From Aequorivita todarodis (GTDB lineage Bacteria > Bacteroidota > Bacteroidia > Flavobacteriales > Flavobacteriaceae): 64,000 bases of DNA. The position numbers were made by a program, and so were the translations under genes. A model generated the notes under the pieces. It made no database searches, was not told the DNA's origin, and was given only the letters and a program-made list of their open reading frames with translations. Location: contig NZ_JAQQTG010000016.1 in the NCBI RefSeq assembly GCF_028561335.1, forward strand, positions 67,704-131,703. Reading direction: 5' to 3'. This document shows, in pieces, positions 1 to 64,000 of this stretch (within the stretch, counting starts at the first letter, position 1; each line of letters starts with the position of its first letter).

Positions 1-95
1 TTTGGAACCGATTGTTGGGCCCTTTGATGGACTGTTTCGCCTATCTTTGGATGAAGAAAAAATACATCAACTACGAGATTAAAAGCAAGGGATGA
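1..95 (+). CDS. C-terminal end of a membrane-associated protein, probably a family 2 glycosyltransferase (partial)
   Basis: Only the last 30 codons are inside the window, read in the frame that stops with TGA at 93-95. The tail is hydrophobic then basic (LLGPLMDCFAYLWMKKK). The stop overlaps the ATG of the next gene in an ATGA arrangement, so the two are translationally coupled. In flavobacteria the lipid-A-disaccharide synthase N-terminal-domain gene and the ArnT-like gene that follow commonly sit behind a dolichol-phosphate-mannose-synthase-like glycosyltransferase. That context is the only reason for the name; the catalytic domain is outside the window. Confidence 0.45.
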   Translation, partial: WNRLLGPLMDCFAYLWMKKKYINYEIKSKG

Positions 96-724
96 GCAAC
101 TGGATTGTGTACGGCATTGGCTTTTTGGCACAAATCCTTTTCAGCGGAAGGCTTGTCGTGCAATGGATCCTTTCCGAAAAAAGCAAACGCATCATTACTC
201 CCTCTGCTTTTTGGAAACTGAGCCTGCTCGCTTCTTTTTTGCTTTTTGTGTATGGGCATTTACGCGACGATTTCGCCATTATGCTCGGGCAAGCGCTTAC
301 GTATTATATCTACATCAGAAATTTACAGTTGCAGGGCGAATGGCAGAAATCGCCAAAATGGTTGCGAGTTTTCCTGTTTATTTTTCCAATTTTGATAGTT
401 GTTTACGCTTACAACAATGGCGAATACGACATCGAGAAGCTTTTCAATAATGAAGACATTCCGCTGTGGCTGTTACTTTTGGGGATAATTTCACAAATAC
501 TTTTTACCCTTCGTTTTGTTTATCAATGGATAGTTTCCGAAAAAACAAAAACCTCGCAATTGCCCGTGGGCTTTTGGCGGATGAGCGTTTTGGGAGCTTC
601 GCTGATTTTAACCTATGCCATTTTCAGAAAAGACCCCGTGCTTTTTGTGGGCCATATAGCAGGCCTGATTATTTATGTGAGAAATATTTTTATTTGGAAA
701 AAACAGGCACGTTATGAAATTTGA
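92..724 (+). CDS. Membrane protein with two lipid-A-disaccharide synthase N-terminal (LAB_N) domains
   Basis: This 210-residue membrane protein is built of two tandem copies of the LAB_N domain (PF07578). Both copies carry the same signature: Q-ILF-xRxxxQWxxSEK near residues 14-30 and 135-152, followed by FWxxSxLxxSxxLxxYxxxRxD and a G-I/L-xxYxRN end. The LpxB catalytic part is absent, so it is not a lipid A disaccharide synthase. Such stand-alone proteins are thought to be membrane partners in lipid or lipid-linked sugar metabolism; the precise role is unknown. It overlaps the gene before it (ATGA) and the gene after it by 11 nt, so all three are one operon with the ArnT-like transferase. 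Confidence 0.85.
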   Translation: MSNWIVYGIGFLAQILFSGRLVVQWILSEKSKRIITPSAFWKLSLLASFLLFVYGHLRDDFAIMLGQALTYYIYIRNLQLQGEWQKSPKWLRVFLFIFPILIVVYAYNNGEYDIEKLFNNEDIPLWLLLLGIISQILFTLRFVYQWIVSEKTKTSQLPVGFWRMSVLGASLILTYAIFRKDPVLFVGHIAGLIIYVRNIFIWKKQARYEI

Positions 725-2339
725 AAGGAACTATCTACTACTTCTTTTGCTCACCTGCGCCGCTATTTTCTTCGTGAATTTAAATTCGCTGCCGGTAAAT
801 ATTATGGAAGCGCGAAACTTCATCACTGCCCGCGAAATGCTGAATGACGGCCATTGGCTACTCACAACCATCAACGGCGAACCGCGTTACCAAAAACCCC
901 CGCTTCCCACTTGGCTTACTGCTTTCTCCGCGGCGATTTTCGGAATAAAATCGGTTTGGGCTTTGCGGCTGCCAGCGGCGATTATGACGCTTTTTCTCGT
1001 GCTGTTTTCGTATAAACTCGCCAAAAAACTTACTTCGGAAAAGTTATATGCTTTTATAAGTTCGCTGATAATGGCGACCTCCTTTTACATCGTTGCCTCC
1101 GCCCGCGATGGGCAGTGGGATATTTACACCCACGGGTTTATGGCGATCTGTATTTATCTGCTTTACTTATTTTTCACAAAAGAAACCCACAAATACCGAA
1201 ACGCACTTTTAGCGGGACTCTTTTTTGGCTGTTCGTTTTTGAGCAAAGGCCCAGTATCGCTCTACGCCCTGCTCCTGCCCTTTTTGATTGCCTTCGGAAT
1301 TGTTTACAAATACAGAAATTTTAAAACGCGTTGGTTGCCACTCCTTGCCTTTTTTTCCGTGGCTTTTGTGGTTTCGTCTTGGTGGCATTGGTACACGCTG
1401 ACCTTTGATCCGGCCGCGGCAGAAATTACCAAAAAGGAAACCACCAACTGGATAAGCTACGAAACAAAACCGTTTTACTATTACTGGAGCTTTTTTACAC
1501 AGAGCGGCGTTTGGACCATTCCCGCATTTATAGCCCTGCTCTACCCCTATTTAAAAAATCGTGTTTTCAATAAAAAGGCATATCTGTTTACCTTTCTTTG
1601 GACGATGCTTTCGGTGATTTTACTTTCCCTGATTCCCGAAAAAAAATCGCGCTATCTATTGCCAGTCTTAATTCCGATGGCGCTGAACACAGGGTTTTAT
1701 ATTGAATATCTTTTCCGAAGATTTAAAGAGTTGAAAGATAATCGCGAAACGATTCCAGTCTATTTCAACTTCGGTTTAATTGCCTTTATAGGAATTGCCT
1801 TTCCCGTTGGCGGCTATATTTTTCTGAAGGACGGAATTGCGGGAAACTGGGTTTGGTTCGTGCTGCTTTCCCTCGCTTTGTTTTCCATCGGAATTTTTAT
1901 GTTCCGAAACCTTTTCCGAAGAAAAATTGCAACCGTTTTTTATTTAACCATTGCTTTTATTGTTGCCGTAATTTGGTTCGGCCTACCGCTGAGCAAGGCC
2001 ATAACCATAAACCCAGATTACAAACCGTTTTCTGAATTGCACAATTTTGAAGAAAAAGAGAACATAAAAATCTACGAATTTTCAGGAATGACGCCCGAAC
2101 TTATTTGGGATTACGGCGAAAAGATGGAAATGCTAAATAAAGACGGTGAATTTATTACCCCTGCCGAAGACCGCTTCGGGGTTTTGGTTTCGGAAGAAAG
2201 TTTAGAGCATTTTAAGGAAGTTTACCCCAACTTCAAAAGAGAGCATATTGCCCGTTACGATATGAATCCGAAGGGACCGGACAGCCGCACGCATAAAACG
2301 AGACTATATCGGGAATTGTTTATTGTTTCCAAGAAGTGA
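714..2339 (+). CDS. ArnT-like family 39 glycosyltransferase, integral membrane
   Basis: A 541-residue polytopic membrane protein of the ArnT/PMT superfamily (GT-C fold). Family hallmarks are the early periplasmic loop with an acidic residue after the first helix (NIMEARNF, residues about 29-36), then YQKPPLPTWL, and an ExPxxxYLLP-like segment (PEKKSRYLLPVLIP) further on. Roughly 11-12 hydrophobic segments are followed by a soluble C-terminal tail. Members move a sugar or aminosugar from an undecaprenyl or dolichyl phosphate carrier to a lipid or protein on the outer face of the inner membrane. The acceptor here is unknown. It overlaps the LAB_N gene by 11 nt, and the operon ends at the strong hairpin just after it. 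Confidence 0.88.
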   Translation: MKFERNYLLLLLLTCAAIFFVNLNSLPVNIMEARNFITAREMLNDGHWLLTTINGEPRYQKPPLPTWLTAFSAAIFGIKSVWALRLPAAIMTLFLVLFSYKLAKKLTSEKLYAFISSLIMATSFYIVASARDGQWDIYTHGFMAICIYLLYLFFTKETHKYRNALLAGLFFGCSFLSKGPVSLYALLLPFLIAFGIVYKYRNFKTRWLPLLAFFSVAFVVSSWWHWYTLTFDPAAAEITKKETTNWISYETKPFYYYWSFFTQSGVWTIPAFIALLYPYLKNRVFNKKAYLFTFLWTMLSVILLSLIPEKKSRYLLPVLIPMALNTGFYIEYLFRRFKELKDNRETIPVYFNFGLIAFIGIAFPVGGYIFLKDGIAGNWVWFVLLSLALFSIGIFMFRNLFRRKIATVFYLTIAFIVAVIWFGLPLSKAITINPDYKPFSELHNFEEKENIKIYEFSGMTPELIWDYGEKMEMLNKDGEFITPAEDRFGVLVSEESLEHFKEVYPNFKREHIARYDMNPKGPDSRTHKTRLYRELFIVSKK

Positions 2340-2346
2340 TGCTATC

Positions 2347-2379
2347 AAACCTAACAGGTTTTGAAAACCTGTTAGGTTT
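2347..2379. terminator. Perfect-palindrome bidirectional terminator
   Basis: A perfect inverted repeat has arms of 16 bp (2347-2362 and 2364-2379) around a single central base, with core CCTAACAGG/CCTGTTAGG. On the plus strand it is followed by six T and on the minus strand it is preceded by A-rich sequence, so it can stop transcription both from the ArnT-like gene and from the convergent PAP2 gene. The last codon of the PAP2 gene lies inside the right arm. Confidence 0.8.
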
Positions 2380-2947
2380 TTTGTGTTTTAAACTTCCGCT
2401 GCCCCCACTTCTGTATAAGATAAAACAACCAACCCGTCAACCCACCAAAGGCCATTCCCGAAATTACATCCAATGGATAATGAACGCCCAAATAAATACG
2501 GCTATAACCTGTAATTACTGCCCAAAGCAACAAAAGGAATGGTAAATATTTGTACCATTTTTGTAGGCTCAATCCAAGAAAAACGGCCGCTGCCATCGAA
2601 CTAGCCGCATGTGCCGAAAAATAGCCATACCTTCCGCAACCGTCGGCCACGAATCGCATTACTGCTTTTAATTCTTCCACTTGGCAAGGGCGCGGACGTT
2701 TCACGCCGTATTTAAATAGGTTGGCAATTTGGTCGGTGGCGGTAATCATTAAGGCTACGCAAACTACTATCACCAAGGTTCCCTTCCATCCATAATTTTT
2801 AAAAATCAAATAAAGCAGCAAGGCATAAATGGGGATTGACGACCATTTTTCGGTAACAAACCGCCAAAAGCCGTCCCAGGAGGTATTTCCCAGATTGTTT
2901 AGGAAGAGGAAGAGTTCGGTGTCGTAGTTTAGGAGTTGGTCGAGCAT
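2372..2947 (-). CDS. PAP2-family phosphatase, membrane
   Basis: A 191-residue type 2 phosphatidic acid phosphatase-like enzyme with about five membrane helices. The three family motifs are visible: KYGVKRPRP (KxxxxxxRP), then YGYFSAHAASS (the PSGH-type motif, here with S-A-H) and SRIYLGVHYPLDV (SRxxxxxHxxxD). The catalytic histidines and arginine are all present. Such enzymes remove phosphate from lipid phosphates such as undecaprenyl pyrophosphate or phosphatidylglycerophosphate on the periplasmic side. The start ATG overlaps the stop of the PIN-domain gene upstream (TAATG), which suggests co-transcription with it. Confidence 0.9.
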   Translation of the reverse strand: MLDQLLNYDTELFLFLNNLGNTSWDGFWRFVTEKWSSIPIYALLLYLIFKNYGWKGTLVIVVCVALMITATDQIANLFKYGVKRPRPCQVEELKAVMRFVADGCGRYGYFSAHAASSMAAAVFLGLSLQKWYKYLPFLLLLWAVITGYSRIYLGVHYPLDVISGMAFGGLTGWLFYLIQKWGQRKFKTQKT

Positions 2948-3405
2948 TATTTTGACTTACTAGATTCAATAATATTTTGAAGAAGAGCATCTGAAACTCT
3001 AAATCCATTCGATTTCAATTGGAGAAGCGTATTCTCCAAATTGTTTAAAGAACCATTTTTAAAGGCGAGAATTAGAATTCCCAAAGTTCCAATAATCTCT
3101 AAATTATACGTTTGAGCAATTTTTCTAGCTTTTATTTCATCAATAATTACAATCGATGGTTGCTGTTCAAGAGCCAAGACAATACTGCTTGCTTCCCCTT
3201 TTCCAAGTTTACCCTCAAGCTTCGATTGCAATTCTTTATTCTCTGCATGATTTTCAATAAACCAATTGGGCAAAGGTTTTCCCCACTCAAGTTTTACTTC
3301 TGGAGTGATAGTAATTTTATCATATAATAGTTTGAGTAAATGGAGTAATCCAAGCTTATTTAAAGAGATTAGACAACTGGTATCGGAAATGACGGTTTTA
3401 TCCAT
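2947..3405 (-). CDS. PIN-like DUF3368 protein, putative toxin nuclease
   Basis: A 152-residue protein with the DUF3368 arrangement of the PIN fold: an N-terminal acidic strand with ISDTSCLI (residues 6-13), an E in the helix before GKGEASSIVLALE (about residues 87-100), and IIDEIKARKIA with a further acidic pair. These acidic residues would bind the metal for ribonuclease activity. It sits directly after, and overlaps by 8 nt, a small UPF0175 gene. That is the usual antitoxin-then-toxin order of a type II module. Target RNA is not predictable. Its stop overlaps the PAP2 start. Confidence 0.8.
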   Translation of the reverse strand: MDKTVISDTSCLISLNKLGLLHLLKLLYDKITITPEVKLEWGKPLPNWFIENHAENKELQSKLEGKLGKGEASSIVLALEQQPSIVIIDEIKARKIAQTYNLEIIGTLGILILAFKNGSLNNLENTLLQLKSNGFRVSDALLQNIIESSKSK

Positions 3406-3616
3406 TCATTAATTTTTCTAAATCTTCCCATGTTTCACCGAAAATGGAAACTCCATATTTACCAACATTCTCTAAGAATTCTCTTCTTGAAATCCCTATC
3501 ATTTTGGCAGCTTGTCCAGAGGAAAGAACTTGCTTTTCAAAAAGGAATGCTGCTATTTCCATTTTAAATTTTTTCTCATCAACAGACTCGGGTATGTTTA
3601 TTTCTATCTTTTTCAT
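3398..3616 (-). CDS. UPF0175 family antitoxin
   Basis: A 72-residue UPF0175 protein with an N-terminal beta strand (IEINIP) and a helix-turn-helix-like stretch LSSGQAAKMIGISRREFLENV, followed by the short C-terminal segment that usually contacts the toxin. UPF0175 proteins are routinely found directly before DUF3368 PIN proteins and are taken as their DNA-binding antitoxins. The reading frame overlaps the toxin gene by 8 nt. A dispersed repeat, also found before the patatin gene at 17548, starts immediately upstream of the ATG and must contain its promoter. Confidence 0.8.
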   Translation of the reverse strand: MKKIEINIPESVDEKKFKMEIAAFLFEKQVLSSGQAAKMIGISRREFLENVGKYGVSIFGETWEDLEKLMNG

Positions 3617-3765
3617 CTGTAGTAACTATTTAATAAGCGGATACTTCGACTTCGCTCAGTAAAAGCGATGGAATACCCATCCAGACAACATAGGGATATC
3701 TTCGGCGAGTTTACATCCACTGCGGCCGAGGGCATTTCATAACGTAAAGATAACAAATATTTTGT
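3617..3765 (-). repeat. Dispersed leader repeat, copy 1
   Basis: About 140 bp aligns with 17549-17695. Shared blocks in order are CATCTGTA (ending at the start codon), TATTTAA, GGATACTTCGACTTCGC, AAGCGATGG, CCCATCC, ATCTTCG, GTTTACAT and GGGCATTTCATAA followed by GTAAA. Both copies abut the start codon of a minus-strand gene, so the element forms the 5' leader and probably the promoter of each. No long ORF is present. Confidence 0.6.
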
Positions 3766-3833
3766 GGCTAAGTTTCGCACCACGAATTCAGGAAAGATTA
3801 TAAATCAGTATTAGTGAATTTGTGGCAAAAAGA

Positions 3834-4064
3834 TCAATCCTCATCATACCTCGCAATCTCCCGATCGTAAAAATCGTTTGCACCCTGTATTAAATTTTCA
3901 GCCTCCGTTTCCAGTTCCTTTTGGTCCTGGGCATCGAAATCCTCAAGCCATTCCACCTCATCGTTTTCCAGATTTATGATGAAACGCGGAAATTCAGTAT
4001 GTATCACAAAGATTGCCGTGGGGTAATCGCTATTGTCGCCGAGAAGGTATTTTGGGAAATCCAT
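3834..4064 (-). CDS. Small acidic hypothetical protein
   Basis: A 76-residue protein rich in D and E with an N-terminal PKYLLGDNSDYP and a stretch that looks like beta strands (IFVIHTEFPRFIINLEND) before an acidic helix. I do not recognise a named family, but the composition and third-base pattern look like a real cytoplasmic gene. It starts at ATG 4064 after a run of A, with no clear Shine-Dalgarno site. It stands alone between the toxin-antitoxin leader repeat and the IS scar. Confidence 0.6.
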   Translation of the reverse strand: MDFPKYLLGDNSDYPTAIFVIHTEFPRFIINLENDEVEWLEDFDAQDQKELETEAENLIQGANDFYDREIARYDED

Positions 4065-4132
4065 TTTTTTTTGTGGGGTTAAGGGTTATTTGTTAAGCGT
4101 TAAGTGTGGGATCAGTTATTGGGTTATTGCTG

Positions 4133-4152
4133 AGACACACGGCCGTGTGTCT
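4133..4152. repeat. 20-bp perfect palindrome related to the 8773-8855 array
   Basis: A perfect 20-bp palindrome with core CACACGGCCGTGTG. It matches the 22-bp palindrome at 8773-8794 except for one transition in each arm (CACAC versus CGCAC). It lies in a non-coding stretch next to loosely heptameric GGTTAA/GGTTAT sequence at 4078-4110. Confidence 0.65.
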
Positions 4153-4218
4153 GTACTTTTCCAATTTCATTTGCGCTATTTTTTCTTTTTCTTTCGATTT
4201 TGGTTATTTATTTGAAAT

Positions 4219-4653
4219 TTAAGTATTTCGCGTCCAGCATCCCTCACCCAGCACCCAGCACCCAGCACCCAAACGTATCAATTTCTTCGAAAGATAATTA
4301 AATCTGATGAATAACATAATGCCGCTTGCCGAAAGCCCTGCCAGCAACCCGATCCAAATGCCCATACTTTCCAAGGAAGTTTCCATACTCAGGTAATATA
4401 AAGTTGGGAACCCAATAATCCAATAAGCAATAAAGGTGATGACCGTTGGGATCTTTACATCCCGCATTCCGCGAAGGGCGCCAAGTGCCACCACTTGTAA
4501 GGCATCGGTAAACTGAAAGAAGGCTGCAATAATCAACAATTGGGCGGCTATGGTTACCACTTCCACATTATCGGCAAAGCCGGCTACGCTGTCATTGTCA
4601 AGGAATATCTTGGGCAATGATTCATTAAAGAGCAAGTTCAGGGAAAAACTCAT
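4219..4653 (-). pseudogene. Truncated MATE transporter, C-terminal fragment
   Basis: Residues 8 to about 131 of this 144-codon frame match the last 124 residues of the intact MATE transporter at 18203-19582 with very few differences (for example D for Y after FLDN, and FPTLYY versus FPISYY). DNA identity is clearly above 90 percent by eye. The first 340 or so residues of a MATE protein are missing, so it cannot form a transporter. The fragment begins right after an IS3 orfA and its frame runs out through a heptamer array (LGAGCWVLGEGCW). It is the remnant of a duplicated gene cut by an IS-associated rearrangement. Confidence 0.85.
4231..4274. repeat. Heptamer array, unit CTGGGTG (minus strand)
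   Basis: Read on the minus strand, about five to six consecutive 7-bp units follow CTGGGTG, with variants such as AGGGATG and CTGGACG. The array lies inside the 3' end of the truncated MATE frame. A shorter related array (GGCGCTGGGTGACGGATGG) follows the intact MATE gene at 19568-19590. Confidence 0.75.
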
Positions 4654-5048
4654 TTTTTGTTTGTTTTCCCGGAACCAGTTGATTGTGGGGTGCCGAAGTT
4701 TTTTTTAATGTCGATGTCAAGCTCATCCTTGGCAATCTCAATCATCTTATCCAGATAGTCGATCTTGATCTGCTTACGACCAACGGCACTTTCCAGCTCT
4801 TTTACCCGAGCTTCGAGCTCCTTCATTTTTTTATTGCTGCTGTCTTTCATCTCTATAATTCTGAATCGTTTCTCGTTAAAGGTAGGGAATTTATAGATCC
4901 AACGATAAATGGATTGCTCCGATGCTCCGTGTAGCTTCTCTAATTGAAGGACACTGAACTTACCGCTTTCAAAATCTGCAACAATCCTTTTTTTAAATTC
5001 CTTTGAGTATTTACGCTGTTTGTGAATACTTCGTACATTTGCTTTCAT
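4650..5048 (-). mobile_element. IS3-family transposase OrfA (orphan)
   Basis: A 132-residue protein typical of IS3/IS150-group OrfA. A basic N-terminus with YSKEFKKRIVADFESG leads into helix-turn-helix LEKLHGASEQSIYRWI, followed by a leucine-zipper coiled coil from about residue 65 to 110 (KKMKELEARVKELE). In complete elements OrfB, with the DDE catalytic domain, follows by frameshift. Here the sequence downstream is the MATE fragment, so OrfB and the far end are lost. The left end probably lies near 5087-5099 (TGTACAATGTACA). It cannot transpose by itself. Confidence 0.85.
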
Positions 5049-5086
5049 AGTTTTCCACGTTTAAAGTGGTCAACCTATATCAGGGA

Positions 5087-5140
5087 TGTACAATGTACAC
5101 CAACACCCAGCACCCAGTATCCACCATCCATTACCCGTCC
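5087..5140. repeat. Probable IS boundary followed by heptamer units
   Basis: TGTACAATGTACA (5087-5099) is a short palindrome where the IS3-like sequence upstream of orfA stops. It is followed on the same side by units resembling TGCTGGG on the minus strand (CACCCAGCACCCAGTATCC). The same heptamer type is found on the other side of the scar at 4231-4274, so the IS remnant is bracketed by related heptamers. Confidence 0.5.
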
Positions 5141-5206
5141 TTTTTCATTTGTCTAAAAAAAATCATAAATCTTGCCCCTTTGGGGTTTGGGGGTTTATCA
5201 ATTCAA

Positions 5207-5214
5207 TATCTTTA
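5207..5214 (+). promoter_or_regulatory. -7 element of the ABC exporter operon
   Basis: TATCTTTA fits the Bacteroidetes -7 consensus TAnnTTTG with one change. A TTTG for the -33 element lies in the G-rich stretch about 18 nt upstream. The next gene starts 20 nt downstream. Confidence 0.55.
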
Positions 5215-5234
5215 CATACTTCTAAACAAAATTC

Positions 5235-6161
5235 ATGGAAAAACTTTTAGTGGTCAACAATGTTTCCAAAATCTATGGTAATTATAAAGCGCTTAACAAC
5301 GTTTCCATAGAAGTAGAAAAAGGGAGCATCTTCGGGCTATTGGGACCAAACGGTGCCGGAAAAACAACCTTGATCAGAATCGTAAACCAAATTACGATGC
5401 CAGACACTGGCTCGGTCATTTTGGATGGCGAACCGCTGCAACCAAATCATATTAAATACATTGGCTATTTACCTGAGGAACGCGGACTTTACAAAACGAT
5501 GAAAGTAGGGGAACAGGCTTTGTATTTGGCACAACTAAAAGGACTTTCAAAACAGGAAGCAAAAGAGCGGCTTAAATATTGGTTTGACCGTTTGCAAATT
5601 GGCGATTGGTGGGACAAAAAAATACAGGAACTTTCCAAAGGGATGGCACAGAAAATCCAGTTTGTGGTTACCGTGCTCCACAAACCGAAACTGCTGATTT
5701 TTGACGAGCCTTTTAGCGGTTTCGACCCCATAAACGCCAACCTCATAAAAGATGAAATTTTAAAACTTCGCGACGAGGGCGCAACCGTAATTTTTTCAAC
5801 ACACCGGATGGAATCTGTTGAGGAAATGTGCGACCATATTGCATTAATCCACAAATCCAATAAAATACTTGACGGGAAATTGATAGATATTAAACGGCAA
5901 TACCGAAGCAACATGTTTGAGATTGGCCTGATAACACCTAACCATGCGGCCGTTTCGGCTTCGCTGAAGGAAAAATTTGAAATTTTACCGGCAACTTTCA
6001 AAAGCATCAACGACGAGCTGCAATACAAAGTGAGAGTGCCGGATTCTGTTTCTACGAACGATTTTGTAAACTATCTCACCTCACAGGGACAATTGACCCA
6101 TTTTGTGGAAGTAATTCCTTCGGCCAGCGATATTTTTATTGAAACCATCCAAAAAAATTAA
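5235..6161 (+). CDS. ABC transporter ATP-binding protein (ABC-2 type, NatA-like)
   Basis: A 308-residue ATPase. Visible motifs are Walker A GPNGAGKT (about residues 37-44), the Q-loop, an LSKGM signature (about residue 133), Walker B KLLIFDEPF and the H-loop STHR. After the 220-residue ATPase core comes the roughly 80-residue C-terminal DUF4162-like domain common in ABC-2 exporters. It starts 6 nt before the permease gene, so the two form one exporter. Family members export drugs, sodium or lipids; the substrate cannot be told here. Confidence 0.93.
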   Translation: MEKLLVVNNVSKIYGNYKALNNVSIEVEKGSIFGLLGPNGAGKTTLIRIVNQITMPDTGSVILDGEPLQPNHIKYIGYLPEERGLYKTMKVGEQALYLAQLKGLSKQEAKERLKYWFDRLQIGDWWDKKIQELSKGMAQKIQFVVTVLHKPKLLIFDEPFSGFDPINANLIKDEILKLRDEGATVIFSTHRMESVEEMCDHIALIHKSNKILDGKLIDIKRQYRSNMFEIGLITPNHAAVSASLKEKFEILPATFKSINDELQYKVRVPDSVSTNDFVNYLTSQGQLTHFVEVIPSASDIFIETIQKN

Positions 6162-6167
6162 ATTATA

Positions 6168-7475
6168 ATGAACCATCTTCCGCTCATAATAAAAAGGGAA
6201 TACCTTACCAAAGTCCGCAACAAATCGTTCATAATCATGACGTTTTTGAGCCCGTTTATTTTTGTGGGTATTTTTGCCTTGGTCGCCTATTTGTCCAATT
6301 TGAACAGCGACACAGTTCGTAAAATATCGGTTTTGGACGAAAGCGGATTGTTTATGGAAGAATTCCAAAGTTCGCCGCATACCCAATATAAAATACTGCA
6401 TAATGTTTCCTTGGAAGCCGCAAAGAAGGAAGCCGAAGCGGAAGAAATTTATGGCCTGCTCTACATTCCGAAAACTGAAAATTTGGAAGACCTTTCCAAA
6501 AAAATCACTTTTTATTCTGAAGATTCGCCTTCGCTATCAATGATGAGCAACATCAACGATATGTTGGAAACCAAGGTAAACACACTAAAGCTGAAAGAAG
6601 CAGGAATTGATTCCGAAACCATAAAAAGTCTCCACATAAACATTAATGCCAACCAGGAAACTTTTAAGGGGAAGGAAACGTCCAAACTGGGTTCCGGTTT
6701 AAAATTGGCTTTTGGGGGCGCCGCAGGTTACCTGCTCTTTATGTTCATCATTATTTATGGCAATATGATTATGCGCAGTGTAATTGAAGAAAAAACCAGC
6801 CGGGTCATTGAAGTTATTATTTCATCCGTAAAACCGCGTGTTTTGCTTTTGGGAAAAATATTCGGTACCACCTTGGCAGGAATTACACAGTTTTTGGTCT
6901 GGGTGGTCCTAATCTTGGTTTTGATGACAGCCGTAACCTCGATTTTTGGAATTGACCCCGCCGCAGCCTCACCTTCACAACAAGTTATTGAAAATAGCGT
7001 AGATGGCGGAACGCAACAGGTGCTGCACGATATAATGCTGGAAATAAATAATCTGCCAATCGCAAACTTAATTGTGATGTTTATCCTTTTCTTTGTGGGC
7101 GGTTATTTGCTGTACGCCTCACTTTACGCCTCCGTTGGCGCGGCCGTTGATAGCGAGACAGACACCCAACAATTTATGATGCCTATTTTAATGCCGCTAA
7201 TTTTGGCGGTTTATGTAGGTTTTTTCACGGTAATTGACAATCCGCACGGCACTGTTTCACAAGTGTTTTCATACATTCCTTTTACCTCGCCGGTAGTAAT
7301 GTTAATGCGCATTCCGTTTGGCGTTCCTATTTGGCAACAGATTCTTTCGGTAGTGCTTCTTTTTGGTACTTTTATCGGAATGGTATGGTTTGCTGCCAAA
7401 ATATATCGCGTTGGGATTTTGATGTACGGAAAAAAACCAACTTATAAAGAGATTTTTAAATGGCTTAAATATTAA
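6168..7475 (+). CDS. ABC-2 type permease (NatB-like)
   Basis: A 435-residue permease with one N-terminal helix (SFIIMTFLSPFIFVGIFALV), a periplasmic domain of about 140 residues, then five or six helices. It contains the conserved EEKTSRVIEVIISSVKP segment (about residue 206) found in ABC-2 permeases of the NatB/YhaP group. It partners the ATP-binding protein directly upstream. Transcription probably ends in the 130-nt gap that follows. Confidence 0.92.
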   Translation: MNHLPLIIKREYLTKVRNKSFIIMTFLSPFIFVGIFALVAYLSNLNSDTVRKISVLDESGLFMEEFQSSPHTQYKILHNVSLEAAKKEAEAEEIYGLLYIPKTENLEDLSKKITFYSEDSPSLSMMSNINDMLETKVNTLKLKEAGIDSETIKSLHININANQETFKGKETSKLGSGLKLAFGGAAGYLLFMFIIIYGNMIMRSVIEEKTSRVIEVIISSVKPRVLLLGKIFGTTLAGITQFLVWVVLILVLMTAVTSIFGIDPAAASPSQQVIENSVDGGTQQVLHDIMLEINNLPIANLIVMFILFFVGGYLLYASLYASVGAAVDSETDTQQFMMPILMPLILAVYVGFFTVIDNPHGTVSQVFSYIPFTSPVVMLMRIPFGVPIWQQILSVVLLFGTFIGMVWFAAKIYRVGILMYGKKPTYKEIFKWLKY

Positions 7476-7504
7476 AAAGTGGCTTAAGACAGTGTATTTA
7501 GAGC

Positions 7505-7561
7505 GTAGGACTAAAAAATATAGAGATAATATGTAATTTCTAAAAATATCATTAGTCCTAC
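7505..7561. repeat. Inverted repeat, 10-bp arms
   Basis: GTAGGACTAA (7505-7514) and TTAGTCCTAC (7552-7561) are perfect inverse complements 37 nt apart, between the exporter operon and the response regulator. The right arm runs into CCTCCTACGTCC, which has the 7-bp periodicity seen elsewhere. The role is unknown; the long loop makes it a weak terminator. Confidence 0.5.
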
Positions 7562-7604
7562 CTCCTACGTCCTTTAATCTTATGTCCAATTAAAAAACAA
7601 TCAA

Positions 7605-8768
7605 ATGCCAAGAATACTTATAATAGAAGACGAAGCAGCAATACGAAGGGTTTTGGTGAAAATCCTTTCCGAGGAAAACCAGGGTTACGAGGTGTTTGAG
7701 GCCGAAGATGGCCTTGCCGGAATGGAAATCCTCAAAAAGGAAGATTTCGATTTGGTGCTTTGCGATATCAAAATGCCCAAAATGGACGGCGTGGAGGTTT
7801 TGGAAGCCGTAAAAAAGATAAAACCCGAAATACCGATGGTTATGATTTCCGGCCACGGCGATTTGGAAACAGCGGTGAATACTATGAAGATGGGCGCATT
7901 CGACTATATTTCGAAACCGCCAGATTTAAACCGTTTGCTAAATACGGTACGCATCGCTTTGGATCGAAAGGAACTTGTAGTTGAAAACACCCGCCTCAAA
8001 AAGAAAGTTTCAAAAAATTATGAAATGGTTGGCGAATCGGAAGAGATTGGCCGCATAAAAGAAATGATTGAAAAAGTGGCACCCACCGAAGCCCGCGTTC
8101 TTATTACCGGTCCCAACGGCACCGGAAAAGAGCTGGTGGCGCATTGGCTTCACCAAAAAAGCGAGCGCAGCAACGGCCCGATGATTGAGGTAAACTGTGC
8201 CGCAATCCCCAGTGAATTGATCGAGAGCGAACTTTTCGGCCATGTGAAAGGGGCGTTTACCTCGGCAAATAAAGACCGCGCGGGAAAATTTGAGGCAGCG
8301 AACGGAGGCACCATTTTCTTGGACGAAGTGGGCGATATGAGCCTTTCCGCACAGGCCAAGGTACTGCGCGCCTTACAGGAAAACAAGGTGCAGCGCGTGG
8401 GTAGCGATCGAGATATAAAGGTTGATGTACGTGTTATTACGGCCACCAATAAAGATTTAAAGAAAGAAATAGACGAAGGCCGTTTCCGCGAGGATTTGTA
8501 CCATCGACTTGCGGTTATTCTTATAAAAGTTCCCCCTTTAAACGATAGAAGGGATGACATTCCGCTGTTGGTTGATTATTTTTCCGAAAAAATTAGCTCC
8601 GAACACGGTACGGCAAAGAAGAAATTTTCCGCAAAAGCGATTAAGCTATTGCAGGAATACGACTGGACAGGAAATATCCGCGAATTGCGAAATGTTGTGG
8701 AACGCCTGATTATCCTAGGCGGAAAGGAAATCAGCGAGGAAGATGTGAAGCTTTTCGCAAGTAAATAA
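7605..8768 (+). CDS. Sigma-54-type response regulator without DNA-binding domain
   Basis: A 387-residue NtrC/AtoC-like protein. The receiver domain (1-120) has the phosphorylated Asp in LCDIKMPKMDG (about residue 54) and the K in SKPPD. The AAA+ domain (about 140-375) has Walker A GPNGTGKE, Walker B GGTIFLDEVGD, and the arginine finger region. The loop that contacts sigma-54 reads GAFTSA where GAFTGA is usual. The protein stops shortly after the AAA+ helical lid, with no Fis-type helix-turn-helix. It may act from solution or use another partner to reach DNA. No histidine kinase is adjacent, so the input is unknown. Confidence 0.9.
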   Translation: MPRILIIEDEAAIRRVLVKILSEENQGYEVFEAEDGLAGMEILKKEDFDLVLCDIKMPKMDGVEVLEAVKKIKPEIPMVMISGHGDLETAVNTMKMGAFDYISKPPDLNRLLNTVRIALDRKELVVENTRLKKKVSKNYEMVGESEEIGRIKEMIEKVAPTEARVLITGPNGTGKELVAHWLHQKSERSNGPMIEVNCAAIPSELIESELFGHVKGAFTSANKDRAGKFEAANGGTIFLDEVGDMSLSAQAKVLRALQENKVQRVGSDRDIKVDVRVITATNKDLKKEIDEGRFREDLYHRLAVILIKVPPLNDRRDDIPLLVDYFSEKISSEHGTAKKKFSAKAIKLLQEYDWTGNIRELRNVVERLIILGGKEISEEDVKLFASK

Positions 8769-8772
8769 CGTA

Positions 8773-8855
8773 GAGACGCACGGCCGTGCGTCTCCGGGGC
8801 CGTGCGTCTCCGGGGCCGGCGTCTCCGGGGTAGTGCGTCTCCGGGGTAGTGCGTA
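8773..8855. repeat. Tandem array of GTGCGTCTCCGGGG units led by a 22-bp palindrome
   Basis: A perfect 22-bp palindrome at 8773-8794 (core GCACGGCCGTGC) is followed by further copies of GTGCGTCTCCGGGGnn at intervals of about 14-17 bp. One copy has lost two bases and the last has degenerated (GTGCGTATCCTG). It is non-coding and much more GC-rich than its surroundings, which suggests an acquired or expanding repeat. A related palindrome is at 4133-4152. Confidence 0.75.
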
Positions 8856-8955
8856 TCCTGCGGTGCACCCTCGGCTTACACCGGGATTGCGTCAATTATC
8901 AATAAGTAAAACTCGTTTTAATGTATTTAGCAATCATAAATATCTTTTAAGAAAT

Positions 8956-9834
8956 ATGAAAGACGTAAAAATCGAAGACTTTAAAGTTACCGGGCCCATT
9001 AAACTGGACGGCACTAAAAACGATTGGGATTTGGACGCTTCCGAAAAAGAGTTGGAAGACCATTTGGAGGACACCCGTAAAAAATTGGGCAAGCTCCAGG
9101 ATACGCTTTACGCCCACGGAAAATACGCCGTGTTGGTCTGTCTGCAGGGAATGGATACGGCTGGCAAGGACAGCCTTATTCGCGAAGTCTTTAAGGATTT
9201 CAACGCCCGTGGGGTGGTGGTGCACAGTTTTAAAACGCCCACGGCGCTTGAAAAAAGACACGATTATCTTTGGCGACACTATGTGGCCTTGCCCGAACGC
9301 GGAAAGTTTGGGGTTTTTAACAGAACGCATTATGAAAATGTTTTGGTAACACGCGTGCATCCCGACTATATTCTCGGTGAAAATTTGCCCGATGTAAACA
9401 GTTTGGACGATATTGATGAAGCGTTCTGGGATAGGCGTTTTCAGCAGATAAATGATTTTGAAAAGACCATTCAGCAGAACGGGACCATTATTTTCAAATT
9501 CTTTTTAAACCTTTCCAAAGACGAACAAAAGCACCGCCAACTCCGCAGGCTGGACAAACCCGAAAAAAACTGGAAATTCTCTCCCGGCGACTTGGATGAA
9601 AGGGAACTTTGGGAAGATTACAGAAAATGTTATGAGGAAGCCATCAACCGCACCTCAAAGCCGCACGCGCCTTGGTACATTATTCCTGCGGATGACAAGG
9701 AAACCTCGCGGGTAATTGTGGCCGAAATTATGCTGCAGGAACTAAAAAAATACAAAGACATAAAAGAACCGGAACTGGACGATGAAATAAAGGCCAAGAT
9801 TTCGGAATACCGCGAACGGCTTAAAAATGATTAA
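8956..9834 (+). CDS. Polyphosphate kinase 2 family protein
   Basis: A 292-residue PPK2-family enzyme that transfers phosphate between polyphosphate and nucleotides. Walker A is GMDTAGKDS (about residues 67-75). Other family features are the lid-region arginines in FNRTHYENVLVTRVHP and the KFFLNLSKDEQKHR segment ending in a basic lid and WKFSPGDLDER. The frame is open further upstream to 8833, but that extension lies in the GC-rich repeat array. ATG at 8956 begins the conserved MKDVKIEDFKV and is the likely start. No operon partner is evident. Confidence 0.92.
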   Translation: MKDVKIEDFKVTGPIKLDGTKNDWDLDASEKELEDHLEDTRKKLGKLQDTLYAHGKYAVLVCLQGMDTAGKDSLIREVFKDFNARGVVVHSFKTPTALEKRHDYLWRHYVALPERGKFGVFNRTHYENVLVTRVHPDYILGENLPDVNSLDDIDEAFWDRRFQQINDFEKTIQQNGTIIFKFFLNLSKDEQKHRQLRRLDKPEKNWKFSPGDLDERELWEDYRKCYEEAINRTSKPHAPWYIIPADDKETSRVIVAEIMLQELKKYKDIKEPELDDEIKAKISEYRERLKND

Positions 9835-9885
9835 TTTAGCATCCCTTTAGTGCAACAAGGAACTAATTCCCATAAAATTGTATAA

Positions 9886-11277
9886 ATGAAAATTTCGCTC
9901 CTCCCCACATTACTTTTCACATTATTAATTTCTTCCGTAAGTATTTCGCAGAACGCCGTTCAGGATTCCGTTATGCTGAAAAAATTGTACACCACCGCTC
10001 TAACCGATGGAAAGGCGTACGATTGGCTGGATTATCTTTCCAATGAAATAGGTGGCAGGCTCTCGGGTTCCTATGAAGCTGAACTTGCGGTGAAATACAC
10101 CGAAGCAGAACTGAAGGAACTCGGTTTGGACAAAGTGTGGCTTCAACCCGTAATGGTCCCGAAATGGACGCGCGGCTTTAAGGAATACGCTTATATAGAA
10201 TCGCCTACCGGAGATAAAACCATCACGAACATCTGCGCCTTGGGAGGTTCCGTGCCTACGCCAAATTTGGGAATAAAGGCGGAAGTTGTTGAGGTAAAAG
10301 GTCTGGAGGAATTGGCTGCCTTGGGAAGGGAAAAGCTGGAAGGAAAGATTATTTTCTATAACAGACCGATGCAGCCCGAATTAATACAAACTTTTGAAGC
10401 CTATGGCGGCTGCGTGGACCAACGCTATTCGGGGGCTGCCGAAGCGGCAAAGTTTGGCGCCGTCGGGGTTATTGTCCGCTCGCTGAGCTTGAGAATGGAC
10501 GATTTTCCGCATACGGGCGCGATGAGCTATGGCGATACTCCCGTAAACCAACGCATACCGGCCGCGGCAATTAGCACCAACGGAGCCGAATATTTAAGCA
10601 GTCTGCTGAAATTGCAGCCCAATCTGTTGTTTTACTTCAAACAGAATTGCAAGACTTTTGACGATGTGCAATCCTATAATGTAATCGGGGAAATTACCGG
10701 CAGTACAAAACCCAATGAATATATGGTGGTAGGTGGCCATTTGGACAGTTGGGACCTCGCCGATGGCGCCCACGATGACGGAGCCGGCTGTGTACAGAGT
10801 ATGGAAGTATTGCGCCTTTTCAAAAAAGTGGGTTATAAGCCAAACCACACCATTCGCGTGGTGCTTTTTATGAATGAGGAAAACGGCCTGCGCGGTGGAA
10901 AGAAATATGCCGAAGAGGCAAAAAGAAAGAACGAAACCCATCGTTTTGCCTTGGAAAGCGATGCCGGCGGGTTTACGCCACGAGGGTTTACATTTGATAC
11001 CGATGCCGCAAATTTCAAAAAAGTGCAGTCTTGGGAAGGTTTGTTTAAGCCATACTTGATTCACTATTTTGAAAAGGGATACGGCGGTGCCGATATCGGT
11101 CCGTTAAAGGGAAATATCAACGTGCTGGCAGGACTGCGGCCCGATAGCCAACGGTATTTTGACTATCACCACGCGGCCAACGATACCTTTGATGCCGTGA
11201 ACAAACGCGAACTGGAACTGGGAGCGGCCACTATGGCGAGTTTGGTTTATCTATTTGATAAATACGGGGTTGAGTAG
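9886..11277 (+). CDS. Secreted M28-family zinc peptidase (carboxypeptidase Q-like)
   Basis: A 463-residue M28 metallopeptidase with an N-terminal signal peptide (LLPTLLFTLLISSVSISQ, cleavage near residue 22). A PA domain is inserted at about residues 120-240. The zinc ligands follow: H and D in GGHLDSWD and HDDGAG, the catalytic EE in MNEENGLRGG, D in ESDAGG, and the last H in YHHAANDT. It would trim peptides in the periplasm or outside the cell. It stands as a single gene with 51 nt to the PPK2 gene. Confidence 0.92.
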   Translation: MKISLLPTLLFTLLISSVSISQNAVQDSVMLKKLYTTALTDGKAYDWLDYLSNEIGGRLSGSYEAELAVKYTEAELKELGLDKVWLQPVMVPKWTRGFKEYAYIESPTGDKTITNICALGGSVPTPNLGIKAEVVEVKGLEELAALGREKLEGKIIFYNRPMQPELIQTFEAYGGCVDQRYSGAAEAAKFGAVGVIVRSLSLRMDDFPHTGAMSYGDTPVNQRIPAAAISTNGAEYLSSLLKLQPNLLFYFKQNCKTFDDVQSYNVIGEITGSTKPNEYMVVGGHLDSWDLADGAHDDGAGCVQSMEVLRLFKKVGYKPNHTIRVVLFMNEENGLRGGKKYAEEAKRKNETHRFALESDAGGFTPRGFTFDTDAANFKKVQSWEGLFKPYLIHYFEKGYGGADIGPLKGNINVLAGLRPDSQRYFDYHHAANDTFDAVNKRELELGAATMASLVYLFDKYGVE

Positions 11278-11314
11278 CGGTTAAGAGTTATGGGTTATGA
11301 GTTTGGTGGTAGTT

Positions 11315-12145
11315 TTACCACCAAGTTATAAAGAATCGCTCCACATTTTGGGGCGTTTTTTTATAGATTAATGGAGATTTCTTAAACCTTAATTGAGCGT
11401 CTATTAATGGTTTTATTTCTGAAAAAGGATACCATTGGGTAATCGCGTTTATGGGCAATAGCCATTCTTTTTTTGACGGTATGGCGTAGCGGGCTGTTTC
11501 TTCTTCTTCGAAATCGGTTGGTTTTATGTAGTGGCCTACAATGCAATCCTGAATATTCTTTGGAAAAGATTCGCGGTTCATATTCTTCGGAATAAATAAA
11601 AATCCTTTTAAGCACAATTGCTGCGAAGATGGTTTCGGAATGCCAAGAGCCTCTAATTTTTGTAGCGTTTCCGGTCTTTTCAACAAGGGGAATTGTTTCT
11701 GCCTTAATTTTTCAAGCTTCTCAAAAAGACTGTCCTTTCGGTTGGGGCCAATCCATTTTTCCGCTTCGGAAATATCGGCTGAGTCGTCGTATAAATAAAA
11801 CTTACACGCCAATTCTATGTGGACGACTTTTTCGGTTTTAAGATTTCGAACTATATAGTCCAACTCGCCCAAGGTTTCCTTTTCGCTTGGGTTCGTGAGC
11901 GAAGTAAAAGTATGGATTTGAAGATTGGCGGAAAGCAATTCAAAGTTGTTTGATTGTTGAAGATAGGCTTCAAAACACGCCTCGGCCTGCATTCCGAGCA
12001 CGGAATTTATAGGAAAATTAAAGCCGTTTCCGTATAACTCTTCATCTAAAAATTCAAAATTTTCAAAGGGGTAGTTCTCCGAATTTATTTTTAGATCGGG
12101 TGCGTTTATGAAATGCTTTAGTAGGTTGGTTTTTTTGATGGCTAT
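11315..12145 (-). CDS. DUF1853 family protein, unusual start
   Basis: A DUF1853 protein of about 276 residues; DUF1853 belongs to a nuclease-like superfold but has no proven function. Typical blocks are LGMQAEACFEAYL, GELDYIVRN and HIELACKFYLY. The first usual start is GTG at 12001, which gives only 228 residues. The frame is open 48 codons further and codes a convincing N-terminus (LLKHFINAPDL, then FENFEFLDEELYG). The only position fitting an operon-style overlap is ATA at 12145, which forms ATAG with the stop of the DUF1801 gene. Either ATA is used or the original ATG was lost by mutation; a conservative start is 12001. Confidence 0.75.
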   Translation of the reverse strand: MAIKKTNLLKHFINAPDLKINSENYPFENFEFLDEELYGNGFNFPINSVLGMQAEACFEAYLQQSNNFELLSANLQIHTFTSLTNPSEKETLGELDYIVRNLKTEKVVHIELACKFYLYDDSADISEAEKWIGPNRKDSLFEKLEKLRQKQFPLLKRPETLQKLEALGIPKPSSQQLCLKGFLFIPKNMNRESFPKNIQDCIVGHYIKPTDFEEEETARYAIPSKKEWLLPINAITQWYPFSEIKPLIDAQLRFKKSPLIYKKTPQNVERFFITWW

Positions 12146-12597
12146 CGTTTTATTTCGCTTTCATATTTTGCAATCCAATCATGAACTGAAATTTTTGTGG
12201 TTAGTTCCCCAAATAAATCAAACGGAATGTTTTTAGGGTTTTTGAAGCGGATGCAGCTTTTGCCCATGTCCAGTTTTCCCTTTGCGTGTTTGGGATATTC
12301 CTCGGTAAACCATTTGAGCAAACGCGGATCGCTGTATAGGCCCATGTGGTAAAAAGCGATATGGTTTTTCTGTGAAGCAATGCTCATAAAGGGCAGGGCA
12401 TCGCTAGGTTTGCAATGGTACCCGGCCGGGTAGATGCTGTGCGGCACCACATAACTTATCATTCCGTATTGGAGGGTTTCCTCAAAACCGTCGGGGAGGT
12501 TTTTCTTTATCGTTTCGCGTAGCGTTTGCATAACTTCCTTCCGGTCTTCGGGCAGTTCGGCGATGTATTGGTCTGGGGTGGTGGCTGTGGATTGCAT
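12142..12597 (-). CDS. DUF1801 domain protein
   Basis: A 151-residue cytoplasmic protein of the DUF1801 (YdhG-like) family. It has the early TPDQYIAELPEDRKEVMQTLR helix and the conserved LQYGMISYVVP strand, with ISYVVP and the aromatic FYHMGLYSD segment further on. The family is widespread and lacks an assigned reaction. Its stop overlaps the presumed start of the DUF1853 gene, so both are likely one transcript. A loosely heptameric stretch AAGTTTA-AAGTTCA-AAGTTAA lies just upstream of the ATG (12605-12625). Confidence 0.88.
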   Translation of the reverse strand: MQSTATTPDQYIAELPEDRKEVMQTLRETIKKNLPDGFEETLQYGMISYVVPHSIYPAGYHCKPSDALPFMSIASQKNHIAFYHMGLYSDPRLLKWFTEEYPKHAKGKLDMGKSCIRFKNPKNIPFDLFGELTTKISVHDWIAKYESEIKR

Positions 12598-12604
12598 TTT
12601 TGAA

Positions 12605-12625
12605 AAGTTTAAAGTTCAAAGTTAA
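12605..12625. repeat. Short heptamer array, unit AAGTTNA
   Basis: Three successive 7-bp units (AAGTTTA, AAGTTCA, AAGTTAA) stand in the divergent space between the DUF1801 gene and the next plus-strand gene. Confidence 0.6.
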
Positions 12626-12719
12626 ACGATTTTGTTGAACAATATTTGTTGGGATTGACGATAAAATTCCTTTTTGCCACAACGAATTTTAATTGTACTT
12701 TACATAGAAATATAAACGG

Positions 12720-13052
12720 ATGAAAAAATTTACAACATTTTTTATAACTGCCCTTTTCTTGTTTTTTGCCGCAGAAGGGTATTCCCAAGAAATAACCAAG
12801 TATAATTTTCTTGAAATTATTGTGGTCCAAAAAGCGAACAACCGCGGCAAGGTAAAGCGCATAAAAGTGGAGGAGCAGACTTCGCTCATTGGGCAAAATA
12901 TCTCTATTGATGAAATTGAGGATATTGATGAAACTTCCACCCTGCTAAATTATATGAACGCCCACGACTGGGAGTTTTTGGATCGCCAATCTGTGGTTTC
13001 TGATGATAACGATCCGGTTTGGATGAGTTATATTTTCAGGAAAAAAAGGTAG
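12720..13052 (+). CDS. Small secreted hypothetical protein
   Basis: A 110-residue protein with a clear signal peptide (FFITALFLFFAAEGYSQ, cleavage after about residue 22). The mature part starts EITKYNFLEIIVVQKANNRGKVKRIKVEE and ends with WEFLDRQS and a basic tail. It looks like a small periplasmic mixed alpha/beta protein. I do not recognise a named family. A promoter fits upstream: TTTTTG near 12671 and TACTTTAC about 19 nt later. It converges with rlmF 18 nt downstream. Confidence 0.7.
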   Translation: MKKFTTFFITALFLFFAAEGYSQEITKYNFLEIIVVQKANNRGKVKRIKVEEQTSLIGQNISIDEIEDIDETSTLLNYMNAHDWEFLDRQSVVSDDNDPVWMSYIFRKKR

Positions 13053-13069
13053 TCCGCGTTAAGGCGGTT

Positions 13070-13915
13070 CTATTGAAACGTCCACGCAACAAAGCGGCTT
13101 TGTTTGTTGCCCTGTTCCATTTCTATTATTCTTACTTCGGAAGGCTTGGTTTTGTTGATGGCCCTTTTAATATCTTTCAGATTTTCCTTTTGTGAAATTA
13201 GCGCGGTAAACCAATTCACCTGCATCTTAAATCGTTCGCTTTCCTCAGCCATCTTTTTAACGAATGCCACTTCGCCACCTTTGTACCATAACTCATTGCC
13301 CAAACCTCCGAAATTCTGGGATTTGGCTGCGCTTAATTCAAGGTTTTTATACTTGCGGCGGTTGCTTTTTTCGGCATTGGTTCGGTTTTTAAAAAAGGGC
13401 GGGTTGCAGACCACCGCATCAAAAACATCCGTTGGTTGGATGATGTGTTCCAAAATATGGCTTTTGAACTTTTGGTGCCGCAATTCAATATCCTTTAAAT
13501 TGGGATTTCTATCAATTATTTCCTGCGCATTGTTTAGGGAATCGGGGTTTACTTCGCTGGCCGTGCATTTCCAATTAAAGTGGCGAGTAGCCAAAATAGG
13601 ATAGATGAGGTTGGCGCCAGTGCCAATATCCAGCAAATGGATTTCCGTTTTGGGAATTAAATCTGCCACGTGCAACAAATAATCTAACCTGCCGGGAATT
13701 GGCGGACAAAGATTGCCTTCTGGGATATGCCAATGGGATATGCCGAAATGTGCTTTTAGCAGTGCGGTGTTCAGTGTTTTAACAGCTTCGTGGTTGGCAA
13801 ATTTTACGGTTTTGTTGCCGTATTCATATTCAAAAACGAAAGGTTTTAATGGCGGATGCGCTTCGGTAAGTTTTTCGAAATTATAGGCTTGGTTGAATGG
13901 GTTTTTTGGATGCAC
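13070..13915 (-). CDS. rlmF: 23S rRNA (adenine(1618)-N6)-methyltransferase RlmF
   Basis: A 281-residue SAM-dependent methyltransferase. Its N-terminus HPKNPFNQAYNFEKL resembles the conserved start of RlmF. A SAM-binding GTGANLIYPIL lies at about residues 97-107, and VVCNPPFF (about 170-177) is the NPPF catalytic motif of N6-adenine methyltransferases. The C-terminal IMEMEQGNKQSRFVAWTF-like end is also characteristic. It modifies A1618 of 23S rRNA in the cytoplasm. Length is normal for the family (about 300). Confidence 0.92.
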   Translation of the reverse strand: MHPKNPFNQAYNFEKLTEAHPPLKPFVFEYEYGNKTVKFANHEAVKTLNTALLKAHFGISHWHIPEGNLCPPIPGRLDYLLHVADLIPKTEIHLLDIGTGANLIYPILATRHFNWKCTASEVNPDSLNNAQEIIDRNPNLKDIELRHQKFKSHILEHIIQPTDVFDAVVCNPPFFKNRTNAEKSNRRKYKNLELSAAKSQNFGGLGNELWYKGGEVAFVKKMAEESERFKMQVNWFTALISQKENLKDIKRAINKTKPSEVRIIEMEQGNKQSRFVAWTFQ

Positions 13916-13969
13916 GGGGGTGGCTTTAGACAGGTAAAGATAGTGGAATAAAGCCGCTCTTTTTTCTTG

Positions 13970-14320
13970 CTATTGCCTTAAAATCTTTTCCATCTTCTTG
14001 CCTTTTGCCAATTCGTCTATCAACTTATCCATATAACGGATTTTTTGCATTAGGGGCTCTTCTATTTCTTCCACTCGGTAGCCGCAGATTACGCCCGTGA
14101 TTTTTGAAGCGTTGGGGTTTAGTTGTGGAGCTTCGGCAAAAAACGTTTCAAAGCTGCTTTTGTTGTCTATTTGTTTCTGCAAGCCTTTTTGGTCATAGCC
14201 CGTTAACCAACAAATTATGGCATCTACTTCATGCTTGGTGTGGCCTTTTTTTTCGGCTTTGGTTATGTAGTGCGGATAGACACTTGCGAAGGGCATTTTA
14301 TAGATTCTTTCGTTTTTCAT
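13970..14320 (-). CDS. DUF2200 family protein
   Basis: A 116-residue protein matching DUF2200: [22 protein letters not shown] at the N-terminus, [12 protein letters not shown], then [35 protein letters not shown]. It is probably all-alpha and cytoplasmic; the function is not known. TAAATTTG on the minus strand ends 18 nt before the ATG, which gives it its own promoter. Confidence 0.88.
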
Positions 14321-14338
14321 CGTGATTTAGCAGAAATA

Positions 14339-14346
14339 CAAATTTA
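14339..14346 (-). promoter_or_regulatory. -7 element of the DUF2200 gene
   Basis: TAAATTTG on the minus strand matches TAnnTTTG exactly and ends 18 nt before the start codon. Confidence 0.65.
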
Positions 14347-14440
14347 CATTTTTCCGGTTTTTTAGGTAATCTTTTTGAAACGACCCAAAATAGCGCAAGC
14401 GAGAAATAATGGCCGTATTTAATGATTTGCTCTTTAAAAT

Positions 14441-17400
14441 TTAGTTGACCTTTAGGGAGTCTGCTGTATTGTTTTTTTCAAACTTATATTTTGAAACGGG
14501 CCTGTGCAGCTGGTATTGGTTTTTATTGGTAACCACGGTATCGGTCTTTATGAAATCGAGGATACGCATTAGGGTTTTTTGTACTTCGGGATGTTTGTGG
14601 ACCATAGCCTCTTGGTATTGCACGGCGGGTTCGCTCAACAAGCGCGCCAACGGAGGCTCCACCACGCCCCACTTTTCAAATTTATAGGGTTTATAGGTTT
14701 TAAGTGCTTTATCAATGGCTTCGTTGTTTTTTCGGATGCTGTCCATAAGTGCCAAAGGGTTGTCCACATCGGCTTTTAGAATTGCACGCACTTTTTCATA
14801 GCTCATTTTATGGGGCATCATTACCGGAACGACGGCAAACCCTCTATTTTTGATCTTTTCATAAATATAGCCCGGAAGCTTGTCAATGGAAACAACGGTT
14901 TCGATGATGGATGCGAATTCCCCAGACTCCTTGACAGTCTTTGAAGAAAATTGCCATTGAAACAGCTTCTGCCTGATATAAAAATCTCCCGAATTGATAA
15001 TATTGATAAAAATAGGCTGCACTTTTTGGTTAAACTCCGCTTCGCGTTCAATGGCGTCATACACCTCCATTGCGCTGAGCATGCCGCTGTTTTCAAAATA
15101 ACCGCCATCTAAATAATTTCCTTTTTGGCGTATTTTGGCCGTGGGACTGAACAGTGGAAAACGATTGGTAGTCGATACCGCCCCATAATAAGTGAGCGCT
15201 ACCAAATCGGGGCCATTTTTAAAAATGGAAAGATTATCTGCCCCCGCAAAAGTACTGTCGGGAAACTGGACCGTTGAAACTACGCCCTGCCTTCCGGCTA
15301 CCGAGGTGGAATTCATTATAAGCGCCGGAAACTTACGCCCCCGTTTTTCATACAGATTGCGCCATACATCCAGATAGCTTTCGTTATGGAAGGCATCTAA
15401 AGGCATTCCGGTGTTTATGGCGTGCAATTCCATGCTTTTATAGGAGCGATCCTTGCCGTGGTAATTGAAGAACGGGAGGTATTCGCGAATCAGATCCCGC
15501 CCCAATAGGTAGGTGAGTTCATTGGATAGCACATTGGAAGTGCCTATTTTAAATATTTCAGGATTTAAGGGTTCCTTCGGGTCGTGATAATTGCGCAGCG
15601 AGGCATAATTGCCTATGCCCACCGCACCACCGGAAACGCCCGATAGCACAATACTGCGGTTGAAAAATTCACCATTACTCAACGAATCCAGTTGGTTAAA
15701 CAACAATAAATTCCATAGATTGGCCTTTAATCCGCCACCATAGGAACCCACAAAAAAATAATTGTCCTTTTTATAGGAATTAGCGGTTTCATTTCTCATA
15801 AATTCCCCAAAATCCACCGGGTTGCGGGTTTTAACCTCTGTGAGTTCGTGCAGGTCATTTTCAAAGGAAGTCATATATATAGCTCCAGAAATGAAAAAAA
15901 TGATGAGTAACGGCAGCCAGTATTTATAAAAGTTCTTTCCCGTTTTCGGCCCTTCCAGCCGATGATAATATAGTATATGCTTGAATAAGATTATGACTAT
16001 GGAATAAATAACAATGATATAAAGACAAATAATAACCAAGGGGCTGAACCAGCTGGCGATGAAAAAAAAGCTATTGGCAAGCAACAGGCCTATTAAGGAA
16101 AGTATTCCGCTGTACCGCATAAAATTCAAATAGAAAACGTTATCGCTCAGTTTTGCGAAATATTCCAAATACTTCGGAATTTTTTGTGTTTTAACGGCGC
16201 CGTATTTGTCAAATTGATCTAAGGTTTCCTCTTTAAACATGGCTGTTTTTTCCTTGTAAAGCTCTTCTGAAAAAAACACATACTTAAAATAGGTGCGGCA
16301 TATTTTGAAATATACATAAAGGTACATTTGGCAACCCAAGGTGATGAGAAATGCAATGAAGGGGATGCGGTCCCATTTAAAAATGGCGACCAAAACGGAA
16401 GTAATCAGGACCATGAGCACACAGGCCAGATAATAGCGAGGAAACCTGCGCACATATTTAATAATATACTCAACGGTTTTCCTTTGGGTTGCTTCATTTC
16501 CTTCTTTCAAATCTTTTTTCCATTGGTTGTAGCGCTTTCCCAAAGAATTGTAAACGATTAGGGTAATAAGAAGTAAGAAAGCCGAAATATACGAGGGGTT
16601 AAAATGCACCTCAAAATATCTGGGAATCATCAACAAGAAAATTTGGAACATGGCAATATAAATAAGGACTCCCAAACTGCGGCGAAGATTTTTTACATAT
16701 TCATTGTCAAAAGTTGTGGACGAACCTGGTTTTGTCCTGCTGGTATCAAAATAGATTATATTGAGACCAAGCCAACTTCTTTTGTTTTTTGGCATTTCAA
16801 GGCTCACACAATCTCTGTTCCCGTAAAGCCAAATATCATTGTACACCGGAAAGTGTGAAAGCACCAGCGCCAAAAAACTGAGCAAAAAGAATAGGATCAC
16901 AACGTTCAAGGGCCGGTAAAAAAGATCGACTATAAGCGTGCCGCCTTGCTCCATAAACGTTACCATCACATAGATGACAATGATAAAAAGAATGCTCAAT
17001 AAAGCCGTTTGTATAAACCGGATCAAGGTTTTGACGTGCGGTAAAAAAATGGTTTTTAGAAACCAATACATCAAAAACATAAAACAGATTGCGTAAAGGG
17101 TGACCTTTACCGGAGTGATATATTTTAAATTGATAAAGTCCCGGACCCCTTTAAATTCGTAGCCAAAGCCTTCCAAAACATCCGTAAGCAATGCCAATAT
17201 GGCAAAGAAGAGAAATGCTTGCTGTATAGTAATCTTAATTTTAAGCTTCTTCCATCGTATAAAGTTGTCCTTGAACAGATTGCGTATCAAATAGGCGATG
17301 ATAATTAACAAATGGGCGGCCCATATAATATCAAGAATGAAGAAAGCGTGGTAGAAAATTAATTTATCGGAATTTTCAGGACTGAAGATTAGTGCGTTTA

Positions 17401-17548
17401 CTGCTTCAAAGTTATCAAAATGCGCATGCTGCGGCATTTCAATATAGCTATTGATGCGAAAGGCAGCATTGATGATAATCAAAAGCAGGGAAAGAACCAC
17501 CCAGCCTACAATCCAGTAGTTTATCTTTTTTTCAAGCCAATTTTTCAT
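14441..17548 (-). CDS. Large membrane-bound patatin-like phospholipase
   Basis: A 1035-residue protein. The N-terminal 560 residues carry about a dozen membrane segments with cytoplasmic loops. The C-terminal half (about 600-960) is a patatin domain: glycine-rich oxyanion loop GSYGGGLKANLW, nucleophile serine in GVSGG (about residue 636), and the catalytic Asp in YLDGGYFENSG (about residue 815). It would hydrolyse acyl esters of membrane lipids by a Ser-Asp dyad at the membrane. The fusion of a long membrane region to a patatin domain is unusual outside Bacteroidetes. Upstream is a leader repeat shared with the antitoxin gene at 3616. Confidence 0.88.
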   Translation of the reverse strand: MKNWLEKKINYWIVGWVVLSLLLIIINAAFRINSYIEMPQHAHFDNFEAVNALIFSPENSDKLIFYHAFFILDIIWAAHLLIIIAYLIRNLFKDNFIRWKKLKIKITIQQAFLFFAILALLTDVLEGFGYEFKGVRDFINLKYITPVKVTLYAICFMFLMYWFLKTIFLPHVKTLIRFIQTALLSILFIIVIYVMVTFMEQGGTLIVDLFYRPLNVVILFFLLSFLALVLSHFPVYNDIWLYGNRDCVSLEMPKNKRSWLGLNIIYFDTSRTKPGSSTTFDNEYVKNLRRSLGVLIYIAMFQIFLLMIPRYFEVHFNPSYISAFLLLITLIVYNSLGKRYNQWKKDLKEGNEATQRKTVEYIIKYVRRFPRYYLACVLMVLITSVLVAIFKWDRIPFIAFLITLGCQMYLYVYFKICRTYFKYVFFSEELYKEKTAMFKEETLDQFDKYGAVKTQKIPKYLEYFAKLSDNVFYLNFMRYSGILSLIGLLLANSFFFIASWFSPLVIICLYIIVIYSIVIILFKHILYYHRLEGPKTGKNFYKYWLPLLIIFFISGAIYMTSFENDLHELTEVKTRNPVDFGEFMRNETANSYKKDNYFFVGSYGGGLKANLWNLLLFNQLDSLSNGEFFNRSIVLSGVSGGAVGIGNYASLRNYHDPKEPLNPEIFKIGTSNVLSNELTYLLGRDLIREYLPFFNYHGKDRSYKSMELHAINTGMPLDAFHNESYLDVWRNLYEKRGRKFPALIMNSTSVAGRQGVVSTVQFPDSTFAGADNLSIFKNGPDLVALTYYGAVSTTNRFPLFSPTAKIRQKGNYLDGGYFENSGMLSAMEVYDAIEREAEFNQKVQPIFINIINSGDFYIRQKLFQWQFSSKTVKESGEFASIIETVVSIDKLPGYIYEKIKNRGFAVVPVMMPHKMSYEKVRAILKADVDNPLALMDSIRKNNEAIDKALKTYKPYKFEKWGVVEPPLARLLSEPAVQYQEAMVHKHPEVQKTLMRILDFIKTDTVVTNKNQYQLHRPVSKYKFEKNNTADSLKVN

Positions 17549-17700
17549 CTGTATAAATATTTAAGAAATAGGATACTTCGACTTCGCCCAGCACAAGCGA
17601 TGGTATGCCCATCCCGATAGTTATGGGGAAATCTTCGTCCAGATAGCTATCGGGAGGTTTACATTTTGTTAATGGGCATTTCATAATGTAAAATATTTAG
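17549..17700 (-). repeat. Dispersed leader repeat, copy 2
   Basis: This aligns over about 140 bp with 3617-3765: the same CATCTGTA at the start codon, ATACTTCGACTTCGC, AAGCGATGG, CCCATCC, ATCTTCG, GTTTACAT and GGGCATTTCATAA blocks. Copy 2 has an extra inverted pair, CCCGATAG and CTATCGGG (about 17612-17657), which copy 1 has lost. Confidence 0.6.
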
Positions 17701-18100
17701 GACCAAAGCAGAGGAAAACTTATGGCAGGAGTACTAGTCTCGAAGATACGAAAAAATAGTTGCCAAAACGCAAACGGTCAGGCATTTAGGGTGTTGGGTC
17801 TATGTTATTTCAAATGTGTATTGTTTGGGTTTTTTAGGACTTACTGCTATGGGCGGGAGCGGATATATTTTTAAAAAAAGATGGAATTATTTAGGTAAAC
17901 TCGATTGCTGGTGTGCGTTTGCAATGCGAACTTGGTCCTTGGCAAGACTGCCGTTAGTTTGGTTTTAGTGTTAGTTTGCGGGCACACGTTATAAACCTGC
18001 CTGCAGCAGGCAGGCGTGCGCTAGCTGTGCCCTTTATACAGCCGCGGGCCAGAACCCTTCTTTATTCTGCATTAAGAGTAATAGGTTAAAACCAAATAAC
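17701..18100. other. Non-coding stretch with nested palindromes
   Basis: No convincing ORF was seen. The notable element is a nested hairpin: GGGCACACG (17980-17988) against CGTG (18015-18018) and TGTGCCC (18026-18032), with the palindrome CCTGCCTGCAGCAGGCAGG (17996-18014) inside its loop. A CCTGCC/GGCAGG palindrome also occurs at 23349-23380, so the inner part may be a small repeat inserted into an older hairpin. Confidence 0.5.
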
Positions 18101-18107
18101 ACTAACG

Positions 18108-18135
18108 CTTAACTCTTAACTCTTAACTCTTAACT
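18108..18135. repeat. Heptamer array, four perfect CTTAACT units
   Basis: Four exact tandem copies of CTTAACT occupy 18108-18135, followed by a T run, 42 nt before the MATE promoter. The array is non-coding. Confidence 0.9.
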
Positions 18136-18176
18136 TTTTTAATAAAATACAAAGCTATTCTAAAAAACACAACTAC

Positions 18177-18184
18177 TATCTTTG
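18177..18184 (+). promoter_or_regulatory. -7 element of the MATE gene
   Basis: TATCTTTG matches TAnnTTTG exactly. It covers the TTG at 18182 that would give the longest frame, so translation must begin further on, at TTG 18203. Confidence 0.65.
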
Positions 18185-18202
18185 CGCAAAATTTTTTCCG
18201 TC

Positions 18203-19582
18203 TTGGCGCTTTCCGACTATACCAAAGAATTTAAGTACAACACCAAACTGGCCACGCCCGTAATTTTGGGAATGCTCGGGCATCAAGTGGTGGCGCTGGT
18301 GGACAATATTATGGTGGGGCAGCTTGGTAGTGCCGAACTTGCCGCCGTTTCATTGGGGAACAGTTTTATGTTTGTGGCCATGAGTTTGGGGGTAGGGTTT
18401 TCAACCGCCATCACGCCTTTGGTGGCAGAGGCCGATGGGGCGGGAAACCGCGAAAGGGGAAAATCTTCCTTTAAACACGGGCTGTTTTTATGTATTGTTT
18501 TGGGGCTTGCGCTCTTTGCAGTGGTAATGTTCGCCAAACCGTTGATGTACGTAATGAAGCAGCCGCCCGAGGTGGTCGATTTGGCGATGCCTTATCTTAC
18601 TTTGGTTGCGGCATCGTTGGTGCCCTTGATTATTTTTCAGGGGTTTAAGCAGTTTAGCGATGGCCTATCGATGACGCGTTTCCCGATGTATGCTACCATT
18701 GTGGCCAACTTGGTAAATGTGCTGCTCAACTATATGTTTATCTTCGGAAAGTTTGGCGCGCCCGAACTGGGGGTGGTCGGTGCGGCCATCGGTACGTTGG
18801 TATCCCGCGTGGTGATGGTGGGCTATCTGTGGTATCTCTTGAGTCGAAAGGAAAAATCGCGCTATTTTGTTACGAATATAAAAATCTTTACCCTCAGCAA
18901 AGCGATGTTGAAGAAACTGCTGAACCTCGGCTTTCCTTCGGCTATGCAGATGTTTTTTGAGGTGGGTATTTTTACTTCGGCGGTATGGCTTTCGGGAATC
19001 TTGGGGAAGAACCCGCAGGCGGCAAACCAAATTGCCTTGAATCTGGCCAGTATGACCTTTATGGTGGCGATGGGCTTTAGCGTGGCCGCGATGATTCGGG
19101 TGGGCAACCAAAAAGGCTTGAGGAATTTTAGGGAACTGCGGCGGGTGGCTATTTCCATCGGGTTGCTCACTTCTATTTTGGCACTCGTTTTTGCGGTTTT
19201 CTTTATTCTCTTTAATGAATCCCTGCCGAAGATATTCCTGGACTATGACAGCGTAGCCGACTTTGCCGATAATGTGGAAGTGGTAACCATAGCCGCCCAA
19301 TTGTTGATTATTGCAGCCATCTTTCAGTTTACCGATGCCTTACAAGTGGTGGCACTTGGCGCCCTACGCGGAATGCAGGATGTAAAAATCCCAACGGTCA
19401 TTACCTTTATTGCCTATTGGATTATTGGCTTCCCAATTTCGTATTACCTAAGTATGGAAACTTCCTTGGAAAGTATTGGCATTTGGATTGGGTTGCTGGC
19501 AGGGCTTTCGGCAAGCGGCATTATGTTATTCATCAGATTTAATTATCTTTCGAAGAAATTGATACGGCTGGGCGCTGGGTGA
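18203..19582 (+). CDS. MATE-family multidrug/sodium efflux transporter
   Basis: A 459-residue polytopic membrane protein of the MATE superfamily, with twelve predicted helices in two pseudo-repeats. The N-terminus reads LSDYTKEFKYNTKLATPVILGMLG and VALVDNIMVGQLGSAELAAVSLGNS, which is typical of NorM/DinF-type exporters. Drug or sodium-coupled antiport is the family role. The TTG start at 18203 is chosen because the earlier TTG lies inside the promoter and because relatives begin at xLSxYTKEF. The C-terminal third exists as a second, truncated copy at 4219-4653. A short heptamer-like stretch follows the stop. Confidence 0.9.
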   Translation: MALSDYTKEFKYNTKLATPVILGMLGHQVVALVDNIMVGQLGSAELAAVSLGNSFMFVAMSLGVGFSTAITPLVAEADGAGNRERGKSSFKHGLFLCIVLGLALFAVVMFAKPLMYVMKQPPEVVDLAMPYLTLVAASLVPLIIFQGFKQFSDGLSMTRFPMYATIVANLVNVLLNYMFIFGKFGAPELGVVGAAIGTLVSRVVMVGYLWYLLSRKEKSRYFVTNIKIFTLSKAMLKKLLNLGFPSAMQMFFEVGIFTSAVWLSGILGKNPQAANQIALNLASMTFMVAMGFSVAAMIRVGNQKGLRNFRELRRVAISIGLLTSILALVFAVFFILFNESLPKIFLDYDSVADFADNVEVVTIAAQLLIIAAIFQFTDALQVVALGALRGMQDVKIPTVITFIAYWIIGFPISYYLSMETSLESIGIWIGLLAGLSASGIMLFIRFNYLSKKLIRLGAG

Positions 19583-19683
19583 CGGATGGCGGATGCGAAA
19601 ATAAAAAAATCAAATATCCTGTAATGTTTCTTTAGGGCCGGGGTTCGTGGTATTTTCTCTTTAGGGGTTGGGATAAAACAAAA

Positions 19684-19712
19684 CCCACCCAAAAAATGAA
19701 TTCTTGGGTGGG
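19684..19712 (-). terminator. Terminator of the grpE-dnaJ operon
   Basis: The arms CCCACCCAA (19684-19692) and TTGGGTGGG (19704-19712) form a 9-bp stem. On the minus strand it is followed by a T-rich run (TTTTGTTTT), so it serves dnaJ, 90 nt upstream. Confidence 0.75.
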
Positions 19713-19801
19713 AAAAAAAATTGCTATGAAAAAGAAAAATTATCACTTCTAAAACGAAGCGACATTTCAAATATATGCAAAAAAATTAATTTAACGTTTG
19801 C

Positions 19802-20911
19802 TTAAGAGAACATATCTTTCACTTTTTCAAAAAACGATTTGTCCTCTTTTTCGGGTTTAGGTTGAAAATGGGCATCATCGCTCATTTTTTCAAAGAATTT
19901 CTTTTGTTCCTTTGAAAGGGATTTTGGGGTCCAAACATTTACGTGAACCAGCAAATCCCCAGTTCCATAACCGTTGATGCTCGGTATCCCTTTATTGCGA
20001 AGTCTTAATATTTTTCCGCTCTGTGCGCCGTTATCGATTTTAATACGGACCTTTCCGGTAACGGTTTCTATCTCTTTGGAAGTGCCCAAGGCAGCCTCGG
20101 AAAAGCTTATGTATAAATCATAATGCAGGTTGTCGCCCTCGCGCTGAAGTGTAGGGTGCGGTTTTTCTTCAATGGCCACCAAGAGGTCTCCCGCAATTCC
20201 ATTGCCGGGCGCATCGTTTCCTTTGCCTGAAACTTTCAGCTGCATGCCGTCCACAACGCCAGCGGGTATTTTGATTGAAACCGTTTCTTCCGTAACCAAC
20301 ATTCCTTCGGCATCCGCATTTGCAGGTTTTGAATCAACAATTTGGCCTAACCCGCCACAAGCACTACAGGTGGCAGAGGTTTGCATTCGGCCCAAAATAG
20401 TGTTTTGGATTCGGGTTACTTGGCCGTGCCCGTTACAAGTAGAACAAGTTTTGTAAGTGGTACCCTGGGCGAGTTTTTTGCGTTTAACTTTTATCTTTTT
20501 CTCAACTCCGTTGGCTATTTCTTCCAAAGTAAGCTGCACGCGGATACGCAGGTTGCTTCCCTTAACGGTCCTGCGGCCGCCACCGCCAAAGCCTCCACCA
20601 AAACCACCGCCGAAGGCACCCCCGAAAATATCCCCAAACTGGCTGAAGATGTCTTCCATATTCATGCCGCCTCCGCCAAAACCGCCGCCATCAAAAGCAC
20701 GATGACCAAATTGGTCGTATCGGGAACGCTTGTTGGGGTCGCTGAGCACTTCATAAGCTTCCGCTGCCTTTTTGAACATGGCCTCTGCTTCGTGGTCGCC
20801 CGGGTTTTTATCGGGATGATATTGCAATGCCTTTTTTCGGTACGCCTTTTTTATTTCGGCCGCCGAGGCGCTCTTTGAAATTTCTAAAATTTCGTAATAA
20901 TCTTCCTTCAT
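19802..20911 (-). CDS. dnaJ: Chaperone DnaJ (type I, two-motif zinc region)
   Basis: A 369-residue co-chaperone of DnaK. The J domain (1-70) has HPDKN; a Gly/Phe-rich linker follows ([12 protein letters not shown] and FGGGFGGG repeats, about 75-115). The cysteine-rich region has only two CxxCxGxG motifs (CSTCNGHG and CSACGGLG) where E. coli DnaJ has four, so one zinc site appears to be missing. The C-terminal substrate-binding domains follow ([19 protein letters not shown]). It lies 3 nt after grpE. The reduced zinc region is, as far as I know, shared by other Flavobacteriia. Confidence 0.93.
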
Positions 20912-20914
20912 ATT

Positions 20915-21466
20915 TTATTGTCCTATAACCACTTTTGGATAGCGGATTATCTTGTCGCCCAAAGTATATCCCTTTTCTACCACATCTATAATTTTACCTT
21001 TCAGCTTTGCTTCGGGGGCGGGAATTTGGGTTATGGCTTCATGCGAATCTGCATCAAAGGTATCGCCGGGTTTCACATCCATTAACTGCAAGCCCTTTGT
21101 TTTCAGGGTTTCGCGCAGTTTGTTGTTGATGATCTCCACACCTTTAAAGTGATGGTCATCCTCCATTTTTTCAATTTCCTTCAATGCGCGTTCAAAGTCA
21201 TCCAAAATTGGCAACAATGAAACCATGATGTCTTCCCCTGCGGTTTTGAACATTTCGACACGTTCGCGCGAGGTGCGCTTTTTATAGTTTTCAAATTCAG
21301 CAAAAAGGCGTAAATAACGGTCTTTTTCGCGCTCAAACTCGTTTTGTAATTCAGAAAGGACGTTGGTTACGTTTTCTTCAGCAATTTCCTGCTCGTTTAT
21401 TTCTACATCGTCAAAGCCTACCTCTTCTTCGCGGTCGGTTTCTTTGAATTTATCGTTTTTGCTCAT
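20915..21466 (-). CDS. grpE: Nucleotide exchange factor GrpE
   Basis: A 183-residue GrpE that releases ADP from DnaK. An acidic N-terminal tail precedes the long coiled coil (about 40-100, LRLFAEFENYKKRTSRERVEM) and the beta-rich head with GVEIINNKLRETLKTKGL, FDADSHEAI and VEKGYTLGDKIIRYPKVVIG, all typical. The frame extends to 21532, but that part contains the promoter (TACTTTTG), so ATG 21466 is the start. It is co-transcribed with dnaJ. Confidence 0.93.
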   Translation of the reverse strand: MSKNDKFKETDREEEVGFDDVEINEQEIAEENVTNVLSELQNEFEREKDRYLRLFAEFENYKKRTSRERVEMFKTAGEDIMVSLLPILDDFERALKEIEKMEDDHHFKGVEIINNKLRETLKTKGLQLMDVKPGDTFDADSHEAITQIPAPEAKLKGKIIDVVEKGYTLGDKIIRYPKVVIGQ

Positions 21467-21500
21467 AATGGCCTTTTCTTTCAATTTTTTCTGAAGGGAG

Positions 21501-21533
21501 CAAAAGTACTGCCATTTCTTATAAAATGTCAAA
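21501..21533 (-). promoter_or_regulatory. Promoter of the grpE-dnaJ operon
   Basis: On the minus strand, TTTGAC (21533-21528) serves as the -33 element and TACTTTTG (21508-21501) as the -7 element, with 21 nt between TTG and TA. No CIRCE-type inverted repeat was seen nearby. Confidence 0.65.
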
Positions 21534-21587
21534 ATGTCACAGCTTTTAATTTAATATTACTTTAAGAAAAAACCTCGGCTTAAAGTA

Positions 21588-21595
21588 TATTTTTG
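21588..21595 (+). promoter_or_regulatory. -7 element of the YceI-family gene
   Basis: TATTTTTG matches TAnnTTTG and ends 24 nt before the ATG at 21620. Confidence 0.55.
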
Positions 21596-21619
21596 CAACT
21601 CGAAACAAAAACAATAACT

Positions 21620-22273
21620 ATGAAATCAACATTTTTGAAAATTACTTTAATGGCTTTTATTACAGTAGGTGCCTTTTCTTGCAAAAACACTGAAAAAGAA
21701 GCTGAAGCCATGACCGAAACAGCTGCAGAAGCTACCGAGATGGCAACCGAATATACCGTAGATACGGCCGCATCACAAATTATGTGGGAAGGTGCAAAAC
21801 CTACCGGAAAACACAACGGTACGATAAGCCTTTCTTCGGGAACGATACACCTAAACAACGGAAACGTTGAGGCCGGAAATTTCGTGATCGACATGAATAC
21901 GATCAACGATTTGGATATGGAAGGTGATGACAAAGCTAAATTGGAGGCGCACTTAAAAGGAACCGCCGAGGGCAAAGAAGGAGATTTTTTCAATGTGAAG
22001 GAATACCCAACCGCAAAATTTGAAATGACAGGCATTGAAAACAATGTGGTTAAAGGAAACTTGACCATAAAAGACAAAACCAATGCTATTGAATTTCCCG
22101 CAACCGTAACTATGGAAGGCGACAAAATGATGCTGAAAAGCGAAACTTTTGAAATTGACCGGACTAAATGGGGCGTTAACTTCGGTTCAAAATCTGTATT
22201 TCCCAGCTTAGGCGATAAGTTTATCAATGATGCTATAAAAATTACAGTTTCCTTGGTCGCTACAAAAGCGTAA
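21620..22273 (+). CDS. YceI-family lipid-binding lipoprotein
   Basis: A 217-residue protein with a lipoprotein signal (ITLMAFITVGAFSC, Cys near residue 20), a short Glu/Ala/Thr-rich linker, and a YceI beta-barrel domain (VDTAASQIMWEGAKPTGKHNGTISLSSG and further, to FGSKSVFPSLGDKFINDAIKITVSLV). YceI proteins bind isoprenoid-type lipids in the periplasm; this one would be anchored to a membrane. The ATG at 21620 is used because the longer frame overlaps the promoter. A strong terminator follows. Confidence 0.9.
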   Translation: MKSTFLKITLMAFITVGAFSCKNTEKEAEAMTETAAEATEMATEYTVDTAASQIMWEGAKPTGKHNGTISLSSGTIHLNNGNVEAGNFVIDMNTINDLDMEGDDKAKLEAHLKGTAEGKEGDFFNVKEYPTAKFEMTGIENNVVKGNLTIKDKTNAIEFPATVTMEGDKMMLKSETFEIDRTKWGVNFGSKSVFPSLGDKFINDAIKITVSLVATKA

Positions 22274-22309
22274 GTAAATTATCTTGGGGCAGTTAAAACT
22301 CCAAATGAA

Positions 22310-22341
22310 AAAGAGAGGCAAAGTTGCTTCTCTTTTTTTTT
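22310..22341 (+). terminator. Terminator after the YceI gene
   Basis: An imperfect 12-bp stem (AAAGAGAGGCAA against TTGCTTCTCTTT) is followed by a long T run. It sits between convergent genes and touches the stop of the next minus-strand gene. Confidence 0.8.
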
Positions 22342-23248
22342 ATAGTAAATCCTGCAATGCACTTTCCAGATTGTAAAATTTAAACTGGTAGCCCAACTGC
22401 TCTATTTTTTGGGAACTGACCAATTGTCCTTCCAAGACCAGAACGGACATTTCGCCCAATAAAAGTTTTAAGGCAAAAGCCGGAATATTGGGCAGCCAAA
22501 GCAGATTGTCCAACTTTGAGGCAATCATTTTTGTCATTTTTTTATTTTGAACAGGGTTTGGCGCCACGGCATTGTATTTTCCCTCCAATTGATTTTTGAG
22601 GAGAAAAAGATAAATGCCCGCAATATCCTCAATATGAATCCAGGATTGCCATTGGTCCCCGCTTCCCAAAGGGGCGCCAAGGCCGAGTTTAATGGGTTTT
22701 ATCATTTTGGGCAGAGCGCCTTCTTCCTTTGCCAAAACCATCCCCGTGCGTACCTTGCTTACCTCCATACCCGAATTTTTGAATTTTGCCGCCGCCGCTT
22801 CCCAGGCCACCACAACTTTAGCCAAAAATGTGTCGTCCACTTCGGTATCTTCCTCAGTGTATAATTTTGTTTTTGAATTTGGATAGATGCTCACGCCGCT
22901 GGCTGAAATAAAATGCACAATATTGTGATCCACTTTTTGCAAGGTTTTATGAAGAAGGTTTATGGTTTCAACCCTGCTGTCCAGAATGGCCTTTTTATGC
23001 TGTTTGGTCCAACATTTTGAAATGGTTGCACCCACTAAGTTTATTATCGCAGTTGCGCCTTCAAAGGCTTTAGTGTCAATCTCTCCTTTTTTGGGGTTCC
23101 AATAAAATCCTTTATAATTTTCGGAATCCTCAATTTTTTCCTTGCGGGTCGTGAGGTAATTGACCGCAATTCCCTCAGTGTGACATTGCCTAACCAATTC
23201 ACTGCCAATAAGCCCTGTAGCCCCTGTTATCAACACTTTTTTAATCAT
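22340..23248 (-). CDS. TIGR01777-family NAD(P)-dependent oxidoreductase
   Basis: A 302-residue extended SDR protein of the TIGR01777 (YfcH-like) family. The nucleotide-binding glycine motif is ITGATGLIGSELV (about residues 7-19), and IINLVGATISKCWTKQHKKAI and ISASGVSIYP fit the family; GSGDQWQSWIHIEDIAG is its signature. The C-terminal DUF1731 domain (NPVQNKKMTKMIA to the end) is also present. The substrate is unknown. It is convergent with the YceI gene. Confidence 0.9.
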   Translation of the reverse strand: MIKKVLITGATGLIGSELVRQCHTEGIAVNYLTTRKEKIEDSENYKGFYWNPKKGEIDTKAFEGATAIINLVGATISKCWTKQHKKAILDSRVETINLLHKTLQKVDHNIVHFISASGVSIYPNSKTKLYTEEDTEVDDTFLAKVVVAWEAAAAKFKNSGMEVSKVRTGMVLAKEEGALPKMIKPIKLGLGAPLGSGDQWQSWIHIEDIAGIYLFLLKNQLEGKYNAVAPNPVQNKKMTKMIASKLDNLLWLPNIPAFALKLLLGEMSVLVLEGQLVSSQKIEQLGYQFKFYNLESALQDLL

Positions 23249-23348
23249 AATTCTAAATGTAGAGATTCAAACAGAATTAGCAAAGCCCCTTAACGGAAGA
23301 TTATGAATTGAGGGATTTTTATCCGGTAATTTGGAATTTGAGATTTGG

Positions 23349-23413
23349 AACCTGCCTGCCAGAGGCACGACAGGCAGGTTTGGGATTTGGGATTTGGGAT
23401 TTGGGATTTGGGA
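23349..23413. repeat. Palindrome followed by five TTTGGGA heptamers
   Basis: AACCTGCC (23349-23356) and GGCAGGTT (23373-23380) form an inverted repeat. The right arm runs straight into five exact TTTGGGA units (23379-23413). The same CCTGCC/GGCAGG palindrome type is found at 17996-18014. Confidence 0.85.
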
Positions 23414-23445
23414 TTTGCAAACATCCACTTTAGCCACGTCGTTCC

Positions 23446-24114
23446 TTATTTTTTGGTCGCCCTCAGCATTTCCTTTTTCCCGGGAGGGCCCGGAAGACGC
23501 TCTACTTTAAAGCCAACGGCCTGCATGGCACGGCGGGCATTTCCGTTGGCGGCATAGGTTACCAACACGCCGTTGGGTTTTAAGGCTGTGTACATTTTGC
23601 CAAAAATTTCCTCGGTCCAAAGTTCAGGCTGTACGCGGATTCCGAAAGCATCAAAATAGATAAGGTTAAAGCAATTTTCAGAAGATATTTCAGAAAAGAA
23701 TTGCCGTTGTTTTTTAAGGTGAAATTTTTCGGAAATGCCATAAATTTCTTCCCAAGGTGCGCGGTGCATCTGTAAGAATATTTCTTCCGAAGCATTTAAA
23801 AGTGAAGGATAGTTGAGCTTTTCAACTTCGGCTAATTCCAACGGATATGCCTCTACCCCGGTGTAATGTACTGTAAAGGAATTTTTTTCTGTTTCCAAAT
23901 AAGTAAGAAAGGCATTCAATCCGGTCCCGAAACCTATTTCGAGCATTGAAACGGTTGTCGCCAAATTTTCAGAAAACCAGTGATAGAGCCCTTCCTTTAT
24001 AAAAACGTGAAGGGCTTCGGCTATTGCCCCGTGCTTGGAATGGTATTGTTCGTCCCACTCCGGGATGTGCAGGGTATAAGAGCCGTCGCCCGTTTTAAAT
24101 AGCGTTCTTTTCAA
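23446..24114 (-). CDS. mnmD: tRNA (mnm5s2U34)-methyltransferase domain protein MnmD
   Basis: A 222-residue DUF752 methyltransferase equal to the MnmD half of E. coli MnmC. The SAM motif is MLEIGFGTGLNAFLTYLE (about 58-75). NLIYFDAFGIRVQPELWTEEIFGKMYTALKPNGVLVTYAANGNARRAM carries the acidic catalytic region and the usual late motifs. It would make the last methylation of mnm5s2U34 in tRNA. There is no MnmC oxidoreductase domain, as in many bacteria. It lies 6 nt after the DUF4920 gene and is probably in its transcript. Confidence 0.9.
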   Translation of the reverse strand: MKRTLFKTGDGSYTLHIPEWDEQYHSKHGAIAEALHVFIKEGLYHWFSENLATTVSMLEIGFGTGLNAFLTYLETEKNSFTVHYTGVEAYPLELAEVEKLNYPSLLNASEEIFLQMHRAPWEEIYGISEKFHLKKQRQFFSEISSENCFNLIYFDAFGIRVQPELWTEEIFGKMYTALKPNGVLVTYAANGNARRAMQAVGFKVERLPGPPGKKEMLRATKK

Positions 24115-24120
24115 AAAAAA

Positions 24121-24639
24121 TTATTGTTTTTCCACTTCGGGAATAAGTACCCCGTCGGCTTCAAAAGCTAGCGTGCGTTTTGGTTCGGTGATCGCGGCAA
24201 TCTCTTCAGCAGACTTTCCACCGTCCTCTGCATAATGGCGCTGGTCTTCCACGCTCATCTCTTCAACGTATGCCTTCCCGTTTACGATTATTTCCTGTCC
24301 GGCAATGTCTTTCGGCATAAAGAAACCATAGTCTTTAAAACGGACCATCGCCTCTTGCTCTCCCATTTCAAGGTTCATCCAACAGCCTTTTTTCTGACAA
24401 ACATCCTTTACGGTTGCTGCAAATTTCGCATTTATGGTATCGCCGGGCTTTAGGTTTTTGTATTTATCCATCATTTCGGCTTTCGTCAAAACGTTTTCAT
24501 CGGTAATCTTGTCGCCAAAGGTTTGATAGTTTATTGCAATCTCCTCAGCTTCCACCGCAGGTATTTCTTCAGTTTTCTCGTTTTTACAACCTAAGATTGC
24601 AAATGCTAATGCGAATAGGAACAGAATTTTTTTCATCAT
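24121..24639 (-). CDS. DUF4920 lipoprotein
   Basis: A 172-residue lipoprotein (signal FLFALAFAILGC, Cys about residue 18). The mature part contains the DUF4920 core: KFAATVKDVCQKKGCWMNLE and KDYGFFMPKDIAGQEIIVNGKAYVEEMSVE, with a conserved Cys pair (VCQKKGCW) and a region like an OB fold. Related proteins are thought to handle metal or small ligands in the envelope, but this is not proven. The gene precedes mnmD by 6 nt. Confidence 0.88.
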   Translation of the reverse strand: MMKKILFLFALAFAILGCKNEKTEEIPAVEAEEIAINYQTFGDKITDENVLTKAEMMDKYKNLKPGDTINAKFAATVKDVCQKKGCWMNLEMGEQEAMVRFKDYGFFMPKDIAGQEIIVNGKAYVEEMSVEDQRHYAEDGGKSAEEIAAITEPKRTLAFEADGVLIPEVEKQ

Positions 24640-24748
24640 AAAAAAGTTTAATAATTAATTGATTGATACTGTGTTGCAATTTTAATGATTTTTTGAATTT
24701 TATATGGCCTAAATTTTACCTATTTTTACCAAATAAACATTTCCTTTC

Positions 24749-25819
24749 ATGAATTCTTCAGCCACACAAAAACTCGCCATCCAAAAAATTGAAACCTCTA
24801 AAATTGGACAAGTAGATTTTAGCAACTTAACCTTCGGAAGCACTTTTAGCGACCATATGTTTGAGTGCGATTATAAAGATGGTGCGTGGCAAAACCCGAC
24901 CATTAGGCCGTATGGCCCGCTTACAATTTCACCAGCCGCAAAGGTTTTTCACTATGGGCAGGCAGTTTTTGAGGGAATGAAAGCCTATAAAGATGACAAC
25001 GGGAAAGTGTGGCTTTTTAGACCTGAGGAAAATTTTAAACGAATAAACAAATCGTCAACCCGAATGGCGATCCCCGAGTTTCCGAAGGATATTTTCTTTG
25101 AGGCGTTGACCACCTTGGTTAAAATGGACAGGGAATGGGTAAAGCCCGGCCTGGGAAATTCGCTTTACATCCGTCCTTTCGTGATGGCGACCCAAGTGGG
25201 TGTTTCGGCATCGCCTTCCACCGAATATAAGTTTATGATCTTGATGTCGCCCGCGCAGGCTTACTATACCGGCGATGTTAAGGTAGTGATTGCCGAGCAT
25301 TACAGCCGATCTGCCAATGGCGGTGTGGGTGCCGCAAAGGCCGCCGGAAATTACGGGGCGCAGTTTTTCCCGACAAATTTGGCACGCGAAAAAGGATTTC
25401 AACAGGTTATTTGGACCGATGCCAGCAAACACGAATATTTAGAGGAAGCCGGAACCATGAATGTGTTTTTCCGTGTGAACGACACACTTTTAACGGCACC
25501 AATAAGCGACCGGATTTTGGATGGGGTTACCCGAAAAAGTGTGATAGCCCTCGCAAAAAGGGACAATGTTGCTGTAGAAGAAAGGCCCGTTTTGGTTTCT
25601 GAAATTGTGGAGGCGGCGAAGAACGGCAGCCTAAAGGAAATCTTTGGCGCAGGAACGGCAGCGGTAATCAGTCCCGTGAGTGCCTTTAGCTATAAAGAAA
25701 CGGTTTACGATCTTGAAAAACAGGAAGACGGATATGCCGCCCGGTTCAAAAAGGAATTGATGGACATACAGTACAACCGCGGCGAGGATCCGTTTGGGTG
25801 GAGATATGAGGTTTTGTAA
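24749..25819 (+). CDS. ilvE: Branched-chain amino acid aminotransferase
   Basis: A 356-residue class IV PLP enzyme of the type II BCAT group. The PLP lysine is in AAKAAGNYGAQ (about residue 200). Other family blocks are YGQAVFEGMKAYKDDNGKVWLFRPEEN, YIRPFVMATQVGVSAS, EAGTMNVFFRV and GTAAVISPVSAF. It interconverts valine, leucine and isoleucine with their keto acids. TATTTTTA at 24721-24728 is a likely -7 element. No other ilv genes are in the window. Confidence 0.95.
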   Translation: MNSSATQKLAIQKIETSKIGQVDFSNLTFGSTFSDHMFECDYKDGAWQNPTIRPYGPLTISPAAKVFHYGQAVFEGMKAYKDDNGKVWLFRPEENFKRINKSSTRMAIPEFPKDIFFEALTTLVKMDREWVKPGLGNSLYIRPFVMATQVGVSASPSTEYKFMILMSPAQAYYTGDVKVVIAEHYSRSANGGVGAAKAAGNYGAQFFPTNLAREKGFQQVIWTDASKHEYLEEAGTMNVFFRVNDTLLTAPISDRILDGVTRKSVIALAKRDNVAVEERPVLVSEIVEAAKNGSLKEIFGAGTAAVISPVSAFSYKETVYDLEKQEDGYAARFKKELMDIQYNRGEDPFGWRYEVL

Positions 25820-25888
25820 AAACAACACTTAAATTCCAAATCTTAAAATTCCGAATTCCAAAAACTCAGCTTTTTGAAATTTGGAATT

Positions 25889-26275
25889 TTATTTTTCAAG
25901 GATTTCCCCAATATTCGGTTTGAAGTAATTGGGGCCTTTTAAGACCTTGCCGTCCTCGCGGTAAATAGGTTTTCCGTCATCGCCGAGCTTGCTCATATTG
26001 CTGCGTTGGATTTCGTTAAAAACTTCCTCAATTTTATGCTGCATGCCGTGTTCTATAATAGTTCCGCAAAGAATATAGAGCATATCGCCCAAAGCATCCG
26101 CTACTTCAACCAAATCATTATTGTTGGCAGCTTCCAGGTATTCCTCGTTTTCCTCGCGCATCAATTCGTATCGCAATAGGTTTTTCTTTATTCCGAGATC
26201 GGCGGTTGGGGTTTCGTTCCTTCCCAAACCAAATGCCTTGTGGAATTCGGAGACTGCAGCTATTTTGTTTTTCAT
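25889..26275 (-). CDS. MazG-like nucleotide pyrophosphohydrolase
   Basis: A 128-residue all-alpha protein of the MazG/PRA-PH superfamily. The metal-binding signature is ELMREENEEYLEAANNNDLVEVADALGDMLYILCGTIIEHG, with EExxE and ExxDxxxD arranged as expected (about residues 40-75). A short tail LGDDGKPIYREDGKVLKGPNY follows, typical of the phosphoribosyl-ATP pyrophosphohydrolase-like subgroup often seen in phages and bacteria. It probably cleaves a nucleoside triphosphate to monophosphate and PPi; substrate unknown. AT-rich heptamer-like text fills 25835-25885. Confidence 0.85.
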   Translation of the reverse strand: MKNKIAAVSEFHKAFGLGRNETPTADLGIKKNLLRYELMREENEEYLEAANNNDLVEVADALGDMLYILCGTIIEHGMQHKIEEVFNEIQRSNMSKLGDDGKPIYREDGKVLKGPNYFKPNIGEILEK

Positions 26276-26394
26276 ATTTTGTTTTTTTTGAATCAGGACT
26301 AAAGGGAGCCGGGAAACAGGACGAGGAGTGATAATTTCAAAAATTTGTCTTGATTCATTTAAAGTTCCGTTTTTCCACCTATGGCGGACAAGCC

Positions 26395-26480
26395 TTTCGT
26401 CCTGCTTCCCTTCCGTACGGATTCCTGTTTCCTGTTTCCTTTCGGTCCCGTTTCTTGAATCCTTCCAATCCTGTGTCCTG
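26395..26480. repeat. Degenerate heptameric CCTGTTT region
   Basis: The stretch repeats CCTGTTT and variants (CCTGTTTCCTGTTTCC, then CCCGTTT, CTTGAAT, CCTGTGT, CCTGTTT) with a period near 7 bp. It is non-coding and lies between the MazG-like gene and the next small gene. Confidence 0.65.
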
Positions 26481-26525
26481 TTTGCAAGTAAATCTCTATT
26501 TTTACAGCCTTAAAATTACAAATTT

Positions 26526-26714
26526 ATGTTCACTCCCGGCCAATTGATTTTTGCTGTTTTATTTTTTGTTGTCTTTGTAGGTGTCTTGATTTATAGCTAT
26601 CGGGGCGATAAGAAACTTCATAAAAAGCAATACAAAGGGAGTCTATGGGTTTTGGTGGGGTTTTTGGTTTTTGTGGGGTTGCTATTGCTCCTCAAAGGCC
26701 TGCTAAAGCACTGA
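26526..26714 (+). CDS. Small two-helix membrane protein
   Basis: A 62-residue protein with two membrane helices (LIFAVLFFVVFVGVLIYSY and LWVLVGFLVFVGLLLLLKGLL) joined by a short basic loop RGDKKLHKKQYKGS. I recognise the layout from flavobacterial genomes, but no function is assigned. It ends 80 nt before the first palindrome of the two-component regulon. Confidence 0.75.
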   Translation: MFTPGQLIFAVLFFVVFVGVLIYSYRGDKKLHKKQYKGSLWVLVGFLVFVGLLLLLKGLLKH

Positions 26715-26794
26715 TAAACATTCTGCTACATACATAAAAATTGTTTATAATACAATTTTTTATTCTTCTATTCCTTTCATAACTTGTTGAAATA

Positions 26795-26841
26795 TACCCT
26801 GTAACGGGTATTTCAGCCGCCAGATTTTTAATAAACATTTG
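26795..26841 (+). promoter_or_regulatory. Regulon site A: TACCC-N6-GGGTA plus -7 element, before the kinase operon
   Basis: TACCC (26795-26799), six bases, GGGTA (26806-26810). The -7 element AACATTTG is at 26834-26841, beginning exactly 24 nt after the last base of the palindrome. Outer bases extend the symmetry (TGAAAT and ATTTCA). Sites B, C and D share the same spacing. It would drive the lipoprotein-kinase-regulator operon, so the system may regulate itself. Confidence 0.7.
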
Positions 26842-26877
26842 TACGGTAAAACATCATTAATTCAAAAATTGTCACTC

Positions 26878-27399
26878 ATGCTTAAAATAAAGATTGTTTT
26901 TCTGAATATATTCTGTGCAATATTACTTTCTGCCTGCAATAGCAGTACTGGGGAGCGGACGGTAGAATTTGCTGTACCGGATTTTAACGATTTAGACCTT
27001 CAACAAATAAAAATAGATCATGATATTTGCAACGCAAAATGTGCTGTTTTAAAAGATGAATCGTGCTATGACCGAGAATCGGGAACTGCCATACTTTATA
27101 TTCCCGTTCCAAAGAGCCAATATCTTGTCCTAACCAAACAGGATGGCAATACTATCAATTTTGAAACCAGGGGAGGCGCTTTCTCTCCAGAATATTACAT
27201 TCTTAAGGTTAGACTTACGGGCTTGGAGCGAACTTCCGGCTCAAAATTGACAATAAATCTTGATATAAACAGCAGCCTCGATAGATGCGCTAAAGGAACG
27301 GACCCAAAAATTCTAGGTGTGAAGAAAAAAGGTTCAGTAATTACCGGCCATCCTCCAATGCAAGACTGTGTACCAGATGTTAAATGTATAGACAGATAG
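26878..27399 (+). CDS. Cys-rich lipoprotein of the two-component operon
   Basis: A 173-residue lipoprotein. The signal VFLNIFCAILLSAC ends in a lipobox (Cys about residue 20). The mature domain has seven more cysteines in pairs (DICNAKC, SCYD, RCAKG, DCVPDVKC) and beta-strand-rich sequence. No named family is recognised. The frame extends to TTG 26839, but that codon is part of the promoter's -7 element, so ATG 26878 is used. The kinase start overlaps its end by 16 nt, so the lipoprotein is probably a sensory or accessory partner of the kinase. Confidence 0.8.
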   Translation: MLKIKIVFLNIFCAILLSACNSSTGERTVEFAVPDFNDLDLQQIKIDHDICNAKCAVLKDESCYDRESGTAILYIPVPKSQYLVLTKQDGNTINFETRGGAFSPEYYILKVRLTGLERTSGSKLTINLDINSSLDRCAKGTDPKILGVKKKGSVITGHPPMQDCVPDVKCIDR

Positions 27400-29234
27400 C
27401 CCTTATTATAATTGCATTTTCCAGTTTTTTCTGTTTTGCACAGGAGGATTCCACCTATTATTATTTTGACCAGACCACGCCAGTTGAAGCTATCCAGTCA
27501 AAAGTTAATAGAACGAAAGACCCTTTTTTAAAATCATATTTCTCATTGGTCTATTTCAGCAAAATCAGGAATACAGATTCAATTGGTTATTACCTAAAAA
27601 AAGTAGAAGGCAAAAAGCAGTTTTTGCCACAACTTTTGCCGCGATTTTTATACTTAAAAGCATATTACCATAAAATTTCAGATAATGATTCACTCGCCTA
27701 CAAATATCATTATAATGCGCTGGACCAGGCAATAAAATTGAAAGATACCTTAACCATACTTAACAGTCTTAGCGGTCTTTCACAATCTTGGGACTACGTG
27801 GGAGATAACCATTATAGACTTGATTACCTTCAAAAACTTGAAAAAGCCGCAGCGGAATATAATAACAATAGATTTAGAATTATACACGATTATCTAAAAG
27901 GAAATTATTATTTGTTCCGCGATGAAAATGAGGCTGCCATTGCAAGTTATAAAAGAGTTATGGCATATACCTTTAATCAGCGGGACAGTAGTTTTCTCCT
28001 CAATACCTATGGCAATATAGGCGCATTATATGAGTCAAATCTTGAAAATTCAGACTCCGCAATTTTTTATTATCAGAAGAAATTACAACTCATTGAAACA
28101 AATCCTTCATTTGCACAAACTGAAAACTACCTGAATGTGTACAACAATCTTGGGCGGGCCTACGCTTCAAAAAAGGATTATGCAAATGCAAGAATGTACT
28201 TGCTGAAAGCGGCAAATTACAATACAACCAAGAACAAGGTTTTTAACGAGCTTATGATTACTGAAAATTTAGCCGAGGTAAACGCTGGCCTGGGCAATTT
28301 TGAGGAAGGCTATAACAATCTTAAAAAAGTAATCAAACTGTCTGATAGCTTGAAAGAAAAGGAACATCAGAAAAGTATTGCCAATATCATTGAAAACTTT
28401 GACAATAAAACTTTAAAAACCAATTTAAGGCAAAAAGAAATCCAACAACGCAATCTATGGCTTGGGGCTTCGGCCCTCCTATTTGTGGTTAGCTTAATTT
28501 CCTATTTAATTTTCAAAAACACAAGACGCAAACAGCGCATCGCCGAACAGCAACGTGAAATAGAAATTCAAAAAACCGAAAAAATATTAAAAGAGCAGGA
28601 ACTAACAACCATTGACGCAATGATCTCCGGACAGGAAAAAGAGCGCGAACGCCTCGCCGGCGACCTGCACGATAGCGTGGGCGCAACCCTGGCGGCGGCA
28701 AAGCTACAGTTTGACCATTTGGCAAAAAACAAGGAAAAAATAGGACAAATGGACGAACTGTTCACCAAGACCGGAGACCTGTTGGCCCAAGCCTATACCG
28801 AGGTGCGCGAAATGGCACACCTAAAAAACAGCGGTGTAATTGCCAAAAACGGCCTATTGCCCGCAGTGCAAAAACTGGCGAAAAATGCTTCGGGAACCAA
28901 TAAACTCGTCGTAGAAGTTGAAGATTTTGGGCTGGACGGAAGACTGGAAAACACGATGGAAATTACCATTTTCCGAATTATCCAGGAATTGGTCACCAAC
29001 ATCATAAAACACGCAAAAGCTTCCGAAGCAAGTATCTCCATAACCCAGCACAAAGACGCACTGAACATTATTGTGGAAGACAATGGCCAAGGTTTCGATA
29101 CAAAAAAAATACATACGAAAGACGGGATGGGCCTGGCCAATATTGAGCGCCGGGTGGAACATCTTGAAGGCAGTATGGAAGTAGATAGCACCAAAGGAAA
29201 AGGAACAACCATAATTATAGACATACCCTTATGA
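27384..29234 (+). CDS. TPR-containing histidine kinase (HisKA_3 type)
   Basis: A 616-residue sensor kinase. Signal-like N-terminus (IIIAFSSFFCFAQ), periplasmic TPR-type helical repeats over about 40-340, one membrane helix (LWLGASALLFVVSLISYLIF, about 355-375), a coiled coil, then the HisKA_3 domain with the phosphorylated His in GDLHDSVGATLAAAK (about residue 430), and an HATPase domain with N box and GQGFD and GMGLANI G boxes. This is the NarX/DegS-like kinase group that pairs with NarL-type regulators, and such a regulator follows with a 4-nt overlap. It probably senses envelope state together with the lipoprotein upstream. Confidence 0.93.
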   Translation: MYRQIALIIIAFSSFFCFAQEDSTYYYFDQTTPVEAIQSKVNRTKDPFLKSYFSLVYFSKIRNTDSIGYYLKKVEGKKQFLPQLLPRFLYLKAYYHKISDNDSLAYKYHYNALDQAIKLKDTLTILNSLSGLSQSWDYVGDNHYRLDYLQKLEKAAAEYNNNRFRIIHDYLKGNYYLFRDENEAAIASYKRVMAYTFNQRDSSFLLNTYGNIGALYESNLENSDSAIFYYQKKLQLIETNPSFAQTENYLNVYNNLGRAYASKKDYANARMYLLKAANYNTTKNKVFNELMITENLAEVNAGLGNFEEGYNNLKKVIKLSDSLKEKEHQKSIANIIENFDNKTLKTNLRQKEIQQRNLWLGASALLFVVSLISYLIFKNTRRKQRIAEQQREIEIQKTEKILKEQELTTIDAMISGQEKERERLAGDLHDSVGATLAAAKLQFDHLAKNKEKIGQMDELFTKTGDLLAQAYTEVREMAHLKNSGVIAKNGLLPAVQKLAKNASGTNKLVVEVEDFGLDGRLENTMEITIFRIIQELVTNIIKHAKASEASISITQHKDALNIIVEDNGQGFDTKKIHTKDGMGLANIERRVEHLEGSMEVDSTKGKGTTIIIDIPL

Positions 29235-29857
29235 TAACCGTAGCCATAGCCGAAGACCACCAAAGCCTCGTGGACGGCATAAACCTATTGCTGAAATATG
29301 AGGACGATATTTCCATCGTGGGCATGGCCAACGATGGCGAGGCCCTTTTGGATATTGTGCGGAAAAAGCAGCCGCAAGTAGTTTTAACCGATATAAAAAT
29401 GCCCAAAATAGACGGTATTGCCGTTGCGAAACTTATTAAAAAGGAATTCCCGCAAACAAGGATTATTGCTTTTACCATGTTCAACCAAGAGGAAGCAATC
29501 GCACAAATGGTGGATGCGGGCGCTTCGGGCTATTTGCTAAAGAACTCTCCTTTGGAAGAGGTGCTGAATGCCATAAAAGCCGTGGCGCAGGGCAATACTT
29601 TTTTTGACAGCGCCATAGATCTATCTTTTATGGATACCGATGCGGCCACCACTGAAAAAAAACCAATCCTTTCCAAAAGCGAGCGGGAAATATTGCGGTA
29701 CATAGGCCAAGGAAAATCTACCAGCGAAATAGCCGCATTGCGTTTTACCGCTGTTTCCACGGTAGAAAAACACCGCAAGAATATGATACACAAGCTGGGT
29801 CTTTCGGGCAAAGGGGAACTGTTGCGGTATGCGCTGGATAGGAAGTATGATTTTTAG
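29231..29857 (+). CDS. NarL/FixJ-family response regulator
   Basis: A 208-residue regulator. The receiver has EDHQ acidic residues near the start, phosphorylated D in LTDIKMPKIDG (about residue 56), and K in LLKNSP. The C-terminal LuxR-type helix-turn-helix reads LSKSEREILRYIGQGKSTSEIAALRFTAVSTVEKHRKNMIHKLG in outline (about 148-190). It overlaps the kinase by 4 nt. NarL-family proteins bind inverted heptamers spaced by two bases; the four TACCC-N6-GGGTA palindromes nearby have this 16-bp geometry and are its likely targets. Confidence 0.93.
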   Translation: MITVAIAEDHQSLVDGINLLLKYEDDISIVGMANDGEALLDIVRKKQPQVVLTDIKMPKIDGIAVAKLIKKEFPQTRIIAFTMFNQEEAIAQMVDAGASGYLLKNSPLEEVLNAIKAVAQGNTFFDSAIDLSFMDTDAATTEKKPILSKSEREILRYIGQGKSTSEIAALRFTAVSTVEKHRKNMIHKLGLSGKGELLRYALDRKYDF

Positions 29858-29886
29858 CTAACATCCTTATATACAGATTTTTAAAA

Positions 29887-29933
29887 TACCCTTTATTGGG
29901 TATTTTTTTGTGTCTTATTTCTGGATAATATTG
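29887..29933 (+). promoter_or_regulatory. Regulon site B: palindrome plus -7 element, before the T9SS delta-60 gene
   Basis: TACCC (29887-29891), TTTATT, GGGTA (29898-29902), then T7G and the -7 element TAATATTG (29926-29933), again 24 nt after the palindrome. The block from the palindrome to the -7 element is almost identical to site D. Because of the T run after the palindrome it might also end transcription of the regulator gene. Confidence 0.72.
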
Positions 29934-30008
29934 AGCTATGTGCTATCTAAACTTAAGATTCCAAACGTACAGCAATCAATTTATTCAAAATAACTAAAAT
30001 CAATACTT

Positions 30009-32783
30009 ATGAAACCACTACACAAAACATGTATTATTGCCTTTGCATTAATCACAACGATCGTCCAAAGCTTTGGACAGGCCCCGGGAACTTTTAATAC
30101 CACCTTTGGGAATGGCGGCATCTTGTCTAGACCCGTTAGGTATTCAAATTTTGTCACGGAAGATGTGGCATTACAGGACAACTTTTTGTTGGTAAGTGGC
30201 AGGCTAAATGCTAACTATGGAAATGAAAATATTGTGCTACGTTATGATGATAATGGCGCCATAGACAGATCTTTTGCTAACAATGGTGTTTTAAGTTTTC
30301 CTTTTGAAACAGGCACCGGCTATTCTACTATAAACACATTCCCCAATCACGATATTCTAGTCCATAATCTTGTAAATTCTACACCGCAGGAATTTTATCC
30401 GAGATTCTCAAGATACAATGCTAACGGCGTTTTAATTACTTCATTTGGAAACAATGGTTATTTTAATTTGGATTATTTACAACAAGATTTACGTATTCCC
30501 ACCAATCCAACGATTGACCCGAATACGGGAGATTTTGAAATTCCATTAAATGTTGTGACACCAAATCCAAATGACCTTTCATTTTTGGTAAAGGTAAAAA
30601 ACGATGGTACGGTGGATACAGGGTTTGGGAATAATGGCCAAACCGATAATTTTTTGGGACATATAGCAAGTATGGATAGAAATCCTTTTACAAGCAGTTT
30701 CTTTGAGGATATTTTTGGTGGGGCTCAAGGAGATTTAATCTTAGGCATAACATATCCTTATGCTGGATATTATCAATATGTAAATGATTCTGGAACTTTT
30801 ATCGATAACTCCGCAGATGATAGGGATGCGTTATTTGTAGGGCGCTTTTATGAAAGGGTTTTTATACAACTCAATACAAACCTTATGCTTTTTGATGGCC
30901 ATAATATTATGACCTTTCCGCTGGATGATCCCAATAATGTATACTCTTTTACAAATTTTTATCGCACCGCAAACCCTTCTCAAAAACCAGGGTTTAAAAA
31001 AATAAACGATAATGAATTTTTATTGTTTGGAGATTATTATTCAAATTTTTTGATAAGTAAAACTGTAAATGGCGGATTTGGGCTCAATACCTCTTTTGGA
31101 AACAACGGCAATGTAGAAGTTGAAATATCCCCAAACAATGAACCCAATGATGACAGGCTTATAGATTGTTTTCAAAAACCAAATGGTAAATTTATTTGTG
31201 CTGGGTATAGTGTCGTGTCAGGTTTAGACGGTAATAACTATGAAAAGTTATCAATGATTCAATTATTTGATAACGGAAATTTCGACACTAGCTTTGGTAG
31301 CAATGGAGTTAATCTCTTTGACAACGGTTATATAACAGGATCCGGACAAATACTTAATACAAATATAGAGAATCCATATATTCCATATAAACCGTGGATA
31401 GGAACGGTAAAAGAACCATTTACCCAAAAAACCAGTGTTTATATGGTCAACCCCCTCTTTGTACACCAAAATGGTTCCAATATTGGCAGACTAGATACGG
31501 AATACTTAGAGCTTGAACTCGCTGACACAGGTAAATATTTTGACCTAACCGAAACCAATCAATTTTCAGACGAAGTTGTTTTAGGAGTTGGATTTGTAAA
31601 AAACAATGATAATAATTTTGCCATGGTAAGGTTTAAAGAAGCAAATTCAAATGACTTTTTCTACAATAATTTCTATGGCTCGAATACCGATCAAATCCTC
31701 CAAACAGACATCAACAATGGCAGTGATGACAAAGCCACTTCCTTTGTAATCCAAAACGATAACGGCATCCAAAAAATACTCGTGGTGGGCGAGAGCAATG
31801 GCAATCTGGCCATGGCGCGCTACTTTGCCGATGGTGCCGATGCTGGCATTTTGGACGCCTCTTTTGGCAATGGCGGGATAATCTTTGCTCCAAGACCACT
31901 GACGACCACAGCCGAATTTATTCCCAATAAATCCATAAACGGCGATAATAGCCAGTTCTACATCTGCGGCGAGGAAACCGAAGGAACCACAAAACGCTTT
32001 ATGCTCAAAAAATTTGATGTCAATGGCGAGGTGGACGAAACATTTCTGGCTTATGACGAAATGGAAAATGCCAATGAAAATAAAGCAACCGATGTCCTGA
32101 AAACTTCAGACGGGGGATTCATAGTTATCGGAAAAACCTTCAACAATGGCGAACATATCCTCAAGATCAGAAAGTATGATAGTAGCGGGAATGCCGTTCC
32201 GTCCTTCGGTAACAATTCCTATATCTTTTTGAACACAAACGACGAAGTCTCGGAACTGACAGACCTTATAGAGCTGACAAATGGAGGGATAGCAGTGGTG
32301 GGATATTCTGAGGATGAACTATTGGTCATGGTCTTTAACGGAATTACCGGGGCAATGGATATTCCCTTCGCAAATAACGGAATATTGAGAGGTACTTTTG
32401 GTTATGATTCCATCCATCTAACCTCCGTTACCCAAGAAGATGCGACCAACATATTAATTTCAGGAACCAGCGAGCTGGATGGAAAGAAAAATGTTTTCAA
32501 TGCGAAAGTATATATTTCAGAGTTTTTGGGAGTGGTAGCGTCTTCGATAGAAACCCAAATAATAATATATCCGAATCCGGCTACCGATATTGTAATGATA
32601 GAACATCCTTTGAATATTTCCATCAATGAAGTTAGGATTTATGACCAAACTGGAAAATTACTCAGTATAAAATCCGAGAACGTGGATTCAATTTCAACTG
32701 AAAGCTTGGCCAACGGTTTATATTTTATCGAGATATACTCAGCTAAAGAAAAAATCACCAAAAAGGTACTCATCCAGAAATAA
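30009..32783 (+). CDS. T9SS-secreted delta-60 repeat protein
   Basis: A 924-residue secreted protein with a signal peptide (IIAFALITTIVQSFG) and many delta-60 repeats (TFGNGGIL, SFANNGVLSF, GFGNNGQ, SFGNNGNV, SFGSNGV, SFGNGGII), which form a beta-propeller-like surface domain. The last 75 residues are a type A sorting domain (IYPNPATDIVMIEHP to KKVLIQK), the signal for type IX secretion and surface attachment. It lies downstream of regulon site B with a leader of about 70 nt. Ligand unknown. Confidence 0.9.
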   Translation: MKPLHKTCIIAFALITTIVQSFGQAPGTFNTTFGNGGILSRPVRYSNFVTEDVALQDNFLLVSGRLNANYGNENIVLRYDDNGAIDRSFANNGVLSFPFETGTGYSTINTFPNHDILVHNLVNSTPQEFYPRFSRYNANGVLITSFGNNGYFNLDYLQQDLRIPTNPTIDPNTGDFEIPLNVVTPNPNDLSFLVKVKNDGTVDTGFGNNGQTDNFLGHIASMDRNPFTSSFFEDIFGGAQGDLILGITYPYAGYYQYVNDSGTFIDNSADDRDALFVGRFYERVFIQLNTNLMLFDGHNIMTFPLDDPNNVYSFTNFYRTANPSQKPGFKKINDNEFLLFGDYYSNFLISKTVNGGFGLNTSFGNNGNVEVEISPNNEPNDDRLIDCFQKPNGKFICAGYSVVSGLDGNNYEKLSMIQLFDNGNFDTSFGSNGVNLFDNGYITGSGQILNTNIENPYIPYKPWIGTVKEPFTQKTSVYMVNPLFVHQNGSNIGRLDTEYLELELADTGKYFDLTETNQFSDEVVLGVGFVKNNDNNFAMVRFKEANSNDFFYNNFYGSNTDQILQTDINNGSDDKATSFVIQNDNGIQKILVVGESNGNLAMARYFADGADAGILDASFGNGGIIFAPRPLTTTAEFIPNKSINGDNSQFYICGEETEGTTKRFMLKKFDVNGEVDETFLAYDEMENANENKATDVLKTSDGGFIVIGKTFNNGEHILKIRKYDSSGNAVPSFGNNSYIFLNTNDEVSELTDLIELTNGGIAVVGYSEDELLVMVFNGITGAMDIPFANNGILRGTFGYDSIHLTSVTQEDATNILISGTSELDGKKNVFNAKVYISEFLGVVASSIETQIIIYPNPATDIVMIEHPLNISINEVRIYDQTGKLLSIKSENVDSISTESLANGLYFIEIYSAKEKITKKVLIQK

Positions 32784-32832
32784 TGATTTAGAAAGCTTCA
32801 AATTTTGATTATAATTTTGGGGAGGTTGAAAT

Positions 32833-32866
32833 TACCCCGTTGAGGTACACTTTTAACGGGGTTTTC
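32833..32866 (+). terminator. Terminator of the delta-60 gene
   Basis: The stem ACCCCGTT (32834-32841) with AACGGGGT (32855-32862) is followed by TTTT. It separates the delta-60 gene from site C. Confidence 0.75.
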
Positions 32867-32891
32867 AATTTGAAATAAAACAGTTCAAAAA

Positions 32892-32938
32892 TACCCCCCA
32901 CAGGGTATTTTTTTTGCCCCCACCCCACCCTACTTTTG
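32892..32938 (+). promoter_or_regulatory. Regulon site C: palindrome plus -7 element, before a candidate small RNA
   Basis: TACCC (32892-32896), CCCACA, GGGTA (32903-32907), and the perfect -7 element TACTTTTG (32931-32938), again exactly 24 nt after the palindrome. No ORF follows; the transcript would run into the terminator at 32974-33009. Confidence 0.72.
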
Positions 32939-32944
32939 AAACAG

Positions 32945-33009
32945 GACAATTCTTGAGGAGGTTTTGTTCTCACAAAAGGGCACTATTCCATTATAGCTGC
33001 CCTTTTTTT
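32945..33009 (+). ncRNA. Candidate small RNA, about 65 nt
   Basis: This is the short transcript expected between promoter C (start about 6 nt after TACTTTTG) and a strong intrinsic terminator: AAAAGGGCA (32974-32982) pairs with TGCCCTTTT (32998-33006), extended by CTAT/ATAG, then seven T. There is no ATG inside, so it is not a peptide gene. The free 5' part holds GAGGAGG, which could pair with CCTCC-type sequences. Function unknown; it would be made when the response regulator is active. Confidence 0.55.
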
Positions 33010-33042
33010 ATTTCACGTATAACCGCTTGATATTCAAAAAAA

Positions 33043-33089
33043 TACCCTTTATTGGGTATTTTTTTGTGCCTTATTTCTGGATAATATTG
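33043..33089 (+). promoter_or_regulatory. Regulon site D: palindrome plus -7 element, before the secreted thioredoxin operon
   Basis: TACCC (33043-33047), TTTATT, GGGTA (33054-33058) and TAATATTG (33082-33089), with the same 24-nt offset. The sequence from palindrome to -7 element is nearly identical to site B (one base differs in GTGTC/GTGCC). The first gene starts 174 nt downstream, so a long leader is predicted. Confidence 0.72.
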
Positions 33090-33137
33090 AAATATAAAAT
33101 TTGACATCAAGAAAATCAAAACATAAACCGGAAATAT

Positions 33138-33183
33138 GATTAAATGTCAAACACGGGAATAGGTTTCAAAGCGTGTTTTAATC
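33138..33183 (+). promoter_or_regulatory. Hairpin in the long leader of operon D
   Basis: GATTAAA-[TGTCA bulge]-AACACG (33138-33155) pairs with CGTGTTTTAATC (33172-33183), giving 12 pairs with one bulge and a 16-nt loop. It has no T run, so it is not a terminator. It could be a binding or stability element in the 170-nt leader. Confidence 0.45.
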
Positions 33184-33263
33184 ATTGGAAAAAAAATGAT
33201 TCGGAAGCTTCAAATAGACACAGAATATAAAAATATCTAAAATTAACCTTAAAAAATACCATC

Positions 33264-33692
33264 ATGAAAACTGTTTACGCAATCATATGTTTCGCAATAA
33301 CCATCGTATCTCCGTTTCATTGTTTATCACAGACCCGCAATTTCGACGGTATATGGACAGCAAAAATGACTACCAATGAGGGTAAAACCTTCACACTTAA
33401 GCTCTATATTGAAGACAACAATGTGCACGACACTGTTGAAGATGATGAAGGCAACTTAAGGGGATATTATGGAAAGGAAGTGATAATAAGCAAGGGCTAT
33501 GGAGAGCATCTCACTTTCGTATGGATGGACAAAGGGCAGGTATGGACTGAAACCCAAATATATTCCATTGTCTGGATTAATTCCCAAAATCTGTCTGTTA
33601 CCCATATACGCCACGTTAGCAATAAAAAAGACAATTCAGGAATAAACACGGACTGGCATTATACATCCACAGGCATTTTAAAGAAAACCTAA
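33264..33692 (+). CDS. Secreted hypothetical protein, first gene of operon D
   Basis: A 142-residue protein with a signal peptide (YAIICFAITIVSPFHCLSQ, cleavage near residue 24). The mature domain RNFDGIWTAKMTTNEGKTFTLKLYIEDNN looks like a lipocalin-like or small beta-barrel start (GxW followed by alternating strands). No named family is recognised. It probably shares the site D transcript with the thioredoxin gene about 100 nt downstream. Confidence 0.7.
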   Translation: MKTVYAIICFAITIVSPFHCLSQTRNFDGIWTAKMTTNEGKTFTLKLYIEDNNVHDTVEDDEGNLRGYYGKEVIISKGYGEHLTFVWMDKGQVWTETQIYSIVWINSQNLSVTHIRHVSNKKDNSGINTDWHYTSTGILKKT

Positions 33693-33790
33693 AGATTTTG
33701 AGTTATATCCCTTAAAGCAATTCCCTACGACGGCCATTTTTAGAGCTCAGACAAAATTTAGATTTGAATATTAACCAAACAAACAAGATC

Positions 33791-34519
33791 ATGAAAAAAG
33801 TAATTAAACTCGCCTTTTATCTTGTCCCATTTTTAATGTTGGGACAAGCAAAGACCATCACGGATAGTGATTTTATAAGCATATTGGAAACTAGCAATAA
33901 ACCGTTTGTTGTTGATTTTTACGCCACTTGGTGCGGGCCTTGCAAAAGAATGGAACCCATTTTGGACAAACTGGCCAATGAATATAAGGGTCTTATAGAT
34001 TTTTACAGATTGGATGTTGATAAAAACCAATCTGACGATGCTTTGGACATTGAGGCCATTCCCACATTTTATTTTTTCAATGAAGGGAATGTGGCATTTA
34101 TAAAAGAAGGTGCTATTTCAAAAGAAGATTTTATATTTCTAATAAAATATGCTTTTGATATATATATTCCAGATAGCGTGAGCACTTCAAATTCCTCCGA
34201 TTCCCCAAATGAATTTAGTGATGAAGAAATACAAGCCAAATGGGACAATTGGAAATCGCTTAATAGTTTGGCTTGGCATGGGTATCAAAAACATAACGAA
34301 CCGGAGGTATTATCCAAATGCATTAAGCTGGCAATTCGTTCTATTGAGTTAAATGAGAATTATTATAATGTGGATACTTATGCTGCTTTGTTGTATAAAA
34401 CAAATGAGCACAGTAAGGCCTTGAAACAGGCGAAAAGAGCCATTGAACTTGCCATAAAAGATGACTTGGACTACAGTTCGACAACCTTATTGATCAATAA
34501 TATTATTGAGAAACTTTGA
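33791..34519 (+). CDS. Secreted thioredoxin-domain protein
   Basis: A 242-residue protein. Signal peptide LAFYLVPFLMLGQ, then a thioredoxin fold with the WCGPC active site (about residues 46-50) and the cis-proline in IEAIPTFYFF. After about residue 130 a helical TPR-like tail follows (LAWHGYQKHNEPEVLSKC, then TYAALLYKTNEHSKALKQAKRAIELA). The periplasmic location suggests a disulfide reductant or isomerase role on envelope proteins. ATG 33791 is preferred over an upstream TTG because it begins the signal peptide. The next gene follows 23 nt later. Confidence 0.88.
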   Translation: MKKVIKLAFYLVPFLMLGQAKTITDSDFISILETSNKPFVVDFYATWCGPCKRMEPILDKLANEYKGLIDFYRLDVDKNQSDDALDIEAIPTFYFFNEGNVAFIKEGAISKEDFIFLIKYAFDIYIPDSVSTSNSSDSPNEFSDEEIQAKWDNWKSLNSLAWHGYQKHNEPEVLSKCIKLAIRSIELNENYYNVDTYAALLYKTNEHSKALKQAKRAIELAIKDDLDYSSTTLLINNIIEKL

Positions 34520-34542
34520 AAAATCTTCAAAATTTAAAAATC

Positions 34543-34911
34543 ATGAAAAATCTAAAAAAAACATTCACTATAATATTCATTACCCTAACTTCTTTCTGTT
34601 TTTCCCAAACAGCTGCATATTATTGTTCGCAAACCGGTGCAGTAGGATTTTGTTATGGCTACGGAAACGTTAAAGAATGTGCTTATAACCAGGCATATCG
34701 TTATGGAGCCACAAATCCCCAGCTTATATTAAATTACAATGGTAAAGGTTATGGCGCTTTGGCTGTTGGAACGAATAGTTATGGCATAAGGGTAGTTGGT
34801 ATCGCTGCTGGATATGATTCGCTTTCCAGGGCGAGCAATGTGGCGTTTCGGGAATGTAGAAAACGTGGAGGCACAGGCATTTATATTTCAGATACGTGGT
34901 TGGACCAGTAA
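34543..34911 (+). CDS. Secreted Cys-containing protein, DUF4189-like
   Basis: A 122-residue protein with signal peptide FTIIFITLTSFCFSQ. The mature part has four cysteines (YYCSQTG, GFCYGYG, KECAYNQA, RECRKRGG) and a repeating pattern of glycines and small residues that recalls DUF4189 (A.yG...A...C). The match is by eye and tentative. ATG 34543 is chosen at the signal peptide. It is the last gene before a strong terminator and may be a client of the thioredoxin upstream. Confidence 0.65.
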   Translation: MKNLKKTFTIIFITLTSFCFSQTAAYYCSQTGAVGFCYGYGNVKECAYNQAYRYGATNPQLILNYNGKGYGALAVGTNSYGIRVVGIAAGYDSLSRASNVAFRECRKRGGTGIYISDTWLDQ

Positions 34912-34927
34912 TTTCATTTCACATAAA

Positions 34928-34964
34928 AACCTCCCAAAACATTAGCCTGTTGGGAGGTTTTTTT
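34928..34964 (+). terminator. Terminator of the secreted thioredoxin operon
   Basis: AACCTCCCAA (34928-34937) pairs with TTGGGAGGTT (34950-34959), followed by a T run. Confidence 0.85.
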
Positions 34965-34985
34965 TATGAATAACGAATGCATCAG

Positions 34986-37025
34986 TTAATTCACCGCAGG
35001 CAAATTGCTATAGTTTTTAGAATAGAATAACATCTGCTCTGCAAAGGTCTTTGGCTGTTCTATGGTGAAACTTTCAATCTCGCCGTTCGCGTCCATTTTT
35101 GGGACAAGCACGGGATTCACAAAACCGCTGTAAGGCGCAGAAGTGAATTGCTTGTTGCGCTCCAAAATTTCCTTGTGAAGTTTTTGGTCCACCTTTACAC
35201 CGTAAGTTTCCACTAATTTTTCAGCAGCTGCGTAATCGCCTTCACTTTTTATGCGCTGTGTTTCGCGAAGCAATTGCCCGAAAAGGTCGTGCAGTTTGTC
35301 GTAATCATTGATGTTGAAATAGGTTTTTCCGTCGCGGGTAATTTTTTCAATTACATTGTCCTTTTTGCCGTGCTCATAAGCCCAAGCGGAAACCCATTGG
35401 CGGTTGCGCATATGTGCCTCTTCAACGTCATCGCCTAAATTTAAGCGGATCAATTGCGTCATCAATCCATTGCGGATGTAACCGTCGTACGCCGCCATTC
35501 CCACTCTTTTCCAATCGCCAACCAAACCGAGTTCCTGTAATTTCGGATTGTACAAATAGTAAAGACCCACCAAATCGGCACGACCCTCTTCCAAAGTGGA
35601 AGCGTAGGTTTTAAGTGTTTCTTTGGTTTCGCCCACGCCGGGATTCAATTGTCCGGAAGCGTGGCCTATTACTTCGTGAAGCGCGGTGTGGAGTTTATCG
35701 GCAAGTTGGCCGTATTTTTCCTCCAACTCAATTTCGGTGGAATCGTTCGCGAATTCTTTCAACCTACCCGTATTTCCTGCGTTGTTATAGGCATCAATAA
35801 TATTTCCGAGGGAAACAGATTTACTGCCCACGGCTGCACGGATCCAATTTGCGTTTGGAAGGTTTACCCCAATTGGCGTGCTTGGGGAGGCATCGCCAGC
35901 TTCGCCGGCAACATTCACTACCTTGTATGTTACGCCCACTACGTTTTTCTTTTTATGCTCAGGCATCAATGGGGAATTGTCCTCAAACCACTGCGCGTTT
36001 TCTGAAAGGACCGCCATTTTTTCCGACATATCAAAATCATTTATCTGCACAATGGTTTCATAGGAACCTGTATAGCCCAAGGGGTCATTATACACTTCAA
36101 TAAAACTGTTTATATAATCTATGTTTCCTTGGGTTGCGGCAGTCCAGGCTACGTTGTAATCGTCCCAGGTTTGGAGGTCTCCCGTTTTGTAATATTCAAT
36201 CAAAAGACCGATTGCATCGCCCTGCGCCTTGTTTTCGGCTACTCCCTGTGCTTTTTCAAGCCAGCCAATTATTTTGTCAATCGCCGGGCCGTAGAGTCCG
36301 CCCGATTTGTAAACCAATTCCTTGAGTTCGCCATTTTCCTTTACCAATTTTGAATTCAACCCGAAAGACAATGGCTTTTTAGGATCTGGTGATTTCTTTG
36401 TAGCATAAAAATTTTCTACATCCTTCTTTGTAACGTCTGGGCCGTAGAAGTTAACGGCGCTTTCCAAAACATTATCTACCCCCTTGGCCTGGTTTACTTT
36501 TTTGGAATCGGCATCGTTGAAGATTACATCAAAAGCCTCGCCTTCCAAGGTGGTGTTGGTATCGGTTAAAAGTTGTTTTAAGTATTCCGAAGAAAATTCC
36601 GGTTTCAACTTATCATTGGAATAATGATGGTGAATACCGTTGCTGAACCAGACCCTTTTCAGGTAGGTTTCAAAATTTTTCCAATCGTCCGTGGTTTTAT
36701 CGCCTTTATAATTGACATACACATTTTCCAAAGCCTTTCTGATGGTTAGGTTGTGGCGGTAGTTTTGGTCCCACATAATATCCCGTCCTTCCAGACCGGC
36801 CTGGGTTAGATAGTACACAAGTTTTTGTTCCTTTAGGGTAAGCTTGTCCCAACCCGGAATTTGGTAACGCAGAATTTTTACATCGCCAAACGATTCCACA
36901 TTATAGTCAAACTCTGCGGATTGTACTGTTTCCGCTTGCGCTACGGGCTTCTCATCTTTGTTTTCCTTACAGGAAAAAAACAACAGACCGCACACTGCCA
37001 TTGCAATAAAAAAGGTATTCTTCAT
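34986..37025 (-). CDS. Dipeptidyl peptidase III (M49) lipoprotein
   Basis: A 679-residue zinc peptidase of family M49. The zinc motif HEVIGHASGQ (about residue 450) is the characteristic HExxGH, and the third ligand is in EEGRADLVGLYYL (about 478). It begins with a lipoprotein signal (MAVCGLLFFSCKEN), so it is anchored in the envelope rather than cytosolic. The enzyme removes N-terminal dipeptides. Bacteroidetes DPP III is typically this size. It has its own promoter (TACATTTG on the minus strand at 37051-37058). Confidence 0.92.
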   Translation of the reverse strand: MKNTFFIAMAVCGLLFFSCKENKDEKPVAQAETVQSAEFDYNVESFGDVKILRYQIPGWDKLTLKEQKLVYYLTQAGLEGRDIMWDQNYRHNLTIRKALENVYVNYKGDKTTDDWKNFETYLKRVWFSNGIHHHYSNDKLKPEFSSEYLKQLLTDTNTTLEGEAFDVIFNDADSKKVNQAKGVDNVLESAVNFYGPDVTKKDVENFYATKKSPDPKKPLSFGLNSKLVKENGELKELVYKSGGLYGPAIDKIIGWLEKAQGVAENKAQGDAIGLLIEYYKTGDLQTWDDYNVAWTAATQGNIDYINSFIEVYNDPLGYTGSYETIVQINDFDMSEKMAVLSENAQWFEDNSPLMPEHKKKNVVGVTYKVVNVAGEAGDASPSTPIGVNLPNANWIRAAVGSKSVSLGNIIDAYNNAGNTGRLKEFANDSTEIELEEKYGQLADKLHTALHEVIGHASGQLNPGVGETKETLKTYASTLEEGRADLVGLYYLYNPKLQELGLVGDWKRVGMAAYDGYIRNGLMTQLIRLNLGDDVEEAHMRNRQWVSAWAYEHGKKDNVIEKITRDGKTYFNINDYDKLHDLFGQLLRETQRIKSEGDYAAAEKLVETYGVKVDQKLHKEILERNKQFTSAPYSGFVNPVLVPKMDANGEIESFTIEQPKTFAEQMLFYSKNYSNLPAVN

Positions 37026-37050
37026 TTTAACTGATTTTTTTTGATTTCCG

Positions 37051-37058
37051 CAAATGTA
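37051..37058 (-). promoter_or_regulatory. -7 element of the DPP III gene
   Basis: TACATTTG on the minus strand is an exact TAnnTTTG match and ends 25 nt before the start codon. Confidence 0.65.
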
Positions 37059-37178
37059 CTAAAATATTATACGCCATATTTAAATCGGAAATGCTTGTGG
37101 ATCCTGAACCATTTCATTTAAAGCACCATCACTGAAATTTCATTATCTTAGCAGCACCAACCAACACCTCGCTAACAG

Positions 37179-38234
37179 ATGAAAATAATAAAATACTTAC
37201 TTTTCCTTATTCTTCTAATCATCATTGGCAGTGCCATTTATTTTGGAACAAAAGACGGAACTTATGACATTCAGGACTCTATGGTGATTAAGGCGCCACC
37301 GGAGGTTGTCTTCAATAAAGTAAATGATTATAAAAGCTGGGAAAAATGGGGCCCTTGGAAAAAAGAGGATTCCACACTTACTTTTACCTATGCCGAAAAA
37401 ACGTCGGGCGAAGGGGCTTCCTACTCTTGGGACGGCGAAATGAGCGGTTCTATGACCACGACAAAAGTGATTCCGAACAAAGAAATAGAACAAGACCTTA
37501 CACTGAGTACTCCCGGTGGGGAAAGACATCCAAAAGTATATTGGACTTTTGAGGAAGTGGACGGCGGAACCAAGGTAACCTGGGGAATGAAGGGCGAACA
37601 TACGCTGATTGACAAAGCCTATTATTCATTGAGCGGCATGGACTTTGATGCCGAAATGCACAAAATGAACAAAGCAGGTTTGGAAGGAATTGCCGAAGAA
37701 GTAGCCGAAGATATGAAGCAGTATTCCATAAATGTGGATGGCGTTACCCAATATGGCGGCGGCTATTATATGTACACGACTTCCGTTGCAAAATTTAGCG
37801 AACTTGAGGAAAAAACAGAACCGATGATGAATCTGGTGAGGGACTTCATTACAAAGAACAACCTGAATATGGCGGGCAAGCCTTTTACCCTTTATAATGA
37901 GATTGACAGTGCAAACAATACGGTTATTTTTTCAACGGGCGTTCCTGTGAAAGAAAAAGTGATAACCCCAGAGGGAAGCCCCGTTGTTTGCGGTTTTATG
38001 GAACCTGTTTCGGCGGTAAAAATTTCTTTGAAAGGAAATTATAAACACCTTCCGGAAGCATACACCAAAGGCAGACAATATATGGAGAAGAATGACCTTC
38101 AAGCAGACCCCAACGGAAAAATGTTTGAGGTTTACGTTACCGATCCCGATGAAACGCCCAATCCGGCAAACTGGTTGACCGAGGTTTACATCCCAATAAT
38201 TACCGCCCCCGAACCTGTTCAAGAAGGTATTTAA
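37179..38234 (+). CDS. SRPBCC and GyrI-like effector-binding protein
   Basis: A 351-residue protein. An N-terminal membrane helix (YLLFLILLIIIGSAIYFG) is followed by an SRPBCC/polyketide-cyclase-like domain (about 30-175: MVIKAPPEVVFNKVNDYKSWEKWGPW is the usual start) and then a GyrI-like effector-binding domain (about 190-345: AKFSELEEK, FTLYNEIDSANNTVIFSTGVPV and KGNYKHLPEAYTKG). Both domains bind small hydrophobic ligands. The membrane anchor suggests an inner-membrane protein facing the cytoplasm or periplasm; the ligand is unknown. Confidence 0.87.
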   Translation: MKIIKYLLFLILLIIIGSAIYFGTKDGTYDIQDSMVIKAPPEVVFNKVNDYKSWEKWGPWKKEDSTLTFTYAEKTSGEGASYSWDGEMSGSMTTTKVIPNKEIEQDLTLSTPGGERHPKVYWTFEEVDGGTKVTWGMKGEHTLIDKAYYSLSGMDFDAEMHKMNKAGLEGIAEEVAEDMKQYSINVDGVTQYGGGYYMYTTSVAKFSELEEKTEPMMNLVRDFITKNNLNMAGKPFTLYNEIDSANNTVIFSTGVPVKEKVITPEGSPVVCGFMEPVSAVKISLKGNYKHLPEAYTKGRQYMEKNDLQADPNGKMFEVYVTDPDETPNPANWLTEVYIPIITAPEPVQEGI

Positions 38235-38323
38235 AATGAAACATCGCGCTAATTTGCAAACAGAAATTGTATTAACAAATAGGATGTTACATTTAACCTC
38301 TAAAAAACAATTCTTATAGAAAC

Positions 38324-38695
38324 ATGAAACAATTGGCACTGGTTTTTTTAGGCGGCGGCTTGGGGAGCGTCCTGCGGTATTTCTTTTCAAAGTTTTTGAA
38401 CAATCCCGAAACCGGCATTCCGTTTGGAACCTTTGCGGCAAATATTCTGGGTAGTTTGTTGATTGGAATAATTTTGGGGCTGGCCTTGAAAAACGAAACC
38501 CTTTCCCAAAACACGGTCCTGTTTTTGGCCACGGGCTTTTGCGGCGGGTTTACCACTTTTTCAACCTTTGCCTATGAAAACCATCTCTTTTTAAGAAGTG
38601 GCGACTTTATGTCTTTTGCCTTTTATACCATCGCAAGTTTTGTAGTGGGTTTCGCAATGGTTTTTTTCGGAATGTGGCTGGTGAAGTATTTTTAA
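38324..38695 (+). CDS. crcB: Fluoride channel CrcB/Fluc
   Basis: A 123-residue, four-helix membrane protein. Family motifs are LGGGLGSVLRYFFS, the GTFAANILGSLLIG segment with the essential Asn, and GFCGGFTTFSTFAYE, which holds the phenylalanines and threonines lining the pore. It exports fluoride as a dimer. I looked for a fluoride riboswitch in the 90-nt leader and saw none. Its stop overlaps the stop end of the DUF1684 gene by 4 nt (convergent). Confidence 0.93.
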   Translation: MKQLALVFLGGGLGSVLRYFFSKFLNNPETGIPFGTFAANILGSLLIGIILGLALKNETLSQNTVLFLATGFCGGFTTFSTFAYENHLFLRSGDFMSFAFYTIASFVVGFAMVFFGMWLVKYF

Positions 38696-39297
38696 TGCTT
38701 CCCAAAATCTTTCACTCCGGCTTCAATGCGAATTAAAAGATCGTTCTCCTTTGGCGGAATGGGGCACGAAAAGCGCGGACTATATGCGCAATATGGATTA
38801 TACGCTTTGTTGAAATCTATAATAATAGTATCGCCTTCCGGAATGCGTTGGTCCAAAAACCTGCCGCCCCCATAGGAACCATCGCCACTGGTTAAATCTG
38901 TAAACGGAAGAAAAAGATAATCTTCATAACCCGGCTCGTCATAGGGTTGGGTACTTTTAAAAAGATTCAACACAAAATCCTTTCCTTCCAAAGAAAAATG
39001 GGCTTCGCCATACTTTACATATTCGGGCGTGCGGGTAGTGGTTGTGGGCATCAGGAACGGTTTTTCATCTGGGGTACGCACAAATTTTGCCTTCACAATA
39101 TATTTTTCATCAATTGGATAAAATTCCAACCCGTGAAAATTTTTAAAATCGGCTGGTTCCAAAATCGTGGTTTCGGGATTGCTGAACTCTTCGTTCAGTT
39201 CAAGCTGCGCGGCCCTGCTTTCTGAAACAAGGGCTTCATCCTGTGCAGAAATTACATTGCAGAGCATGCAGATGGAAAGTAGTAGTGAATACTTCAT
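38692..39297 (-). CDS. DUF1684 secreted protein
   Basis: A 201-residue protein with signal peptide (LLLSICMLCNVISAQ) followed by the DUF1684 domain: FKNFHGLEFYPIDEKYIVKAKF, then GEAHFSLEGKDFVLNLF and the highly conserved FLPFTDLTSGDGSYGGGRFLD and FNKAYNPYCAYSPRFSCPIPPKEN. The function of DUF1684 is not established. It overlaps crcB at its end, so the two genes are convergent. Confidence 0.9.
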   Translation of the reverse strand: MKYSLLLSICMLCNVISAQDEALVSESRAAQLELNEEFSNPETTILEPADFKNFHGLEFYPIDEKYIVKAKFVRTPDEKPFLMPTTTTRTPEYVKYGEAHFSLEGKDFVLNLFKSTQPYDEPGYEDYLFLPFTDLTSGDGSYGGGRFLDQRIPEGDTIIIDFNKAYNPYCAYSPRFSCPIPPKENDLLIRIEAGVKDFGKH

Positions 39298-39366
39298 ATC
39301 AAGTTTTCAGTAAAAATAGAAAAAGACAATTAGTTTTGCATTTTATTATTAATTAGATTTTTTTAC

Positions 39367-39374
39367 TACATTTG
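39367..39374 (+). promoter_or_regulatory. -7 element of a short transcript
   Basis: TACATTTG is an exact TAnnTTTG match. An ATG lies 19 nt downstream, the spacing seen for several genes in this window. A terminator follows at 39497. Confidence 0.5.
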
Positions 39375-39393
39375 GTTTCAAATTAAACAAAAA

Positions 39394-39468
39394 ATGAAAA
39401 ATAGAACATACACCTGCCAACCAAACCAGGTCTTTTCTGATAGGAAATGCCGGCGATGTATGTATTGA
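39394..39468 (+). CDS. Candidate 24-residue Cys-containing peptide
   Basis: A short frame from ATG 39394 to TGA 39468 encodes 24 residues, with Cys in YTCQ and a CRRC near the C-terminus; it is basic and hydrophilic, with no signal peptide. The support is positional: an exact -7 element 19 nt upstream and a very strong terminator 29 nt downstream, so the transcript would hold nothing else. It could also be a small non-coding RNA of about 150 nt whose ORF is accidental. Confidence 0.35.
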   Translation: MKNRTYTCQPNQVFSDRKCRRCMY

Positions 39469-39496
39469 TTATATAGATATAAATTTATTCAATATA

Positions 39497-39532
39497 AAAA
39501 CGTCCCGGCTGTAACCGGGACGTTTTACTTTT
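39497..39532 (+). terminator. Strong terminator of the short transcript
   Basis: AAAACGTCCCGG (39497-39508) pairs perfectly with CCGGGACGTTTT (39515-39526) over a 6-nt loop, followed by a T-rich stretch. It lies just before the MFS gene and after a 120-nt region with no annotated gene. Confidence 0.8.
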
Positions 39533-39547
39533 ATTAGGCCAACCAAC

Positions 39548-40771
39548 ATGAAAAAAATCTACACCAATTATTTAGCTAATTTCCGCGGGCTTTCCCGGGA
39601 AATCTGGCTATTGTCCTTGGTGACCTTCATCAACCGGGCCGGAGCGATGGTGATTCCTTTTTTATCATTATACCTTATAAATGTTGAAGGATTTACGCTG
39701 CCACAGGTAGGCTGGATAATGTCGTGCTTTGGGCTGGGTTCGTTGTTCGGTACATTTATTGGCGGAAAATTGACAGATACCATTGGTTTTTATAAAGTTA
39801 TTCTTGGCAGCCTATTCTTGGGAGGAGTTGGGTTTATTTTACTTCAGTTTATAAATACCTTTTACGGTTTTTGCGTCGGTATTTTTATTTTAACAATGAT
39901 GGCAGACGCCGGTCGCCCCGCAATATTTGTTGCCGCAGATACCTACAGCCGCCCGGGGAACACCACCCGAAGTATCACATTAATTCGGTTGGCCATTAAT
40001 CTGGGCTTTTCAATAGGGCCGTTAGTTGGAGGATTGATTATCGCGCACATCAATTACACATCGCTCTTTTGGATTGATGGTTTTACCTGTATCCTCGCGT
40101 CTGCCGGGGTGTTTATTCTTTTAAAGCCAAAAAAACAAAAGGATACAAATGCTGAAAAAGCTGTTGTTGTTAAAGAAGGGATTCCCCCCTATCTGAATAA
40201 ACTTTTCATATTGTTTTTCATCATTATGATGGCGAACAGTCTCGCTTTTGTTCAGTATTTTTCAGTGATGCCGGTATATTATGAAAAGGCACATTTTCTT
40301 TCTGAAGACATTATCGGATGGCTTCTTTTTATAAACGGTGCCACGATCGTTATTTTCGAGATGCCCTTAATTGCCTGGCTGGACCGAATGAGGATTTCAA
40401 AGACCATGGCCACGTTTTGGGGAATATTCTTTTTGGGGCTGAGTTTTTTAGTACTAAATTTTACAAGTTGGAATGGAATTTTGGTCATCGCCATGCTTTT
40501 GATGACACTCGGGGAAATGATCGGTTTTCCTTTTTCAAACGCACTTGCCCTGGAAATGGCGCCAAAAGGAAGAAAGGGAAGCTATATGGCATTTTACAGT
40601 ATGAGTTTCAGCTTTGCGCACCTGATTGGACACAATGGTGGCATGAATTTGGTGAATAGTTTTGGATATTTCAACACTTGGACCATTTTCTCGATATTCC
40701 TTTTGTTTGTCTCAGGACTAACGATTTGGCTGTACGTTCTATTGAAAAAATCTGAAACTAAAAATATTTGA
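39548..40771 (+). CDS. MFS transporter
   Basis: A 407-residue major facilitator protein with twelve helices. The loop between helices 2 and 3 reads GGKLTDTIGFYKVI (the GxLxDxxGxxxx motif). The loop between helices 4 and 5 reads DAGRPAIFVAADTYSRP, and helix 5 has a GPLVGGLI motif C-like stretch that points to the drug antiporter group. The substrate is unknown. No partner gene is adjacent. Confidence 0.9.
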   Translation: MKKIYTNYLANFRGLSREIWLLSLVTFINRAGAMVIPFLSLYLINVEGFTLPQVGWIMSCFGLGSLFGTFIGGKLTDTIGFYKVILGSLFLGGVGFILLQFINTFYGFCVGIFILTMMADAGRPAIFVAADTYSRPGNTTRSITLIRLAINLGFSIGPLVGGLIIAHINYTSLFWIDGFTCILASAGVFILLKPKKQKDTNAEKAVVVKEGIPPYLNKLFILFFIIMMANSLAFVQYFSVMPVYYEKAHFLSEDIIGWLLFINGATIVIFEMPLIAWLDRMRISKTMATFWGIFFLGLSFLVLNFTSWNGILVIAMLLMTLGEMIGFPFSNALALEMAPKGRKGSYMAFYSMSFSFAHLIGHNGGMNLVNSFGYFNTWTIFSIFLLFVSGLTIWLYVLLKKSETKNI

Positions 40772-40784
40772 TCTAACTTTTCAA

Positions 40785-40976
40785 TTATTGTTTCTTTTTG
40801 ATTTTTCGTTGTTTCCTACTTATGATAATGGCATCTAAACACGAAATCATGAGTCCGATCCCCGCAAAAAGACAAATAAGCCTAACTGCCGTTGATCCGG
40901 GATATTCCAAACCCGTAAAACCCAACAATGCCGAAAGGACCGTCACAATTAAAAAATGGATTGTATATTTTTTCAT
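40785..40976 (-). CDS. Small two-helix membrane protein
   Basis: A 63-residue protein with two helices (FLIVTVLSALLGFTGLEY and VRLICLFAGIGLMISCLDAIII) and a very basic C-terminal tail (SRKQRKIKKKQ). The helix-GFxG-helix layout resembles DUF1328-type membrane proteins, but the match is weak. It converges with the MFS gene. Confidence 0.6.
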   Translation of the reverse strand: MKKYTIHFLIVTVLSALLGFTGLEYPGSTAVRLICLFAGIGLMISCLDAIIISRKQRKIKKKQ

Positions 40977-41079
40977 GGCTTCTCAATTTTTAAATAAAAT
41001 TTCTTTTTAAAAATACGCCTAAAGCGCAAAGCCTTATCTTAAGACGAAACCAATTATCACATTTTTAACACCTTTCAGT

Positions 41080-41523
41080 TTATTTTAGTGGCCTTAAAGC
41101 ATTATTTTTAACCACGTGCGAAAGAACTATTTGGGTTTTTGTTTCGCCATAAACAATAAGTTGGTCAATGAAAGCCTCTAGATGTTTCTGGTTTTTCAGG
41201 ACCACTTCCATCACTATGTTTTCGTTTCCGGTGATGCGGTAACAGTTCAGGACCTCATCGTAGGTTTTTACAATTTCCAGAAAAGGTTTCAGCTTGCCCA
41301 TAAAAGCCCGCAAGGTAATTATGGCCTTAAATTGATAGCCCGCTTCAAAAGGCGATACCACCGTAAAATAGCCATTGATTACCCCGGCATCTTCCATTTT
41401 TTTTATCCGTTCGGAAACTGCAGGGGAGCTGATGCCCACTTGTCTCCCTATTTCGGTATTGGGCTGGCGGGCATTTTTTTGAAGACAATTTAGAATCTTC
41501 CAGTTTAACGAATCTATGCTCAT
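41080..41523 (-). CDS. Lrp/AsnC-family transcriptional regulator
   Basis: A 147-residue regulator. The N-terminal helix-turn-helix reads NWKILNCLQKNARQPNTEIGRQVGISSPAVSERIKKMEDAGVINGY in outline, and the C-terminal RAM/AsnC ligand domain follows (LKPFLEIVKTYDEVLNCYRITGNENIVMEVVLKN). Such proteins form octamers and respond to amino acids. It is divergent from the next gene over 118 nt that hold two direct repeats ATATCGATT, one overlapping its -7 element, which suggests self-regulation. Confidence 0.92.
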   Translation of the reverse strand: MSIDSLNWKILNCLQKNARQPNTEIGRQVGISSPAVSERIKKMEDAGVINGYFTVVSPFEAGYQFKAIITLRAFMGKLKPFLEIVKTYDEVLNCYRITGNENIVMEVVLKNQKHLEAFIDQLIVYGETKTQIVLSHVVKNNALRPLK

Positions 41524-41560
41524 ATTAAAGTTTATATTAAAATTAATACATTATTTAAAG

Positions 41561-41590
41561 CAAATATATCGATTTACTTTAATATCGATT
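41561..41590 (-). promoter_or_regulatory. Promoter of the Lrp gene with a direct-repeat operator
   Basis: TATATTTG on the minus strand (41568-41561) is the -7 element. Two exact copies of ATATCGATT (41566-41574 and 41582-41590), 16 bp apart start to start, overlap and follow it. Confidence 0.5.
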
Positions 41591-41612
41591 ATGAAAAGCC
41601 AACGCTAGTACT

Positions 41613-41620
41613 TAAATTTG
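41613..41620 (+). promoter_or_regulatory. -7 element of the 41642 gene
   Basis: TAAATTTG matches TAnnTTTG exactly. It covers the TTG at 41618, which otherwise would be the start of the longest frame. Confidence 0.6.
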
Positions 41621-41641
41621 ATACGCTTAAAAAAAAGGAAA

Positions 41642-42037
41642 ATGACGTCCAATTCATTCGGAAATACTCCGCATTCAGCTATTTATAAAAAATCGTTGGA
41701 AATATTCTCTTTGTCCAGAAATATTGCAAGCTATCTGAGCCATGATCTGTCGGGCCTTCAAAGAAATGGAAAGGAAGACCCAAATATTTATTTCACGGGC
41801 GATATAGTGCAACAATCAATTTCCCTAGGCCCACAAATACTCAAAGCGGAAAACCAGCTTTTTTCTGAAGAAAAACACAAATATGTTGCTTCAGTAATGC
41901 GTCTTTCAAATTTGCTCTATAAAAATTGTGAACGCTTGGAAAGGGTAAACAGCAATGGGAAGGATTTTCTCCCGTTGCTTCGCAAGGAGCTTAAGAAATT
42001 CAAAAAACTTCAACACACCTGGGGGCTGACCCTTTAA
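41642..42037 (+). CDS. Four-helix protein, paralogous to the next gene
   Basis: A 131-residue, largely helical protein without signal peptide: IYKKSLEIFSLSRNIASYLSHDL, a middle part with GDIVQQSISLGPQILKAENQLFSEEKHKYVASVMRLSNLLYKNCERLE, and an end LLRKELKKFKKLQHTW. The layout and the C-terminal LLRKExxxFxxLxxxW match the next gene product. The middle resembles the four-helix bundle of S23/bvp-type proteins, but I would not name it so. ATG 41642 is chosen because the earlier TTG is in the promoter. Confidence 0.65.
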   Translation: MTSNSFGNTPHSAIYKKSLEIFSLSRNIASYLSHDLSGLQRNGKEDPNIYFTGDIVQQSISLGPQILKAENQLFSEEKHKYVASVMRLSNLLYKNCERLERVNSNGKDFLPLLRKELKKFKKLQHTWGLTL

Positions 42038-42081
42038 TTTTTTAAAACATTCTTGTCGTTCCCCTTATAAAATTCATTTGC

Positions 42082-42089
42082 TACATTTG
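42082..42089 (+). promoter_or_regulatory. -7 element of the 42108 gene
   Basis: TACATTTG is an exact TAnnTTTG match ending 18 nt before the ATG. Confidence 0.6.
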
Positions 42090-42107
42090 TAAAAAAGATA
42101 GCCAAAG

Positions 42108-42704
42108 ATGTTTGAAGACGACGATGATCTTGACCCGATAGAGCGACATAACCGTTTACGGCAAATGCCCATTTTTTTAAAAGCCGAAGAAATTCTGCAG
42201 CTCGTTCACCACCTTGTAAAATCTGTAGAAAACTCAGATATAAAATTTAGGCGCGATGGCGAAAAGGAAATGCTGGAGCAATACCTGGATTATTTGATGG
42301 AAAATTCAATGATAATTCCCGCAAAGATTGCTGGTGCGGAGGGTGTAGAAATCTACGACCTTAAAATGGAAAATGCAACCATCATCCGCAAGGCAGCACG
42401 CGAACTTATTACCGATGCCCGTGGCATACAAATGCTCGGTTTTAAGGATACCGAATATCTGGATTTGCTGCGAAAAGAAGTTGAGGAATTCAGAATACTT
42501 TTTGCTGAATGGGTTAAGACGTTCGATCCATGGGACTATATTATTGACCGCTGGGGCCTGTTCAATCCGCCAGGAATAAATTATGACGATCACGATCCAG
42601 ATGACGACATTCCTTTTGACCCAAATAATTTCCCCGAAGAGTTTTTTGACGATGACTACGAGGGAGACAGTTTTGACGAAGATATGGATGACGAAGAGGA
42701 TTAG
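42108..42704 (+). CDS. Four-helix protein with a strongly acidic C-terminal tail
   Basis: A 198-residue cytoplasmic protein. It opens with FEDDDDLDPIERHNRL, has four predicted helices over about 20-150 (IFLKAEEILQLVHHLVKSVEN; LEQYLDYLMENSMIIPAKIAGAEG; ENATIIRKAARELITDARG; YLDLLRKEVEEFRILFAEWV), and ends with about 45 residues dominated by D and E. The helical part is related to the gene upstream. No family name is recognised. It has its own promoter. Confidence 0.7.
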   Translation: MFEDDDDLDPIERHNRLRQMPIFLKAEEILQLVHHLVKSVENSDIKFRRDGEKEMLEQYLDYLMENSMIIPAKIAGAEGVEIYDLKMENATIIRKAARELITDARGIQMLGFKDTEYLDLLRKEVEEFRILFAEWVKTFDPWDYIIDRWGLFNPPGINYDDHDPDDDIPFDPNNFPEEFFDDDYEGDSFDEDMDDEED

Positions 42705-42714
42705 CCCGAAAACA

Positions 42715-43173
42715 TTATCGAATTAACCGTGGGTCAAAATCCAAAGTTCCTTTCTTAATAATTTTTATGTTTCCGATATCTTTGTGATGTGGGTTTATCA
42801 AAATATTATGCTCCAGTTCCAAAATGGCCGATGGCACCCGGAGCGCCAAGCTCTCGTGCCGCTTGAGCCAAGAAGACCCTAACATCTGCAATTGTTTTGC
42901 GGCTTCTTCAGAGCTCCATTTCGGCTTAATGAAATCCAAGGATTGAATGGGTTTTATAAATTTATCTGAAATTTCCACTTCCAGAAAAGAATAGCCCACG
43001 GGCAATTTGGCAAATTCAACGTGCACGATAATTTCCAACAAGCTCAAGGAAAGATTCTGGGAAAAATAGACTACGGGATCACCGACCAAGTTCCACCTAC
43101 CACCGTATAGTCTGGCGCCCTCGCCAGAAAGATCGTCAATATATTCGGTTTTGGTAATTCTAAAAATTCGCAC
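42715..43173 (-). CDS. RES-domain toxin
   Basis: A 152-residue RES-domain protein. Diagnostic residues are visible: R in GARLYGGRWN (about residues 19-28), E in SLSLLEIIVHVEF, and S in LRVPSAIL. RES toxins degrade or modify NAD and stop growth. It lies 2 nt after the Xre/DUF2384 antitoxin gene, the standard order for this type II system. The length is normal. Confidence 0.92.
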   Translation of the reverse strand: MRIFRITKTEYIDDLSGEGARLYGGRWNLVGDPVVYFSQNLSLSLLEIIVHVEFAKLPVGYSFLEVEISDKFIKPIQSLDFIKPKWSSEEAAKQLQMLGSSWLKRHESLALRVPSAILELEHNILINPHHKDIGNIKIIKKGTLDFDPRLIR

Positions 43174-43175
43174 GA

Positions 43176-43676
43176 TTAAGATGGAATACCGTGGGCAATG
43201 CGACCAAGTACATTTTTTACATATTGAATTCCAAACCTCGTGTCGAGAAAGTCTAAGGGTTGCTGCCCCTTAAATATATAGGGTCTGGAATGGAGCCAGT
43301 TTCTAAAATCTTCGAGTGTTTCAAAAACGTCTATGCCTTCTGAGACCATTTCGGCTATCTCAAAAAGCTGTTCGGAAGCCGAAACCCCCAAGAGGTCATC
43401 ATCTGCCTTGCGCTGTAATGTGCGGTGCGAAATGTGCAGCAAATCACTAAGCCGATCCATGGAGATACCCAATACCTCGCATATAGAATAAACCACGCTT
43501 TTGGGCAGACCCTTCCGGGTAACGGTAATAAGGTCTAGATCGCTATTTACAGCCTGGCCCACCTGGCTCACGCCTCCTAAAACACCTACTATTCTGTCAA
43601 AAGGGTTGTCGAGCAAATAGAAAACCTCTGGTTCTTTCACCAAATTTACATCGGAAGGATTTTGGTACTTTTTCAT
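43176..43676 (-). CDS. Xre/MbcA/ParS-family antitoxin (DUF2384)
   Basis: A 166-residue antitoxin. An N-terminal Xre-like domain (VVYSICEVLGISMDRLSDLLHISHRTLQRKADDDLLGVSASEQL) is followed by the DUF2384 toxin-binding domain with FETLEDFRNWLHSRPYIFKGQQPLDFLDTRFG and a final GRIAHGI. It neutralises the RES toxin downstream and should repress its own promoter. The longest frame starts at GTG 43694 inside the promoter, so ATG 43676 is used. The inverted repeat CACGACA/TGTCGTG around the promoter is the likely operator. Confidence 0.92.
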   Translation of the reverse strand: MKKYQNPSDVNLVKEPEVFYLLDNPFDRIVGVLGGVSQVGQAVNSDLDLITVTRKGLPKSVVYSICEVLGISMDRLSDLLHISHRTLQRKADDDLLGVSASEQLFEIAEMVSEGIDVFETLEDFRNWLHSRPYIFKGQQPLDFLDTRFGIQYVKNVLGRIAHGIPS

Positions 43677-43679
43677 AAT

Positions 43680-43716
43680 CACGACATTTGACACAAAGAT
43701 ATGTATTTTTGTCGTG
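43680..43716 (-). promoter_or_regulatory. Promoter and likely operator of the RES/Xre toxin-antitoxin module
   Basis: The -7 element TATCTTTG on the minus strand (43701-43694) lies between the two arms of an inverted repeat, CACGACA (43680-43686) and TGTCGTG (43710-43716). This is a classic place for an autorepressor. Confidence 0.65.
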
Positions 43717-43732
43717 TTTAAAAAACTTTCCG

Positions 43733-46700
43733 CTACATATTTCGCCTATATTGACCTCCTACTTCAAATAAGGACTCCGTAATCTGGCCCAAAGAGCAGA
43801 CTTTGGTGGCTTCCATTAATTGTTCAAACATATTTTCGTTATGAATGGCGGCCGATTTCACTTTTTCAATTTTCTCATTTGCAATGTCGGCATACATCTT
43901 ATGAAGATTTTTCAATGTTTCAATCTGAACCTGCTTCTCTTCCTCGGTTGCACGAATCACTTCGGCAGGAAGCACGGTTGGTGAACCTTTGCTGCTTAAG
44001 AATGTATTCACTCCAATTATTGGGAAGTCGCCATTGTGCTTCAAGGTTTCATAATACAGGCTTTCCTCCTGAATCTTACTGCGCTGGTACATAGTTTCCA
44101 TAGCGCCCAAAACGCCCCCGCGTTCCGTAATACTATCAAATTCCTTTAAAACGGCCTCTTCAACAAGATCGGTTAATTCCTCAATGATGAAAGAACCCTG
44201 AATCGGGTTCTCGTTTTTGGCAAGTCCCAGCTCTTTATTTATGATCAATTGAATCGCCATCGCACGACGCACACTTTCTTCAGTTGGAGTAGTAATTGCC
44301 TCATCGTAAGCATTGGTGTGCAGTGAATTGCAATTGTCATAAATGGCATACAATGCCTGAAGGGTAGTCCGAATATCGTTGAAATCAATTTCCTGTGCGT
44401 GCAGGGAGCGTCCGGAAGTTTGTATATGATATTTCAACATTTGTGCACGCGGGTTTGCGCCATATTTTTCTTTCATGGCCTTAGCCCAAATTTTTCGGGC
44501 CACCCTTCCGATTACCGCATATTCAGGGTCAATTCCATTGCTGAAGAAAAAAGAAAGATTCGGGCCAAACTCGTTGATGTCCATGCCGCGGCTCAAATAA
44601 TATTCTACATAAGTGAAGCCATTCGCAAGTGTAAACGCCAATTGTGTAATCGGGTTTGCGCCCGCTTCTGCAATGTGGTATCCGCTAATTGAAACGGAAT
44701 AAAAGTTTCTAACTTTTTTTTCAATAAAATACTCCTGCACATCGCCCATCAATCGAAGGGCAAATTCTGTTGAAAATATGCACGTATTCTGCGCTTGGTC
44801 CTCTTTCAAGATATCTGCCTGGACCGTGCCGCGAACCTGTTGCAGTGTTTCGTATTTAATTCTGTTGTAAACATCAGCATCCAAAACTTGATCGCCGGTA
44901 ACCCCAAGCAGCAGCAATCCCAAACCGTTGTTGCTCTCAGGCAATTCTCCGTGATACTTCGGGCGTTCAATTCCCTTTTCCTTGTAAATTTTGTCAATTT
45001 TCTTTTCAACCTCAATTTCCAACCCGTTTTCCTTTATATATTTTTCACAGTTTTGATCAATAGCTGCGTTCATAAAGAACCCCAGCAACATGGGCGCAGG
45101 CCCATTGATGGTCATACTTACCGAGGTCATTGGATGGCTAAGATCAAAGCCGGAATAAAGTTTTTTGGCATCGTCCAAACAACAGATGGAAACTCCTGCG
45201 TTTCCAATTTTCCCATAAATATCGGGCCGAAGATCTGGATCGTTTCCATATAAAGTTACACTGTCAAAAGCCGTGGAAAGCCGTTTTGCGGGCAAGCCCA
45301 TACTTACATAATGAAAACGACGGTTGGTGCGTTCCGGTCCTCCTTCGCCGGCAAACATACGCGCGGGATCCTCTCCCGTTCTTTTGAAAGGATAAAGACC
45401 GGAGGTATATGGAAATTCTCCGGGGACGTTTTCCTGCAATGTCCAATTCAAAATATCGCCCCAAGCCTGATATTTCGGCAAAGCAACTTTTGGAATCTGC
45501 GTATGCGAAAGGGATTCGGTATGGGTATCAATGTTTATTTCCTTCCCACGAACCTTAAAGCTATAGATCGGGTTTTTGTATTTGTTTACTTTTTTGTCCC
45601 AACTTGTAATTACTTCCCAGTTGTAGGGATCCAGGTTTAACTTTTCACGATCAAATTCAGCAAGCAGCAATTTCAACAAATCCTTGTTTTTTTCTGAATT
45701 GACAATGGATTCTGAAACCATTCCCGCTTTGTCCAGTTCGGGTTTTTTCCCAGAAATGGATTCTATCGTTTTAAAAATTCCGTAAAGTTTTTGCGCAACT
45801 TCGGCCTGTTCGGAAGCTTTTTTGTCATAAGCCCTATTGTTCTCTGAAATTTCTGAAAGATAACGCGTGCGCGCAGGCGGAATCACAAAGACCTTTTCCT
45901 CCATTTCTTCGGGAACGTGCAGATCGCTCTTAAGGTCTGCACCGGTCTTTTCAACAATTTTTTCCATCACGGCTTTGTAAAGCTTATTCATCCCCGGATC
46001 GTTAAACTGCGAGGCAATCGTACCATACACCGGCAGCTGGTCCTGTGGGGTGTCCCACAGCAGATGGTTGCGGACGTATTGTTTTTTCACATCGCGCAGC
46101 GCATCCAATGACCCGCGTTTGTCAAATTTGTTTATTGCCACCAAATCGGCAAAATCAAGCATATCAATTTTTTCAAGTTGGGTAGCGGCACCAAACTCGG
46201 GGGTCATTACATATAGTGAAACATCGCTGTGTTCCAAAATTTCCGTATCGCTCTGGCCTATTCCTGAAGTTTCAAGAATAATAATATCATACTCCGCAGC
46301 TTTCAGAACCTGGATGGCCTCCGAGACATATTTGGAAAGCGCAAGATTGCTTTGGCGTGTTGCCAAACTGCGCATATATACTCTTGGCGAATTGATGGCG
46401 TTCATACGGATTCGGTCGCCCAGCAATGCCCCTCCCGTTTTTCGTTTTGAAGGGTCCACAGAAACAATTCCAATGGTTTTTTTGGGAAAATCCAACAAAA
46501 ACCTTCGCACCAACTCATCGACCAAAGAAGATTTTCCGGCGCCGCCCGTTCCAGTAATTCCCAGAACCGGCGTTGTATTTTTTTTGTTTTTTATGTGAAT
46601 TTTATCAAGTGTTTCCTTCGCAACCTCCGGGAAGTTTTCAGCAGAAGAAATAATTCGTGCAATGGCCCCATTTTCCTTCTTTGAAAGCTTTTCAAGTTCA

Positions 46701-47158
46701 CCATTTAACGAATCGCCAATCGCAAAATCAGATTGTTCCACCAAATCGTTTATCATTCCCTGAAGCCCCAGCTCTCTTCCGTCATCCGGGGTGTAAATAC
46801 GTGTAATCCCATAATCCATCAGCTCCCTAATTTCCGAGGGGAGAATTACGCCGCCGCCGCCGCCAAATATTTTAATGTGGCCCGCGCCTTTTTCCTGCAA
46901 CAGGTCATACATATATTTAAAGTACTCATTGTGTCCGCCCTGATAGGAAGTTAGGGCAATGGCATTTGCGTCTTCTTGGATTGCGGTATTCACAACCTCT
47001 TCCACACTGCGGTCATGCCCCAAGTGAATTACTTCAACCCCGGTGGACTGAATAATACGCCGCATTATGTTGATGGCCGCGTCATGGCCGTCAAAAAGAG
47101 ATGCCGCCGTAACAATACGTACTTTATGTTTTGGTTTATAAGGATTTATCTGCTGCAT
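43733..47158 (-). CDS. icmF: Fused isobutyryl-CoA mutase (IcmF)
   Basis: A 1141-residue fusion enzyme. The order is: B12-binding domain (about 10-140, LFDGHDAAI), a G-protein chaperone domain with Walker [11 protein letters not shown] (about 200-420, also [17 protein letters not shown] and NKFDKRG), a linker, and the large mutase domain (about 560-1110, [13 protein letters not shown]). It interconverts isobutyryl-CoA and butyryl-CoA, or related acyl-CoAs, with coenzyme B12. Fusion of B12, G-protein and mutase parts in one chain is typical of IcmF. It carries its own promoter (TAAATTTG on the minus strand). A possible cobalamin-binding protein gene is at 49382. Confidence 0.93.
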
Positions 47159-47184
47159 GGTTGTTCTACTTATAATTAAAAAAG

Positions 47185-47192
47185 CAAATTTA
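47185..47192 (-). promoter_or_regulatory. -7 element of icmF
   Basis: TAAATTTG on the minus strand is an exact match, 26 nt before the start codon. Confidence 0.6.
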
Positions 47193-47257
47193 GTTAAAAC
47201 GTAACGAACATAACGCTTTAGGTCAATAATGATATTATAAATATTTCAGAAAAGTGT

Positions 47258-47286
47258 TGCGGTAATTCAATATTTTTGTATCTTGC
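47258..47286 (+). promoter_or_regulatory. Promoter of the T9SS protein at 47321
   Basis: TTG of the -33 element is at 47258-47260 and TATCTTGC at 47279-47286, with 18 nt between them. The leader of about 30 nt is A/T-rich. Confidence 0.5.
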
Positions 47287-47320
47287 AGCATCAATATTAA
47301 ACAATTAAAAATTTAACATT

Positions 47321-48277
47321 ATGAAAAAAATTTACGTTTTAGCACTTGTATTGGGTGCATTTAGTTTTTCATCTAACGCTCAAGTTGAGCTAACTGATGA
47401 TTTTGAATCTTATAATTTAGGTCCCCTTGCCGGACAAGCTACTCATTGGAGAACTTGGTCTGGTGTTGATGGCGGAGCCGATGACGCAAACGTATCTGAT
47501 GATGAAGCTTCTTCTGGCGCTCAATCCCTGTTGATTAGCGACAATGTTCTTTCTGACATGATTCTTTTAACTCCTTCTGCACCAATTTCTGGGGTTTATA
47601 CCATTCAATGGTATTCGTACATTCCAGCTGGTAAATCTGGATATTTCAATATGCAGGCCGCTCTTACTCCAGAAGGCTCAGCTTGGAATCAAGCTTTAAT
47701 GGGCGGAAACGTTTATTTTAACTGTAAGGATGATGCCACCGGTAATGGCGGTAACACCCCCGGCGAAGGTGGAGTAACTGGTCTGATTGATTGTACATCA
47801 TATGATCAAGTGTTTATCTATCCAGAAGACGAATGGTTTAAAGTAACTTGTATTTATGATATCGACAATCAAACTTGGGACATGCTTATAAATGACAACC
47901 CAGCAGTTACTGCCTATCCTTTCGCATTCGGTACTCAAGTATTTATTGAACTTGCTGGACTTGATTTCTATTCTGCTAGTTCTAACAATACTATGTATGT
48001 TGATGACGTAACTTGTGCGCAAGGTACAATAGGAGTTGAAGATTTTTCAGCATCTAGCTTCTCAGTATATCCTAACCCTGTTAAAGATATGTTGAACATT
48101 AAATCTGCTGCTTCTGTAGATAAAGTAACCGTATATGATATCTTAGGAAAAGTAGTTCTTCAAGAAACTCCTGGAAAAATTTCTCCTGCTATCAATATGA
48201 GCAATCTTGCATCTGGATCTTACTTGGTTAAAGTAACTATTGGAAATTCTTCCAAAACAGTTAAGGTTCTTAAATAA
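47321..48277 (+). CDS. T9SS-secreted protein with type A sorting domain
   Basis: A 318-residue secreted protein. Signal peptide VLALVLGAFSFSSNAQ, then a beta-sandwich-like domain (VELTDDFESYNLGPLAGQAT start; WYSYIPAGKSGYFNMQ; a C-terminal pair of strands around MYVDDVTC). The last 70 residues are a type A sorting domain (FSVYPNPVKDMLNIKSA to SKTVKVLK). It has no named catalytic family. The codons favour T in the third position more than its neighbours, which is common for highly expressed secreted proteins. Confidence 0.88.
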   Translation: MKKIYVLALVLGAFSFSSNAQVELTDDFESYNLGPLAGQATHWRTWSGVDGGADDANVSDDEASSGAQSLLISDNVLSDMILLTPSAPISGVYTIQWYSYIPAGKSGYFNMQAALTPEGSAWNQALMGGNVYFNCKDDATGNGGNTPGEGGVTGLIDCTSYDQVFIYPEDEWFKVTCIYDIDNQTWDMLINDNPAVTAYPFAFGTQVFIELAGLDFYSASSNNTMYVDDVTCAQGTIGVEDFSASSFSVYPNPVKDMLNIKSAASVDKVTVYDILGKVVLQETPGKISPAINMSNLASGSYLVKVTIGNSSKTVKVLK

Positions 48278-48298
48278 GATATTCTAAAATCTTTTTAC

Positions 48299-48332
48299 CA
48301 AAAGGCTCTTCAATATTGAAGGGCCTTTTTTA
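48299..48332 (+). terminator. Terminator after the T9SS gene
   Basis: AAAGGC-T-CTTCAAT pairs with ATTGAAG-G-GCCTTT; the stem is long and is followed by a T run. The T run runs into the -7 element of the next gene. Confidence 0.8.
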
Positions 48333-48338
48333 TATTTG
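48331..48338 (+). promoter_or_regulatory. -7 element of the DUF4197 gene
   Basis: TATATTTG is an exact TAnnTTTG match ending 23 nt before the ATG. It directly follows the previous terminator. Confidence 0.6.
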
Positions 48339-48361
48339 AAAAATACAAAAAACGCAAACCT

Positions 48362-49075
48362 ATGTGGGCTAAAAAAATATTCCTATTCTGTTCAATCTTC
48401 ACTTTTGTTTCCTGTGCTGAATTACAACAAGTGGTCGATACGCTTCCCAATCAAACCGGGATTGGCATGGATCCTACAATGATTGCAAACGGTTTGCGGC
48501 AAGCATTGGATCTTGGGATAGACAAACAGGTAACCAAGCTCACCCAAAAAGATGGTTTTTACAAAAATCAATTGGTAAAAATTATGTTGCCCCAAGAATT
48601 ACAGAAAGTAGATCAGACCCTGCGCGATATTGGTTTAGGAAGTTTGGCCGATGAAGGCTTAAAGGTTCTTAACCGTGCAGCTGAAGATGCCGTGAAGGAG
48701 GCTACCCCAATTTTTGTAAGCGCAGTAAAAAACATAACTTTTACAGATGCAAAAAATATACTTCTGGGACCGGACAATGCGGCTACAAATTATTTGGAAC
48801 AACGTACCAACAATGCACTTTACTCAAAATTCAACCCCGTAATTAAAAACTCCTTTTCAAAAGTAGGCGCAGACCAAATTTGGAGCAATATTATTACTAA
48901 ATACAACTCCGTGCCATTTGTTACCAAAGTAAATCCGGACCTTACAGATTACGTTACCAAGGAGGCGCTCAGCGGTGTCTATAAAATGATCAGCGTGGAA
49001 GAAAAAGACATTCGAAACAATATTTCTGCGCGAACAACAACGTTATTGAGGCAAGTTTTCGCCCTGCAGGATTAA
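48362..49075 (+). CDS. DUF4197 lipoprotein
   Basis: A 237-residue protein with a lipoprotein signal (IFLFCSIFTFVSC, Cys near 19). The DUF4197 domain fills the rest: GLRQALDLGIDKQVTKLTQKDGFYKNQLVKIMLP, EATPIFVSAVKNITFTDAKNILLGPDNAATNYLE and KVNPDLTDYVTKEALSGVYKMISVEEKDIRNN are its signatures. The function of the family is unknown; it sits in the envelope. Confidence 0.9.
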   Translation: MWAKKIFLFCSIFTFVSCAELQQVVDTLPNQTGIGMDPTMIANGLRQALDLGIDKQVTKLTQKDGFYKNQLVKIMLPQELQKVDQTLRDIGLGSLADEGLKVLNRAAEDAVKEATPIFVSAVKNITFTDAKNILLGPDNAATNYLEQRTNNALYSKFNPVIKNSFSKVGADQIWSNIITKYNSVPFVTKVNPDLTDYVTKEALSGVYKMISVEEKDIRNNISARTTTLLRQVFALQD

Positions 49076-49168
49076 GCAGTTTAACAGTTTTAACATAAGT
49101 CTCGCAAAACACGATAGATTTATGACTCCCTTAACCTTGTATTAATACTAACTTCTATTTTTCAAAAG

Positions 49169-49176
49169 TATCTTTG
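49169..49176 (+). promoter_or_regulatory. -7 element of the Lacal_2735-family gene
   Basis: TATCTTTG is an exact match, 22 nt before the ATG. Confidence 0.6.
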
Positions 49177-49198
49177 TTTTAACAATAGAGCATTAAAA

Positions 49199-49381
49199 AT
49201 GATAAGTTGGTTCAGAAAAAAATCCAGGATTGAAAAACTGAAAGAAAGATATACTTCGTTAATGAAAAAATCTTTCGAGACGGCTTTAAAGGATACTGAA
49301 AAAAGCGAGAAGATCCATCACCAAGCCGATAAGCTTTTTCAAGAAATAAAATACCTTTCACTTCAACGAAATGATAAGTAA
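49199..49381 (+). CDS. Lacal_2735 family small protein
   Basis: A 60-residue basic helical protein (WFRKKSRIEKLKERYTSLMKKSFETA, then EKIHHQADKLFQEIKYL). This is a small conserved family of flavobacteria with unknown function. It probably forms a helical hairpin or coiled coil. Its stop is directly next to the convergent gene that follows. Confidence 0.85.
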   Translation: MISWFRKKSRIEKLKERYTSLMKKSFETALKDTEKSEKIHHQADKLFQEIKYLSLQRNDK

Positions 49382-50161
49382 CTATTCCTTGCGGAGCGTT
49401 TTAAAATAATCAAAAGCTTTTATCAATCTACTGCCATACCAACTAAAGTATTCACCATCTACCAATTTTACCTCGGCATCAATTTTGTTTCGCAATTCTT
49501 TAACATGAGCATCCTTGAAGGGATATGGCTCTGTAGAAAGAAGCACAACTTCTGCTTTTTCTATTTCTTCCCATGGTATTTCTGGATAACGGGATTCCTT
49601 TTCAATAACACTATTTTCAAAATTATTTAATCGCAGAAGAGCATCAATAAATGTATTCTTGCCAGCCGCTATATACGGGTCTTTCCAGATTAAGTAAAGA
49701 ACCTTTTTTGAAGGAAAATCTTTTACGTATTCTATAAAACCCTCCCTTTCCAAGTTAATTTTTGAAATTATATCTGAAGCTTTTTCAGGCGTTTCGAAAA
49801 TTTTCCCCAGTCGTTCAATCATTTCCATACTTTCTGGAATCGTAGCGATATTGCTTACCCAAACAGGGGCAATACCCTGCAACTGAAGCACCATTTCTTC
49901 AGTATTTTCTTCCTTGTTGCAAATGATGATGTCCGGTCTGAGCGATTTGATTTTGTTAAAATTGACCTGCTTGGTTCCGCCAACAACCGTTTTTTCCTTT
50001 CGCAAATCTATTGGATGAATGCAGAATTTAGTAATGCCCACAATATTTTCCCGCAAGCCAAGATGGACCAACAATTCAGTTTGTGAAGGTACCAGCGAAA
50101 CAATTCGGGAAGGAGTTTTGGAAAGGGTAACGATTCTATTTAATTGATCAATGAATTCCAT
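49382..50161 (-). CDS. BtuF-like helical-backbone substrate-binding protein (no signal peptide)
   Basis: A 259-residue protein of the helical-backbone metal-receptor group, as in cobalamin or siderophore binding proteins: [32 protein letters not shown], then [21 protein letters not shown], then [20 protein letters not shown]. No signal peptide is seen at the start, so it may be cytoplasmic or anchored otherwise. It overlaps the pyrF gene by 14 nt. No matching ABC permease is nearby; cobalamin binding is suggested only by similarity and by the B12 enzyme in the window. Confidence 0.82.
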
Positions 50162-50969
50162 CGAGAATGGCTTTCATTTCAAATTGTATGTTTTTGGCCT
50201 CCCGAGCAGCAGCCTCAGCAAAATCATTGCCCTTTGACGCATAAATAATTCCCCGAGATGAATTTATGAGCAACCCAATATTTTCAGCCAATCCGTATTT
50301 ACAGACTTCCTTCAAGCTTCCGCCCTGCGCCCCAACGCCGGGAACCAATAAAAAACTATTCGGAATAATTTTACGAATATCCGCAAAGTACTCCGCTTTG
50401 GTAGCACCAACCACATACATCAAATTTTCGCTGTTTTTCCAATCTTTCGAAGTTTTCAATACCTGCTTGTAAACTTCTTCGCCGTCCACTTTTTTGGTCT
50501 GAAAATCAAAAGCGCCTTCATTGGAAGTTAAGGCTAAAAGAATGGTGTGTTTATTCTCAAAAGCGAGAAAAGGCTCAACCGAATCCTTGCCCATATAAGG
50601 CGCAACGGTTACCGAATCAAACCCCAAATCCTCAAAAAAAGCTTTCGCATAGCGGCTTGAGGTATTGCCTATATCCCCACGCTTCGCATCGGCAATGGTA
50701 AAAATTTCAGGGTACTTTTCGTTTAAATAAGTAATGGTTTTCTCCAGCGATTTCCAGCCGTTCAATCCATACGCCTCATAAAAAGCGGTATTCGGTTTAT
50801 AGGCAACTGCGTACTGGTGCGTGGCGTCAATAATCGCTTTATTGAAGGAAAAAATAGGGTCTTCCTCTTTTAGCAGAAATTCAGGAATTTTCTCAAGGTC
50901 AACGTCCAGGCCCACGCAAAGAAAGGATTGCTTCCTTTTTATTTCCGAGATTAATTTTGCTGTTGTCAT
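50148..50969 (-). CDS. pyrF: Orotidine 5'-phosphate decarboxylase, type 2
   Basis: A 273-residue enzyme of the long (type 2) OMP decarboxylase group. The start [20 protein letters not shown] is characteristic, and the catalytic lysine is in [19 protein letters not shown] (about residue 94). [10 protein letters not shown] and [10 protein letters not shown] complete the phosphate-binding part. It makes UMP, the last step of de novo pyrimidine synthesis. It overlaps the substrate-binding protein gene. Confidence 0.94.
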
Positions 50970-51027
50970 ATTCCCCTCTGCCTATCACCATCTCCCAGTT
51001 GGGGAGAATTTTATTATATATGAAATT

Positions 51028-52104
51028 TTAAAAAGTTTCGCCTGTTTCCTTCAATTTTTCGGTATTGCTTACCAATTGCAGCTCGTCAATTATTTCCTGA
51101 ATGTCACCATTCATAATATTGCCAAGATTGTAAAGCGTCAGATTGATACGGTGGTCCGTAACCCGCCCCTGCGGATAGTTGTAGGTCCGTATCTTTGCGC
51201 TCCGGTCGCCACTCGTAACCATCGAGCCACGCTTTAGCGCGTCTTCCGCCTGCTTTTTCGCAAGTTCAAGATCGTACAAACGCGAACGCAACACCCGAAA
51301 AGCCTTTTCCTTGTTCTTGTGTTGCGATTTCTGGTCTTGGCATTGCGCCACAATTCCCGTAGGTACGTGAGTCAATCTTACGGCGGAATAGGTAGTGTTT
51401 ACAGACTGCCCGCCCGGTCCCGAAGAACAAAAGAAATCTACCCGAACATCTTTTGGGTTTACTTCAATATCAAATTCCTCAGCTTCCGGAAAAACCATTA
51501 CGGTTGCGGCACTTGTGTGCACACGGCCTTGGGTTTCGGTCTGCGGCACACGTTGCACTCGGTGCACGCCTGCTTCAAACTTAAGCGTTCCGTAAACGTC
51601 TTCTCCTTCTATTTCAAATTGCACTTCCTTAAAACCGCCGCTGGTGCCTTCGTTAAAATCTATCACATTGGTCTTCCAGCCTTTTCCCTCGCAGTATTTG
51701 GTGTACATTCTGAAAAGGTCGCCCGCAAAAATACTCGCTTCATCGCCACCCGTTCCGGCCCTAATTTCCATCACGGCATTCTTGGCATCTTCGGGGTCTT
51801 TCGGAACCAACAAAAACTTAATCTCTTCCTCCAGCTTTGGCAAGCGTGTTTTCGCTTCTTCAAGTTGCAGTCTTGCCATTTCAACCATTTCGGCATCGCT
51901 GCCGTCGGCTATTATTTCTTCGGCCTCGTTGATATTATCGGTAAGTTCCAAAAATTCGGTGCGTTTGTCCATCAAGACCCGCAGGTCTTTATATTCTTTG
52001 TTCAACTGGATATACCGCTTTTGATCGCTGATAATATCGGGTTGAATAATAAGGTCGCTTACCTCGTCAAAACGTTGTTTTATTATTTGAAGCCTGTCTA
52101 ACAT
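51028..52104 (-). CDS. prfA: Peptide chain release factor 1
   Basis: A 358-residue RF1. It has GGQ in [20 protein letters not shown] (peptidyl-tRNA hydrolysis) and the codon-recognition loop P-x-T in [15 protein letters not shown], which marks RF1 rather than RF2. It releases proteins at UAA and UAG. Two adjacent ATGs exist (52110 and 52104). The 52104 start gives the usual [12 protein letters not shown]-terminus and leaves 19 nt to the -7 element, like other genes here, so I prefer it. Confidence 0.95.
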
Positions 52105-52123
52105 ATACATTTTATAATGGCTG

Positions 52124-52131
52124 CAAAGCTA
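52124..52131 (-). promoter_or_regulatory. -7 element of prfA
   Basis: TAGCTTTG on the minus strand is an exact TAnnTTTG match, 19 nt before the ATG at 52104. Confidence 0.55.
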
Positions 52132-52170
52132 CAATTTTTTGGGCAAAATCTATTTTAAGAAGAAGGCTAA

Positions 52171-52884
52171 TTAACGCTTTCCGCTCTTTAAGTCCAAGAA
52201 GGAAAAGTGGACCGAAACGTAAATGGCCAGTATAAGAAAGATTCTGGCCAAATACACAAAAAACATACTAAAGGCCAAGTCATAATAGCCTATACCTCGG
52301 AATATTTCGGCAAAAATAATTAAAAACACCAACAGGGTAAAAGACATAGACTGCGGCGTATTGTAAAAATGATTGTGAAACAAGGCCAAAAAACCCAATA
52401 AAATCCCACAAAACGCACTTAGCATCATAAAGATATACTGGGTGTAATTGAGGGTCATAGCCTTCATCAGTTCAATCAATTGAAAAAATAAATAGCCATT
52501 AACAAGCACCATCAATATAAAAAGTAGCGTAAAGGTTTTGGTCAAATTCTCCAACTTAAATTTTGGAACCACATACCCGAGTAGCATTAAGAAGGCAGTA
52601 AAATTTAAAATCATGGAGACACTCGCCATGGTGCTATTTTCATACCATACCGTAGTAATACTTGAAGCTCCGTAAAAAAAGAGAAAACCCACCATCCATT
52701 TTTGGATATGCCTGCCGTGGGCTATCAGTAAATAGGCCAATGCCGTGTAGCAGATAATTCCGCGCAGCAGACGGAACAAAAAATAATTGTGAAAAGCGTG
52801 GATAAGAATGCTTGCAGCAATAAAAAAAATTGCCAGAATACCCAGTCCAACTTTATAATTTTTAAAGAAAATTTTCTCTGACAT
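52171..52884 (-). CDS. Seven-helix membrane protein of unknown function
   Basis: A 237-residue integral membrane protein with seven or eight hydrophobic segments (for example LGILAIFFIAASILIHAF, TFTLLFILMVLVNGYLFFQL and FMMLSAFCGILLGFLALF) and short loops. The C-terminal tail ends FLDLKSGKR. I do not recognise a named family. It stands alone between prfA and purM. Confidence 0.75.
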   Translation of the reverse strand: MSEKIFFKNYKVGLGILAIFFIAASILIHAFHNYFLFRLLRGIICYTALAYLLIAHGRHIQKWMVGFLFFYGASSITTVWYENSTMASVSMILNFTAFLMLLGYVVPKFKLENLTKTFTLLFILMVLVNGYLFFQLIELMKAMTLNYTQYIFMMLSAFCGILLGFLALFHNHFYNTPQSMSFTLLVFLIIFAEIFRGIGYYDLAFSMFFVYLARIFLILAIYVSVHFSFLDLKSGKR

Positions 52885-52951
52885 TCACTAAGCCTAATGG
52901 GAACACCTTCTGCAATTTACTCAAAATCAGTTGCGAATATAATTTAAAAAA

Positions 52952-54130
52952 TCAATACTCAAAATTTCCCATTGCAGATTTAATGGTAAGCTTTTTAGAA
53001 GGAGCGGCTTCTACCCTGCCAACAATCTGCGCGTCCACGTTAAAAGATTTTGAAATTTCGATAATGGTTTCGGCAATTTCTTCGGAAACGTAAATTTCCA
53101 TCCGATGGCCCATATTGAACACTTGGTACATTTCTTTCCAATCCGTTCCGCTTTCCGCCTGAATAAGTTTAAAGAGAGGCGGAATTTCAAATAAATTATC
53201 CTTTATAATATGAAGGTTTTCCACAAAGTGAAGGATCTTCGTTTGTGCGCCGCCACTGCAATGCACCATTCCATGGATTTCTCCATTGCTGAATTGTGAT
53301 AGAATTTTTTTAATAATTGGCGCATAGGTACGCGTTGGTGAAAGCACCAATTTCCCCGCATTTAAAGGGCTATTGGCAACTGAATCATCCAACCTTTTTG
53401 ATCCCGAATAAACAAGTTCTGAGGGAACAGCGGCATCAAAAGTTTCCGGATATTTTTTTGCCAAATAGTTTTCAAAAACATCGTGTCTAGCAGAAGTCAA
53501 CCCGTTGCTGCCCATCCCGCCGTTATATTCCTTTTCATAAGTAGCTTGCCCAAAAGAGGCAAGGCCCACGATCACATCGCCCGGTTTAATATTCGCATTG
53601 TCAACAACCCGGCTGCGTTTCATTCGCGCAGTAACAGTGGAATCTACAATTATTGTACGCACCAAATCGCCCACATCTGCTGTCTCCCCGCCCGTTGAAT
53701 GGATGGTAACGCCGTATTGTTCCATTTCAGAAATCAATTCTTCGGTACCATTTATAATTGCTGAAATAACCGCTCCGGGAATCAAGTTTTTATTTCTGCC
53801 AATGGTTGAAGATAGCATAATATTATCTACGGCGCCCACACACAGCAGGTCGTCAATATTCATAATAAGTGCATCCTGTGCAATTCCTTTCCACACCGAT
53901 AGATCGCCGGTTTCTTTCCAATACGCATAAGCCAGAGAGGATTTGGTACCGGCCCCATCGGCGTGCATAATCAAGCAATAATCTTTATCGCCTGTGAGAT
54001 AATCGGGAACAATTTTGCAGAATGCTTTTGGGAAAAGCCCTTTATCCACGTTTTTGATAGCGTTGTGCACGTCTTCCTTACCTGCAGAAACGCCTCTTTG
54101 GGCGTACCGTTTTGAAACCTCTTTGCTCAT
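52952..54130 (-). CDS. purM: Phosphoribosylformylglycinamidine cyclo-ligase (AIR synthase)
   Basis: A 392-residue PurM. Family marks are YAQRGVSAGKEDVHNAIK at the start, MHADGAGTKSSLAY (ATP binding), QDALIMNIDDLLCVGA, HSTGGETADVGD (GGETAE-like) and GLASFGQATYEKEYNGGMGSNGLTSARH. It makes AIR in purine synthesis. The length of about 390 is normal for Bacteroidetes PurM, longer than the E. coli enzyme. A -7 element lies 17 nt before the ATG. Confidence 0.92.
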   Translation of the reverse strand: MSKEVSKRYAQRGVSAGKEDVHNAIKNVDKGLFPKAFCKIVPDYLTGDKDYCLIMHADGAGTKSSLAYAYWKETGDLSVWKGIAQDALIMNIDDLLCVGAVDNIMLSSTIGRNKNLIPGAVISAIINGTEELISEMEQYGVTIHSTGGETADVGDLVRTIIVDSTVTARMKRSRVVDNANIKPGDVIVGLASFGQATYEKEYNGGMGSNGLTSARHDVFENYLAKKYPETFDAAVPSELVYSGSKRLDDSVANSPLNAGKLVLSPTRTYAPIIKKILSQFSNGEIHGMVHCSGGAQTKILHFVENLHIIKDNLFEIPPLFKLIQAESGTDWKEMYQVFNMGHRMEIYVSEEIAETIIEISKSFNVDAQIVGRVEAAPSKKLTIKSAMGNFEY

Positions 54131-54147
54131 TACATAGTGTTAAGCTG

Positions 54148-54155
54148 CAAAAGTA
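54148..54155 (-). promoter_or_regulatory. -7 element of purM
   Basis: TACTTTTG on the minus strand is an exact TAnnTTTG match ending 17 nt before the start codon. Confidence 0.6.
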
Positions 54156-54166
54156 CGGATTAAAAA

Positions 54167-54188
54167 AAAGCCCACAAAGGTGGGCTTT
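54167..54188 (-). terminator. Terminator of the curli operon
   Basis: AAAGCCCAC (54167-54175) pairs with GTGGGCTTT (54180-54188). On the minus strand an eight-T run follows. It lies 23 nt after the stop of the beta-propeller lipoprotein. Confidence 0.85.
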
Positions 54189-54210
54189 CAAGGTTTTGAA
54201 ATTTATTATA

Positions 54211-55737
54211 TTATTCCCAATCGGGCATAAAGGAGTCTGTGAATAAAAGAAGATCGCCTTGGGCTTGGTTAAAAGTTAAGGAATAAATATCTGGGCGGGC
54301 ATTGGAATTACTCTTTACCCTCGTAAATATTACTCCACCTTCTGAAGGTGAAAACCTTACATCTAAGTCATTTTCGCCAGGCAAAACTTCCGTTTCCAGC
54401 TGCACCGGCGGATCCGGACTCCCGATAGTCTTTAGGAATATACGGCTTTCAAAAATTTTATAAATTGTATTTTCTGATCCGCTAACATCCCATGTGTACA
54501 ATACTTTATCAGCATTCGCAGAAATATTAATTCCACCGGCTGCTCCATTCACATTTTCAAGAATTACCGACTCTTCCATTCCCGTGGAAAGTCGAGCTGT
54601 ATAGATACGCACATCATACCCGCTGGAATTATTTGTTTTTAGCAGAACCAGGTCGTCATCAAACTCGGGAACTGCCACTTCTGATATGAAAGACCCATCG
54701 CTGGTGGTATATTCCAATCTATTTCCAGTCCCATCTGGATTTATGGAATATAATTTATCGAAATGGGGGTAATATAGTTTACTATCATTTTGGGCCCAGG
54801 TATAATTTAAATGTTCAACTCGAAAACCGGCTAAAGGCCTTTGGTTAGTAATTTGACGCACATCCGTTCCATCAAAATTCATGGAATATATTTGAGTGGC
54901 TCCTCCTGAATTTCGTAAAAAAGCAATTCTATTTAATATAATGCTTTTCCGAGGTCTAAAACTATTCACGTTATCGCCGGTAAGTTGCAAGACATTGAAG
55001 TCTGGTTCTTGTCCACCACTCGAAACGGTATCATCCGCCCCTGAATAAATAACCAGGTTATCATTCTTTTTCTTTACAAAAACATAAGGATTGTCCGGAG
55101 AGGTAAGTGTCTTAAATTCACTAATGACTGAACTTACAGGATCGTTTGTATCATCCGTAACCGTAACCTGCCAAAAATATTTAGTCGCCAATTGAAGATT
55201 AGCAACGGTATAGGTAGTGTCCTGGCCAACTTCAAAATTTTGCATCTCTCCAGTGGTTCCATTCCTTAGATCCAAAGTATAGGTAAGCTCATCGCCTTCA
55301 GGATCGGAAGATTCCCAAATAAATGCAACTTCAAGTGGTAATCCCTCGGCTCCATCTTCTGGGGTAACCAATGTCGGTGCGGAAGGTGGCAGATTGGTAG
55401 TATTTGCAAGGGAAAGCTCGAATGAGACCTGCGACGTGGCTCCCTCAATAACAGAGGTAGATTCAAATCCAGTTGCATATCCCTCCAATTCTGCTTGAAC
55501 AGAATAATCGTCAACTATTATATCTTCCATCCTAAAATTACCCAAACTATCAGAAAATACGGTCGTAGATGCCGGATTAGTAGTGATCTTAGCACCGCCA
55601 AGACGGGCGCCGGTCACTTTATCCACAACTTTACCAGAGATACTGCCTGTGCGCACAACGTCTAAAGTATCTTCGTTACAGCTGACTAATAAAATCAGGA
55701 AGATAGCGCAAAAGAAAATATTATACTTGTTCATCAT
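54211..55737 (-). CDS. Curli-linked lipoprotein with carboxypeptidase-regulatory, FN3-like and beta-propeller domains
   Basis: A 508-residue lipoprotein (FLILLVSCNED, Cys about residue 20). Order of domains: carboxypeptidase-regulatory-like beta sandwich (about 30-110, GSISGKVVDKVTGARLGGAKI), an FN3-like domain (about 115-210, NLPPSAPTLVTPEDGAEGLPLEVAFIWESSDPEGDELTY region), then a TolB-type WD-like propeller (about 215-500, with IYSMNFDGTDVRQITNQ and LYSINPDGTGNR). It starts 22 nt after csgG with no terminator between. I infer it is an outer-membrane part of the curli machine or a receptor for the fibre; no precise family role is known. Confidence 0.8.
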   Translation of the reverse strand: MMNKYNIFFCAIFLILLVSCNEDTLDVVRTGSISGKVVDKVTGARLGGAKITTNPASTTVFSDSLGNFRMEDIIVDDYSVQAELEGYATGFESTSVIEGATSQVSFELSLANTTNLPPSAPTLVTPEDGAEGLPLEVAFIWESSDPEGDELTYTLDLRNGTTGEMQNFEVGQDTTYTVANLQLATKYFWQVTVTDDTNDPVSSVISEFKTLTSPDNPYVFVKKKNDNLVIYSGADDTVSSGGQEPDFNVLQLTGDNVNSFRPRKSIILNRIAFLRNSGGATQIYSMNFDGTDVRQITNQRPLAGFRVEHLNYTWAQNDSKLYYPHFDKLYSINPDGTGNRLEYTTSDGSFISEVAVPEFDDDLVLLKTNNSSGYDVRIYTARLSTGMEESVILENVNGAAGGINISANADKVLYTWDVSGSENTIYKIFESRIFLKTIGSPDPPVQLETEVLPGENDLDVRFSPSEGGVIFTRVKSNSNARPDIYSLTFNQAQGDLLLFTDSFMPDWE

Positions 55738-55759
55738 CAGTTTTTCAATTAAAAATAAA

Positions 55760-57139
55760 TTATAATTTAAAATAATAATTTAAGCCCAAACCTATATTGT
55801 AATAATAATCATTTCTTTTTCCATGAACAGCCTTCTCCAGCTTATCAGTAAAAACAAGGTTATGTTCTCCAAATAATTTAATTCCAATTTTATTCGAAAT
55901 AAAATATTCAACACCCAAACCGTATTGAACTTTGAAAAAAGGCTCTCCAAAATCCAGGGAATTATCCAAAGGATCGAGGACGCTCATTATCACACCCGAA
56001 CCGGCATAAACAAAGGGTGTAAGCCTATCGTTTGGCAGAAGGGCAAATTGCCCATTTAAATCTATGCTTCCGAAGACATTCTCATATTGTACTCCATTAT
56101 CAATTTTAAAGACAGAAGCCTTGAGGCCTACATTAAAAAAGCGCCCAAAATTTCTTTGATATTCCAGTCTGCCCAAAAACCCCAAATTCTGTGTGGCGTA
56201 ATCGTTATCAGGCAAATTACCTCCTGCTGAGATCCCCAATGAATTTAGAGCTTCCCGTTGCACTTGCAATCTATCAAGCAATAAAGTTGACTCATCCTTT
56301 TCCTTTTCCGCAAGATAATCTGCGACCAATTGGTCATTTACTTCTTTTCCTTCCTGCGAACTCCAGAACTGTTTTTGAATACCTTCGATTATAAGATCAT
56401 GCACCGCTTTTTCTATAGCATCCTTCATAGCCAATTGCACGGGTTCATTTTGGGTTACACCTGTTTCAGCTTCCAATAATCTTTGAAATTTCACAAAGCG
56501 AAAAAAACTTGCATCAATGGCCTGCGAAAGAATTGTTTTGGAAACATATACCGTTTTGAGTATTTCCCCATTACTTGTTGAAACGGCCCTGAGATAGACC
56601 GTTATTCTATCCTGTCTATATTTGGCGGATCCTCCCACACCAAAATAACGCGCTCCCACACCTCCGGTAATAATATTGGTATCATAAGAAATTACGCCAC
56701 CTTCCAGCAATAATCCCGCATACAAAAGCGGAGGTAGCGGAGGTTCATTTGGGTTTAGGTTTTTGATGTATTCCTGTTTTGTATTTCGAATTATATTTCG
56801 TTCTGTAGATAGATTACTCAGGTTCTCTCGTTCTATCGGTATAAACCAACCTGAATCTTCCAAAGCCTTTATCAACATAGTAGTTCCACCTTGTGGAATA
56901 GCGGTACTGAAAGTACTTCCGTTTTCTACTGCCTTGTATTGCCCTGTTTGGTCGCTAAAATTATATACAGCAACCTCCAAGGGCTGGGCCGCAGGAGGAA
57001 GGTCCAAAAGGGTTTGTGTAGATTTGGTAAACTCCCCCGTTCGGGCCGGTGCTTGAAACATCGGTTGATTAAAATAGGCAGCGCAAGAGGATAGCAAAAA
57101 AACACTTGCCAGAAAAATTGATCTTAAAAATATTCTCAT
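55760..57139 (-). CDS. csgG: Curli secretion channel CsgG
   Basis: A 459-residue CsgG, an outer-membrane lipoprotein that forms the nonameric export pore. The lipoprotein signal ends LLSSCAAYFNQP. The CsgG core reads VAVYNFSDQTGQYK, TTMLIKALEDSGWFIPIEREN and LLLEGGVISYDTNIITGGVGARYFGVGGSAKYRQDRITVYLRAVSTSNGEIL in outline. It has about 180 more residues than E. coli CsgG: a C-terminal beta-barrel-like domain (GRLEYQRNFGRFFNVGLKASVF to GLNYYFKL). This extension is common in Bacteroidetes. It follows csgF with a 9-nt gap. Confidence 0.93.
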   Translation of the reverse strand: MRIFLRSIFLASVFLLSSCAAYFNQPMFQAPARTGEFTKSTQTLLDLPPAAQPLEVAVYNFSDQTGQYKAVENGSTFSTAIPQGGTTMLIKALEDSGWFIPIERENLSNLSTERNIIRNTKQEYIKNLNPNEPPLPPLLYAGLLLEGGVISYDTNIITGGVGARYFGVGGSAKYRQDRITVYLRAVSTSNGEILKTVYVSKTILSQAIDASFFRFVKFQRLLEAETGVTQNEPVQLAMKDAIEKAVHDLIIEGIQKQFWSSQEGKEVNDQLVADYLAEKEKDESTLLLDRLQVQREALNSLGISAGGNLPDNDYATQNLGFLGRLEYQRNFGRFFNVGLKASVFKIDNGVQYENVFGSIDLNGQFALLPNDRLTPFVYAGSGVIMSVLDPLDNSLDFGEPFFKVQYGLGVEYFISNKIGIKLFGEHNLVFTDKLEKAVHGKRNDYYYNIGLGLNYYFKL

Positions 57140-57148
57140 GAATTTTTT

Positions 57149-57559
57149 TTAATTTGGGACAATAACTTGTGTTTCCTCTCCAGTGGAGGTGTCTAATATA
57201 TTTATTACCAATCCTTCCTCGGATTGAAAAATTTCAATATTTAAGCTACCATAGGTAAAAGTTCCCTCTTGATTAAAATTAAATCCACCAAATTGTTGCT
57301 GGAGCAGTTGCCGCGAAATTTGGCTCAACAATTGTCTATTCAGATTTTCCCCAAACTTTTCCAGTTCAGAGCGTTGATCTCTTTGATTGGCGGGGGCGGT
57401 AAAGCTATTTTGGGAAGTGGCTGAACTTAGTAGCCAGTTATAATTGAAGGTATCCCCCCCAAAAGCGGGGTTCAAGGGTTTATAGGAAAACTGTTGGGCG
57501 AAACCCGCAGTTCCAATAAGTAGCAATACAGTTATAGAAAGTAGTTTAAATAATTTCAT
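57149..57559 (-). CDS. csgF: Curli assembly protein CsgF
   Basis: A 136-residue protein with signal peptide (ITVLLLIGTAGFAQ) and the diagnostic CsgF start FSYKPLNPAFGGDTFNYNWLLSSATSQNSF. CsgF binds the outer side of the CsgG pore and helps the nucleator to leave. The length matches E. coli CsgF. It lies between csgE and csgG with gaps of 1 and 9 nt. Confidence 0.92.
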   Translation of the reverse strand: MKLFKLLSITVLLLIGTAGFAQQFSYKPLNPAFGGDTFNYNWLLSSATSQNSFTAPANQRDQRSELEKFGENLNRQLLSQISRQLLQQQFGGFNFNQEGTFTYGSLNIEIFQSEEGLVINILDTSTGEETQVIVPN

Positions 57560-57560
57560 C

Positions 57561-58361
57561 TCAATATCGTGTTATGGAATTCTCTTTTTGCTTTTGAAGT
57601 TGTTGAAGATACGCAATACATCTGTCTAATGCCGTCTTAGCCATACTTTGTAAAAAGGATTTTTTAGGTTGCGAAAAAAATTGCCACAGTATTTGGTCGT
57701 CAATTTTTACAAAAATCCTTGTGCTTCGCATCCTTCCTGGAACTTCTTCAATCATTATGTTTTTTGTTGTCTGTATTCCACGGTTGTAATATTCCGAATA
57801 AAAATATTTATAAAAATCACGTCCCGCTTTGGTCAAGGTGTTTTCCACCACCAGCCCATTCATCATATAACCATCTTGAGGAGCTGCTTGATCCTGACTT
57901 ATAGCCTCTTCCTGAGGAGAAAGCTTGTCTTTAATTATTTCTTGATAACCCTTTTCTGAACTTAACTCGATACGGTCCTGACCTACGGGTTTGCCGTCAC
58001 TGTCATATAGCATCAGCACCAGCGTAATTTTTCCTTCAGTGTTGTAATTAACGGTTACTGTGGAGAGTATTTTTTTTTCATTCCCCTTTAAAAAGAAAAG
58101 ATCGGATTGGTTGCTTCTAGAAACGTTATTGTTGGCATCCGTCTGATAGAGACTGAAGTCATATTTAAGATTAACATCCGTCGGGGTAATGTTTTCCGCG
58201 GTCGCGGCAAAGGTGAAGAATTCACTATCTTTTTTTACAAGAATCTTAGCAATATATTCCTTATTGTAGAATTGCGCATTCACACCTAAGGTTATGAAAA
58301 GCGTAATTACGGCCAAGAGATGATTTTTTATTTTATCAATATGTGTTTTGAAACGGTTCAT
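57561..58361 (-). CDS. csgE: Curli assembly protein CsgE with an N-terminal CsgC/CsgH-like domain
   Basis: A 266-residue secreted protein, twice the length of E. coli CsgE. After the signal peptide (about 30), residues about 35-145 form a beta-sandwich-like domain whose pattern SRSNQSDLFFLKGNEKKIL, then ITLVLMLYDSDGKPVGQD, aligns by eye with CsgC/CsgH amyloid inhibitors. The C-terminal part (about 165-260: NGLVVENTLTKAGRDFYKYF and IFVKIDDQILWQFFSQP) is CsgE proper, which caps the CsgG channel. The fusion would join a fibre inhibitor to the pore gate. The gene abuts csgB (no gap). Confidence 0.88.
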   Translation of the reverse strand: MNRFKTHIDKIKNHLLAVITLFITLGVNAQFYNKEYIAKILVKKDSEFFTFAATAENITPTDVNLKYDFSLYQTDANNNVSRSNQSDLFFLKGNEKKILSTVTVNYNTEGKITLVLMLYDSDGKPVGQDRIELSSEKGYQEIIKDKLSPQEEAISQDQAAPQDGYMMNGLVVENTLTKAGRDFYKYFYSEYYNRGIQTTKNIMIEEVPGRMRSTRIFVKIDDQILWQFFSQPKKSFLQSMAKTALDRCIAYLQQLQKQKENSITRY

Positions 58362-58913
58362 TTAGTAAAAACTTCTCACTATTATTGTAGGCGAGGCTTC
58401 CGTTTGTCTGAATTTTAACGATTTAGTGAGCTCGTTAACACCTTCGCGCTCAAAGTTTAGATAATTCCCGTCCTGAACAAGATCTAAGGAAATATCGGCA
58501 TCTGGATTGTTTACAAAATCTCTAATACGGTTGTTATTACCATTTTGTATAAGATCTGCCACAGCTGTGTTAGCGGTATAATCTAAATTGGTATCGTTAT
58601 AGTCTCCCTTTTGCAGAAGATTTATTTCACTGGCATTAGTGCTGGTTGCAATTCTGGTAGTATTGAAATCACCTATTTGGCGAACGTAAACGGAATTCCC
58701 CTGAATAAGTGTATTTTTAGGGTTGGGCGTAGTCATAATCCCCAAGTTTTTCAGCATTTCGGGTGATACCATCTCACCTTGTATCATATTTTTGTCGCCA
58801 TTGGGATTATTTTCCTCTGATTTGTAGGTTTGGCCAGAAACCGTCGGTATAAAGAAGGCCGAGACCAAGATACCTAATATTATATTTTTTATTATTGTCT
58901 TCATCATTTGCAT
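58362..58913 (-). CDS. csgB: CsgB-like minor curlin
   Basis: A protein of about 183 residues with signal peptide (IILGILVSAFFIPTVSGQ). The repeats with curlin spacing are degenerate: GNSVYVRQIGDFNTTRIA, INLLQKGDYNDTNLD, ADLIQNGNNNRIRDF and LDLVQDGNYLNFE (N-Q/L-xxGxxN pattern). The tail is charged and aromatic (KFRQTEASPTIIVRSFY). It is the likely nucleator that anchors CsgA fibres. The frame extends to 58952; ATG 58913 is taken as the start because it begins just before the signal peptide (nearby ATGs at 58907 and 58904 are possible). Confidence 0.83.
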   Translation of the reverse strand: MQMMKTIIKNIILGILVSAFFIPTVSGQTYKSEENNPNGDKNMIQGEMVSPEMLKNLGIMTTPNPKNTLIQGNSVYVRQIGDFNTTRIATSTNASEINLLQKGDYNDTNLDYTANTAVADLIQNGNNNRIRDFVNNPDADISLDLVQDGNYLNFEREGVNELTKSLKFRQTEASPTIIVRSFY

Positions 58914-59048
58914 TTTTAAGTTACCTCTCCGCAAGTCCGGATGCTCTATCAATCTCTTTCTAAAATATCCTTGCCTGTGCCGCTAAAACAAAATCAGTAC
59001 TAATAGCGGTTTTGCACAAGCTTGCACTAAAGATATTAATTTTATTAG

Positions 59049-59076
59049 AAAGGAGGGCATAAAGTTGCCCTCCTTT
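59049..59076 (-). terminator. Hairpin between csgA and csgB (partial terminator)
   Basis: Perfect 11-bp arms, AAAGGAGGGCA (59049-59059) and TGCCCTCCTTT (59066-59076), with a 6-nt loop. On the minus strand the stem is followed by CTAATAAAA, only modestly T-rich, so part of the transcripts could read through. It lies about 35 nt after csgA and 136 nt before csgB. Confidence 0.7.
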
Positions 59077-59111
59077 TTCATTTTATATAAGTGTATTAAA
59101 CCGAGAGCGGC

Positions 59112-60341
59112 TTAGCAACCATGACATGGAGCTCCTATTACCACATCTGGTAATGAAGGAGGACAATCAACTGGAACTGGATCTGGGAAGAAACAGCTTT
59201 CAGCATCAGCACTGAAATCACCACCTGGACCCAATTGTAATACATCAGCCATGTTGCCATTACCATTTTGGTGAATACCAGCAGTATGACCTGCACCACC
59301 TTGAGATTTTTGAACTAACAACGCTTGGTTATCATCACCTGTTTGTTGGATAACACCATAATTGTTATCATCTTGGTAGCTAGCAGCTAGGTTTCCATCT
59401 CCAGCAAATTGGCCCAAGAACATAGTGTTGTTGTCCCCAATTTGTCTTGAATAACCCTTACTGTTAGTTCCATACTGTCCAAAAGAGTTATAGTTATTAT
59501 CTCCGGTTTGATCTATACGTCCGTAGTTACCACCACCTTGCTGACCTTTAAAGATCTCGTTACCGTTACCAAATTGGTTATCTTCTGAATAGTTACCATA
59601 TCCAGTTTGGAAAACAAGATTGTTTATGTTATTGTTTCCAACTTGAACTTGCCTAGCTTGACCATTGGATCCTGATTGGTTTAAAGTAGCAACGTTACCA
59701 TCTCCAAGTTGGTATTGGTCTGCTTTATTTTCAGAACCTGACTGTGTAGCAGCCACCGAGTTGTAATCGCCATCCTGTGATGCTGTACTGCAGTTTTCAT
59801 CACCTGTTTGGTTGATATTAGCAACATTACCAACAGCGTAATAATTAAGAAGACTTTGTAGTACTAACGATTTGTTTTCATTACCATCTTGAGTAATGTT
59901 TACAGTACCATCTGTACCGTCTTGATGTGTACGAGCTTCGTTCTCATTTCCATCTTGATTTAAAGTAGCAACACTATTTGAACCTCCGTGTTGTTCCACT
60001 CTTGCTTTGTTGTCTGCACTAGCGGTATTGTTTTTACCTTGGTTGATAATAGATGAAGCATTGGTTGGAGGCGTAAACTGAGCTTGATCTACATAAGCCT
60101 GGTTGTTAGTTCCTTCCTGATCAATGGCAGAAGAATTACCGTCTCCGCGTTGCCATACCATAGCACGGTGTGAACCATAGCCACTGCCATTACCCTGGGT
60201 AATATCAGAGCTTAAGTTTGTCCCTGCTTGTCTTACATACACTCTCTGGTCATCGCCAGTTTGATTCGACTGCGAATTGTTTTGCGCAAACGCAAAACCA
60301 CCAATCATTAGCGCTACAGCGCCTAAAATTACTTTTTTCAT
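59112..60341 (-). CDS. csgA: CsgA-like major curlin with a cysteine-rich tail
   Basis: A 409-residue fibre subunit with signal peptide (GAVALMIGGFAFAQ). About twenty curlin-type repeats are seen (for example NSSAIDQEGTNNQAYVDQ, VNITQDGNENKS, INQTGDENCS, ATLNQSGSNGQARQVQ and QQTGDDNQALLVQ), much more than the five in E. coli CsgA. The last 40 residues are not repeats and hold four cysteines (ESCFF, VDCPPS, APCHGC). It is the first gene of the operon, and its own transcript can end at the hairpin 35 nt downstream. It polymerises into amyloid on the cell surface. Confidence 0.9.
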   Translation of the reverse strand: MKKVILGAVALMIGGFAFAQNNSQSNQTGDDQRVYVRQAGTNLSSDITQGNGSGYGSHRAMVWQRGDGNSSAIDQEGTNNQAYVDQAQFTPPTNASSIINQGKNNTASADNKARVEQHGGSNSVATLNQDGNENEARTHQDGTDGTVNITQDGNENKSLVLQSLLNYYAVGNVANINQTGDENCSTASQDGDYNSVAATQSGSENKADQYQLGDGNVATLNQSGSNGQARQVQVGNNNINNLVFQTGYGNYSEDNQFGNGNEIFKGQQGGGNYGRIDQTGDNNYNSFGQYGTNSKGYSRQIGDNNTMFLGQFAGDGNLAASYQDDNNYGVIQQTGDDNQALLVQKSQGGAGHTAGIHQNGNGNMADVLQLGPGGDFSADAESCFFPDPVPVDCPPSLPDVVIGAPCHGC

Positions 60342-60420
60342 AATTTAAAGATTTAAAGATTAATATTTGGTTAAAAAAAAATTCAGTTTTCAACAAGGAA
60401 TTGCTTCCCTGGGTATAGTA

Positions 60421-60444
60421 ATAAATCATGGTATAATGATTTAT
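60421..60444. promoter_or_regulatory. Perfect inverted repeat upstream of csgA (possible operator)
   Basis: ATAAATCAT (60421-60429) and ATGATTTAT (60436-60444) are perfect inverse complements with a 6-bp spacer. The centre lies about 92 nt upstream of the csgA start. No good TAnnTTTG was seen in this leader, so the promoter may be of a different kind or regulated. Confidence 0.5.
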
Positions 60445-60689
60445 ATAACTATAATGTTGGGGATTGGGATTAAAATGTATATAAAATACATCCTAAGAAT
60501 TTAAGGGGAAATTTAAAAAGCTTCTGAACTATTTGATCAGAGACCAAAAAGTTTCAATTACCAGGGGATAGGTTTGCTATTTATAATTTTGAGGAGATTG
60601 GGTTTTTTGATATATCTATCATTCAACCACGATTCAAATATGCAACAAAAAATATTAATAAACAACTAGTTAGGAGCCGGAAGTATCAA

Positions 60690-60709
60690 AAAGGGGGAAA
60701 TCCCCCTTT
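60690..60709 (-). terminator. Hairpin AAAGGGGGA/TCCCCCTTT
   Basis: A 9-bp stem with a 2-nt centre; on the minus strand it is followed by TTGATAC after five T. It lies downstream of the 60833-61051 frame on the minus strand and could have been its terminator. It may alternatively be a free hairpin in the 890-nt space between csgA and glnN. Confidence 0.45.
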
Positions 60710-60832
60710 ATGAAAAAGGGTTTTTCCTATGTATAAATTGGTGTTTTTAGGATGAAAAATAAAAAACACCCGATGAAATACACATATTTGAAATTTATCG
60801 CGAAAAGTTAAAATTATGTTAAAAAAATTTCT

Positions 60833-61051
60833 TCAGCAAAAAATGTTCTTTTCGTATTCAGAAAAAATAGTTTTTAAAATTGTGGTCGGGGAAAAATCTT
60901 TCTTTAGAACCAGATAACCATGTAATTTTTTTATGGCCCGTTGGGCGTTTTTGACCCTACCACAATAAACAAAATCTTCTTTTTCGTCCACATCCCGCAG
61001 TGCGAATGAAATAATGGTTCTAATGATAATTCCTTTAGGTTTGGGAACCTG
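60833..61051 (-). pseudogene. Possible gene remnant upstream of csgA
   Basis: On the minus strand a frame is open for 72 codons from a TGA at 61054-61052 to the TGA at 60835-60833. The sequence looks like protein (GIIIRTIISFALRDVDEKED, then VKNAQRAIKKLHGYLVLKKD), but the frame has no ATG, and the only common start is GTG at 60991, which would cut off the first third. I do not recognise the family. The 890-nt gap between csgA and glnN otherwise holds only the palindrome and hairpin listed. It may be a decayed gene or one with an unusual start. Confidence 0.35.
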
Positions 61052-61184
61052 TCAAAAGACACGGCGGACTTATATAATGTTATCAGCACATACCAGTACG
61101 CCTCTATTTTTAAAACAATATCAAGGCGTTATCCCCAAACAATAAAAAAATGGCCCGTTAAATAGTATTTAAATAAAAATGACA

Positions 61185-61212
61185 AAGCCGTCCAAAAAAA
61201 CTTGAACGGCTT
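61185..61212 (-). terminator. Terminator of glnN
   Basis: AAGCCGT (61185-61191) and ACGGCTT (61206-61212) form the stem, extended by CAA/TTG; T-rich sequence follows on the minus strand. It lies 22 nt after the glnN stop. Confidence 0.75.
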
Positions 61213-61233
61213 GGAAATAAAAAAGAATGATTT

Positions 61234-63420
61234 TTACTTGGTAAACAAGAGCTCTCTGTATTTTGTTAATGGCCAAATTTCATCATCAACTAACAGCTCC
61301 AATTTATCGCAATGGTAGCGAATAATCTCAAAATAGGGTCTTACATCGTCACAATAGGCAAAAGCTTTCTTTTCTACATCCTCTATCTTGTTAGCTTTTT
61401 TTCTTTCATCTATCATGTCCGTAATTCCCTTATTGATTTTTGCTATGTGCTCGCTTATTTGCTCAATAAGGCGCAGTTGCTCCCCAGAGAATTTTTTGAA
61501 ATCGGTTCCATAGATATTTTTTAGACCCTGCACGTTTTCAATCAATATATTTTGATAGCGGATTGCCGTAGGTATCACGTGGTTTCGAGCTATATCTCCC
61601 AAAATACGTCCTTCAATTTGGATTCGCATGGTATAATCCTCCAACTCGATTTCATAACGGGCCTCCAGCTCTTTCCTGCTCATTATGCCAAGCTCTTCAA
61701 AAAGTGAAATAGTTTTTTTAGATACTTTCGCCTTTAATGCTTGGGGTGTCGTTTTGTGGTTGCTCAATCCACGTTTTTTTGCTTCTTTTTCCCAGGCTTC
61801 TCCATACCCATCCCCTTCAAAACGAATTCTCTTTGAGTCCTTAATATATTCTCTCAGCACATTGAAAATGGCGTCGTCCTTCTTCATCTTCTTCTCTTTA
61901 ATAAGCGCATCCACTTCCACCTTGAAATCTATCAACTGTTTCGCCACGATTGCATTAAGCACGGTCATTGGGCTTGCACAGTTGGCTGTAGAACCCACAG
62001 CGCGAAACTCAAATTTGTTACCCGTAAAAGCAAAAGGGGAGGTTCTGTTTCTATCGGTGTTGTCCAGTAATATTTCCGGGATTTTTCCAACCACGTTAAG
62101 CTTAAGATCGGTTTTTTCCTGTGGAGAAAGTTTGCCGCTGGTCACTTTTTCCAACTCATCCAACACTTCGGTCAATTGTGAACCAATAAACGCCGAAATT
62201 ATGGCTGGAGGAGCCTCATTGGCGCCCAAACGGTGATCGTTACCTGCGCTGGCAATAGATGCCCTGATCAATTCCTCATGTTCGTTTACGGCCTTCAGTG
62301 TATTGATGAAAAAGGTTAGAAACTGAAGATTCTTCATTGGCGTGCTTCCAGGGCCTAAAAGGTTCACGCCTGTATTGGTTGCCAAAGACCAGTTGTTGTG
62401 TTTTCCACTTCCGTTTACGTTGGCAAATGGTTTTTCGTGAAACAAGACCTTAAAATTATGCTTATTGGCAATTTTGTGCATCAGGTCCATTAATAAGGAG
62501 TTGTGGTCCACCGCCAAATTGGTTTCCTCAAAAATGGGTGCCAATTCAAATTGGTTTGGCGCAACTTCATTGTGGCGTGTTTTAACAGGAATGCCCAAAA
62601 GCATGCACTCGGTTTCCAAATGGCGCATAAAATTCAAAACCCGGGCAGGAATAGACCCAAAATAATGGTCGTCCAACTGCTGTCCTTTTGCTGAGGAATG
62701 GCCCAACAAGGTTCTTCCTGCCAAAGAAATATCTGGGCGGGATGCCGCCAAAGCACTATCGACCAAAAAATACTCTTGCTCCCAACCCAAAGTAGCATTT
62801 ACCTTGGTCACGTTTTTATCGAAATATTTCGCTATTGCAGTTGCAGCATTATCCACCGATTGCAGCGCACGGAGCAATGGGGTTTTATAATCCAGTGCCT
62901 CGCCTGTATAGGAAACAAAAACAGTGGGGATACACAATGTTGTACCATAAATAAATGCCGGCGAGGTTGGATCCCAAGCGGTGTAGCCACGCGCTTCAAA
63001 AGTATTTCTGATGCCGCCATGCGGAAAACTTGAGGCATCCGGTTCTTGTTGAACCAATTGCCCACCGCCAAATTTTTCGATCGCATGTCCATTCTCCATA
63101 GTTTCAAAAAAGGCGTCGTGCTTTTCAGCGGTAGCCCCAGTTAAAGGCTGAAACCAATGGGTATAGTGTGTAGCGCCCTTTGCAATGGCCCATTCTTTCA
63201 TTCCAGTTGAAATATGGTCAGCAATATGGCGTTCAATTTTTGAGCTATTTTCAATGGCATCCATAACACTCTTAAAAGAGTCTTTGGTTAGATACTGCCG
63301 CATGGCAGCTTCATTAAAAACGTTTTTTCCGAAGATCTCGGAACGTCTTTCTGGTTCAGTAACTGGCATGGGAAGCCTGTTGAAGGTTTCTTTAATGGCA
63401 TAAAATCGCAAGGTGGGCAT
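61234..63420 (-). CDS. glnN: Glutamine synthetase type III
   Basis: A 728-residue GSIII, the long glutamine synthetase found in Bacteroidetes. Conserved parts include HWFQPLTGATAEKHDAFFE, PHGGIRNTFEARGYTAWDP, GWEQEYFLVD (metal), TRHNEVAPNQFELAPIFEE, VNGSGKHNNWS (ammonium/glutamate side) and RNRTSPFAFTGNKFEFRAVGS. It makes glutamine from glutamate and ammonia. No GlnK/PII gene is in the window. A -7 element TATTTTTG lies upstream on the minus strand (63447-63454). Confidence 0.95.
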   Translation of the reverse strand: MPTLRFYAIKETFNRLPMPVTEPERRSEIFGKNVFNEAAMRQYLTKDSFKSVMDAIENSSKIERHIADHISTGMKEWAIAKGATHYTHWFQPLTGATAEKHDAFFETMENGHAIEKFGGGQLVQQEPDASSFPHGGIRNTFEARGYTAWDPTSPAFIYGTTLCIPTVFVSYTGEALDYKTPLLRALQSVDNAATAIAKYFDKNVTKVNATLGWEQEYFLVDSALAASRPDISLAGRTLLGHSSAKGQQLDDHYFGSIPARVLNFMRHLETECMLLGIPVKTRHNEVAPNQFELAPIFEETNLAVDHNSLLMDLMHKIANKHNFKVLFHEKPFANVNGSGKHNNWSLATNTGVNLLGPGSTPMKNLQFLTFFINTLKAVNEHEELIRASIASAGNDHRLGANEAPPAIISAFIGSQLTEVLDELEKVTSGKLSPQEKTDLKLNVVGKIPEILLDNTDRNRTSPFAFTGNKFEFRAVGSTANCASPMTVLNAIVAKQLIDFKVEVDALIKEKKMKKDDAIFNVLREYIKDSKRIRFEGDGYGEAWEKEAKKRGLSNHKTTPQALKAKVSKKTISLFEELGIMSRKELEARYEIELEDYTMRIQIEGRILGDIARNHVIPTAIRYQNILIENVQGLKNIYGTDFKKFSGEQLRLIEQISEHIAKINKGITDMIDERKKANKIEDVEKKAFAYCDDVRPYFEIIRYHCDKLELLVDDEIWPLTKYRELLFTK

Positions 63421-63446
63421 AATATGTTTTTTAGGATTTGACAGCG

Positions 63447-63454
63447 CAAAAATA
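63447..63454 (-). promoter_or_regulatory. -7 element of glnN
   Basis: TATTTTTG on the minus strand matches TAnnTTTG, 26 nt before the ATG. Confidence 0.55.
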
Positions 63455-63546
63455 GAAAAAACACAAATACACCCCCTAAATTATAGCGATTAATTTATTA
63501 AAAATGACAAAAACTTATAAACACCCCCAAAAAAATAGGGGCAATT

Positions 63547-64000
63547 TTATTTTGAAGTTTGTTTTAGAATCGTCATCCCAATAAAAATTGCATACGCTGC
63601 AACCAATACAATTCCTCTTTTTCGGCCAAGCTGAAATGATTTTGGAAGAAATGCCAAGGGAAGTAAAACCGCGGCAAAACCAATCATCCAAAATATATCA
63701 TTGGTAAGCACCTCTTTGCTCTTCACCGCTATCGGCTGTATAATGGCCGTGATCCCCAAAACGGAGGAAATATTAAATATATTTGAACCTATAAGGTTTC
63801 CCAGTGAAATAGCCTTTTCCCTTTTAAGCGCCGCGATTACCGAAGCCGCAAGTTCAGGTATGCTCGTGCCAACAGCTATCATCGTTACGGCAATTACGCG
63901 TTCACTAACGCCAAAGCCTTCCGCCAATGAGACCGCTCCAGTAACCAAAAATTCACTTCCCGCATACAGTGCCGCCCCTCCAATTAATAGCCATAGCGCG
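63547..64000 (-). CDS. Calcium/sodium antiporter, C-terminal part (partial)
   Basis: The frame stays open to the window edge, so this is the last 150 residues of a longer CaCA-family exchanger (YrbG-like, usual length about 310). The alpha-2 repeat is visible: VIAVTMIAVGTSIPELAASVIAALKREKAISLGNLIGSNIFNI, with GTSxPEL and GNxxGSNxxN as the cation-binding signature. It exchanges sodium for calcium at the inner membrane. The ATG at 63948 is internal and not the real start. Confidence 0.88.
   Translation of the reverse strand, partial: ALWLLIGGAALYAGSEFLVTGAVSLAEGFGVSERVIAVTMIAVGTSIPELAASVIAALKREKAISLGNLIGSNIFNISSVLGITAIIQPIAVKSKEVLTNDIFWMIGFAAVLLPLAFLPKSFQLGRKRGIVLVAAYAIFIGMTILKQTSK

Follow-up and report, generated by a model that had tools for sequence, protein, structure and literature searches.

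Four copies of one inverted repeat, TACCC-N6-GGGTA, surround the genes of a two-component system in a 64,000-nt stretch of DNA (the window) from the marine bacterium Aequorivita todarodis, which raises the question of whether they are the operators of the regulator encoded among them. A sequence-only reading had placed them at 26795, 29887, 32892 and 33043, and had proposed that this regulator binds them and activates the promoters that follow. The four palindromes are indeed found there, each followed by a −7-like octamer:

26795..26810, plus strand: operator A, TACCCTGTAACGGGTA, ahead of the operon for lipoprotein, kinase and regulator
26834..26841, plus strand: promoter A −7 element, AACATTTG, first base not T
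29887..29902, plus strand: operator B, TACCCTTTATTGGGTA, 29 nt past the regulator stop codon
29926..29933, plus strand: promoter B −7 element, TAATATTG
32892..32907, plus strand: operator C, TACCCCCCACAGGGTA, with a counterpart in genome G001 (L096:9718)
32931..32938, plus strand: promoter C −7 element, TACTTTTG
33043..33058, plus strand: operator D, TACCCTTTATTGGGTA, the same letters as operator B
33082..33089, plus strand: promoter D −7 element, TAATATTG, the same letters as the promoter B −7 element

Shuffled windows predict 0.01 such palindromes, and none of 100 shuffles reached four. At all four sites, as had been claimed, the octamer begins 24 nt past the end of the palindrome, which leaves a gap of 23 nt, and it conforms to TAnnTTTG, the −7 element of the Bacteroidota housekeeping promoter, matching 5, 5, 6 and 5 of the six fixed bases at sites A, B, C and D, respectively. 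Over 754 bases of intergenic sequence, the per-position frequency of a match at five or more of these bases is about 0.02. The same −7 element lies at −12 to −5 in promoters of the Flavobacterium psychrophilum transcriptome (PMC9723704), a paper whose main text, by term search, contains neither "palindrom" nor "LuxR". The whole 3.33-Mb genome holds 5 palindromes versus 6 matches to a backwards control pattern, so the bare genome-wide count shows no excess. What is distinctive is the clustering, with four of the five palindromes within 6.3 kb of 3.33 Mb, together with the fixed −7 element. The fifth palindrome lies inside a 517-codon open frame and has no −7 element at a gap of 23 nt on either strand. 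Allowing the complete module as many as two mismatches added no signal in this genome (34 matches versus 48 for the control), and we therefore claim no further regulon sites in it.

The protein genes of the locus are as follows:

26878..27399, plus strand: putative lipoprotein, first gene of the operon, with what reads as a lipobox-like LSAC
27384..29234, plus strand: sensor histidine kinase with TPR repeats, HisKA_3 and HATPase_c
29231..29857, plus strand: NarL/FixJ-family response regulator with Response_reg and GerE, the predicted operator binder
30009..32783, plus strand: Delta-60/DUF5122 beta-propeller protein whose C-terminus carries a type IX secretion signal, predicted target of B
33264..33692, plus strand: 142-aa protein, first gene past D, with a signal-like N-terminus and no family match
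33791..34519, plus strand: thioredoxin-domain protein with a signal-like N-terminus
34540..34911, plus strand: 123-aa protein with a signal-like N-terminus and no family match, the probable end of the D operon

The putative lipoprotein gave no match in Pfam or NCBIfam. From its sequence, the kinase appears to begin with a signal-like stretch and to contain a single further hydrophobic segment, and its TPR part is probably periplasmic. In many genera the two-component locus is flanked by an aminotransferase/PRA-PH gene pair and a peptidase M49 gene.

The regulator carries Response_reg (92.7 bits) and GerE (45.5 bits) domains, both above cut-off, in the order of receiver and GerE/LuxR HTH that defines NarL/FixJ (LuxR-type) response regulators, and its best solved relatives are VraR, DesR and NarL. 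The residues D9, D54 and K104, which we take to be the conserved receiver aspartates, phospho-acceptor included, and lysine, are invariant among 25 aligned relatives. Named orthologues were rejected on NCBIfam scores: 114.4 bits against a cut-off of 250 for the NarL equivalog, 111.3 against 280 for UvrY/SirA/GacA, and 177 against 300 for MctR, the top match. Among the literature matches listed, MctR appeared only in a rhizobial pyruvate symporter paper.

Although it is no orthologue, E. coli NarL shares its Pfam architecture with the local regulator, and the comparison extends to the sites. The engineered high-affinity NarL site TACCCCTAAAGGGGTA (PMC4549865) has the form TACCC-N6-GGGTA, and NarL can activate from a single 7-2-7 site that either directly precedes the core promoter or has its centre at −44.5 (PMC7419079); the mechanism considered here is thus of a known kind. 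The NarL 7-2-7 operators compared (ogt, yeaR-yoaG and the engineered narG −89 site) are, like the present ones, 16-bp inverted repeats. In contrast to the NarL system, however, the local promoters carry the Bacteroidota −7 element rather than −35/−10 elements, the sites are locked in spacing with a conserved central TA and A/T flanks, and no nitrate-respiration enzyme was found among the seven local proteins scanned. Of the three base-contact positions of NarL, two differ, which counts against the operator reading.

The association of site and regulator recurs among relatives of the regulator. Their 65 loci (1.00 Mb) contain 49 palindromes, against 0–2 for each of 19 permuted half-sites and 0–2 for each other spacer from 0 to 12 except 6; these counts ignore kinship, and several loci come from close relatives (e.g. 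Aquimarina), so that p-values overstate independence. The 65 loci are L116–L181 without L180, out of 80; the 15 left out (L180 and L182–L195) have partial or distant regulators, apart from L187 (Lacinutrix, 61% identical), which was omitted purely by list position. The gap to the −7 element is exactly 23 nt in 32 of 39 matches of a family-wide search that allowed 20–26, and at least five of the six −7 bases stand at this gap, on the better strand, for 42 of the 49 palindromes. A site lies just 3′ of the regulator in 22 of the 65 loci; a kinase ORF was found in 54 of them, and 16 of these have a site no more than 1.7 kb upstream of it. Cultured relatives with the same layout include Aequorivita viscosa and Marinirhabdus gelatinilytica. 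The start codon follows the −7 element by 17–30 nt in 20 of 27 downstream frames. The stem and the −7 element are kept, loop and spacer vary, and a comparison of operators from the 65 loci and the window shows conservation of the central TA and of the A/T flanks. Linkage across genera, fixed −7 spacing, a fixed stem with variable loop and spacer, and start-codon distance are all as expected if the neighbouring NarL-family regulator uses these as activator sites, and we consider it likely that the four palindromes are 7-2-7 operators from which the product of 29231–29857 activates transcription. The proposed autoregulation and small RNA target both have counterparts elsewhere.

Promoter A, which precedes the regulator's own operon, differs from the output promoters in the first −7 base, and this difference is general. 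The base is not T in 30 of 31 same-strand sites located 1.5–4.5 kb before the regulator versus 4 of 46 downstream sites or, in another count, in 15 of 16 sites no farther than 1.7 kb ahead of a kinase ORF versus 3 of 35 downstream; both counts leave out sites with fewer than four of the other five −7 bases.

The sequence-only reading needs one amendment, in that the operator is not confined to this regulator. A class-wide search of 295 Bacteroidia genomes gave 37 copies of the exact module in 25 of them (control, 0), in 17 families besides its own. In the family sample it is present in 16 of 45 genomes with the regulator versus 9 of 154 without, so that 9 of 25 site-bearing genomes have no close regulator, although in one of these nine (G177) matches resembling the regulator and the kinase adjoin the site; the 29 regulator genomes without a strict match are explained in some cases by relaxed TACCY sites. 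Two members of the genus keep the sites with no intact copy of the regulator: at the locus G001 retains no more than a frameshifted remnant, and G025 has nothing recognisable. Outside the family, a LuxR-type HTH gene is found in 5 of 20 site regions, which hold 22 of the 37 class-wide sites, versus none of 20 further regions taken from these genomes, and in three of the five the site lies 19–140 nt past that gene. Since sites are kept in genomes without a close regulator, the operator is probably common to related regulators. It is a further step to suppose that the palindrome serves a broad set of LuxR-type regulators in Bacteroidota and that a paralogue, or more than one regulator, is the main binder of the local sites. 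In favour are the class-wide spread of the module, the sites in genomes without a close regulator, and receiver-less LuxR-HTH paralogues, which adjoin the regulator in several genera and could compete with it for the same sites. We nevertheless regard it as the less likely arrangement, because the genome's palindromes cluster around the regulator, the sites surround its orthologue in the 65 relatives, and a search of the window with a receiver-less protein returned the regulator itself as the sole convincing match.

Activation by the adjacent regulator is the likeliest reading of the site position. Its sign is not readable from the sequence alone, and NarL represses some promoters, such as frdA (PMC4549865). 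Here the centre of the site falls near −43.5, on the upstream side of the core promoter, and the gap is the same in 32 of 39 cases. Repressor sites usually overlap the −7 element or the start, and their position is variable. We therefore consider it improbable that the regulator acts as a repressor at these sites.

The site sequences can also fold (−9.4 to −16.0 kcal/mol), with a T-run after three of the four, and B directly follows the regulator gene, as would be expected of intrinsic terminators whose −7 spacing was incidental. A terminator, however, does not need a fixed TACCC stem, the T-run is absent at several sites, and among 5-6-5 T-run hairpins of the 65 loci the −7 element at gap 23 accompanies 29 of 70 with a TACCC stem versus 8 of 139 with other stems. 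On this comparison with like hairpins we reject termination as the main explanation and hold it very improbable, although site B could serve as terminator and operator both. Least credible of all is that the sites arose by copying of a single mobile or duplicated piece of promoter DNA and are devoid of regulatory meaning: the near-identity of B and D, correctly noted by the earlier reading (1 of 48 bases differs from the palindrome through the base after the −7 element), would favour it, but A and C have little in common with B and D outside constrained positions, and relatives preserve the stem and the −7 element but not the spacer.

Under the regulator-operator reading, promoter C would serve a small RNA:

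32943..33009, plus strand: predicted small RNA of about 67 nt, with a hairpin whose loop region includes GAGGAGG, followed by an intrinsic terminator; z −4.9

This two-hairpin form was found in five genomes, the counterparts in G001 and A. viscosa being recognised by position and form. Rfam covariance models gave no match in window positions 26000–35000 at E up to 1, and a nucleotide search of 28 genus genomes was convincing in the genome itself only, the other matches being pieces of 17–51 bases with E at least 0.0015. A G-run is common to the first hairpin in all five, with shuffle values of 0.05–0.15 each, the multiplication of which assumes independence. In a MAFFT alignment of the small RNAs the first hairpins are out of register.

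The GacA/Rsm system of pseudomonads also has a NarL/FixJ-family regulator and a palindromic site before small-RNA genes, as does the present locus; PMC2375449 gives a palindromic potential GacA site. Here, in contrast, the operator adjoins the promoter, most targets are protein genes, and the regulator reaches 111 of the 280 bits of the GacA cut-off. The GacA site is TGTAAG-N6-CTTACA. A CsrB/RsmZ-like (Csr/Rsm-type) sponge was rejected because no CsrA/RsmA gene was found in the genome (0 matches to PF02599; the control search matched in 3 of 14 named genomes) and because the A. viscosa and G152 hairpins have G-runs without GGA.

Taken together, the proposed circuit would operate as follows. 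Some envelope signal would cause the kinase to phosphorylate the regulator, whose dimer would bind the 16-bp sites beside RNA polymerase and activate promoters with the Bacteroidota −7 element. The circuit would thereby raise its own operon through promoter A, and would turn on the type IX-secreted beta-propeller protein through B, the small RNA through C and the exported thioredoxin operon through D. We judge evenly balanced the broader proposal that the module is a standard activator-promoter module of Bacteroidia for many NarL-family regulators, and that at this locus it forms a self-contained circuit whose feedback promoter is weak and whose outputs (exported proteins, a G-loop small RNA or a receiver-less LuxR-HTH protein) can be exchanged.

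No description of the regulon or its operator in Bacteroidota was found among the literature matches listed, most subscription papers lying outside the search, and the same holds for the kinase-operon promoter lacking the first −7 T, the two-hairpin small RNA, the receiver-less paralogues beside the regulator and the class-wide spread of the exact module. To our knowledge, the operator is known for few of the two-component regulons in Bacteroidota. With an exact, searchable site and spacing, targets of NarL-family regulators may be read directly from many Bacteroidota genomes. In addition, the locus is a natural example of a feedback promoter set apart from output promoters by one −7 base (−12), and it hints that small RNAs and receiver-less regulators may be wired into the same circuit.

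All four TACCC-N6-GGGTA palindromes described in the sequence-only reading are present in the window, compared with 0.01 expected in shuffled sequence. At each of them exactly 23 nt separate the palindrome from a -7 element that matches five or six of the six fixed bases of TAnnTTTG, which bears out the constant distance also claimed there. The elements are as follows (forward-strand coordinates).

26795-26810: candidate operator A, -7 element AACATTTG (5 of 6 fixed bases), before the lipoprotein-kinase-regulator operon
27384-29234: sensor histidine kinase
29231-29857: NarL/FixJ-family response regulator, same operon
29887-29902: candidate operator B, -7 element TAATATTG (5 of 6), before the delta-60 protein gene
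32892-32907: candidate operator C, -7 element TACTTTTG (6 of 6), before the predicted small RNA
33043-33058: candidate operator D, -7 element TAATATTG (5 of 6), before the thioredoxin operon

A Flavobacterium psychrophilum study places the TAnnTTTG box at -12 to -5 (PMC9723704), which would put the palindrome centre at about -43.5, in line with the proposed -44. Genome-wide, four of the five copies in the 3.33 Mb assembly (51 contigs) lie inside one 6.3 kb stretch, but the total is no higher than that of the same pattern read backwards. Because this control is as frequent (six copies), what is unusual about the palindromes is how they cluster and the promoters they accompany, not their bare number. 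The fifth copy lies within a 517-codon open frame and has no -7 element at the same gap.

The linkage between palindrome and regulator extends to relatives. Across 65 loci around regulators at least 47% identical to that of the window (1.00 Mb; 15 of 80 loci were excluded), the palindrome occurs 49 times in 26 loci, while 19 alternative half-sites of equal composition, and other spacers of 0-5 and 7-12, give 0-2 copies each. Fourteen copies lie directly after the regulator and 16 in the stretch 1.5-4.5 kb before it that holds the start of the kinase operon; the other 19 have different positions. With relaxed (TACCY) sites included, a site directly follows the regulator in 22 of 65 loci and lies within 1.7 kb before the kinase frame in 16 of the 54 loci having one. 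When both strands of each site are counted, TTTG stands at gap 27, equivalent to TAnnTTTG at gap 23, 22 times after the 49 strict sites and 25 times after 42 relaxed ones; the runner-up offsets, gaps 4 and 3, reach nine each and fall inside the T-run. On the better strand, 42 of the 49 sites have at least five of six -7 bases. In 199 genomes of the family, searched separately with gaps of 20-26 permitted, 32 of 39 matches had gap 23, and the backwards control matched once. The module of palindrome and -7 element occurs in 16 of 45 genomes having a regulator (E<=1e-40) versus 9 of 154 lacking one (Fisher p 1.9e-6, ignoring relatedness). Relatives of both window flanks, an aminotransferase class IV gene, PRA-PH-domain gene or 62-aa frame on one side and a peptidase M49 gene on the other, surround the locus in 12 of 20 regions compared. 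The sites, their spacing, their conservation and their linkage to the regulator are direct observations.

In 84 promoters from the regulator loci and the window, the central TA, an unselected feature, is conserved at 75% and 81%, and the flanks are A-rich before the palindrome and T-rich after it. The stem is constant while loop and spacer vary, as would be expected of a protein-binding site and not of a terminator. The terminator reading also fares poorly among 5-6-5 hairpins with T-runs, where a -7 element lies at gap 23 in 29 of 70 with the TACCC stem versus 8 of 139 with other stems. By eye, another hairpin (CCCCGTT...AACGGGG), with TTTT behind it, stands at 32835-32865, between the delta-60 gene and operator C, which is therefore not needed as that gene's terminator.

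The -7 element itself differs with position. In 30 of 31 sites on the same strand and 1.5-4.5 kb upstream of the regulator, its first base is not T (15 C, 13 G, 2 A); in 42 of 46 sites after the regulator it is T. A narrower count gives non-T in 15 of 16 versus 3 of 35 (p 4e-9, uncorrected). Promoter A of the window, with A at this position, obeys the rule. We read the non-T promoter before the kinase operon as a conserved weak autoregulatory promoter.

The regulator consists of receiver and GerE domains, and the kinase of TPR repeats, HisKA_3 and HATPase_c. The closest solved proteins to the regulator are VraR, DesR and NarL, and that of Aequorivita viscosa is 85% identical. Its scores lie below the curated cut-offs for NarL (114/250 bits) and GacA (111/280 bits), which marks it, as judged from sequence, as a family member orthologous to neither. 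Downstream of promoter B lies the gene of a delta-60 propeller protein that has a type IX secretion signal; promoter D is followed by genes for a 142-aa protein, a thioredoxin-domain protein and a 123-aa protein, each with a signal-like N-terminus by eye. In the relatives, output frames (at least 80 codons, within 150 nt of the promoter) start 17-30 nt after the -7 element in 20 of 27 cases, and by a crude test 20 of 27 look exported versus 171 of 360 long control frames (p 0.009). They vary by genus: a PD40 propeller protein, an LRR protein with a type IX signal, acidic lipoprotein-like and PEGA-like proteins (both labels our own reading, with no model match), and a Peptidase_C70 match below cut-off. 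A Pfam scan of ten outputs at E 0.01 assigned no family to seven (L105 9497, L106 14863, L096, L108, L112, L098, L103). At three loci (L105:14522-15100, L101:10372-10614, L111 after 6441) the first frame after the site encodes a Cys-Trp-Ala-Ala papain-like segment; the below-cut-off Peptidase_C70 match belongs to the L105 frame. In Aquimarina atlantica (L122:8654), the frame after the post-regulator site has a start that resembles an NHLP-type natural-product leader peptide. The gene between site and kinase, which differs among genera, could be the sensor's partner.

Promoter C is followed by no long reading frame; a two-hairpin RNA of ~67 nt is predicted, ending in an intrinsic terminator, after which operator D begins. 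Counterparts stand at such sites in G001 (a genus member), A. viscosa, G106 and G152. In all five genomes the first hairpin holds GGGG or GGAGG and a terminator-like hairpin follows, with folding z-scores of -4.9, -5.2, -1.6, -4.3 and -3.5; the A. viscosa counterpart is weak, as 12 of 200 shuffles fold equally well. The RNA has one copy in its own genome, no Rfam match, and was not recognisable by nucleotide search of the genus genomes. No CsrA turned up in the genome, which makes a role as a Csr-type sponge unlikely.

The sites also occur apart from a close regulator. Across the class the exact module gives 37 matches in 25 of 295 genomes (backwards control, 0), and matches outside the window's genome are spread over 17 other families; a longer pattern, searched earlier, had matched in none of 39 genomes from the order's remaining families. 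A LuxR-type HTH gene is present in 5 of 20 regions over class-wide sites versus 0 of 20 other regions of the same genomes; three of the five have the site downstream of the gene, at 19, 43 and 140 nt, and the remaining 15 regions have none of these genes nearby. G386 and G445, of one genus, carry five and six module copies with a similar spacer in most; of their seven regions (L238-L244), one contains a LuxR-HTH gene. Within Aequorivita, the G001 locus has lost the kinase and retains a frameshifted regulator remnant (L096:9361-9685), yet keeps three sites with -7 elements, the relaxed one preceding an intact GerE-domain protein of 127 residues that lacks a receiver. G025 (L097) lacks both kinase and regulator at this locus and keeps one site with its -7 element before an exported-looking protein. 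Nine site-bearing genomes of the family sample are without a close regulator; the receiver-less protein was matched at 1e-8 in five of them and not in four, and these five matches may be ordinary regulators. In G177, one of the nine, regulator-like and kinase-like pieces adjoin the site. The keeping of sites in genomes without a close regulator makes it likely that related regulators have this operator in common. Proteins with a LuxR-type HTH but no receiver, or stretches matching such a protein, lie at or near the following positions.

L096:10008-10391: receiver-less LuxR-HTH protein
L110:9696-10076: receiver-less LuxR-HTH protein or stretch
L124, near 8705-9061: receiver-less LuxR-HTH protein or stretch
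L130, near 8754-9056: receiver-less LuxR-HTH protein or stretch
L165, near 8731-9057: receiver-less LuxR-HTH protein or stretch
L133, near 8880-9194: receiver-less LuxR-HTH protein or stretch

They span about 100-127 aa, are 36-44% identical to the L096 protein and lie directly after the regulator; four of the six (L096, L130, L165, L133) are preceded by a site, strict or relaxed, that has a -7 element. Possibly they are competitors or co-regulators.

Among the literature matches listed, none describes a Bacteroidota version of the operator, its lock to the -7 element or this regulon. NarL dimers bind sites of the 7-2-7 type, and a high-affinity oligonucleotide, TACCCCTAAAGGGGTA, has been engineered (PMC4549865); one improved site, at -44.5, sustains transcription at ogt, although nitrate coupling is lost there (PMC7419079). 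By analogy with this site form and this activity at -44.5, the way in which the sites would work is already known. That the regulator binds them is inferred, as are the sign of regulation, the signal and what the small RNA does. The circuit is real and conserved and is probably an activating one, of a known mechanistic kind and with several new features.
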